This document shows positions 1 to 32,747 of a stretch of 32,747 bases of DNA, in pieces. Position 1 is the first letter of the stretch. Each line of letters opens with the position of its first letter. Source of the stretch: Candidatus Aenigmatarchaeota archaeon. Its GTDB lineage: Archaea > Aenigmatarchaeota > Aenigmatarchaeia > GW2011-AR5. The notes beneath the pieces are model-generated. The model saw only the letters and a program-made list of their open reading frames with translations. It made no database searches and was not told the DNA's origin. A program made the translations under genes and the position numbers. The stretch spans positions 1 to 32,747 of the forward strand of contig JACPAH010000019.1 of NCBI GenBank assembly GCA_016180925.1, given 5' to 3'.

Positions 1-16
1 AATGGGCTCGGCAGGA

Positions 17-46
17 AAATCGGCCAAGCGCCAAAGCGCTTCTGCT
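17..46 (-). other. 30-nt tRNA-Val intron in the T loop, between nucleotides 59 and 60
   Basis: The outer helix is the T stem GCAGG/CCTGC. The central pairing is TCG/CGA next to a T-T mismatch, and the bulges are AAA and TTT. The intron hairpin is AAGCGC-TTTG-GCGCTT. Cutting after the second base of each bulge restores TTCGAAT. The central helix has only three clean pairs, so the exact cut is less certain than that an intron is present. Confidence 0.8.
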
Positions 47-82
47 TTCGAACCTGCGGCCTCCTGCGTGTGAAGCAGGCGT

Positions 83-96
83 ATGCTAGCTATGCT
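83..96 (-). other. 14-nt tRNA-Val intron, D arm, between nucleotides 23 and 24
   Basis: The splice site folds as a minimal bulge-helix-bulge. The central helix is GCTA/TAGC, the 3-nt bulges are TGA and ATA, and only seven nucleotides (GC-ATA-GC) close the intron side. Cutting after the second base of each bulge gives the expected D-stem strand TGAC. The same 14-nt geometry occurs in the D arm of the tRNA-Ile at 730-903. Confidence 0.8.
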
Positions 97-256
97 CATA
101 GCCACTAGACTACAAGCCCTTATTATTTTTGTCAGGAAAGGGATAAAAAATAAGATAAATCACAATTAAAACGCATATGAATGGCAAAAATTTCCTGAAA
201 AAAGATGAAAAATTCCCGCGTCATGTTTTTATAGTTATCAAGACATTTTTTATTCA

Positions 257-724
257 ATGAATCAGGAAAATCTTGACAAATACAGAAAGATGCAGGAGGA
301 ATTCAGCCTCCCGCAGCTCGACGAACTGAAGGAAAAGTTCAAGATAGACGTCGAGGAAGACGACAAGATATTCGACCAGATAAGGAACGACATGTCGGAG
401 AAGCTTTTCATGTTCAGCGAGAGGATAATAGAGCCGGTGATAGGCGGCCTCGACTCGTTCTCATGCATGTTCGAGCAGAACATGGTCACCGAAGCCGAGA
501 GACGCGACCTTTTCGAGCTTTACAAAAAAATACAGATGCTGAAATGGGAAAACAACATACTTCTCATATCGCCGGACGACAAAAAGATAGCGGAATGGAT
601 AAAAAAGACGTGGGATTTCTGGAACTCCGACATGCAGGAAAAGATGCTCAAGTTCTCCGTCAAGATGTCGTCCGCATGGAACGACCTGAAATTCAAGAAG
701 GACAGGTCCGTATACCTTGGGTGA
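257..724 (+). CDS. Hypothetical charged helical protein (155 aa)
   Basis: I do not recognise this family. The product is acidic and lysine-rich, has no signal peptide or membrane segment, and is probably a cytosolic helical protein. Visible patches are an N-terminal charged helix (residues 1-45), a middle part containing EPVIGGLDSF, and aromatic residues around WIKKTWDFWNS (about 113-123). The ATG at 257 lies about 25-30 nt after a TATA-like TTTTTATAG at 226-234, which suggests a leaderless mRNA. Codon use resembles the neighbours, so I take it as real. It stands alone between two minus-strand tRNA genes. Confidence 0.75.
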   Translation: MNQENLDKYRKMQEEFSLPQLDELKEKFKIDVEEDDKIFDQIRNDMSEKLFMFSERIIEPVIGGLDSFSCMFEQNMVTEAERRDLFELYKKIQMLKWENNILLISPDDKKIAEWIKKTWDFWNSDMQEKMLKFSVKMSSAWNDLKFKKDRSVYLG

Positions 725-757
725 ATTAATGGGCCGGATGAGATTTGAACTCACGAC

Positions 758-789
758 TTCAGTCGGCGGAACCTTCGGGATGCCGCCGT
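758..789 (-). other. 32-nt tRNA-Ile intron in the variable loop, between nucleotides 45 and 46
   Basis: The inner helix CGGCGG/CCGCCG stacks on a central pairing of CAG with CTG (a fourth pair is mismatched). The bulges are AGA and AAG. Removal leaves the usual variable loop AGGTC. Confidence 0.82.
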
Positions 790-797
790 CTCCTGTT

Positions 798-851
798 GGC
801 TTAGAGCAATATTTTGTTCTTGATTCACGCATGTTTTAACAAAATACGTCA
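798..851 (-). other. 54-nt tRNA-Ile intron at the canonical site (between 37 and 38)
   Basis: This is a full bulge-helix-bulge. The outer helix is CCTGT/ACAGG, the central helix CTTA/TAAG, and the bulges TAT and CCA. The inner helix includes TATTTTGTT paired with AACAAAATA. It is the only intron here at the standard archaeal position. Confidence 0.9.
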
Positions 852-868
852 TATAAGACAGGTGCTCT

Positions 869-882
869 TTCCTGCATACAGT
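869..882 (-). other. 14-nt tRNA-Ile intron in the D loop, between nucleotides 20 and 21
   Basis: The central helix is CCTG/CAGG, the bulges are GTA and AAA, and a 7-nt loop (CTGTATG) closes the structure. Cutting restores GGTAGAGC in the D arm. Length and geometry match the 14-nt tRNA-Val intron. Confidence 0.8.
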
Positions 883-924
883 ACCAGGCTAAGCTACCGG
901 CCCCTTTAAGACACTCTGTAGTCA

Positions 925-938
925 AATCTTATAAACCT
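925..938. promoter_or_regulatory. Shared bidirectional TATA element
   Basis: The palindromic core TTATAA (in AATCTTATAAACC) reads as a TATA box on both strands. It lies about 28 nt upstream of the tRNA-Ile 5' end (903, minus) and about 25 nt upstream of the regulator ATG (957, plus). One element could therefore serve both divergent genes. This rests on spacing and motif only. Confidence 0.6.
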
Positions 939-956
939 TGGCGGAGTTAGTCAATC

Positions 957-1835
957 ATGCTCATCCACAAAGTCGAGAACATCCTGGACAGGAACGGCTA
1001 CAACTACTGTGAGTACAGGGGATGCTTCGACATAGCGGCAAGAAAGAAGGGTATGCTCCTGCTAAAGGTCTTGAATAATATTGACTCCTTCCAGGAAATC
1101 CAGGCCAAAAACCTAAAGATACTGACGAGAGAAATAGACGCCGACGCAATGATAGTCGGTTCGACCACCAGAAGGGAGGTTCTTTCCGACAATATAGTAT
1201 ATGAGAGATTCGAAATACCGGCGATAAGCGTATCGACATTTGAAAGCTTTGTGGAAAACGAAGCCCCTGTTTTATACAGGAGAAGGGGCGGGCTTTTCGT
1301 CGACATAAATCCGGAGGCGATGAGAAAAAGAAGGCAGAAAAGCGGCATGACACAGGAAGTACTGGCTTCCAGGATGAATGTCACGAAAAAAAGCGTATAC
1401 GAGCACGAGAGGTCTCCGATGAAGATGTCCTATGAAAGCGCTGTCCTGATGGAGGGCATCCTAGGAAAAGGCATAATAGAGAAGGCCAAAATTACCGTAA
1501 AAAGCGCCGGCGAGAGAAACTATCCTGAGAGCAGGTTCGAGTCTTTCGTGTCCAAAAACCTCGAAAAGAAAGGATTCAGGACCGGAATGATAAGGCGGTC
1601 GCCTATCAACATCGTGGCCGAAGAAGGAAAATTCTCCATAATATCCGAGGCAGACGAGGTCCCGAGAAGAATAGAGAAAAACGCGGCTTCGCTGAAAAAA
1701 TTCTCCGAGCTTTCAGGCAAGCCCGTGATAGCCATAAGCAAAACCGAGCTGAAAATGGACATACCTTCAGTCGACGAGAAGTCCCTTGCAAGCATGAATG
1801 CCAGGGAATTGAAGAGATTCGTAAGGAAATGGTAA
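957..1835 (+). CDS. Archaeal XRE-type HTH transcriptional regulator (292 aa)
   Basis: This is probably a DNA-binding regulator of the archaeal family with an N-terminal nuclease-like domain and a central Cro/C1 helix-turn-helix. The HTH is at about residues 122-152, with RQKSGMTQEVLASRMNVTKK followed by SVYEHE. Residues 1-100 resemble a restriction-like fold found in conserved archaeal HTH proteins. The C-terminal third (about 195-270) looks like a repeat of that fold. There are no membrane segments. The ATG at 957 is about 25 nt after the shared TATA element, so the transcript may be leaderless. It lies directly upstream of the thermosome gene, so a role in stress control is possible but unproven. 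Confidence 0.8.
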   Translation: MLIHKVENILDRNGYNYCEYRGCFDIAARKKGMLLLKVLNNIDSFQEIQAKNLKILTREIDADAMIVGSTTRREVLSDNIVYERFEIPAISVSTFESFVENEAPVLYRRRGGLFVDINPEAMRKRRQKSGMTQEVLASRMNVTKKSVYEHERSPMKMSYESAVLMEGILGKGIIEKAKITVKSAGERNYPESRFESFVSKNLEKKGFRTGMIRRSPINIVAEEGKFSIISEADEVPRRIEKNAASLKKFSELSGKPVIAISKTELKMDIPSVDEKSLASMNARELKRFVRKW

Positions 1836-1942
1836 ACCCTCCAGAAGCTTTTTAAAGACTTATATTGTATACTTTCATGCACATGTAAAACGTGTGTATA
1901 TTTGACCCGCCAAAATGCGGTATATTCGGAGGTAGATTAAAT

Positions 1943-3586
1943 ATGTCAGGACTAAGTGGACAACCTATTTTCATTCTTCCTGAGGGAACTCTCAGGAATA
2001 CGGGAAGGGATGCACAATCGCGCAACATAGCTGCGGCCAAGACAGTCGCTGAAAGCATCAGGACAACGCTGGGCCCGAAGGGCATGGACAAGATGCTGGT
2101 GGACAGCATAGGCGACGTCACCATAACAAACGACGGAGCCACCATACTGGGGGAGATGGATATAGAGCATCCCGCCGCAAAGATGATAGTTGAAGTGTCC
2201 AAGACCCAGGAGGACGAGGTTGGGGACGGAACCACAACGGCCGTCGTCATAACAGGGGAGCTCCTGAAGAAGGCCGAGAACATGATAGAAGAGGGGATAC
2301 ACCCTACAATGATAATAAGGGGCTTCAGGATGGCGAAAAACAAGGCACTTGAAGTCCTGAACGCATATGCAGACAACATAACACTGGACAACACAAAAGA
2401 CCTCGAGAAGATAGCAATGACAGCCATGACAGGGAAGGGAGGCGAGTCCGCAAAGGAGAGCCTGGCGAAAATCGCCGTTGAAGCCGTGAAAATTGTAGCG
2501 GAAAAGGTCGACGGCAAGACTGTCATAGACAGGGAAAACATAAAGATAGAAAAAAAGCAGGGCGGCAGCATCGAGGATGCGGAACTTATAAGGGGTATAG
2601 TCATAGACAAGGAAGTAGTTCATCCAAACATGCCAAAAACCGTGAAGAACGCCAGGATAGCCCTTCTCGACTGCGCTCTGGAAGTCAAGGACACGGAGAC
2701 AAATGCAGAGATAAGAATAACATCTCCAGACCAGCTCCAGGCTTTCCTGGACCAGGAATCCAAGATGCTGAAGGATATGGTAAAGAAGATAGTGGCAAGC
2801 GGATGCAACGTCGTCCTGTGCCAGAAAGGCATAGATGACCTTGCTCAGCATTACCTCGCCAAAGAGGGCATCACGGCCGCGAGGCGCGTGAAGAAGAGCG
2901 ACATGGAAAAGCTCGCGAGGGCTACGGGCGGCAAGATAGTCTCCAGCGTAGATGAAGTGTCCAAGGACGACTTCGGCTTCGCCGGAATCGTCGAGGAGAA
3001 GAAGATAGCAGGAGAGCAGATGATTTTCGTAAGGGAATGCAAGGAACCGAAGGCAGTCTCCATACTCGTTCGCGGCGGCACGGAGCACGTCGTCGAAGAG
3101 GTAAAGAGGGCAATGGACGACGCCGTCCTTGGAGTATCGGTAGCGGTGGAAATAGGCAAGGTGGTTCCTGGCGGGGGCGCCACTGAAATAGAGGTTTCGC
3201 GCCTGCTCAAGGAATATGCAGAAACTGTCGGGGGCAGGGAACAGCTCGCGATAACAGCCTTTGCGGAGGCGGTGGAAGTCATACCAAGGACACTGGCCGA
3301 AAGCACCGGGAAGGACCCTATAGACATATTGGTCACTCTGAGGACACAGCATGAGAAAGGTATGAAAAGCCACGGCGTTGACGTGTTCAACGGCGGTACC
3401 ATGGACATGAAGGGGGCCGGCGTCATAGAGCCCCTGAAGATAAAGACACAGGCACTGAAATCGGCGTCTGAAGCGACCGAGATGATACTGAGGATAGACG
3501 ACGTCATAACGGCGAAGTCTGGCGGAGGCGGCATGCCACCGGGCGGGCCGCCTGGCGGTATGGAAGGCATGGGCGACATGGATTAA
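1943..3586 (+). CDS. thsA: Thermosome subunit (group II chaperonin, 547 aa)
   Basis: This is an ATP-dependent cytosolic chaperonin that forms double-ring cages for protein folding. Family signatures are [36 protein letters not shown] and [13 protein letters not shown], followed by a Gly-Met-Pro-rich tail that ends GMGDMD. Length is normal. The frame is open from 1892, but I chose ATG 1943 because a strong Shine-Dalgarno GGAGGT at 1930-1935 precedes it and the N-terminus ([16 protein letters not shown]) matches the family. Only one subunit gene is seen here, so the ring may be homomeric unless another copy exists elsewhere. The symbol is given by homology; the paralogue class is not established. 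Confidence 0.97.
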
Positions 3587-3659
3587 GCCCGCAATTTTAT
3601 TTTTTATCCTAAATCCTTTTCTTTTGGCAATTCACTCTCATCCAAAAGAGTTCAATAAA

Positions 3660-3671
3660 ACTTTTTATACC
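3660..3671 (+). promoter_or_regulatory. TATA box of the pilus-like operon
   Basis: ACTTTTTATACC lies about 25-30 nt upstream of ATG 3692, the usual archaeal TATA spacing. A similar AATTTTTATACT at about 4119-4130 sits upstream of ATG 4153, so the first pilin-like gene may also have its own promoter. Confidence 0.55.
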
Positions 3672-3691
3672 GCCTCTTACAGATATTTATT

Positions 3692-4114
3692 ATGCACGAG
3701 GAAGAATACGAACTCATACCGCTCAGCCCTATACGCAAGCTTGAGAAAAGGCTTGATAAGGTGGAGAAGGGCGGCGCCGGCGGCGACATGATGAAAGAAC
3801 TCGTGGATGTCGTGAAGACAAACCAGGCTATAGTGGAAGATATTGTAAAAGTCAATTCCGAGATGATGTCCAAGGTTTCGGAACTTTCCAATAACGTAAC
3901 TCAATTGTCATCAAGGCTAAACGATTTTATGAACAAGATAGAAGTCGTCAGCGAGGAGCCTGAACAGAAACCTGCCGATGATGAGATGGGGAGGAAGCTG
4001 GAGAAGATGGAAAAACGCCTGAACGCAATAGCCCTCTCCAACATCGCAAAGATGCGAATGCAACCCCCCGTTCAGAGAAGGCCGATTCCGAGCATGCCAA
4101 AGCCAGGCATGTGA
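3692..4114 (+). CDS. Coiled-coil protein at the head of the pilus-like operon (140 aa)
   Basis: No family is firmly recognised. The protein begins MHEEEYELIPLSPIRKLEKR, then has heptad-like helices (about 15-90) and a second charged helix (about 105-125), and ends in a Pro-Arg-rich tail. There is no signal peptide or membrane segment, so it is probably a cytosolic coiled-coil protein. Its position as first gene before pilin-like, ATPase and TadC-like genes suggests an accessory role near the membrane base, loosely comparable with the coiled-coil FlaC/D/E proteins. That comparison is inference; no clear FlaD/E domain is visible. Confidence 0.7.
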   Translation: MHEEEYELIPLSPIRKLEKRLDKVEKGGAGGDMMKELVDVVKTNQAIVEDIVKVNSEMMSKVSELSNNVTQLSSRLNDFMNKIEVVSEEPEQKPADDEMGRKLEKMEKRLNAIALSNIAKMRMQPPVQRRPIPSMPKPGM

Positions 4115-4152
4115 AAACAAATTTTTATACTGCCCGTTGCCATAATTGTCTT

Positions 4153-4743
4153 ATGAAAGGCCAGACACAGGCTATATCTCTTGTCCTTATATCCGGAATA
4201 CTGATAGGCGTTGTCAGTTCTGTTTATTTTTGGGGGCTTCCGCTTATACAAAAGAACCAGGACATATCAATATTACAAAACTCCGAGCAGTTCATGAAGG
4301 CGCTTAACGAGAAGGTAAAGAATGTCGCAAACAACGGAGGGAGGGACAAGCTCACCATAACGGTCTCCGGCATATTCAGGTTCGACCCGGCCGACTCCGG
4401 TTTGTTCTCATATTCAGTAGAAACCGACGGGACCATATACGCGACGAATGCCGAGATACCGCTTTCCAGAAATCCATGCAGCGCCCAGAGCGGCGAGTGG
4501 GGAAAGAAAGACCCGGAGGTTCTCTGCGTGAAAAGCATAGGAGATGCAAGATACACCACCACGTATACGCTGAGATACATAAGGCTTGATTCCGGCTCCA
4601 GATCGTTCAGGATAAAACTTGACGGCCCGCGCTCTGCGGCTGGCGAAACGCACGACGTGATTATTGAGAATGTCGGGGCCGATGAAACCAGCGAAGACGG
4701 GAGAAACGTCGTGAACACGGTCGTTCAGGTCAGAATAGTTTGA
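4153..4743 (+). CDS. Type IV pilin-like protein (196 aa)
   Basis: The N-terminus is a class III (prepilin) signal, MKG followed by QTQAISLVLISGILIGVV: a short basic head, a KG cleavage site with Gln at +1, then a hydrophobic helix. Prepilin peptidase would cut after Gly3. The rest (about 30-196) is a beta-rich outer domain with two Cys (in NPCS and VLCV) that could pair. The frame is open back to 4111, but ATG 4153 gives the proper signal and follows a TATA-like box. Three later genes in the operon share the MKG start. It is likely a major or minor pilin; which one cannot be said. Confidence 0.82.
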   Translation: MKGQTQAISLVLISGILIGVVSSVYFWGLPLIQKNQDISILQNSEQFMKALNEKVKNVANNGGRDKLTITVSGIFRFDPADSGLFSYSVETDGTIYATNAEIPLSRNPCSAQSGEWGKKDPEVLCVKSIGDARYTTTYTLRYIRLDSGSRSFRIKLDGPRSAAGETHDVIIENVGADETSEDGRNVVNTVVQVRIV

Positions 4744-4775
4744 AATATTAACCCGAAAAACAACAAGTTATAACA

Positions 4776-5216
4776 ATGAAGGGTCAGAATCAAATAATAA
4801 ATGAAGTGCTTCTTTTTGCCATAGGAATGTCAATAGCGGCCGCTGTCATAATAAACTTCCAAACGGTCCAGAGAACGTCAAGCGAAACGACAATATACAG
4901 CAATTTTGAAAACGTTGCCAACACCGTGATAAACGGGATAAGCGAGGTCGTAAAGAGCGAAAGGGGCAAGGTCGTGGTTGCCATACCGGACACCATAGCC
5001 TCAATCCAGTACAAGATAAAGGTATCATCCGACTACCTGATAGTATCCAGCATAAACGACCCGAAAATTAATATCACGAAGAGGCTATTTAATATATCCA
5101 GCAGCCATATTATACAGGGCGAGGTTCCCAGCGCTGCAAGATACATCGAAATAACTTACGAAACTACGCCATTCACCAAGCTTGTCAGGATAAGAAGGGC
5201 GGAAAAATATGTCTAA
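4776..5216 (+). CDS. Type IV pilin-like protein (146 aa)
   Basis: The protein starts MKGQNQIINEVLLFAIGMSI, a prepilin signal with a KG/Q cleavage site and an acidic residue in the hydrophobic helix (Glu10), as in many archaeal pilins. The outer domain is rich in Ser, Thr, Ile and Asn, with NITK and NISS as possible N-glycosylation sequons. The last codons overlap the ATPase start by 8 nt, which points to co-translation. No prepilin peptidase gene is visible in the window. Confidence 0.82.
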   Translation: MKGQNQIINEVLLFAIGMSIAAAVIINFQTVQRTSSETTIYSNFENVANTVINGISEVVKSERGKVVVAIPDTIASIQYKIKVSSDYLIVSSINDPKINITKRLFNISSSHIIQGEVPSAARYIEITYETTPFTKLVRIRRAEKYV

Positions 5217-7185
5217 GATAATAACCATAAACGGCAGGAAAGTCAGATTAAAGAGCGGGCATGGCAGCGGCATGAAAGTTTCCGGCAGGAAAATCGTCAT
5301 AAAACACAGGATAGAGAGGGGCCACGAAGAGATAGAAGAGCTGAAAAACAAGATAAAGAGCCTCGAGAAAAGGGTGGAGGAAAAGAGCAGGAGGCTGCCG
5401 GTAAAGATAGAGATGAGGAAAGACGAGCAGAAGAATGAAATTTCCCAGGATGAAGTAAGAAATCTCATAAAAGAAGAGCTGTCGTTCATGTCGCCGAAGG
5501 AGCAGCCCGTTCAGGCGCAGAAAAGGAAAATACGCGTCAGGCTGGCCGATATGCCGCTACCAGCGTATCCTGCCAGAACGGCCCAAGTATTCGAGAAAAT
5601 GCCGGCGGAAACCCGGCCGGAAGAAGTGAAATTCGCGGATGGAATAGAGATACCAGACATCGTGTCGGAGAGGTACGACACCGATGAGGCGTTCGATCCG
5701 TCGTCATTGTCCATGAAATACCCGCTTATACCGAGGAATCCGAAGCCCGGGGAAAGGGTCTACTCCTACGCCGAGATATTCTTCGACAAGACAGCCGGAG
5801 AGATGATATACAAACTGCACGAGCCGGAGCTGAACGACAGAAGCAGAATTTTCCTGGACGACATAAAGGACTACATACAGGAAAAGATAGACGTGAATTT
5901 CGGCCATATAAAGAAGGAAGATGCTGTCGGATACATAATGAATGTTTTCGACAAGGCCATCAGATTCCTCAGAATAAAGACCGATGAAAGGACTCTGGAC
6001 GACATAAGATACTTTGTTATAAGGGATTTCATAGGGCTTGAGAAGATAGAACCGCTTCTCCAGGACTCCCAGATAGAGGACATCTCATGCGACGGCATAG
6101 GCATACCTATATTCGTGTACCACAGAAACAGCAAAATAGGCTCCATAAAAACCAATGTCAAGTTTGACGATAAGGAGCCTCTGGACTCCTTCATCAACAA
6201 GCTGGCGGAAAGATGCGGCAAATCCGTTTCCGTGGCCAAGCCTCTCCTTGACGGCTCGCTCCCCGACGGGAGCAGAATACAGGCCACTCTGGGGAGCGAC
6301 ATTGCCAGGCACGGGAGCAATTTCACCATAAGAATGTTCACTGAAATGCCCATAACCCCGATAGACATCATAAAAACCGGCATGTGCGACCCCAAAACCA
6401 TGGCGACCATATGGTTCGTAGTTGAATACCAATCGTCCATTCTAGTATCCGGCGGAACCGCCACCGGAAAGACCTCACTGCTGAACGCATTCTCGCTTTT
6501 CATAAAACCCCAGATGAAAATAGTCAGCATAGAAGATACAGCGGAGCTGAGGCTGCCCCACTCCCACTGGGTGCCGGAAGTCGCGAGGGTATCCATATCT
6601 TCCGGCAGAGAGGTCGACATGTTCGAGCTCCTCAGGGAATCGCTGAGGCAGAGGCCCGACTACATAATAGTAGGCGAGGTCAGGGGAAAGGAAGCCTATG
6701 TCCTTTTCCAGCAAATGGCCACGGGACACGCCGGATTCTCGACAATACACGCCGACACCTTCCAGAAGCTTGTGGACAGGCTGACAACACCGCCTATAGA
6801 ACTGCCTCCTAATCTCCTCGAGAACCTGGACTTCATAGTGTTCATAAGCAGGATGAAGCACGGCAACAAATATAAAAGGAGGATCAGCTCAATAACGGAA
6901 ATCATCGGAATAGACGATGTCAGGAAAACGCCTATCGTAAACGAGATCGTAAAATGGAATCCAAGAAACGATATATTCGATATAAAAGGCAGGAGCACCG
7001 TCCTCAAGAAAATATCAGAGAGGTCAAATATGACGCCGAAAGACGTGCAGGAAGAGATAAAGAGAAGGGCTCAAATACTTGGATGGATGGCAAAAAAGAA
7101 CATAAACGACTACAGGAAAGTGTCCTCCATCATAAACCTGTACTATCTTTCCCCAGAATTTGTTATGAAGAAAATGGGTATCTGA
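5209..7185 (+). CDS. Type II/IV secretion ATPase, VirB11/GspE/FlaI family (658 aa)
   Basis: This is the motor ATPase that powers pilin assembly at the cytoplasmic face of the membrane. Walker A is GGTATGKTS at residues 414-422. The Asp box follows in EDTAELRLPHSHW, and the Walker B/His-box region is DYIIVGEVRGKEA ... GHAGFSTIHAD. Residues 1-140 are an added basic coiled-coil segment ahead of the conserved N-terminal domain (about 170-380). At 658 aa it is longer than a typical FlaI because of this extension. It overlaps the upstream pilin-like gene, and the platform gene starts 2 nt after its stop. The set looks more like an adhesive pilus than an archaellum because no FlaG/F/H genes are nearby. 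Confidence 0.93.
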   Translation: MSKIITINGRKVRLKSGHGSGMKVSGRKIVIKHRIERGHEEIEELKNKIKSLEKRVEEKSRRLPVKIEMRKDEQKNEISQDEVRNLIKEELSFMSPKEQPVQAQKRKIRVRLADMPLPAYPARTAQVFEKMPAETRPEEVKFADGIEIPDIVSERYDTDEAFDPSSLSMKYPLIPRNPKPGERVYSYAEIFFDKTAGEMIYKLHEPELNDRSRIFLDDIKDYIQEKIDVNFGHIKKEDAVGYIMNVFDKAIRFLRIKTDERTLDDIRYFVIRDFIGLEKIEPLLQDSQIEDISCDGIGIPIFVYHRNSKIGSIKTNVKFDDKEPLDSFINKLAERCGKSVSVAKPLLDGSLPDGSRIQATLGSDIARHGSNFTIRMFTEMPITPIDIIKTGMCDPKTMATIWFVVEYQSSILVSGGTATGKTSLLNAFSLFIKPQMKIVSIEDTAELRLPHSHWVPEVARVSISSGREVDMFELLRESLRQRPDYIIVGEVRGKEAYVLFQQMATGHAGFSTIHADTFQKLVDRLTTPPIELPPNLLENLDFIVFISRMKHGNKYKRRISSITEIIGIDDVRKTPIVNEIVKWNPRNDIFDIKGRSTVLKKISERSNMTPKDVQEEIKRRAQILGWMAKKNINDYRKVSSIINLYYLSPEFVMKKMGI

Positions 7186-7186
7186 A

Positions 7187-8044
7187 ATGTTCTATTTTGA
7201 AATAGCCGGGAAAATGTTCGGAGAAACAGCGAAGAAACTAAAACCGTATTTTCTTGACCTCAGGGACGACCTGCAGAGGGCCGGTATAACGTACACAGTG
7301 GAAGAATACATATCAACAACCATTTTCGTATTCTTCATGACGTTCTTCTTTGAGGCCATCTTCCTGTCTTTCATATTCGCGATATTTTTTGATATAGTTA
7401 TAGCGCTTCTGCTTGGATTCATGCTGTCAATGGGGATATCAAGCTTCATCTTCTTCCTTTTCTATTCATATCCTGCAACAATCTCCAAATCCAAAGAGAA
7501 GAACATAAAGAAATCCCTGCCTTTCGCAGTATCGTACATGTCTTCAATAGCAAGCTCCAAACCGAACCCGGCAACGCTGTTCAAGTCGATGAGGGAGTTC
7601 AAGGAATACGGGGAGATAACCAAGCTATGCTCCAATATAGCTAGGGATATAGAATTCTTCGGCCTGACGGTCTCGTCAGCACTGAAGAAATGGGCCAAAA
7701 GGACGCCATCGAAGGATCTCAGGGACCTCCTATGGAGCATGAACACGATAATGATATCCGGAGGCGACCTGTCGCTTTTCCTCAAGCAGAAGAGCGACGA
7801 TCTTATGGCGGACTACAGGAGGAGGATAAGAAAGTACTCCCAGGACCTGTCGCTGTATGTGGAGATATATCTCACGCTCATAATAACAGGATCTATTTTC
7901 TTCATAGTGCTGTCGGCCATAATAGCCACCCTCTCCAGCGACTCATCAACGACCCTCATACAGAGCTTCGTGGTTTTCGGCCTCCTTCCGGCCTTGTCGG
8001 CCGGCTTCATAGTGATAATAAAATCCATGTCCCCACTGGAATAG
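7187..8044 (+). CDS. FlaJ/TadC-like pilus platform protein, N-terminal half (285 aa)
   Basis: This is an integral membrane protein of the T2SSF/TadC family. It has hydrophobic segments at about 40-60 and 65-90, a cytoplasmic helical T2SSF domain (about 100-215, with SLPFAVSYMSSIASSKPNPA) and two segments near 225-280. FlaJ-type platforms are usually about 550 aa with two such domains. Here the frame stops at 8042-8044, right after IIKSMSPLE, and a second TadC half continues in another frame. Together the halves make about 560 residues. It may be one gene with a frameshift, or two separately translated halves. The ATG follows the ATPase stop by 1 nt. Confidence 0.85.
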   Translation: MFYFEIAGKMFGETAKKLKPYFLDLRDDLQRAGITYTVEEYISTTIFVFFMTFFFEAIFLSFIFAIFFDIVIALLLGFMLSMGISSFIFFLFYSYPATISKSKEKNIKKSLPFAVSYMSSIASSKPNPATLFKSMREFKEYGEITKLCSNIARDIEFFGLTVSSALKKWAKRTPSKDLRDLLWSMNTIMISGGDLSLFLKQKSDDLMADYRRRIRKYSQDLSLYVEIYLTLIITGSIFFIVLSAIIATLSSDSSTTLIQSFVVFGLLPALSAGFIVIIKSMSPLE

Positions 8045-8064
8045 CCTCGCTGAACCTTGTCCTG

Positions 8065-8892
8065 GTGGCCATACTCGTCCTTCTCATTCCATACAGCATC
8101 TTCAAGTTCATAGAACTGAAGAGGATGAGGGCGTACGAGAACGAATTCCCGACTTTTCTGAGGGACATCGCTGAATCCCAGAGAGCCGGCCTAAGCATAA
8201 TAGAAGCACTGAAGTCTGCATCCAAATCCGAATACGGGTCCCTGACGAACGAGATAAGAAAGATGAACAACCAGCTCAGCTGGAACATACCACTGGAAAA
8301 AGTCCTGAAGAAATTCTCGCAGAGCATGAAAAAAAGCGAAACAATAGTCAGGGCCATAATAATAATAGACCAGGCCAACAAGTCAGGAGGGAATATAGAG
8401 GAGGTCATGGAATCTCTGGCGTCCAATATGGAATCGATACGGGAGGTGCAGCAGGAAAAATCTCTCCTCCTAAACCAGCAGGTCGTGATGATGTACGCCA
8501 TATTCTTCATTTTCCTGGGAATAACTCTTGCCCTCATAAAATTCCTCATACCTCTCCTGCAGACCCAGAGCCAGGTAGGGGGATTTTCCATTCTTGAGAA
8601 CTTCAATGCAAACCCATGCGGCTTCTGCATCCAAAGCACGGACGCGGTCTGTATCGGGTGCCAGACATTCTTCACCGTGTCAGACTCTTTCGAGCTCGGT
8701 AAAAGGGAGGAAGCCGCATCGTACTACAAGTCGCTGTTTCTGACTATGATAATGATACAGGGGCTTTTCACCGGCCTCATAGCGGGCCAGATATCCAACG
8801 ACTCCATCGTAGCCGGGTTCAAGCACAGCCTTGTCATGCTGATATCGGGCTTTTCTATATTTATGATAATAACCAAGCTGGGGCTCGTATAA
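8065..8892 (+). CDS. FlaJ/TadC-like pilus platform protein, C-terminal half (about 275 aa)
   Basis: This is the second T2SSF/TadC domain (EFPTFLRDIAESQRAGLSII, then NMESIREVQQEK), followed by transmembrane segments near YAIFFIFLGITLALIKF and the C-terminus. A loop between them has four Cys (CGFC, CIGC), a possible metal or disulfide site. In this frame the only conventional start is GTG 8065, but that cuts into the first hydrophobic segment, which already begins at GIASLNLVLV (about 8039). The frame is open well upstream and overlaps the first half without a gap, so it most likely continues that protein by a -1 shift around ATGTCCCC (8027-8034). Confidence 0.8.
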   Translation: MAILVLLIPYSIFKFIELKRMRAYENEFPTFLRDIAESQRAGLSIIEALKSASKSEYGSLTNEIRKMNNQLSWNIPLEKVLKKFSQSMKKSETIVRAIIIIDQANKSGGNIEEVMESLASNMESIREVQQEKSLLLNQQVVMMYAIFFIFLGITLALIKFLIPLLQTQSQVGGFSILENFNANPCGFCIQSTDAVCIGCQTFFTVSDSFELGKREEAASYYKSLFLTMIMIQGLFTGLIAGQISNDSIVAGFKHSLVMLISGFSIFMIITKLGLV

Positions 8893-8893
8893 G

Positions 8894-9382
8894 ATGAAAG
8901 GCCAGATAAACTTCGAATTTATATTGTCTGTCGTCGTGTTCATAAGCATAATGAGCTTCATAACTCTCCAGATAATAAACAGCGTCTCGGCAATGAGATC
9001 CGAGCTCGAAGTGGAGGACATGAAATCATCGGCATACCAGATATCCAATCTCGTCATGTTCGACATGGGGTGGCCTGACAACTGGAACCCTGACAATGTA
9101 CAGAGACTCGGACTGTCCTCCGGATTTTATTCGCTCGATGCCTCCAAAGTCAGCAGCCTCAGCCAGATATGCGAATCGGAAGGCGGGTACAGGAAATTCC
9201 TGTCCCTAATCGGGCTTGAGATATCGAAAGACGTATATCTCAACATCTCCACGTCAGCAGGGGAAACAGTCGTTCTGTGCTCGCCCAGAGTGGAAAGCCA
9301 GATAAGAACCCGCGTGGAGACAGTAAGAACTTCGTCGCTGGACGGGGACATAGTCAAGGTCATAGTAAGGGTGATACAGTGA
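8894..9382 (+). CDS. Type IV pilin-like protein (162 aa)
   Basis: The start MKGQINFEFILSVVVFISIM is a textbook archaeal prepilin signal: KG cleavage, Gln at +1, and Glu at +5 of the mature protein, as in the QxSxE pilin class. The outer part has a MGWPDNWNPDNV stretch and two cysteines (about residues 95 and 133). The gene starts 1 nt after the platform stop and overlaps the next gene by 4 nt (GTGA), so it is part of the operon. Confidence 0.85.
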   Translation: MKGQINFEFILSVVVFISIMSFITLQIINSVSAMRSELEVEDMKSSAYQISNLVMFDMGWPDNWNPDNVQRLGLSSGFYSLDASKVSSLSQICESEGGYRKFLSLIGLEISKDVYLNISTSAGETVVLCSPRVESQIRTRVETVRTSSLDGDIVKVIVRVIQ

Positions 9383-10404
9383 AGGGGTTTGTCAGAATTC
9401 TCGAGTCAATAATAGCGTCCATCATAATACTTTCCTCACTGACATTTTTCTTTGCACCTTCAACAGAAAAGCTTGGGTGGGAAGACAGCTTCATTCACAT
9501 GGAAATTCACGATTCTGTGGAGAGCATATACAAATCCGGCAGGCTGACAGACTATGTCAGAAGAAATGACGCACACGGTCTGGGTTCTGAAATCTCGTCG
9601 CTGACTAAAAGAAACATAGACTTCTCGGTGTCGATAAAAGGCATGCCAAACAGCGACATATTGGTCAGCTGCCTGTGTTCCGATGAGGAGGAGACTGTCC
9701 TGGAGGGTATCCTTGGCCCAAGAGAATTTTCGTACAACGGAAGAACTATACATATTGGCATCGAAAAGGCCGAGATTTCGCAGAATACCATACTGATGAG
9801 GAGGGAAACAAACGTTCTCTTCATCTTCAATTATATGGACATGACGCCTTTCATGGAGCAGCTGGAGGACTTTCTTGGTTCCGGAGGAGGCATACTCATG
9901 ATAGCCAACATCAACGAAAACCAGGTAAATGACGGCTTCATGAACACAACGTTCAGCCTCCGCTGGGAGGATTCCGGCGGGGCGTCCGGAAACGGTGTCT
10001 TCTACGGGAAAGACTCGCCGTCCAACGTTTCATTCAAGATATACAAATATTTTACCAAGCTTAGCGGCGAAGAAGGTTCTATGGACAAGTTCGACAAGGG
10101 GCCAGGCATAAACAAGATAAGCGTTGACGACAGCACTGTCCTGATAGATACGAACGGCAAATATTCACATGCAAAAGCCAGGGTAACGGCAGAGCGCGGG
10201 AGAGTAGCATGGTTTGCAGACTATGACAGGAAGGACGCCAATACGAGCCTAGCCGTCAAGTCATCCGTAATGTGGTCCAGCGGGGAATTCTACAGGCTCG
10301 ACACCTCAGAGAAGAACATACCGCAGGTCACCTCAATGGCCGCCATAGAGGTTTACGACGGAGACCCGTATGAATTCGGCGTCGAATACTGGAATATATT
10401 CTAG
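9379..10404 (+). CDS. Pilin-like anchored surface protein (341 aa)
   Basis: GTG 9379 overlaps the previous stop (GTGA) and gives MKGFVRILESIIASIIILSS, a prepilin-like signal with a hydrophobic helix. The frame is open from 9277, but this start gives the signal and the coupling. The large outer domain includes NVLFIFNYMDMTPFMEQLED and FLGSGGGILMIAN, which resemble the alpha/beta core of glutamine-amidotransferase-like folds, but I see no catalytic Cys. It may be a minor pilin or pilus-tip protein. This is the last gene of the operon, followed by a palindromic repeat. Confidence 0.75.
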   Translation: MKGFVRILESIIASIIILSSLTFFFAPSTEKLGWEDSFIHMEIHDSVESIYKSGRLTDYVRRNDAHGLGSEISSLTKRNIDFSVSIKGMPNSDILVSCLCSDEEETVLEGILGPREFSYNGRTIHIGIEKAEISQNTILMRRETNVLFIFNYMDMTPFMEQLEDFLGSGGGILMIANINENQVNDGFMNTTFSLRWEDSGGASGNGVFYGKDSPSNVSFKIYKYFTKLSGEEGSMDKFDKGPGINKISVDDSTVLIDTNGKYSHAKARVTAERGRVAWFADYDRKDANTSLAVKSSVMWSSGEFYRLDTSEKNIPQVTSMAAIEVYDGDPYEFGVEYWNIF

Positions 10405-10410
10405 GCATAT

Positions 10411-10452
10411 GTGAAGCCACAAAAACATATCGGGATTCTTTTGTTGGTTCAC
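10411..10452. repeat. Palindromic repeat, copy A
   Basis: Arms GTGAAGCCACAAAA (10411-10424) and TTTTGTTGGTTCAC (10439-10452) pair except at two positions. The loop is similar to that of the copy at 17503-17543: CATATCGGGATTC versus CATGTCCGGATTC. Its right edge runs into ACTATATAAG (10451-10460), a TATA box about 25 nt upstream of the NMD3 start. Confidence 0.7.
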
Positions 10453-10460
10453 TATATAAG
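10451..10460 (+). promoter_or_regulatory. TATA box of the nmd3 operon
   Basis: ACTATATAAG lies about 25 nt upstream of ATG 10482, implying a leaderless or nearly leaderless transcript. The box overlaps the end of palindromic repeat copy A. Confidence 0.6.
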
Positions 10461-10481
10461 GATTACACCAAACTTAATCTC

Positions 10482-11096
10482 ATGTTTTGCATCAAGTGCG
10501 GCAAGGAAGCATTGAAGGGCAATTTCTGCAAAAACTGCTTCCTTGAAATGAACAGCCTGTTTGAGATAGGCAGAGGAATTCTGTATCTGTGCGAAATGTG
10601 CAATTCATACCACATGAAAAAATCCAAGACAACCGTTGAAGGCTTCATAACCGGTCTCGTAAAAACAAAAAACACCCTGAAGAGCGTAATGATATCCAGA
10701 AAAGAAATCGGGAACAGGATTATAGCGGATGTGGTATGCAGCGGCTATATATCGGGCATTCATAAGACCGAGCGGAAAAGAACGACCATCATAGTAAAAA
10801 GGCATAAATGCGAGGACTGTATAAAGATATCCGGAAACTATCACGAGGCCGTCATCCAGGCCCGCGGGGAAAATAGCGACAGAATCCTCAAGAAGGTAAG
10901 TTCTATGGCTGAGCCCCAGATCGTAGCAAATATCTCAAGAGCCTCGACGGGATACGACATAAGAATCACCAGCAAGAGGAAGGCATCGAAGATAATCCAG
11001 GCCCTCATGAACAAATTTGACGTAAAAGCTTCATACAAGCTGGTCGGTGAAAAGAAGGGTATAAAGCTTTACAGGAACTATTATGCTGTAAGATGA
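10482..11096 (+). CDS. NMD3-family zinc protein (204 aa)
   Basis: Homologue of eukaryotic NMD3, a large-subunit ribosome biogenesis factor. The N-terminus carries Cys pairs typical of its zinc ribbons: CIKC (3-6), CKNC (16-19) and CEMC (39-42), plus CEDC (about 111-114). The rest is the archaeal NMD3 core, without the eukaryotic export signals. Length (204 aa) is near the usual archaeal size. It overlaps aIF1A by 4 nt (ATGA) and heads a run of translation and RNA genes. Confidence 0.88.
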   Translation: MFCIKCGKEALKGNFCKNCFLEMNSLFEIGRGILYLCEMCNSYHMKKSKTTVEGFITGLVKTKNTLKSVMISRKEIGNRIIADVVCSGYISGIHKTERKRTTIIVKRHKCEDCIKISGNYHEAVIQARGENSDRILKKVSSMAEPQIVANISRASTGYDIRITSKRKASKIIQALMNKFDVKASYKLVGEKKGIKLYRNYYAVR

Positions 11097-11386
11097 TTTG
11101 GATGGAGCAGGAAGAGATAAGAGTAAGGAAACCGGGGCGGGGAGAGGTCATGGGAAGGGTTGAAACCCTAATGGGCTCGAACAAGCTCAAGGTAGTGTGC
11201 CAGGACAACAAGATAAGACTGTGCAGAATACCCGGTAAAATGAGAAAACGCATATGGATGAGGGAAGGCGACGCGGTCCTGGTGAAAATATGGGAGATAC
11301 AGGGCGACACTCATGGGGACATAGTATACAAATACAACCCGACACAGGCCGGGTGGCTGAGACGGAAAGGAATACTTCTGATATGA
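11093..11386 (+). CDS. eif1A: Translation initiation factor aIF1A (97 aa)
   Basis: S1-like OB-fold factor that binds the 30S A site during initiation. Family features are RKPGRGEVMGRVETLMGSNK and IPGKMRKRIWMREGDAVLV. The ATG at 11093 overlaps the NMD3 stop (ATGA) and suggests coupled translation. A second ATG at 11102 (MEQEEIRVRK) fits the usual family N-terminus equally well. It lacks the long acidic tail of eukaryotic eIF1A. Confidence 0.93.
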   Translation: MIWMEQEEIRVRKPGRGEVMGRVETLMGSNKLKVVCQDNKIRLCRIPGKMRKRIWMREGDAVLVKIWEIQGDTHGDIVYKYNPTQAGWLRRKGILLI

Positions 11387-11422
11387 CATGACTTAAAAGC
11401 ATGATGTTTATACTCTTTGCAG

Positions 11423-11917
11423 ATGATAAAGAAAATCAGAATACCTGAAGAAAGGATTCCGGTTCTTATCGGAAAGGGCGGCAGAACGAAATACAGGATA
11501 CAGAGACTCACGCATACGAAAATAGATGTCGGGGAAGAAACCACCCTTGAGGGCGAGGCCGTGGACGTCATGACAGCCGAGAACATAATAAAAGCCATCG
11601 GCAGGGGGTTCTCGCCGGAAGCCTCAGAACTCCTTTACAAGGAAGACAGCACGCTGGATATAATTCAGCTTCCGAAAGAGAGAAAAGAATTAAATAGGAT
11701 AAAATCAAGATTAATAGGGACCGGCGGGAAGTGCAGGAGGAACATAGAAAACCTCACCAAAACCCGCATATCCGTATTCGGCAGGACGGTTTCAGTCATA
11801 GGCCCATACGATAATGTAAGATTTGCCGTAGAGGCCCTCCAAAGACTTATAAAAGGCGATACGCACAGTTTCGTTTACAGGTTTCTGGAAGAGAACCAGG
11901 AAAAAATGAATTTTTAG
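11423..11917 (+). CDS. Pno1/Dim2-type KH-domain RNA-binding protein (164 aa)
   Basis: Archaeal two-KH-domain protein related to Pno1/Dim2, a small-subunit rRNA processing factor. KH1 contains IPVLIGKGGRTKYRIQ (about 12-27). KH2 contains RLIGTGGKCRRNIENLTKTR (about 95-114). Both have GxxG-type loops. I chose ATG 11423 over TTG 11417. A TATA-like ACTTAAAAGC at about 11392-11401 suggests its own promoter. It precedes top6B by 16 nt. Confidence 0.92.
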   Translation: MIKKIRIPEERIPVLIGKGGRTKYRIQRLTHTKIDVGEETTLEGEAVDVMTAENIIKAIGRGFSPEASELLYKEDSTLDIIQLPKERKELNRIKSRLIGTGGKCRRNIENLTKTRISVFGRTVSVIGPYDNVRFAVEALQRLIKGDTHSFVYRFLEENQEKMNF

Positions 11918-11933
11918 CAAGCCGGTGATGATA

Positions 11934-13526
11934 ATGCCAAAAAAAACCGCAGAAGACTTCGCGAAGCAGCAGAAGGAAATAAGCATATCAGAATTCTTTG
12001 AAAAGAACAAGCACCTTCTCGGATTCGACAACCCTACCAAGGCGCTCCTCATGGCTGTGAAAGAAGCCGTTGATAACTCACTCGACGCCTGCGAGGAGGC
12101 CGAGATACTTCCTGACATAACCGTGAAAATAAAAAACCTGAAAGAAGATGTATACAAAGTATCGATTCAGGACAACGGGCCTGGCATCGTGAAAGAACAG
12201 GTCCCCAGGATATTCGGCAAGCTTCTCTACGGCTCAAAGTTTCACAGACTTCGTCAGAGTCGCGGACAGCAGGGCATCGGGATATCGGCTGTTGTCATGT
12301 ATTCGCAACTCACCACAGGGAGTTCAACGAGGGTTATTTCCAGGACAGATGAAAAGAAGAAGTCCCAGATGTTCGAGCTCGTGATAGACACCAAGAAGAA
12401 CGAACCTGAAATAATAAAGCAGGAGGATGATGCAGACGGCATACCCGGAACAGGTATAAGGGTGGAAATGGATATTCTGGGGAGATACCGCAAGTCGCAG
12501 GGTGTGGACGACTACCTTAAACAAACATCAATCTCCAACCCGTTCGCGAAGATATCATACCATGCACCAGACGGGACGAAGATGACATTTCCGAGGTCGG
12601 TGGACCAGCTTCCCCCTCCACCGAAGGAGATAAAGATACATCCGTACGGCGTCGAATTCGGGATACTCCAGAGATTTCTCGCACAAACGAGTTCGCGCAC
12701 TTTGCAGGCATTCCTTGTGAACGAGTTCTCATCGGTAGGACAGCAGACATCGAAGGAAATATGCATCATCGCCAAACTCGACCCAAACATGAAGCCGCAG
12801 GAGCTTGAAAGGGAGCAGATAGAGAAGCTTCTTGGCGCCATGCAAAAGGCCAAAGTCCAGAGACCGCCCACGGACTGCCTGTCCCCGATAGGCGAGAAGG
12901 AGCTTGAAAAAAGCCTGAAAAAAGAGTATCCGGGAGCGGAGTTCATAACGACCCTGACGCGGGCGCCGGAAGTCTACAGGGGAAACCCTTTCCAGATAGA
13001 GGTAGGAATAATATACGGAATCCCGGAAATGAAGCAGGACGCGCCTGTAGAAATCGTGCGGCTCGCAAACCGCGTGCCTCTTCTTTATCAGGCAGGAGCA
13101 TGCGCCACGACGGAAGCCGCGAAGGACATAGACTGGAAAAGATACGGCCTCCAGCAATCCGGCTCCAACGTGCCTACAGGCCCGGCCGTAATAGTCGTCC
13201 ATATGTGCTCGGCATGGGTGCCATTCATATCCGAAAGCAAGGAAGCCATAGCATCTTATCCTGATATAATAAAAGAAATGAAGCTGGCCATGCAGGATGC
13301 CGGAAGGAACCTCTCAAGATACCTTTCAGGCAAGAGGAGGGCTGGCGATGCCAAGAGGAGGATACAAATATTCGAACGCTACAGCGGCGAGGTTGCATCA
13401 TCAATAGCATTGCTGACCAAGAAGCCGGGAAAGGATATAGAAAAAAAGCTGAAATCCATGATATCACAAAGATCTAGCATGAAAGAGGGGGATAAGAATG
13501 ACGAAGGAAGTCCGGAAGGAGCTTGA
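11934..13526 (+). CDS. top6B: DNA topoisomerase VI subunit B (530 aa)
   Basis: ATPase subunit of the type IIB topoisomerase that relaxes and decatenates DNA. The GHKL ATP site is visible: VKEAVDNSLDACEEA (N box), DNGPGI (G1 box) and GQQGIGISAVVMYSQ (G2 box). The transducer domain follows and includes the conserved QPPTDCL-like stretch, here QRPPTDCLSP. Start candidates are GTG 11925, ATG 11928 and ATG 11934. The last gives MPKKTAEDFAKQ, the usual start, with GGTGAT just upstream. It overlaps top6A by 29 nt, typical of this pair. Confidence 0.97.
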   Translation: MPKKTAEDFAKQQKEISISEFFEKNKHLLGFDNPTKALLMAVKEAVDNSLDACEEAEILPDITVKIKNLKEDVYKVSIQDNGPGIVKEQVPRIFGKLLYGSKFHRLRQSRGQQGIGISAVVMYSQLTTGSSTRVISRTDEKKKSQMFELVIDTKKNEPEIIKQEDDADGIPGTGIRVEMDILGRYRKSQGVDDYLKQTSISNPFAKISYHAPDGTKMTFPRSVDQLPPPPKEIKIHPYGVEFGILQRFLAQTSSRTLQAFLVNEFSSVGQQTSKEICIIAKLDPNMKPQELEREQIEKLLGAMQKAKVQRPPTDCLSPIGEKELEKSLKKEYPGAEFITTLTRAPEVYRGNPFQIEVGIIYGIPEMKQDAPVEIVRLANRVPLLYQAGACATTEAAKDIDWKRYGLQQSGSNVPTGPAVIVVHMCSAWVPFISESKEAIASYPDIIKEMKLAMQDAGRNLSRYLSGKRRAGDAKRRIQIFERYSGEVASSIALLTKKPGKDIEKKLKSMISQRSSMKEGDKNDEGSPEGA

Positions 13527-14577
13527 GAAGCTGGGGAACAAGGTCCTTGGCGACATAGAGAAAACTGAGAATCCAAACATAGACATACCTCTAAGGACGC
13601 TTTCAAACGTCATATTTGACAAGAAGAGCGGGCAGCTTACTCTCGGGAACAAGAGCGCCAAAAGATATTTCTTCAACGTAGCGCATGCCAAGAAGTTCAT
13701 GCAGACCATGATGGTGGCCGGATTCTGCAATTCCCTCCTGGAGGAGAAAATACACACGAGCATCAGGGACATGTACTACAACCTGAAGAGGACGCTGCCG
13801 CAGAGCGACGAGAACACGTTCGATGACCAGGCCGAAAGCGATCCTCTCATAGTGGACCTCGAGGTCACGATAGATGTCCTTAGAGAGCAGCTTCATCTCA
13901 CTACCGATAGAAAGGGGATAGTAGCCGGAAATGTCGTGATAGAAGACAGGGGCGACAGCATAGACTGGTCGAAGCTCGGGAGCGGCGGGTGGTCGATACC
14001 CAGCACAGTAGATGAAATCGAGCTGAAAAAGGTGAATGCCGAGTTCGTTCTCGTAGTAGAGAAGAATGCAGGCTTTGAGCGCCTTCATGAGGACAAGTTC
14101 TGGCAGAAGCAGAAATGCATACTGGTCGGGACCGGGGGCCAGCCTTCGAGAGGAACAAGATTGCTCATACAAAGGCTGAATTCGGAACATGACTTGCCCG
14201 TATACGTCTTCACGGACGCTGACGCGTACGGTTTTTATATTTATTCGGTGATAAAATCAGGCTCCATATCACTTGCCCACGTGTCGGACAGAATATCAAC
14301 CCCAGAAGCCAAGTTCATCGGTCTGACACCGAGCGATATCTTTGACTACAACCTCAAGAAATGCACGATAAAACTCAAGGAAGTAGACATAAAGAGAGCA
14401 AAGGAATTGCTTGAATATGAATGGTTCAAGAAGAACCCCAAATGGCAGAAGGAGATAAACCTCATGTTGGAAAAAGGCGTGAAAGCCGAGATAGAAGCAC
14501 TATCGCACCGCGGCCTGAAATTCATGTCTGAAGAATATCTGCCGGACAAATTGAAGAATAGAGATTTTCTCGATTGA
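13498..14577 (+). CDS. top6A: DNA topoisomerase VI subunit A (359 aa)
   Basis: Spo11-like DNA-cleaving subunit that pairs with Top6B. The catalytic Tyr lies in SIRDMYYNLKRT (Tyr98 or Tyr99). The TOPRIM metal site is Glu in VVEKNAGFERL and DxD in FTDADAYGFYIY. The usual archaeal motif reads DGDPYGW or similar, so the Ala-Tyr after DAD is a mild variation. A Shine-Dalgarno-like GAGGGGG at about 13486-13492 supports ATG 13498. Length is normal. Confidence 0.97.
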   Translation: MTKEVRKELEKLGNKVLGDIEKTENPNIDIPLRTLSNVIFDKKSGQLTLGNKSAKRYFFNVAHAKKFMQTMMVAGFCNSLLEEKIHTSIRDMYYNLKRTLPQSDENTFDDQAESDPLIVDLEVTIDVLREQLHLTTDRKGIVAGNVVIEDRGDSIDWSKLGSGGWSIPSTVDEIELKKVNAEFVLVVEKNAGFERLHEDKFWQKQKCILVGTGGQPSRGTRLLIQRLNSEHDLPVYVFTDADAYGFYIYSVIKSGSISLAHVSDRISTPEAKFIGLTPSDIFDYNLKKCTIKLKEVDIKRAKELLEYEWFKKNPKWQKEINLMLEKGVKAEIEALSHRGLKFMSEEYLPDKLKNRDFLD

Positions 14578-14585
14578 ATTCTTTC

Positions 14586-14598
14586 TTTTTAAATAATT
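14586..14598 (+). promoter_or_regulatory. TATA box for tRNA-Asn
   Basis: TTTTTAAATAATT lies about 30 nt upstream of the tRNA-Asn 5' end at 14622. A T run (14696-14701) follows the tRNA and could end transcription. Confidence 0.5.
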
Positions 14599-14621
14599 CT
14601 ATTCTTGATTATGATTAATGT

Positions 14622-14694
14622 GCCTCGGTAGCTCAGCAGGTAGAGCATTTGGCTGTTAACCAAAGGGTCGACGGTTCGAGTCCGTCCCGAGGCG
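14622..14694 (+). tRNA. tRNA-Asn (anticodon GTT), no intron
   Basis: Acceptor arms GCCTCGG and CCGAGGC are followed by discriminator G. The anticodon loop CTGTTAA gives GTT. The T arm is GACGG-TTCGAGT-CCGTC. It is the only uninterrupted tRNA gene in the window. CCA is not encoded. Confidence 0.97.
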
Positions 14695-14776
14695 CTTTTT
14701 TCTTATAACTTCGCGAAAGGCGAACAAAGCCTTAGAAAAATACAAATACCTATTTCCGGTCAGATGGAACAAAGAA

Positions 14777-15424
14777 TTGGCTGAAATTGTCGGAGCATTA
14801 ATAGGAGATGGTCATCTTCAGGGAAAGCCTAACTGGAGGTTCGATTTTGCATCGAATGATTTAGAGGAAATAAGAAGGTTTGAGTATGTATTGTACGGAA
14901 TATTTCATATCAAGGGGAAGTCACGTAAGGTTACTACGAATAAATATGGAACAGTGTTATATGGAGTTAATAACAAGCCTATTTCTAGGGTATTATTTTT
15001 ATCCGGCGTTCCGTACGGAAACAAAGTGCTAAAAAAATTCTCGGTTCCAGAATGGATATTAAAAGACAAAAACTTTTTTAAGTCTTTTATTAAAAGACTT
15101 TTAGACTGTGAAGGTATAGTTGATACAAAAAATAAATATGTAGAACTTCAGATGTGGAAAGCCTCCAGATTACATAAGGATGGGATTGAATTCTTTGAGC
15201 AAATAAAGTATGGACTTAAGTACTATTTTGATATAGAAACTACAAACGTTTTTTCAGGAAATAGTTATAACATAAGAAAAGACGGTATAAAAACACAGCC
15301 ATTCAGAATAAAGATAAAAAGAAGAGATGCGGTTAAAAGATTTTATGAAAATATAGGATTTGGGAATAGGATTAAACAGAAAAAACTAGAGACCGTTATC
15401 AGCTCCATAGGTTTGGGAAGGTAA
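14777..15424 (+). CDS. LAGLIDADG homing endonuclease (215 aa or longer)
   Basis: Site-specific DNA endonuclease of the two-motif LAGLIDADG class. Motif 1 is LAEIVGALIGDGHL at the very N-terminus, with Asp in GDG. Motif 2 is FIKRLLDCEGIV (about 102-113). Both acidic residues are present. The only conventional start is TTG 14777, yet the frame stays open upstream to 14660 and encodes protein-like sequence just before (LFPVRWNKE), so the true N-terminus is unclear. The gene is clearly richer in A and T than its neighbours, which suggests transfer. Its last ten bases overlap the tRNA-Phe 5' end. Confidence 0.85.
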   Translation: MAEIVGALIGDGHLQGKPNWRFDFASNDLEEIRRFEYVLYGIFHIKGKSRKVTTNKYGTVLYGVNNKPISRVLFLSGVPYGNKVLKKFSVPEWILKDKNFFKSFIKRLLDCEGIVDTKNKYVELQMWKASRLHKDGIEFFEQIKYGLKYYFDIETTNVFSGNSYNIRKDGIKTQPFRIKIKRRDAVKRFYENIGFGNRIKQKKLETVISSIGLGR

Positions 15425-15453
15425 TCTTAATTGTTAATTAATTAAGACCTTAA
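15424..15453 (+). other. 30-nt tRNA-Phe intron between nucleotides 9 and 10
   Basis: A perfect bulge-helix-bulge: central helix AAGG/CCTT (AAGG lies in the acceptor strand), bulges TAA and AAG, and an 8-bp inner helix TCTTAATT/AATTAAGA. The intron is almost pure A and T apart from the stem ends. Confidence 0.88.
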
Positions 15454-15472
15454 GTTCAGCCTGGGAGAACAC

Positions 15473-15499
15473 ATGGGATGTATAAACATCCCAGTTCAA
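15473..15499 (+). other. 27-nt tRNA-Phe intron in the anticodon stem, between nucleotides 27 and 28
   Basis: A perfect bulge-helix-bulge: central helix GAAC/GTTC, bulges ACA and AAA, and inner hairpin TGGGATGT-ATAA-ACATCCCA. The intron interrupts the 5' strand of the anticodon stem, so the mature stem forms only after splicing. Confidence 0.88.
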
Positions 15500-15645
15500 A
15501 CGGCTGAAGACCGTGACGTCGAGGGTTCAAATCCCTCCCTTCCCATACGTCTCAAGCTTTTAAACATGCCTGAGATATTCAACACAGAAGAAGACATAGA
15601 GAACCAGGAAACTAGTTCTCGTCTAACTTCTAGGAAAGTGATAAC

Positions 15646-16227
15646 ATGCCAAAGGAAGATGAAGAAAAGGTAAACGAACTGCCTCCTGAGAAAGTAAAGA
15701 ACATACCAACCACTCTGGAGGAAAGCAAGGTCATTTCAACGAAGGACTGGCAGCAGGTATACGAGCCCGGATATTACGGAAAGCAGATAGGAGACAGGCT
15801 GGAACTGGCGCTTGTCGAGTCTGTGCTCCTGCTGAAAAGGGGCAGGATAGAGGTTTTCAAAGCCGGAAAGAGCATGGGCTTCAAGGAGCTGTACGACCAT
15901 GCCGCCTCGCTTGACAAGAGATTTGTCGAAAGATACCGCGTTTATGAGGACCTCAGGGAAAGAGGGCTGCTTGTAAGGACCGGTTTCAAGTTCGGCTGCG
16001 ACTTCCGCGTATACGAAAGGGGTGTGCAGCTGAAGAAAGGCCCGAAGAGCGCAAAGGAACACACCAAATGGATAGTGTTCTGCGTTCCCGAGGACTTCAC
16101 CATGTCTTTCCAGGAACTGTCGCGCTCGGTAAGGCTTGCTCATAATATAAGAGCAAGGATGTTGTGGGCCGTAGTGGACAACGAATCTGACTGTACATAT
16201 TATCAAATAGTACGTCACAAGCCCTGA
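15646..16227 (+). CDS. endA: tRNA-splicing endonuclease EndA, catalytic Lys replaced by Ala (193 aa)
   Basis: Cuts bulge-helix-bulge sites in precursor tRNAs. The catalytic domain shows Tyr123 in FKFGCDFRVYERG and His139 in AKEHTKWIVF. The region that normally reads AHSVRKK, where the first Lys is the third catalytic residue (Lys156 in M. jannaschii EndA, from memory), here reads AHNIRARM, so that place is Ala170 flanked by Arg169 and Arg171. Length suits a homotetrameric (alpha4) or alpha2beta2 subunit, plus a charged N-terminal 25 residues. ATG 15646 begins the conserved part. It sits just downstream of the doubly interrupted tRNA-Phe. Confidence 0.92.
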   Translation: MPKEDEEKVNELPPEKVKNIPTTLEESKVISTKDWQQVYEPGYYGKQIGDRLELALVESVLLLKRGRIEVFKAGKSMGFKELYDHAASLDKRFVERYRVYEDLRERGLLVRTGFKFGCDFRVYERGVQLKKGPKSAKEHTKWIVFCVPEDFTMSFQELSRSVRLAHNIRARMLWAVVDNESDCTYYQIVRHKP

Positions 16228-16235
16228 TTTCTGTG

Positions 16236-16286
16236 TCAAGGACTATATATAGCCCTTGAACATCTTAAATTCCTTTGAAGGAATTT
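16236..16286. repeat. Two small hairpins between endA and the CBS gene
   Basis: TCAAGG/CCTTGA (16236-16241 with 16254-16259) and AAATTCC/GGAATTT (16267-16273 with 16280-16286) form two short stems. The first starts 9 nt after the endA stop and could help end that transcript. A TATA-like GATTTTTATC at about 16290-16299 follows, about 30 nt before the next start. Confidence 0.45.
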
Positions 16287-16330
16287 ACAGATTTTTATCT
16301 TTTCATGAATATATTGAGAGAGGTGCCTGG

Positions 16331-17446
16331 ATGAAAGTAAGAGATATAATGGTAAAAGAAGTCGTTTTTGCAGACTTCAAAGACGTTGCCAGCAGTGCGC
16401 TTGCCAAGATGAAGGCCAAAAATATAAGCCAGATAATAGTCAAAGAAAATGGTATGTTCACCGGAATAGTAGAACTGAAGAATATAGTAACGAAAGACAT
16501 AGACACGTCGAAAACAAAGGTCGGGACCCTAATGAAGAAGTCGGGGTTCGTTAAGCCTGATGATGATGTTCTTGACGCGGCAAGGTCTATCATTTCTAAT
16601 GGCACCAGAGCGCTGCCTGTCATGGAAGGTGGCAGGGTTTCCGGTATAATTTCGGAGACAGATATAATCGGCGTCGCTGACAAATTCATGAATACAGAAT
16701 CACCTATAACCGGCATAATTTCCAAATCGGTTTATGCGCGAAAGGGCGACAATATAGGCAAAATAAGGCATATGATGCTGAATGAAAACGTGTCCAGAGT
16801 GCCCATAGTCGACGAAGGCAAGGTTGTTGGTGTTGTGGGAACCATCGACCTTGCGAAGGCTGCAGAATCCAAGAAGAGCTTCGAGGCCAGATCGAGGACG
16901 AGGGACACCGGATTCAAGGAAAAGACAAGAGTAGAAGGGATAAAGGCAGAGACCATAATGTCGAAAGCCGTAACCGTCAAGATGGACGAAAAGATAAAAA
17001 ACGTCATAAAGCTCCTTCAAAGAAATGAGCAGGTGATAGTTGACAGCGGAGAAACATATATAATCACGCCTAAAGACATCATAGAACTTTTCCTTTCAAC
17101 GCCGACAAAGAATGTTTATGTCCAAGTGACCGGGATGCAGGAAGAAGGCATGGAGTTCCAGTCCGAGATGGATTCCATAACCACCAAATTCGTGCAGAAA
17201 GTCGGAAAAAGCTTCCGTGACATCCAGGGCCTGATAGTTCATGTTGAGACATACCATAAACAGGGGCCAAGATCCAAATACTCCATACGAGCCAGATTAA
17301 TAACCGAGAACGGCATATTCGTTTCTCATTCCCTCGGATGGAATCCGATAGATGTAATACAAGAAGCGTTCAGGAAGCTTGAGAACGAGATAAGACACCA
17401 TATGGGAAAGAAATCCAGAAGCTTCAAGACCAAGTCACCGCTATAA
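16331..17446 (+). CDS. Four-CBS-domain protein with C-terminal HPF-like ribosome-binding domain (371 aa)
   Basis: The N-terminus has four CBS motifs, about 7-60, 67-120, 126-185 and 206-260, with repeated phrases such as GIVELKNIV, GIISETDIIG and GVVGTIDLAKA. CBS pairs usually bind adenine nucleotides. Residues about 262-371 resemble the ribosome hibernation factor (HPF/RaiA-like) fold: VYVQVTGM, then LIVHVETYHKQGPRSKYSIR, then AFRKLENEIRHH. A nucleotide-controlled ribosome silencing role is plausible but inferred. ATG 16331 has a Shine-Dalgarno AGAGGTG at about 16319-16325; the frame is open further upstream without support. Confidence 0.82.
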   Translation: MKVRDIMVKEVVFADFKDVASSALAKMKAKNISQIIVKENGMFTGIVELKNIVTKDIDTSKTKVGTLMKKSGFVKPDDDVLDAARSIISNGTRALPVMEGGRVSGIISETDIIGVADKFMNTESPITGIISKSVYARKGDNIGKIRHMMLNENVSRVPIVDEGKVVGVVGTIDLAKAAESKKSFEARSRTRDTGFKEKTRVEGIKAETIMSKAVTVKMDEKIKNVIKLLQRNEQVIVDSGETYIITPKDIIELFLSTPTKNVYVQVTGMQEEGMEFQSEMDSITTKFVQKVGKSFRDIQGLIVHVETYHKQGPRSKYSIRARLITENGIFVSHSLGWNPIDVIQEAFRKLENEIRHHMGKKSRSFKTKSPL

Positions 17447-17454
17447 TTTCTTAT

Positions 17455-17498
17455 AGTGCTACAAGGAAAGACATAATATATTATTTTCCTTGTGCACT
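17455..17498. repeat. Palindromic repeat, copy E
   Basis: AGTGC-T-ACAAGGAAA (17455-17469) pairs with TTTCCTTGT-GCACT (17485-17498), giving 14 bp with one bulged T. It lies between the CBS gene and glyS, and its right arm covers the glyS stop codon and last codons. It could end transcription from both sides. Confidence 0.7.
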
Positions 17499-19049
17499 AT
17501 ATGTGAAACCAGAATTCATGTCCGGATTCTTTTCTGGTTTCACTATAACCGCATTCCCAAGGGATTCCGCAGGCTCTCCGGATATATACAGCCTCATCTT
17601 TCCTGCCAGGTCTCTGTCCTTTATCAAGACCTGCTTCATAGTATCCCTGTCGCGCAGCGTCACGGTGCCGGATGCAATCGTGTCTGAATCCACCGTTATG
17701 CAGGCAGCAACCCCTATCTCATCCATTCTTCTGTATCTCCGGCCAATGCTGCCGGAATCGTCGTAAAAAACATCCATGCCGGCGGCCGTAAGGGTTTTCC
17801 TTATTTCCAGCGCCTTGGCATCCATTCCATCCCTTTTTACGAGCGGCAGGACAGCGCAATCGAAAGGCGACAGGGCCCTCGGCAGCCTGAGTGTAGTCCG
17901 TTCCTCCTGGCCGACCATTTCTTCAACGAATCCCATGTCAAGAACGGCATATACGTTCCTGTCGATTCCGAAGGAAAGCTCCAGTACATGAGGGATGAAC
18001 TTCTTGCCGTCATGAAAAATATCCATGTCGCGGCCGGATACCTTCTGGTGGCCGGCGAGATCGTGGTCAGTCCTGTAATGTATGCCTCCGACTTCCCTAA
18101 AGCCATCCATGCTCTCGATATCGAGCTCAATATCCCAATGATACTTGTTATAAAACGCCTTTTCCTCATCGCTCAGTTCCCTGAACCTGAATTTCTCCGG
18201 CGGCAGACCCAAGACATCCAGATAGAATTTTTGTATCATTGCCATGTAATAGACATAGAACTTCGGCAGCTTTACCGAAACGTCTTTGCACGAAATCTCG
18301 TGGACTATGCCGGATTTCCTGGAATCAACCGAAAGAATCCTCAGATTGTACAAAGAAATTTCATTGAAACTCTCATGGTCGTTTATCATGTCCGGATTGA
18401 AAAATATCTGCAGCTCGGCCTGGTCGAATTCCCTCATGCGTATCAGCAGATTCCTCGGGCTAATCTCATTCCTGTAGGCTCGCCCCAATATCGCAAGGCC
18501 CAGCGGAAGCCGCTTCCTCGAAACCTCGAATTCCCTTGGAAAGCTCACGTAAGCCCCCTGGGCGGTTTCAGGCCTCAAATAGCCCAGGGACGAGCCTATC
18601 ATAACCGGGAACATCATGTTCAGAATCCCGACCTCTTCCATCTCCCCGCCGCATTTCGGGCATTTTATCCTATGTTCCCTAATTAGTTTCGTAAGCTCAC
18701 CGGGAGAAAGTCCCTCAAAGTTACCTTCCAGGATAGATTCGACCAGATGATCCGCCCTTTCAATGCCGCCGCATTTCCTGCATTTGGTTATCGGGTCTAC
18801 GAATGAATCCACATGGCCTGACGCCTTGAAGACTTTGTCAGGCATCATGTTCCTGCAGTCTATCTCAAAGAAATTTCCATTCAACCCGAGAAAATATTTT
18901 CTCCACGTATTTTCCCACTTCCTCTTTATCAGGGTCCCTATATGGCCATAATCATACATGCCGGAAACGCCGCCATATATGTCCGAAGATGTCCAGAAAA
19001 TCCCGCGGCGCCTCGCTATCTCCTCTATTTTGTTTTCTTTCTTCACCAT
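17481..19049 (-). CDS. glyS: Glycyl-tRNA synthetase (522 aa)
   Basis: Class II synthetase of the archaeal/eukaryotic alpha2 type, charging tRNA-Gly. Signatures are GIFWTSSDIYGGVSGMYDYG at residues 15-34, the zinc ribbon CRKCGG ... CPKCGG (about 90-155), RPETAQGAYVSF, GRAYRNEISPRN, and a C-terminal anticodon-binding domain with PLVKRDGMDAKALEIRKTL. The ATG is at 19049. The extreme C-terminus (VKPEKNPDMNSGFTYSAQGK) is encoded by a palindromic repeat (17503-17543), so it is probably an acquired tail. It is divergent from pheS over a 53-nt gap. Confidence 0.96.
   Translation of the reverse strand: MVKKENKIEEIARRRGIFWTSSDIYGGVSGMYDYGHIGTLIKRKWENTWRKYFLGLNGNFFEIDCRNMMPDKVFKASGHVDSFVDPITKCRKCGGIERADHLVESILEGNFEGLSPGELTKLIREHRIKCPKCGGEMEEVGILNMMFPVMIGSSLGYLRPETAQGAYVSFPREFEVSRKRLPLGLAILGRAYRNEISPRNLLIRMREFDQAELQIFFNPDMINDHESFNEISLYNLRILSVDSRKSGIVHEISCKDVSVKLPKFYVYYMAMIQKFYLDVLGLPPEKFRFRELSDEEKAFYNKYHWDIELDIESMDGFREVGGIHYRTDHDLAGHQKVSGRDMDIFHDGKKFIPHVLELSFGIDRNVYAVLDMGFVEEMVGQEERTTLRLPRALSPFDCAVLPLVKRDGMDAKALEIRKTLTAAGMDVFYDDSGSIGRRYRRMDEIGVAACITVDSDTIASGTVTLRDRDTMKQVLIKDRDLAGKMRLYISGEPAESLGNAVIVKPEKNPDMNSGFTYSAQGK
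17503..17543. repeat. Palindromic repeat, copy B, inside the glyS 3' end
   Basis: The perfect 12-bp arms are GTGAAACCAGAA (17503-17514) and TTCTGGTTTCAC (17532-17543). Flanks and loop match copy A at 10411-10452. It lies within the coding region of glyS and encodes about 14 of the last 22 residues. Confidence 0.75.
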
Positions 19050-19102
19050 AGATTAATCTAGCAGCTGAATCATTTATATCTTTAGTCCGTGAATATTCTA
19101 TC

Positions 19103-20356
19103 ATGAAGCGCTATTTCCTCACCGACGAAGGCATAAAATACCTTGAAACGGGCATGCCAGAAATGAACCTTGTAAAGCTGCTGGAATCCGGAAACATTGA
19201 AATTAAGGAAGCGCAAAAACTTGAAAACTTTTCAGTGGCTCTTCAATGGGCAAAAAAGAATGGCTGGGTCGAGATAAGACAGGGCTTCTTGGTTCTCACA
19301 AAATACCCCGAATCTTACGAAATTGAAACGGCACTGAAAAGCGTTGCCTCCAACATGGAAATCTCAAATAAGATGGCCCAGATACTTCTGCAAAGAAACC
19401 TGCTGCAGGAAGAAAAGGACGATGCCTACAAGAGGGCTGAAAAATACAAAGGAACGGAGGTATCATCCCTTAACGAGGACATAATAAAGACGGGGGTCTG
19501 GAGCGAAACAATAATCAGGCCATATAATGTGGAAGCTCCTGGAAAGAAAATCTATCCGGGAAAGAAGCAGCCTTATGCCGCGTTCCTGGACTGGGTGAAA
19601 AACAAAATGACTGGTCTGGGCTTTGAAGAAATGACAGGGCCAATAGTCGAAACGGAGTTCTGGAATATGGACGCATTGTATATGCCGCAGTTTCATGCGG
19701 CAAGAGATATACACGATGCGTATTTCCTGAAAGAACCCAAATATGCCAAGGCTCTCGATAAAAACATCCTAAATGCCGTTAAAAAAACGCATGAAAAGGG
19801 CACCTCGGAGTCAAGAGGATGGGAATACCAATATGACGTGCAGAGAGCGCATCGCCTGGTACTTAGAACGCATGACACAGCCATATCTCCCAAGACCCTT
19901 TCATCGCAAAACCTGAAAATACCAGGAAAATACTTCCAGATATCAAGATGCTTCAGATACGATATCGTGGACGCTACGCACCTGCCCGACTTTTACCAGC
20001 TTGGAGGATTTGTTATCGATAAAGAACTCAATATAAGACATCTCATAGGACTTCTTAAGCTGTTTGCCAGGGAATTTGCGAACACAGACAAAGTAAAGAT
20101 TATGCCCAGCTACTTCCCGTTCACCGAACCCAGTGTGCAGTTGATGGCAAAGCATCCGAATTTTGGATGGCTTGAGCTTGCAGGAGCGGGCATATTCAGA
20201 CATGAAATGACCGATCCTCTCGGAATAAAACACCCTGTCATAGCATGGGGGGCCGGCCTTGACCGGATATTCATGCTGTCTTCCGGCATAAATGACATAA
20301 GGGACCTTTTCAGTCATGATATCAATTTCCTGAGAAAAAGCGAGGTTGTATATTAG
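19103..20356 (+). CDS. pheS: Phenylalanyl-tRNA synthetase alpha subunit (417 aa)
   Basis: Catalytic subunit of the (alpha-beta)2 enzyme that charges tRNA-Phe. It has an N-terminal winged-helix region (about 1-80) and then the class II core: GFEEMTGPIVETEFWNMDAL, MPQFHAARDIHDAYF, HDTAISPKTL, FQISRCFRYDIVDATHLPDF and WGAGLDRIFML. At 417 aa it is shorter than many archaeal PheS, mainly at the N-terminus. A TATA-like TTTATATC is at about 19072-19079. Its stop abuts the pheT start (TAG then ATG). Confidence 0.96.
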   Translation: MKRYFLTDEGIKYLETGMPEMNLVKLLESGNIEIKEAQKLENFSVALQWAKKNGWVEIRQGFLVLTKYPESYEIETALKSVASNMEISNKMAQILLQRNLLQEEKDDAYKRAEKYKGTEVSSLNEDIIKTGVWSETIIRPYNVEAPGKKIYPGKKQPYAAFLDWVKNKMTGLGFEEMTGPIVETEFWNMDALYMPQFHAARDIHDAYFLKEPKYAKALDKNILNAVKKTHEKGTSESRGWEYQYDVQRAHRLVLRTHDTAISPKTLSSQNLKIPGKYFQISRCFRYDIVDATHLPDFYQLGGFVIDKELNIRHLIGLLKLFAREFANTDKVKIMPSYFPFTEPSVQLMAKHPNFGWLELAGAGIFRHEMTDPLGIKHPVIAWGAGLDRIFMLSSGINDIRDLFSHDINFLRKSEVVY

Positions 20357-22033
20357 ATGCCAACAATCGAAGTCTCGATGAAAACTCTGGAGAAGCTTTC
20401 GGGAAAAAAAGTGAAGGAAGAAGACCTGGAATTCGTCAAGGGGGAGATGGAGGAGTTGAAAGGCAGCAATGCAAAGATAGAAATGGGGGATACCAACAGG
20501 CCGGATTTATGGTGTGTCGAAGGTATTGCAAGAGTCCTGCGCGGCATTTCGGGTAAATCAAAAGGTCTTCCAAAGCTTGATTTCCGGACCAGCGGAAAGG
20601 AAATTATAGTCGACAGCAAACTGCACGGAATAAGGCCGTTTATTTCGGGATTTATCGCAAAAAACGTTGATGTGGATGAAGAATTATTGCTCGATATAAT
20701 CCAACTTCAAGACAAACTAAGCGAGAACTACGGGAAGAAAAGAAAAAAGATTTCCATAGGAATATACAGATATGACAAAATAAAATTTCCTGTCCATTAC
20801 AAAGCCGTTAATCCGGAAAAAGTCAGATTCATCCCGCTTAAATCTGAAAAACCCTCAACGCTAAAAGAAATACTGAATGAACATCCAAAAGGCAAGGAAT
20901 ATGGATATATTATCCTAAACCACAAACTCTATCCCATTCTCCTGGATTCGGCAGAAGAGGTGCTTTCATTCCCACCGATAATAAACAGCAATTTCATAGG
21001 AAAGGTTGAAACGGGTCTTCAGACGCTCTTTGTAGAAGTCACAGGAGACGACCAGAAAGCCGTCCTTATAGCTGCCAACATATTTGCGTACTCCCTAAGA
21101 GACCGAGGCGCAAAAATAGAGTCTGTTTTATCAGCATACCAGTGGAAAACGCCTCTTGGAAAAGACATCCCATGCCCTTACATTTTCAATCAAAACCTCT
21201 CATTCAGAAAAGAAAATATAAGAAATACCATTGGAATTGACTTGAGTGGAGCCGATGTGAAAAACCTCCTTATGAAAATGCAATATGACGTTTCAATTTC
21301 GAAAAATACCGTAAATATAGTCGTTCCACCCTATAGAAACGATGTCATGCACTATATGGATGTCATTGAAGACATAGCAATAGCATACGGATACGGGAAT
21401 TTCAAGGAACTTGATATAACAAGCTTTACAGCCGGAAAACTCAGGCATGATACTTTCCTTTCGGATAAAATAAGGAGAGTCATGGCTGGTCTGGGGTTCC
21501 AGGAAATAATGTCTGCAATACTTTCCAGCAAAGCTGCGCTTTGCGACAAAATGGATGCTGATTTTTCGGCCCTGGAGATAGAGAATGTCATGTCCGAAAA
21601 CTATTCGTGTATCAGAAACTGGATAATACCGAATCTCATGAGCTGCCTGACAAAAAATATGCATGTAGAATTTCCGCAGAAAATATTTGAGCTGGGTGAA
21701 TGTGTCGTCAGAGACAGGAAATCCATAGATGGAACAAGAACCATAGCCAAAATAGCAGGAGCTGTTTCCGGCAATGGAGTGGGTTACGAAGACATATCAT
21801 CATACACAGATTCTCTCATATCAAGCCTGGGGATAAAATATGGAATTAAGCCGTCAAATAACCCAAGCTTCATCAAAGGCCGTGCAGGAGAAATACTAAT
21901 AGAAGGGAAGGTTGTAGGAATTGTCGGGGAGATACATCCGAAAATTTTAAACAGATGGTCGCTAGAAAAGCCCGTATCGGCTTTCGAATTGGACATCAGC
22001 CCCTTACTGAAAGCTTCCACTTCACAGGCATAA
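20357..22033 (+). CDS. pheT: Phenylalanyl-tRNA synthetase beta subunit (558 aa)
   Basis: Archaeal short-form beta subunit with the B1 domain (MPTIEVSMKTLEKLSGKK), the B3/B4 editing region (about 80-270), the B5 domain (about 275-350) and the catalytic-like module (about 365-550). The phrase NRPDLWCVEGIARVLRG is characteristic. It starts one base after pheS stops and is clearly co-transcribed. The reading frame looks somewhat richer in A and T than the pilus and top6 genes. Confidence 0.96.
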   Translation: MPTIEVSMKTLEKLSGKKVKEEDLEFVKGEMEELKGSNAKIEMGDTNRPDLWCVEGIARVLRGISGKSKGLPKLDFRTSGKEIIVDSKLHGIRPFISGFIAKNVDVDEELLLDIIQLQDKLSENYGKKRKKISIGIYRYDKIKFPVHYKAVNPEKVRFIPLKSEKPSTLKEILNEHPKGKEYGYIILNHKLYPILLDSAEEVLSFPPIINSNFIGKVETGLQTLFVEVTGDDQKAVLIAANIFAYSLRDRGAKIESVLSAYQWKTPLGKDIPCPYIFNQNLSFRKENIRNTIGIDLSGADVKNLLMKMQYDVSISKNTVNIVVPPYRNDVMHYMDVIEDIAIAYGYGNFKELDITSFTAGKLRHDTFLSDKIRRVMAGLGFQEIMSAILSSKAALCDKMDADFSALEIENVMSENYSCIRNWIIPNLMSCLTKNMHVEFPQKIFELGECVVRDRKSIDGTRTIAKIAGAVSGNGVGYEDISSYTDSLISSLGIKYGIKPSNNPSFIKGRAGEILIEGKVVGIVGEIHPKILNRWSLEKPVSAFELDISPLLKASTSQA

Positions 22034-22075
22034 TGTCGTTATTGCCGCGCCTTTTCTTCCTTTTCCTCGTTGGTG

Positions 22076-22828
22076 TCATCTGAACACGAACCTATACCAA
22101 GGCCTGTTTTCTTTGTATTCAACGCCGGCGATGCGCCCGGCAAGCCTTCTTATTTCCCTGCTTGCAGGTGATTTCGGAAAACCCAGAACGACTGGATTGC
22201 GCCTTGCAATGGACTTCTGAACTTCAATGCATTCCGGAATCCTTGCAAGTATATCGGTGTCTTCCAGCATGTTCTTTATGTCCGCTATGCGCATCTCATG
22301 CGGCTTATTCTTCACCCTGTTTACCACCGCGCCTGTTATTCTGGTCCCGAGCTGTTCCGCCAGTTTATACGCCTTGAGAGCGTCTGTAACTGATGTCAAT
22401 TCGGGATTCGTTATGAGAACCATTTCGTCTGCCGCCTCCATGCTGGAAAGGGTCTCCTTACCCAGTCCGGCGGCGGAATCCAGCAAGACTATATCAGCAG
22501 TCCCCAGAAGGTCCAAAAGCACATTTGGCAGGTCCCTTGAGTCGGTTCCCCTCAGGTCCCTGAGAGAGAGCCCGGCTGGAATTATCCTGACGCCGCTGTC
22601 GTGGTAGTAAACGGCATCCTTTATCGGGACAGAACCTTTCAGAACATCGTGAAGTGTGGTGGGATAAAGCGGCATGCCGAAATGTATCCCTATATTGGGC
22701 GTCGTCAGGTTGGCGTCCACGACCACGACGCTTTTTCCCATGGATGACATTGCAACGCCGAGATTCGAGACCAGGGTGGTTTTCCCGACCCCGCCCTTCC
22801 CGGAAATGCAAGCTATTATTCTGGTCAT
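22076..22828 (-). CDS. minD: MinD/ParA-family ATPase (250 aa)
   Basis: Deviant Walker-A P-loop ATPase with SGKGGVGKTT (9-18), VVVVDANLTTPNIG (switch region) and VLLDSAAGLGKETL. Archaeal MinD-like proteins act in positioning or scaffold assembly at the membrane. No clear C-terminal amphipathic targeting helix is obvious; the tail is RPWYRFVFR. ATG 22828 follows AGGTG on its strand. It converges with pheT and has no partner gene beside it, so the cargo is unknown. The minD symbol marks the family only. Confidence 0.88.
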   Translation of the reverse strand: MTRIIACISGKGGVGKTTLVSNLGVAMSSMGKSVVVVDANLTTPNIGIHFGMPLYPTTLHDVLKGSVPIKDAVYYHDSGVRIIPAGLSLRDLRGTDSRDLPNVLLDLLGTADIVLLDSAAGLGKETLSSMEAADEMVLITNPELTSVTDALKAYKLAEQLGTRITGAVVNRVKNKPHEMRIADIKNMLEDTDILARIPECIEVQKSIARRNPVVLGFPKSPASREIRRLAGRIAGVEYKENRPWYRFVFR

Positions 22829-23003
22829 ACCACACCTAAAGATAACTATTGCCCCGGCGGTTTAAAAGCTTGAAAATGCTGCGTTTCAAATTTCACATAT
22901 ATGATGCCAAAAACGCCGCTATGCCTGTTTCCGGACTATATACGTGACTAATCTGATAACCCGGTCTGTTATTTATCTGTTTTACTGTATAAAGCATTTA
23001 CAA

Positions 23004-23107
23004 GGACGCGTAGCTCAGCTTGGATAGAGCACCTTTTATGAAAGGCTTCTTTCATAAGTGTCGGCCTTCTAAGCAGGGGGTCGCGGGTTCGAATCCCGTC
23101 GCGCCCA
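23004..23107 (+). tRNA. tRNA-Arg (anticodon TCT) with one intron
   Basis: The D arm is GCTCAGCTTGGATAGAGC, the anticodon loop CTTCTAA, and the T arm GCGGG-TTCGAAT-CCCGT. Acceptor strands GGACGCG and CGCGCCC pair except for A3 opposite C70. Removing the intron at 23035-23063 gives a 75-nt tRNA with anticodon stem CCTGC/GCAGG. A TATA-like GTATAAAG at 22988-22995 is closer than usual to the 5' end. Confidence 0.92.
23035..23063 (+). other. 29-nt tRNA-Arg intron in the anticodon stem, between nucleotides 29 and 30
   Basis: Bulge-helix-bulge: central helix GCAC/GTGT (one G-T pair), bulges CTT and CGG, and inner hairpin TTATGAAAG-GCTT-CTTTCATAA with nine perfect pairs. Confidence 0.87.
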
Positions 23108-23110
23108 TTA

Positions 23111-23150
23111 TAGTGAAGCAAATAAAGAAATAGTGAAGCAAATAAAGAAT
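23111..23150 (+). repeat. 20-bp tandem direct repeat, two units
   Basis: TAGTGAAGCAAATAAAGAA occurs at 23111-23129 and again at 23131-23149, period 20. The second unit is also the left arm of the palindrome at 23133-23173, so the first looks like a partial duplication of a palindrome arm. Confidence 0.85.
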
Positions 23151-23173
23151 TCCTGAATGTTTATTTGCTTCAC
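23133..23173. repeat. Palindromic repeat, copy C
   Basis: Perfect 14-bp arms, GTGAAGCAAATAAA (23133-23146) and TTTATTTGCTTCAC (23160-23173). On the opposite strand the flanks (ATGTGAAGC ... TTCACTATT) and loop (ACATTCAGGAATTC) line up with copy A at 10411-10452. Confidence 0.8.
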
Positions 23174-23180
23174 ATATGCT

Positions 23181-23224
23181 CAAAAAGCGAAGCTTTTTGG
23201 CATCTCGGAAGACTTCGTCTTCCG
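23181..23224. repeat. Two short perfect hairpins
   Basis: CAAAAAGC-GAA-GCTTTTTG (23181-23199) and CGGAAGAC-TTC-GTCTTCCG (23206-23224) are 8-bp stems with 3-nt loops, placed head to tail between two larger palindromes. No gene is visible here. Confidence 0.75.
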
Positions 23225-23234
23225 CAGATAGTGC

Positions 23235-23267
23235 CCAAGAAAACTAATATCCTGAATGTTTTCTTGG
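23235..23267. repeat. Palindromic repeat, copy D
   Basis: Perfect 10-bp arms, CCAAGAAAAC (23235-23244) and GTTTTCTTGG (23258-23267). The loop shares TCCTGAATGTTT with copy C although the arms differ. ACTATAAATA (23271-23280) follows at once and is the likely leuS TATA box, about 35 nt before the start. Confidence 0.72.
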
Positions 23268-23312
23268 AGTACTATAAATACAGAAGCATCAAAAAATAAT
23301 CAGGTGCCATCA

Positions 23313-26126
23313 ATGGATTTTGCGAAAATAGAAAAGAAATGGCAGCAGAAGTGGAATAAATCCAAGATATTTGAAACCAATCCCGGCCAGAAGAAGAAAT
23401 TCTTCACTTCCATTATCATACCGTATGTCAATGGCAGAATGCATATAGGCCACAGCTATACATACACGAGGACGGACGCATACGCCAGGTTCAAGAGGAT
23501 GCAGGGTTATAACACGCTTCTTGCGCAGGGTTTTCATGCAACCGGCGAGCCTATAGTGGGTGCTGTCGAAAGGCTGAAGAACGGGGACAAAAGCCAGGCT
23601 GAAACGTTCAGGATGTTTGGCGCGACCGAAAAGAATGTTTCAGACTTCATAAAACTCGGCCCGGAGTTCGTCGCAAAATTCTGGATGAAAAAATTCATGG
23701 AAGATTCCAATTCAATCGGATATTCGATAGACTGGAGAAGAAGCTTCGTGACGACTTCCATGAGCCCGCAATTCTCCAGGTTCATAGAATGGCAATACAA
23801 TACCCTAAGGAAAAAGGGATATGTAGTTCAAGGTACCCATCCAGTAATATGGTGCCCCCACGACCAGTCCCCGACGGGCGATCATGACAGGCTGGAGGGC
23901 GAGGGGGAAAGCCCGGTGGAATATACCGGAGTAAAATTCAGGATGGAAGACGCTTTTCTGGTATGCGCCACACTAAGGCCTGAAACCGTGTACGGAGTGA
24001 CGAACATATGGATTAACCCGGACGCCACATACCTCAAAATAAAGGCCGGCGGCGAGAAGTGGATTGTGAGCAGGGAATGCTTCTACAAGCTGAAGGACCA
24101 GATAAAACATGTGGAAAAAATATGCGAGATCCAACTGGCCGGAAAGAAGTGCATCGACATCATCGGCAACAGGGAAATACCTATTCTTCCTTCACATTTT
24201 GTCGACGCAGAGTCCGCGACGGGTATAGTGATGAGCGTTCCGGCTCATGCGCCCTACGACTGGATGGCGCTGAAGGAATTAATTGACAAAAACGGGCTCG
24301 AAGCTTACGGCCTGTCCAGAGCCGACGTCGAACCCATAATACTAATAGACTCCGGTTCCGAGAACGCTATGGAGATGTGCGCCAGGATGAAAATCACCAG
24401 CACGGGCCAGAGAGACATCCTGGAAAACGCCACAAAGAACCTTTACAAGAAGGAATTTCACAATGGCGTGCTCAATGACAAGTGCGGGCCTTACGCAGGA
24501 CTGAAGGTGTTAGAAGCGAAGGATAAAATAATCTCCGACTTCGTATCCAGAGGCATTGCACATCCCATATGGGATTGCCCGAAGGTCGTGTGCAGATGCA
24601 CCACGAGGTGCCATGTAAAAATACTGGAAAACCAGTGGTTCCTCAAATATTCAGACACCTCCTGGAAGGACATGGCCAGAAAGTGCCTGGCCGGTATGAG
24701 AATAGTCCCTGTTGAGTCTAGGCAGAATTTCGAGAATACAATAGACTGGCTGAAGGACAAGGCATGCGCAAGGAAATCAGGTCTCGGAACGCCTCTTCCA
24801 TGGGACAAGGACTGGATAGTCGAGACGCTGAGCGACTCCACCGTCTACATGGCCTACTATACGATAGCCGGCATCATAAACAAAAATAAAATAAGCGCCA
24901 AAAGCCTTACCGACGAAGTCTTCGACTACGTCTTTCTGGGGAAAGGCGATCCGAAAGCCGCGGCGAAAAGGGGTAAAATACCGCCTAAAACTCTTGCATC
25001 TATGAGAAGCGAGTTTGAATACTTCTATCCTATAGATATGAGGAACAGCGCAAAGGACCTGATACAGAATCACCTGACATTTTACATAATGCATCACGTG
25101 GCGTTGTGGGGAAATCGTTATTGGCCCAGGGGCATCTCAACGAACGGATACGTCAATATAGAAGGGCAGAAGATGAGCAAGTCCAGGGGGAACTTTATAG
25201 TAGTGAAGGACGTCATAAAAAATTTCGGGGCCGACATGGTAAGGATCAATATAGCGTGCTCCAGCGAGGGGTTGGAGGACGCGGACTGGAGGGTCGAGAA
25301 TATAAGAAGCTACAGATCCCGGATAGAATTGCTATTTAATACTATAAAGGGCGCCGGAAAATCCGGTTCGATGAAGGGCAGGACCATAGATGAATATCTT
25401 ATCAGCAGACTGCAAAAGCATAAAAAAGACGCGGCAGAGGCATTCTCCGACCTTAGATTAAGGTCGGCGTGCCAGAGCGCCCTTTTTGAAACGACAAACG
25501 ACCTCAAATGGTATCTGAGAAGATGCGGCGGCATGAAGAATGCCAACAAAAAGACCCTGAAAATTTTCATGTATGATGTCATAAGGCTGCTGGCGCCATT
25601 GGTACCGCACATATCGGAGGAGATGTGGAGAATGACTGGCGGCAGGGGATTCGTTTCCCTATCGGCATGGCCGACTTATGATAAAAGCCTGCCGAACAGC
25701 GGGGCCGAATTGTGGGAAAAGTCCATGATGCAGACTCTGGCCGATATCGAAGAAATAAGGGGCATCATAGGCAAGGAAGCAAAGAAATGCACATTATTCG
25801 TCGCCGAGGACTGGAAGTTCAAGACTCTGAATAAAATAATAAAAAACAAAGACATGCCGCTTGATGAGATAACGCGCGGGATAATGCAGAGCGATGCAAG
25901 GAGATATGGAAAGGCTACGCTTTCCTTCATACAGTCGGCCTATTCCAAATCAAATGAAATCACCGGAGTCATAGGAAGAGACAACCAGTTAAAATTGCTT
26001 AACGAATCAAAATGGTTCCTTAAGAGCGAGACCGGTCTGGAAATATCCATAGAGGATGCGGAAAAGAGCCAGAACCAGAAAGCCCGCAACTCAACGCCAT
26101 ACAAGTTCGGCATACTTCTTGAGTAA
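23313..26126 (+). CDS. leuS: Leucyl-tRNA synthetase, archaeal type (937 aa)
   Basis: Class I synthetase charging tRNA-Leu. HIGH is at residues 44-47 (NGRMHIGHSYTYT) and KMSKS at 620-624 (GQKMSKSRGN). The CP1 editing region lies between (about 160-490, including TLRPETVYGVTNIW). The anticodon-binding domain follows and includes RLLAPLVPHISEEMWRMTGG. Length is normal for the archaeal form. ATG 23313 (MDFAKIEKKWQQKW) fits the family; the frame is open to 23256 but upstream residues are not conserved-looking. Confidence 0.97.
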   Translation: MDFAKIEKKWQQKWNKSKIFETNPGQKKKFFTSIIIPYVNGRMHIGHSYTYTRTDAYARFKRMQGYNTLLAQGFHATGEPIVGAVERLKNGDKSQAETFRMFGATEKNVSDFIKLGPEFVAKFWMKKFMEDSNSIGYSIDWRRSFVTTSMSPQFSRFIEWQYNTLRKKGYVVQGTHPVIWCPHDQSPTGDHDRLEGEGESPVEYTGVKFRMEDAFLVCATLRPETVYGVTNIWINPDATYLKIKAGGEKWIVSRECFYKLKDQIKHVEKICEIQLAGKKCIDIIGNREIPILPSHFVDAESATGIVMSVPAHAPYDWMALKELIDKNGLEAYGLSRADVEPIILIDSGSENAMEMCARMKITSTGQRDILENATKNLYKKEFHNGVLNDKCGPYAGLKVLEAKDKIISDFVSRGIAHPIWDCPKVVCRCTTRCHVKILENQWFLKYSDTSWKDMARKCLAGMRIVPVESRQNFENTIDWLKDKACARKSGLGTPLPWDKDWIVETLSDSTVYMAYYTIAGIINKNKISAKSLTDEVFDYVFLGKGDPKAAAKRGKIPPKTLASMRSEFEYFYPIDMRNSAKDLIQNHLTFYIMHHVALWGNRYWPRGISTNGYVNIEGQKMSKSRGNFIVVKDVIKNFGADMVRINIACSSEGLEDADWRVENIRSYRSRIELLFNTIKGAGKSGSMKGRTIDEYLISRLQKHKKDAAEAFSDLRLRSACQSALFETTNDLKWYLRRCGGMKNANKKTLKIFMYDVIRLLAPLVPHISEEMWRMTGGRGFVSLSAWPTYDKSLPNSGAELWEKSMMQTLADIEEIRGIIGKEAKKCTLFVAEDWKFKTLNKIIKNKDMPLDEITRGIMQSDARRYGKATLSFIQSAYSKSNEITGVIGRDNQLKLLNESKWFLKSETGLEISIEDAEKSQNQKARNSTPYKFGILLE

Positions 26127-26127
26127 A

Positions 26128-26415
26128 TCAGAATCTTTCCAGGCTTTCGACAAGTTCAAGCTTTTCCCTTTCATGCTTCCTGTTTTTCTCGAATATGATG
26201 TCGAATATCTCTTCCATCCTGGCCAGGCGTTTCTGGAGAATTATGTTTTCCTTTCTCATCTCCAGGAGGGCGCACCACATCTGCGCCATCTTGATGTCGT
26301 CAGCGTTCTTGTAGGCCCCCTTGTGCCTGGATGCCTTCATGAGAATATTATTGAGATGCTCCTCATCCTCAATCCCAAGATATTTCTTCCAGTTATCCTC
26401 CGACTTGAAAAGCAT
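26128..26415 (-). CDS. Hypothetical charged helical protein (95 aa)
   Basis: Family not recognised. The sequence begins MLFKSEDNWKKYLGIEDEEH, is almost entirely charged helix, and ends in a coiled-coil-like tail (about 50-95, MEEIFDIIFEKNRKHE). It has no membrane segment. It converges with leuS, their stops 1 nt apart, and diverges from the FKBP gene; codon use looks normal. It may be a small cytosolic or DNA/RNA-associated protein. Confidence 0.7.
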   Translation of the reverse strand: MLFKSEDNWKKYLGIEDEEHLNNILMKASRHKGAYKNADDIKMAQMWCALLEMRKENIILQKRLARMEEIFDIIFEKNRKHEREKLELVESLERF

Positions 26416-26527
26416 AATTGTAATTCAATTCAACCTTTAAATTCGTTGCACCGGATTTTGGCGTAATTCATAAGTAATTGCCCTGCATTTCGCTTCGCTT
26501 AAATACTTTTTGAAAATAGCTTATAGG

Positions 26528-27172
26528 ATGAAAAAAGGGGACTTCATAAGAATCAATTACATCGGAAGACTGGAAAGCGGCGAGATATTCGACATTACAG
26601 ACGAAGATGCAGCGAAGAAGGAAAAAGTCTACAATGACAAAATGAAATACGGCCCCCTGCCGGTGGTCGTGGGCGCCAATTTCCTGATACCCGGCCTTGA
26701 CAAAGCCATAGAAGGCATGAACGTCGGCGACATAAAGGATATAACAATACTCCCGGAAGATGCGTTCGGCCAGCGCGACCCGAAGCTTGTAAAAACAGTC
26801 AACGCCAGCGTATTCCGGGACAACAAGACAAGCCCGCAGCAGGGCATGATAGTGAACTTCTCCGGCATGAAGGGGAGGATACAGAGCGTCTCGGGAGGGC
26901 GAGTCCGCATAGACTTCAACAACCCTCTGTCCGGGAAGACACTTCTTTATCATATAGAGATCATCGAGAAAATAGAAGGCAGCGAGAAAAAAATAGAATC
27001 TGTTCTTGAGTTCTTCGGAGTTAAGGACACCTCAATAAAAATAAACGATAACGAGGCCGAGATAAGCGCAAGAATCCCCGACAAGATGAAGGAAGCCATC
27101 TCAGACATCATAACCAGCAATGTCGAAGGCATCGCGAAGATAAAATTCTCCGAAACGTTCGAAAAGAAATAA
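26528..27172 (+). CDS. FKBP-type peptidyl-prolyl isomerase, long archaeal form (214 aa)
   Basis: Catalyses proline isomerisation and acts as a chaperone, SlyD-like. The FKBP core is split by an inserted flap domain: KKGDFIRINYIGRLESGEIF and GPLPVVVGANFLIPGLDKAI, then EDAFGQRDPKLVKTV and the insert GMIVNFSGMKGRIQSVSGGR, then the core end NPLSGKTLLYHIEI. A further C-terminal domain (about 150-214) is found in long archaeal FKBPs. ATG 26528 is preferred to 26510; TATA-like CTTAAATAC is at about 26498-26506. Confidence 0.93.
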   Translation: MKKGDFIRINYIGRLESGEIFDITDEDAAKKEKVYNDKMKYGPLPVVVGANFLIPGLDKAIEGMNVGDIKDITILPEDAFGQRDPKLVKTVNASVFRDNKTSPQQGMIVNFSGMKGRIQSVSGGRVRIDFNNPLSGKTLLYHIEIIEKIEGSEKKIESVLEFFGVKDTSIKINDNEAEISARIPDKMKEAISDIITSNVEGIAKIKFSETFEKK

Positions 27173-27179
27173 GCATCGT

Positions 27180-27302
27180 CTATTTCTTCACCACTATAGG
27201 CTTATGGTAGTATGTGCTGTACTTGCATCTGGGGCATGCCACTGGTATCCTGTCATTCCTCGTGACCCATATGTGGTCGCATTTTGTGCACTGGAGCTTC
27301 AT
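27180..27302 (-). CDS. Small zinc-ribbon protein (40 aa)
   Basis: Read on the minus strand: MKLQCTKCDHIWVTRNDRIP followed by VACPRCKYSTYYHKPIVVKK and TAG. Two CxxC pairs (5-8 and 23-26) make one zinc ribbon. The size resembles conserved small archaeal zinc-ribbon proteins thought to bind nucleic acid or regulators. The start is near a TATA-like TATTTAAATA on its strand (27323-27332), so it is probably leaderless. It converges with the FKBP gene. Function unknown. Confidence 0.82.
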   Translation of the reverse strand: MKLQCTKCDHIWVTRNDRIPVACPRCKYSTYYHKPIVVKK

Positions 27303-27328
27303 AATTACTACTACAACTACTACTATTT
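27303..27328. repeat. Short trinucleotide (ACT/TAG) repeat tract
   Basis: A run built of ACT, ATT and ACA units lies between the TATA box and start codon of the small zinc-ribbon gene. It is low-complexity sequence and so would be prone to length change. Confidence 0.6.
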
Positions 27329-27424
27329 AAATACATATGTAATGTCGAGAAATTACGATTTTTTTGCCGCGATTTTTGTGGAATCTTTAAATATCCTCCA
27401 GCATATTTTATAGAAAGTGATATA

Positions 27425-28504
27425 ATGGGCATACTAAGTTCTAAGGATGTTGGGACAGCGCCGGCTGACGAGGAATTGAGAAAAATCCTGGAAGCAAAGA
27501 AGGCAGAGATAAAGGTTTTCGGGGCAGGCGGCGGCGGCGGGAACACGATATCGAGGCTTATGCAGATAGGAATAGTCGGGGCCGAGACGATAGCCATAAA
27601 CACGGATGCACAGGACCTCCTTTACACTGATGCGGATACAAAAATACTCATAGGAAAGGAAATAACGGGCGGCCTCGGCGCCGGGGCGGACCCGAAGATA
27701 GGTGAGGAATCCGCGAAGGAAAGCAAAAACGAAATAAAAAAGTCTCTGGAAGGGGCAGACCTTGTTTTCATCACCTGCGGTCTCGGAGGCGGCACCGGAA
27801 CAGGTTCATCCCCGGTGGTGGCGGATCTTTCAAAGAAACAGGGCGCACTGACAGTAGGAATAGTCACGCTGCCTTTCACTATGGAAGGCAAGCAGAGAAT
27901 GAAAAATGCCAGGGACGGCCTGGAAAAACTGGAGAAAAACGTCGACACGCTCATAGTGATACCGAATGACAAGCTTCTTGAAATAGTGCCTGATGTTTCA
28001 TTAAGCACGGCCTTCAAGGTCGCGGATGAAATACTGGTGAATGCGGTAAAGGGTATAACAGAGCTTGTCACGAGGCCAGGACTTGTAAATCTGGACTTCG
28101 CCGACATAAGGGCAGTGATGAGCAATGGCGGCCTGGCAATGATAGGGATGGGCGACAGCGACTCGGAAAATAGGGCTGTGGAGGCCGTGGAAAGAGCCCT
28201 CAACAACCCCCTTCTTGACATCGAGATTGATGGTGCCAAGGGAGCCCTCATAAATGTTTCCGGAGGCTCCGATATAACGATAAGGGAATGCCAGAAGATA
28301 GTTGAATCGGTTTCCGTGAGGCTGAACCAAGACGCCAAGATAATATGGGGCGCCCAGATAGTGAAAGAGCTTGGGGATTCAATAAGGACGATGCTTATAA
28401 TAACCGGCGTCAGCTCGCCGTCAAGGAATGCCACCCAGACACAGGTCAAGGAAAAAAGACGTGATGTAGAGAAGATGTTCGGCATAGACTTTATCGACAA
28501 GTAG
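27425..28504 (+). CDS. ftsZ: Cell division protein FtsZ (359 aa)
   Basis: Tubulin-like GTPase that forms the division ring. The GTP site is clear: [13 protein letters not shown] near residue 38, the tubulin signature [11 protein letters not shown] at 119-129, and NTDAQDLL. The C-terminal domain includes [14 protein letters not shown]. The tail after about 340 is short and basic ([19 protein letters not shown]). It sits upstream of secE-spt5, a common archaeal order. TATA-like CTTTAAATAT is at about 27385-27394. Whether a second FtsZ exists cannot be seen. Confidence 0.96.
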
Positions 28505-28604
28505 GCATTCCAGAATTCCAGCCGATAAATATAGCATATCCCTCAGGTTTTAAGCCTTTGTATTATAAATTAATGTCTATAAACACTTGTCAAAGCGTGA
28601 ACCT

Positions 28605-28769
28605 ATGAGAGAAATAATGGAACGGATAAGAAGGATATTGCTTATATCAAGCAAGCCGGACAAGACCGAGTACAGACAATCAGCCAAGATAACCGGCCTC
28701 GGTTTCGTAGTCATAGGCATAATAGGATTTTCAATATTCCTCATATTCAATCTGATAGGCGGATTATAA
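28605..28769 (+). CDS. secE: Protein translocase subunit SecE (54 aa)
   Basis: Small Sec61-gamma-type subunit of the membrane protein-export channel. It has a basic amphipathic helix (MREIMERIRRILLISSKP), then one transmembrane helix (about 30-52, ITGLGFVVIGIIGFSIFLIF). A TTG at 28587 would add six residues, but ATG 28605 gives the usual length. The stop overlaps the spt5 start (TAATG). Confidence 0.9.
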   Translation: MREIMERIRRILLISSKPDKTEYRQSAKITGLGFVVIGIIGFSIFLIFNLIGGL

Positions 28770-29209
28770 TGATGCTGACGATAAGGACTACAACCGGGCG
28801 GGAAAACGTCGTGATAGATTCCCTGTCGACGAAGATAAAGAACCACAACATCCCGATAAAATCTCTTATGCACCCCGAAGACCTGAGGGGGTACATATTC
28901 GCTGAAGGTGTGCAGGAAGATGTGGAAAATCTCATCAAGAATGTCCCTCATATAAGGGGGATAATAAACAAGGAAGTCAAGGTAGAAGAAGTCGAAAGGT
29001 TCATGATAGCCGAAAAGAGCGAGGTCAAATTCGAGGTCGAGGATGTTGTTGAAATAGTCGGCTCGCCGTTCAAGGGCGAGCTTGCGAAGATAACCAGGGT
29101 GGATGAGACAAAAAATGAGATAACCGTAGAGCTTCTGGAGGCTGCTATACCCATACCGGTGACGATATCGGTTAATTCTGTCAGAATACATGAAAAGAAA
29201 AAAGCGTGA
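28769..29209 (+). CDS. spt5: Transcription elongation factor Spt5 (146 aa)
   Basis: NusG/Spt5 protein with an N-terminal NGN domain (about 1-85, beginning MMLTIRTTTGRENVVID) and a C-terminal KOW domain (about 90-140, VEIVGSPFKGELAKITRVDE). With Spt4 it clamps RNA polymerase for processivity. A second ATG at 28772 is possible. It lies between secE and L11, the standard archaeal order. Confidence 0.95.
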   Translation: MMLTIRTTTGRENVVIDSLSTKIKNHNIPIKSLMHPEDLRGYIFAEGVQEDVENLIKNVPHIRGIINKEVKVEEVERFMIAEKSEVKFEVEDVVEIVGSPFKGELAKITRVDETKNEITVELLEAAIPIPVTISVNSVRIHEKKKA

Positions 29210-29213
29210 TGAT

Positions 29214-29687
29214 ATGTCAAAAGAAACTGTTGATGTTCTGGTCGATGGCGGAAAAGCTACGGCAGCCCCGCCCATAGGTCCGACGCTTTCGCAGCTTAAA
29301 CTTAATGTTCCGGATGTGGTCAAACAGATAAATGAAAGGACGAAGGATTTTGGCGGCATGCAGGTCCCGGTCAAGATAGTGGTCGATACCGAAACCAAAA
29401 AATTTGAGATATCCATCGGGACGCCTCCGGTGAGTTCCATGTTAAAAAAAGAGCTTGGGGTCCAAAAGCTGGCGACCGTCAATGAGGACAAAACCAGGAA
29501 AATGGCCGGGGATATCAGGATGGATGCTATAATAAAGATAGCAAAAAACAAGGACTCCATTTCAGGTGGCATGAAAGAAAAAGTAAAGCAGATATTGGGA
29601 ACGTGCCTCAGCTGCGGCATTACAGTAGAGGGGCGCGACCCGCGCGAGGTCATAAAAGACATAAGCGAAGGCAGGATAAGCGTCTAA
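29214..29687 (+). CDS. rpl11: 50S ribosomal protein L11 (157 aa)
   Basis: Binds the GTPase-centre rRNA at the base of the stalk. Signatures are AAPPIGPTLSQLKLN, VPVKIVVDTETKKFEISIGT and the C-terminal domain with GTCLSCGITVEGRDPREV. ATG 29214 (MSKETVDVLVDGGKA) is the family start. Only 4 nt separate it from the spt5 stop, so the two are co-transcribed. Confidence 0.96.
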   Translation: MSKETVDVLVDGGKATAAPPIGPTLSQLKLNVPDVVKQINERTKDFGGMQVPVKIVVDTETKKFEISIGTPPVSSMLKKELGVQKLATVNEDKTRKMAGDIRMDAIIKIAKNKDSISGGMKEKVKQILGTCLSCGITVEGRDPREVIKDISEGRISV

Positions 29688-29917
29688 ACCTTTACAAGCG
29701 TTCCGTCTTCAATCATTTCTTTAAGGCGCTCAAACTCTTTTGTCCAATAATAGCCGTGATTGCCGTTTCTTTCCGAATAGGCCATTGCCAAAACATATGC
29801 CATATTACGATAGCATATAGTCCTGCCGTCCTTTCGCAAAGCATACCAAGAAGACGTTTTCTCATACAATTCGGGCATCAAACCCTTCACTACTTCTCCT
29901 CGCAAGAATAAAAACAT
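29684..29917 (-). CDS. Hypothetical protein (77 aa)
   Basis: Family not recognised. It starts MFLFLRGEVVKGLMPELYEK, with a possible internal start at MPELYE. The middle is aromatic (SSWYALRKDGRTICYRNMAYV) and the end is a charged helix (FERLKEMIEDGTLVKV). It runs against the ribosomal operon and its stop overlaps the L11 stop by 4 nt. The protein-like composition makes it probable, but it is the weakest of the unknown genes here. Confidence 0.55.
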   Translation of the reverse strand: MFLFLRGEVVKGLMPELYEKTSSWYALRKDGRTICYRNMAYVLAMAYSERNGNHGYYWTKEFERLKEMIEDGTLVKV

Positions 29918-29976
29918 AACGCGTTGTGAAAATGCGCTTTAAAAGTTTGGCATGTTCATAACTTTATAGTGGTCAT

Positions 29977-30435
29977 ATGGATTTTCATGAAAAGCTCTTA
30001 GTAGTCCTCTACGCGGCAATAACGGTCTTCGTGGCCGTCGAATTCTTCGATTTGTGGAACCTTTCAATAGTGCTGCTCGGTATAGTGGCGGCCATGGTGG
30101 TGCAAAAGATATCCTCTGACAGGAAGATAAGGAACGTTGACGGTAACAGGGGAAAACTGATAGACGTCATATCACAGAGAATAGATATCTTTTCCGTCGG
30201 CATTGATTCATTAAGAAGGGATTTTTCCAGAAGCATAGAGTTCCTGGACAACAAAATAAACGTGGTCAACAACATTTATCAGGAGGATATGAAAAAGGGG
30301 TATTTTGAGATATCCGGCCGCGTTTCCATGATTGAGCAGAAACTCGATAAGGTAGGGGAAGCGGTTGACAACGCCTATATGAGCCTCGATTCGAGGCTAT
30401 CCGAAGTGGAAAAAAAGGCCGGGGAAGGCGCTTAA
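29977..30435 (+). CDS. Membrane-anchored coiled-coil protein, unknown (152 aa)
   Basis: Two hydrophobic segments (about 7-24, LLVVLYAAITVFVAVEFF, and about 28-44, LSIVLLGIVAAMVV) are followed by a long cytoplasmic or external coiled coil (about 60-145). No known family is recognised. It sits between L11 and L1, splitting what is usually one ribosomal operon. TATA-like CTTTATAGTG is at about 29961-29970, giving a probable leaderless start at 29977. Possible roles as a membrane scaffold are speculation. Confidence 0.72.
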   Translation: MDFHEKLLVVLYAAITVFVAVEFFDLWNLSIVLLGIVAAMVVQKISSDRKIRNVDGNRGKLIDVISQRIDIFSVGIDSLRRDFSRSIEFLDNKINVVNNIYQEDMKKGYFEISGRVSMIEQKLDKVGEAVDNAYMSLDSRLSEVEKKAGEGA

Positions 30436-30442
30436 ATATATC

Positions 30443-30465
30443 TAGAATCCGTATAGGGAATTCTA
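30443..30465. terminator. Possible hairpin after the coiled-coil gene
   Basis: TAGAATCC (30443-30450) pairs with GGAATTCTA (30457-30465) with one bulged A, starting 7 nt after the stop codon. A terminator or processing role is possible, but no long T run follows. Confidence 0.4.
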
Positions 30466-30494
30466 ACATATATCTAAAAGAACCTAAATAGTCT

Positions 30495-30561
30495 TTTAAA
30501 TATTTTACTCCCATATTGTTATGGCCCACATTTACTATAGGCGGTTCTGCTTATAGGAGGG
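30495..30561 (+). promoter_or_regulatory. TATA box and leader of the L1-L10-L12 operon
   Basis: TTTAAATATT (30495-30504) is a good TATA box about 65-70 nt before the L1 ATG, so the mRNA should have a leader of about 40 nt. The leader has CTATA/TATAG that could form a stem over GGCGGTTCTG, then a Shine-Dalgarno GGAGGG (30556-30561). L1 represses its own mRNA in methanogens. Whether this leader is such an operator is not shown. Confidence 0.5.
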
Positions 30562-30567
30562 AAAATT

Positions 30568-31191
30568 ATGGAAACCAAGTCATTCAGAAGCATCGAAGAC
30601 TCGATAAAATACATTAGGGAAAACAACCCAAAGAGAGAGTTCGAGCAGACATTCGACCTTATAGTCAACATAAGGAACATAGACCTCAAAAAAACAGAGA
30701 ACAAATTCTCAAAGGACGTCATACTCCCACATGGCCGCGGAAAAAACGTCGAGGTCGGGATAATCTCCGATACGATACAGGAAGCCCCCATCAGAAAGGC
30801 CGATATAGAGAAAATGGCAGCCGACAAGAAAGAGATGAAAAACCTGATGAGAAAATATGAATTTTTCGTATGCGAGGCACCCCTGATGCCCCTTGTAGGC
30901 AAAACATTAGGGAAGTTTCTCGGGCCCAAGGGGAAGATGCCTAAACTCCTGCTTCCTGGGCCAAACTACAAAAACATCATTGATGAAACCAAAAAATCAG
31001 TAAGGGTGAAACTAAGGGATTCCCCTACAATCCAGACGTGTGTGGGTTCGGAAAACATGAAGGACTTGGAAATAAAGGAAAATCTGGAAAAGGTTGTGGA
31101 AGAGATAAAGAAATCCATACCACCAAAATCCCAGATAAAGAATGTTTACCTGAAACTAACGATGGGAAGACCTGTAAAATTAGAGGTATGA
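30568..31191 (+). CDS. rpl1: 50S ribosomal protein L1 (207 aa)
   Basis: Forms the L1 stalk that helps deacylated tRNA leave the E site. Signatures are LPHGRGKNVEVGIIS, FFVCEAPLMPLVGKTLGKFLG followed by PKGKMP, and the C-terminal IKNVYLKLTMGRPVKLEV. ATG 30568 has GGAGGG 6 nt upstream. Its stop overlaps an ATG in the L10 frame, so the two are coupled. Confidence 0.96.
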   Translation: METKSFRSIEDSIKYIRENNPKREFEQTFDLIVNIRNIDLKKTENKFSKDVILPHGRGKNVEVGIISDTIQEAPIRKADIEKMAADKKEMKNLMRKYEFFVCEAPLMPLVGKTLGKFLGPKGKMPKLLLPGPNYKNIIDETKKSVRVKLRDSPTIQTCVGSENMKDLEIKENLEKVVEEIKKSIPPKSQIKNVYLKLTMGRPVKLEV

Positions 31192-31193
31192 TT

Positions 31194-32030
31194 ATGAAAA
31201 AGGAAAATGAAGTGAAAGAGCTTGCAGACATCATGAACAGCCATTCTGTAATAGGCATACTGGACATGCATAAAATGCCTGCCAGGCAGCTGCAGATGAT
31301 ACGCAACAAGCTGAGAGGAAAGGCGGTCATAAGAATGAGCAAAAAATCCCTCATCAGGCTTGCAATAGAAAATGTGCAGAAGAAAGACATCAACCCCCTC
31401 CAAGACGTATTGGATACCTGCGGGTTTGAGCCTGCCATACTGGCCACCAATGAAAATCCTTTCAGAATATACAAGTTCCTAAAGGATAACAGGAGTCCGG
31501 CTGCCGCCAAGCCCGGAGACAAAGCGACAAAGGACATAATGATACAGAAAGGCCCGACAAGCCTGCCGCCCGGACCGGCAATATCAACTCTCCAGAAAGT
31601 CGGCCTGAAGGCATCAGTACAGGGGGGTAAAATAGCGATACTCCAAGACAAGGTTGTATGCAAGGAAGGAGAGACCATTAATGATGACCTGGCGGGAGTT
31701 CTTTCCCTCCTTAAGATAGAGCCCATGGAAATAGGCCTTAGGATTTCGCATGTTTACGAGGACGGAACGCTCTATGAAAAGTCAGTCCTCGATATAGACA
31801 TGGACGACTACTTAAAAATCCTGCAGAACTGCATTCATGAGGCCATAAACCTTTCCGTCAATACCGGCTATCCAACAAAAGAAACGATAAGAATCATGCT
31901 TCAGAAGGCATTCATAGAGAGCAAATCGCTATGTATCGAAACGAACGCCATGGAGAAGGATTTCATTGATGAAATCCTGATGAAGGCTGTAAGGCAAGCG
32001 ATGACACTTAATTCGACAACGGAGGTATGA
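31194..32030 (+). CDS. rpl10: 50S ribosomal protein L10 / stalk base P0 (278 aa)
   Basis: Anchors the L12 dimers to the ribosome. The N-terminal rRNA-binding domain includes MHKMPARQLQMIRNKLRGKA and VIRMSKKSLIRLAIE; the archaeal insert includes KGPTSLPPGPAISTLQKVGL. The C-terminal helices that bind L12 occupy about 205-278, and the usual acidic stalk tail is nearly absent because the protein ends MTLNSTTEV. ATG 31194 has GAGGT upstream; ATG 31188 would overlap the L1 stop. Confidence 0.95.
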   Translation: MKKENEVKELADIMNSHSVIGILDMHKMPARQLQMIRNKLRGKAVIRMSKKSLIRLAIENVQKKDINPLQDVLDTCGFEPAILATNENPFRIYKFLKDNRSPAAAKPGDKATKDIMIQKGPTSLPPGPAISTLQKVGLKASVQGGKIAILQDKVVCKEGETINDDLAGVLSLLKIEPMEIGLRISHVYEDGTLYEKSVLDIDMDDYLKILQNCIHEAINLSVNTGYPTKETIRIMLQKAFIESKSLCIETNAMEKDFIDEILMKAVRQAMTLNSTTEV

Positions 32031-32033
32031 AAA

Positions 32034-32339
32034 ATGAATTACATATACGGAGCTTTGCTGCTCCACAGCGCCGGCAAGCCTGTGAACGAAGAAAATGTGA
32101 AAAAACTAATCACGGCAACCGGGGAAAACGCTGACGAGGCTAAGGTAAAGGCTTTGGTAGCCGCCCTTGAGGGCGTCAATATAGAGGAAGTAATAAGCAA
32201 AGCCGCAATGCCTGTAGCCGCGCCGATAGCAGCATCTGCATCTCCTGCATCGTCCGAAAAGAAGGAAGAAAAGAACGAGGAAGAGCAGGAAAAGAAGGCA
32301 GAGAGCGCCGCCGAAGGACTTTCAGCGCTATTCGGGTAA
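32034..32339 (+). CDS. rpl12: 50S ribosomal protein L12 / P1 (101 aa)
   Basis: Acidic stalk protein that recruits translation GTPases. The helical N-terminal dimer domain ([20 protein letters not shown]) is followed by an Ala/Pro/Ser hinge (about 60-78), a Lys/Glu run and the conserved C-terminal anchor ending LSALFG. Its Shine-Dalgarno GGAGGT lies inside the last codons of L10, 4 nt from L10's stop. Confidence 0.96.
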
Positions 32340-32410
32340 ATTTTATTTTATTTTTTCCGGCATTCCAGGCCGAAGTATGTTTTTTTATCCCTTCTTCAAT
32401 AGATTTTACT

Positions 32411-32500
32411 ATGTTCAAAAAAATCCACGTATTCAGACTGAAACCCGGCGACAAGATTCCGCGCGGCATCTCAGGATACTGCGAGAAAAACTATTGGTGA
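32411..32500 (+). pseudogene. Remnant of a PPC/DUF296-like gene (29 codons)
   Basis: ATG 32411 opens MFKKIHVFRLKPGDKIPRGI, then SGYCEKNYW and TGA. The phrase VFRLKPGD...GI..YC resembles the start of PPC (DUF296) proteins, which are normally about 130-150 aa. No continuation in any frame before alaS looks like the rest of the domain. A TATA-like stretch lies about 30 nt upstream, so a short transcript may still be made. Family assignment rests on about 20 residues. Confidence 0.4.
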
Positions 32501-32595
32501 CAAATCATAGTGCTCAAAATCCATCTGACAGCCTGTTCTCTCATATTTTTAATAAGAGTCAAACCTTCTAAAAAGTAAATGTAGAGTAATTATCA

Positions 32596-32747
32596 ATGAA
32601 AGACGCCCTCAAGAAGAAGTTTTCCAGCGACCATGAAAAATACTACAAAGTAAAACTCTTCTCTGACATGAGTTTTGAAAGGAAGAAATGCAGGTGCGGC
32701 TCGCATTTCTGGACTCTTGATTCCGGGCGCAGCGAGTGCCCCTCCCA
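32596..32747 (+). CDS. alaS: Alanyl-tRNA synthetase, archaeal type, start only
   Basis: The frame begins [20 protein letters not shown] and continues [20 protein letters not shown]. This matches the archaeal AlaRS N-terminus, with its KCxCGxxFWTL zinc-like motif. The gene is cut by the window end after about 50 codons, so the catalytic core, editing domain and C-Ala cannot be judged. ATG 32596 lies about 30 nt after a TATA-like TCTAAAAAG (32567-32575). Confidence 0.9.

Follow-up and report, generated by a model that had tools for sequence, protein, structure and literature searches.

A clade of archaeal tRNA-splicing endonucleases without the helix lysine of the catalytic triad, and a candidate substitute in a lengthened loop

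The window analysed here is a stretch of 32,747 nucleotides from a Candidatus Aenigmatarchaeota archaeon (assembly GCA_016180925.1, contig JACPAH010000019.1), which carries a gene for the tRNA-splicing endonuclease EndA together with intron-containing tRNA genes. The features needed for the argument, all on the forward strand, are listed below, with the endonuclease residues numbered along its own chain:

15415..15545, forward: tRNA-Phe(GAA)-like gene, read by hand, interrupted by two introns, one near position 9 and one near 31 (weak Rfam match at 15475-15545)
15646..16227, forward: endA, tRNA-splicing endonuclease, 193 aa, ATG start, one catalytic unit and an N-terminal domain
16012..16014, forward: codon TAC of Tyr123, the catalytic tyrosine, invariant (alignment to 1a79)
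16027..16059, forward: residues 128-138 (Tyr-His loop), exceeding the loop of most lysine-containing EndAs by 6-7 residues (alignment)
16045..16047, forward: codon AAG of Lys134, five residues before the histidine (His-5), invariant in 114/114 lysine-less enzymes, putative replacement of the catalytic lysine
16060..16062, forward: codon CAC of His139, the catalytic histidine, invariant (alignment to 1a79)
16132..16134, forward: codon of Arg163, counterpart of the bulge-binding arginine (AFU R280, ARMAN-2 R275; position by alignment, roles from PMC12397907)
16153..16155, forward: codon GCA of Ala170, at the position of the catalytic lysine (alignment to 1a79)
23004..23107, forward: tRNA-Arg(TCT)-like gene (Rfam tRNA, 41.6 bits), with a non-canonical intron near 29/30 placed by hand

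The host genome (G000; 843,696 b in 41 contigs) has 18 tRNA genes over the Rfam cut-off, at least 14 of which contain inserts; most of these lie in the anticodon arm, others in the D-loop of L105 and L107 and in the variable region of L099 and L107. This bears out the view of an earlier note on this DNA that the organism is rich in introns; its count of eight introns, seven of them at non-canonical sites, holds in that introns are many and several are non-canonical, but the exact tally was not reproduced. The transcripts of the tRNA-Phe(GAA)-like and tRNA-Arg(TCT)-like genes are likely substrates of the endonuclease. A further tRNA-like gene at ~735-905 on the reverse strand, apparently with several introns, was missed by both ARAGORN and Rfam. 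Between an intronless tRNA-Asn gene and the tRNA-Phe-like gene sits a LAGLIDADG homing-endonuclease-like ORF (14777-15424, forward; PF14528, 9.1e-07), whose 3' end runs into the 5' end of the tRNA-Phe-like gene and which resembles an RtcB intein (NF038162, 1.3e-10). No counterpart was seen at this site in the relatives compared, and a similarity search over the stretches collected returned its own locus only. RtcB itself, the ligase that joins tRNA exons, is present in the host genome (L298, L299; contig C30, 24002-26746, reverse strand) as one 984-aa frame with its halves ~1.4 kb apart, as if interrupted by an intein.

The 193-aa product belongs to the EndA family on its domains, with profile matches to Pfam tRNA_int_endo (PF01974; 6.1e-27, 94 bits) and tRNA_int_endo_N (PF02778; 9.7e-16, 57.5 bits) that both exceed the curated cut-offs, as does the match to TIGR00324 endA (8.3e-32, 110.5 bits). 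Its closest solved relative by sequence alignment is the EndA of Methanocaldococcus jannaschii (1a79, 4.1e-33), and the same structure is the top PDB match in a fold search with the predicted model (E 1.4e-17, TM 0.80/0.90), which identifies the EndA fold. The AlphaFold2 model has a pLDDT of 83 and a pTM of 0.80 overall, with a mean pLDDT of ~67 in the block containing most of the Tyr-His loop. By its predicted fold and its gene organisation, namely a single gene encoding a single unit with a full N-terminal domain, this EndA is alpha4-like. It is the sole detectable tRNA-splicing endonuclease of the organism, of the alpha type, and probably acts as a homotetramer. The alignment reveals no ASL, i.e., no insert after YYGK, and the chain of 193 aa has one unit, so the architecture is not epsilon2; nor is it (alpha-beta)2, since no gene for a structural subunit was found at E<=10 in the host genome (81% complete) or in near-complete relatives.

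The catalytic triad of the M. jannaschii enzyme, Tyr115/His125/Lys156, aligns with Tyr123, His139 and Ala170, and the alignment is free of gaps around the third site. Thus, the catalytic tyrosine and histidine of the family are present and the helix lysine is not; both parts of this reading, which the earlier note had already made, are confirmed by the codons and by the alignment.

EndA sequences were collected from relatives, from 74 genomes of the same phylum (G000 among them), from 28 of the phylum of G091 (Nanohalarchaeota-titled), from the phylum of G093 (Micrarchaeota-titled) and from across the archaeal domain; counts at the lysine position are restricted to enzymes with both tyrosine and histidine intact. 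In this sample, 114 enzymes are without lysine at the catalytic position (alanine in 103, threonine in 8 and serine in 3), and outside their clade lysine is found in 61 of the 61 archaeal enzymes checked. The carriers are Aenigmatarchaeota, the Nanohalarchaeota-titled phylum and one further group; beyond the two phyla, the clade takes in the genomes G150, G171, G190 and G297. In a tree from which the loop and column 170 had been left out, the lysine-less enzymes form a single clade (support 97/96); hence, one ancient change suffices to explain the loss. What the earlier note had treated as a peculiarity of one genome is instead the state of all 114 enzymes of a large clade. Codon 170 is GCA in 46, GCC in 21, GCT in 18, GCG in 17, ACN in 8 and TCN in 3, with all four alanine codons in use, and this synonymous turnover indicates that it is the amino acid that is conserved, not the DNA. 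A lysine-less EndA of the aenigmatarchaeal kind also occurs on a contig filed as a Planctomycetota MAG (L070; JADFIX010000162.1), a placement that is probably due to binning contamination.

The second peculiarity of these enzymes lies in the Tyr-His loop, which has 15-16 residues in 114/114 lysine-less enzymes, as against 6-12 residues in 57 of the 61 lysine-containing ones. Within it, Lys134 stands at exactly His-5 in every one of the 114, while loop positions 131 and 137 vary widely; position 130 is lysine in 100 of the set, and position 141, just after the histidine, is lysine in 102, arginine in 6 and glutamine in 6. Lys141 was rejected as a substitute for the missing residue on account of these arginines and glutamines, and Lys130, Lys131 and Lys137 were rejected since all of them vary across the lysine-less enzymes. 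The fused enzymes of family f7, on reading their sequences, retain the His-5 lysine in the second unit. The insert is missing from eight tandem copies of beta-like kind that branch within the clade; in these, His139 is lost in 8/8, Arg163 is replaced by lysine in 8/8, and some lysine is retained in the shortened loop in 7/8. Three enzymes that keep the lysine, NEQ205, L264 and L269, fall on two other branches of the tree; they share the 15-residue spacing but have arginine at His-5. Short-loop lysine-containing DPANN enzymes also have lysine or arginine five residues before the histidine ('RG[VI][KR]PGE[GD]H'), so the statement that lysine-containing enzymes are devoid of a basic residue at His-5 is too strong; Lys134 may descend from an old RNA-binding residue. 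Homology of the loop to the ASL or CSL was likewise rejected, as both of these precede the catalytic tyrosine and this EndA has no insert there.

The strict lysine at His-5, the longer loop, the arginine at that position in the three lysine-containing enzymes of equal loop length, and the loss of the insert alongside the histidine in the beta-like copies together argue for a role of Lys134 in supporting the transition state, and on balance we slightly favour the reading that it supplies the charge in place of the helix lysine. On this proposal, the helix lysine of the triad (now Ala170) was lost in the ancestor of the clade, whose enzymes have a Tyr-His loop longer by 6-7 residues. Tyr123 would still activate the 2'-OH and His139 would still protonate the leaving 5'-O, while Lys134 would reach the scissile phosphate from another side, stabilising the transition state by its positive charge and occupying the space freed at 170. 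That only alanine, serine and threonine are found at 170 fits a space which another side chain must enter. Against Lys134 stand the basic residue of the short-loop DPANN enzymes, the lysines in seven of the eight beta-like copies and the low pLDDT of the loop; moreover, the swap occurred only once, so the coupling of lysine loss with the loop is unreplicated. The earlier note had foreseen a lysine from elsewhere in the protein, as something that would overturn its own reading, though it did not name Lys134.

The charge could instead have been taken over by an arginine, whether Arg169, Arg160 or an Arg163 that serves two functions, with Lys134 merely holding the RNA. Both Arg169 and Arg160 are arginine in 114/114 lysine-less enzymes, where lysine-containing enzymes show R33/K23/N5 and R21/A19/G11/S8, respectively. 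However, in the lysine-containing sister enzymes of the first set Arg169 is already found in 19/21 and Arg160 in 13/21, giving them the look of retained rather than new residues, and we regard such a takeover as unlikely. Arg171 was rejected as a substitute because it varies across the clade (R38, T26, K24, N9, E5, S4); thus, the neighbouring arginine proposed in the earlier note fails if Arg171 was meant, and may hold for the invariant Arg169. Catalysis by tyrosine and histidine alone is rather unlikely: backbone amides (Thr140) and RNA-binding residues would then suffice, the enzyme would be slower or directed at less structured RNA, and Lys134 would be a specificity-loop lysine. Thr140 is indeed invariant (114/114, from 110/110 in the first set and 52/52 in the non-redundant set), and enzymes whose triad is complete cannot do without their ASL/CSL lysines for placing the substrate (PMC12397907), but the AFU and ARMAN-2 enzymes no longer cleave once the lysine is changed to alanine (PMC12397907), and a strict lysine, never arginine, at 134 would go unexplained. 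Arg169, Arg160 and the Thr140 amide may contribute.

The earlier note also considered that another subunit supplies the lysine or that this protein is one half of a heteromer. While (alpha-beta)2 enzymes exist elsewhere and some distant families have tandem or fused second copies, it is improbable that an unrecognised partner brings a catalytic lysine here. The hunt for a second EndA-like gene that the note had called for yielded none in the host genome, where a single PF01974 match is obtained even at E<=10, and none in nine carriers searched at E<=10 (including G070, G112 and G113) apart from stray matches with E 0.13-0.17 in G112 and G113. G070 is one contig, the EndA genes of G112 and G113 lie on contigs of ~1 Mb, and no second EndA was found in relatives in 2 to 5 contigs or in the one-contig G070. 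Further, the second copies that are known are themselves without the lysine: the eight tandem copies examined, from some distant families and not from this lineage, lack both histidine and lysine. The full N-terminal domain and alpha4-like fold also speak against a partner, and a second subunit is therefore unlikely. Within the lysine-less clade, two units are fused in one family (L133, L142, L143; 364-372 aa), and a tandem beta-like copy devoid of the histidine occurs in several (L079, L087-L092, L164); these architectures seem to have arisen anew inside the clade.

Several lines of evidence point to a working enzyme. Tyr123, His139 and Arg163 show no change across the 114 lysine-less enzymes, and the residues invariant in the 52 non-redundant ones include these three as well as Lys115, the counterpart by alignment of ARMAN-2 Lys228 (role from PMC12397907), Arg169, Arg160, Thr140 and Lys134. 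By an approximate hand count over the 74 genomes of the phylum, ~54 have the lysine-less type only, ~11 the long epsilon2 type only, ~8 both and one (G031) neither. The two types substitute for each other and hence most likely do the same work. Most lysine-less carriers, among them genomes in a single contig, have no other EndA and yet have tRNA introns, which argues that the enzyme is active; G113, whose sole EndA is lysine-less, has few but clear introns, in tRNA-Met(CAU)-like and tRNA-Arg(CCU)-like genes (anticodons read by hand). From these comparisons we consider the lysine-less EndA very probably active. That it is catalytically dead or otherwise employed, with an unrelated nuclease excising the introns, is very improbable: the absent lysine is the sole point in its favour, as against a tyrosine, a histidine and RNA-binding residues that do not vary in any of the 114 enzymes and an interchangeability of the two types such that genomes almost never have neither. 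The base-calling error at 16153-16155 for which the earlier note had allowed can be dismissed, and so can a fault of assembly, as GCA is two changes away from AAA, 113 relatives show GCN, ACN or TCN with synonymous turnover at this codon, and the 114 enzymes come from largely independent assemblies. In G031 (94% complete) no EndA was found, and its genus-mates have the fused form. Epsilon2 three-unit EndAs with an intact triad and a GVYKQ-like loop (L126-L129, L138-L141, L144-L153) occur in ~19 Aenigmatarchaeota genomes, in some of them together with the lysine-less type, which suggests that splicing endonucleases were exchanged horizontally or replaced.

Compared with the known systems, the enzyme shares with the alpha4 EndA of M. 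jannaschii (1a79) the single unit, the full N-terminal domain, the tyrosine, the histidine and the bulge arginine, and differs in having Ala170 where 1a79 has Lys156 and a Tyr-His loop of 15 rather than 9 residues. The catalytic subunit NEQ205 of the (alpha-beta)2 enzyme of Nanoarchaeum equitans (3iey_A) has an equally long Tyr-His loop (KKGKRSEREHSKW vs KKGPKSAKEHTKW), but it retains the helix lysine, has arginine at His-5, requires a beta subunit and belongs to another branch of the tree. ASL and CSL are inserted loops with a conserved lysine near the scissile phosphate (PMC12397907, PMC6379350). The epsilon2 EndA of ARMAN-2 (4fz2, 9w2k), whose ASL lysine is so placed, resembles the present enzyme in its broad-specificity setting; it differs in its three units per chain, its intact triad and the position of the ASL before the catalytic tyrosine. 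This type, with a chain of ~390 aa and a Tyr-Lys in the ASL, is present in other Aenigmatarchaeota. The crenarchaeal (alpha-beta)2 enzyme of Aeropyrum pernix (3p1z) likewise comes from intron-rich hosts and has a loop lysine near the active site, but its CSL is N-terminal to the tyrosine, its triad is intact and it is encoded by two genes. The mode proposed for Lys134 may thus resemble, by analogy, that of the ASL/CSL enzymes, but from another region of the chain and without an intact triad beside it. In human TSEN, Lys41 of TSEN54 covers the scissile phosphate, a further precedent for a lysine outside the triad (PMC10539383).

PMC6379350 describes the Tyr-His-Lys triad as a conserved feature of each of the four archaeal EndA types and of eukaryotic TSEN, and alanine in place of the lysine is reported to kill archaeal EndA enzymes (PMC12397907). 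Our literature search, with subscription papers and supplements outside its scope, found no publication on lysine-less EndAs; the enzyme family is a known one, and the lysine-less catalytic variant spanning a clade appears new. A clade of at least two phyla that splices its tRNAs without this lysine constitutes a natural experiment on the purpose of the residue, and it bears on the question raised in PMC6379350 of why the lysines of the specificity loops are needed even though the triad is present. Quite possibly, though we hold this tentatively, the transition-state lysine moved from helix to loop within a near-universal RNA-splicing enzyme in an ancient DPANN clade. If so, EndA would exist in two catalytic versions, one with a helix lysine and one with a loop lysine, and loop-bearing enzymes with both charges, such as that of N. 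equitans, would hint at a possible intermediate between them.
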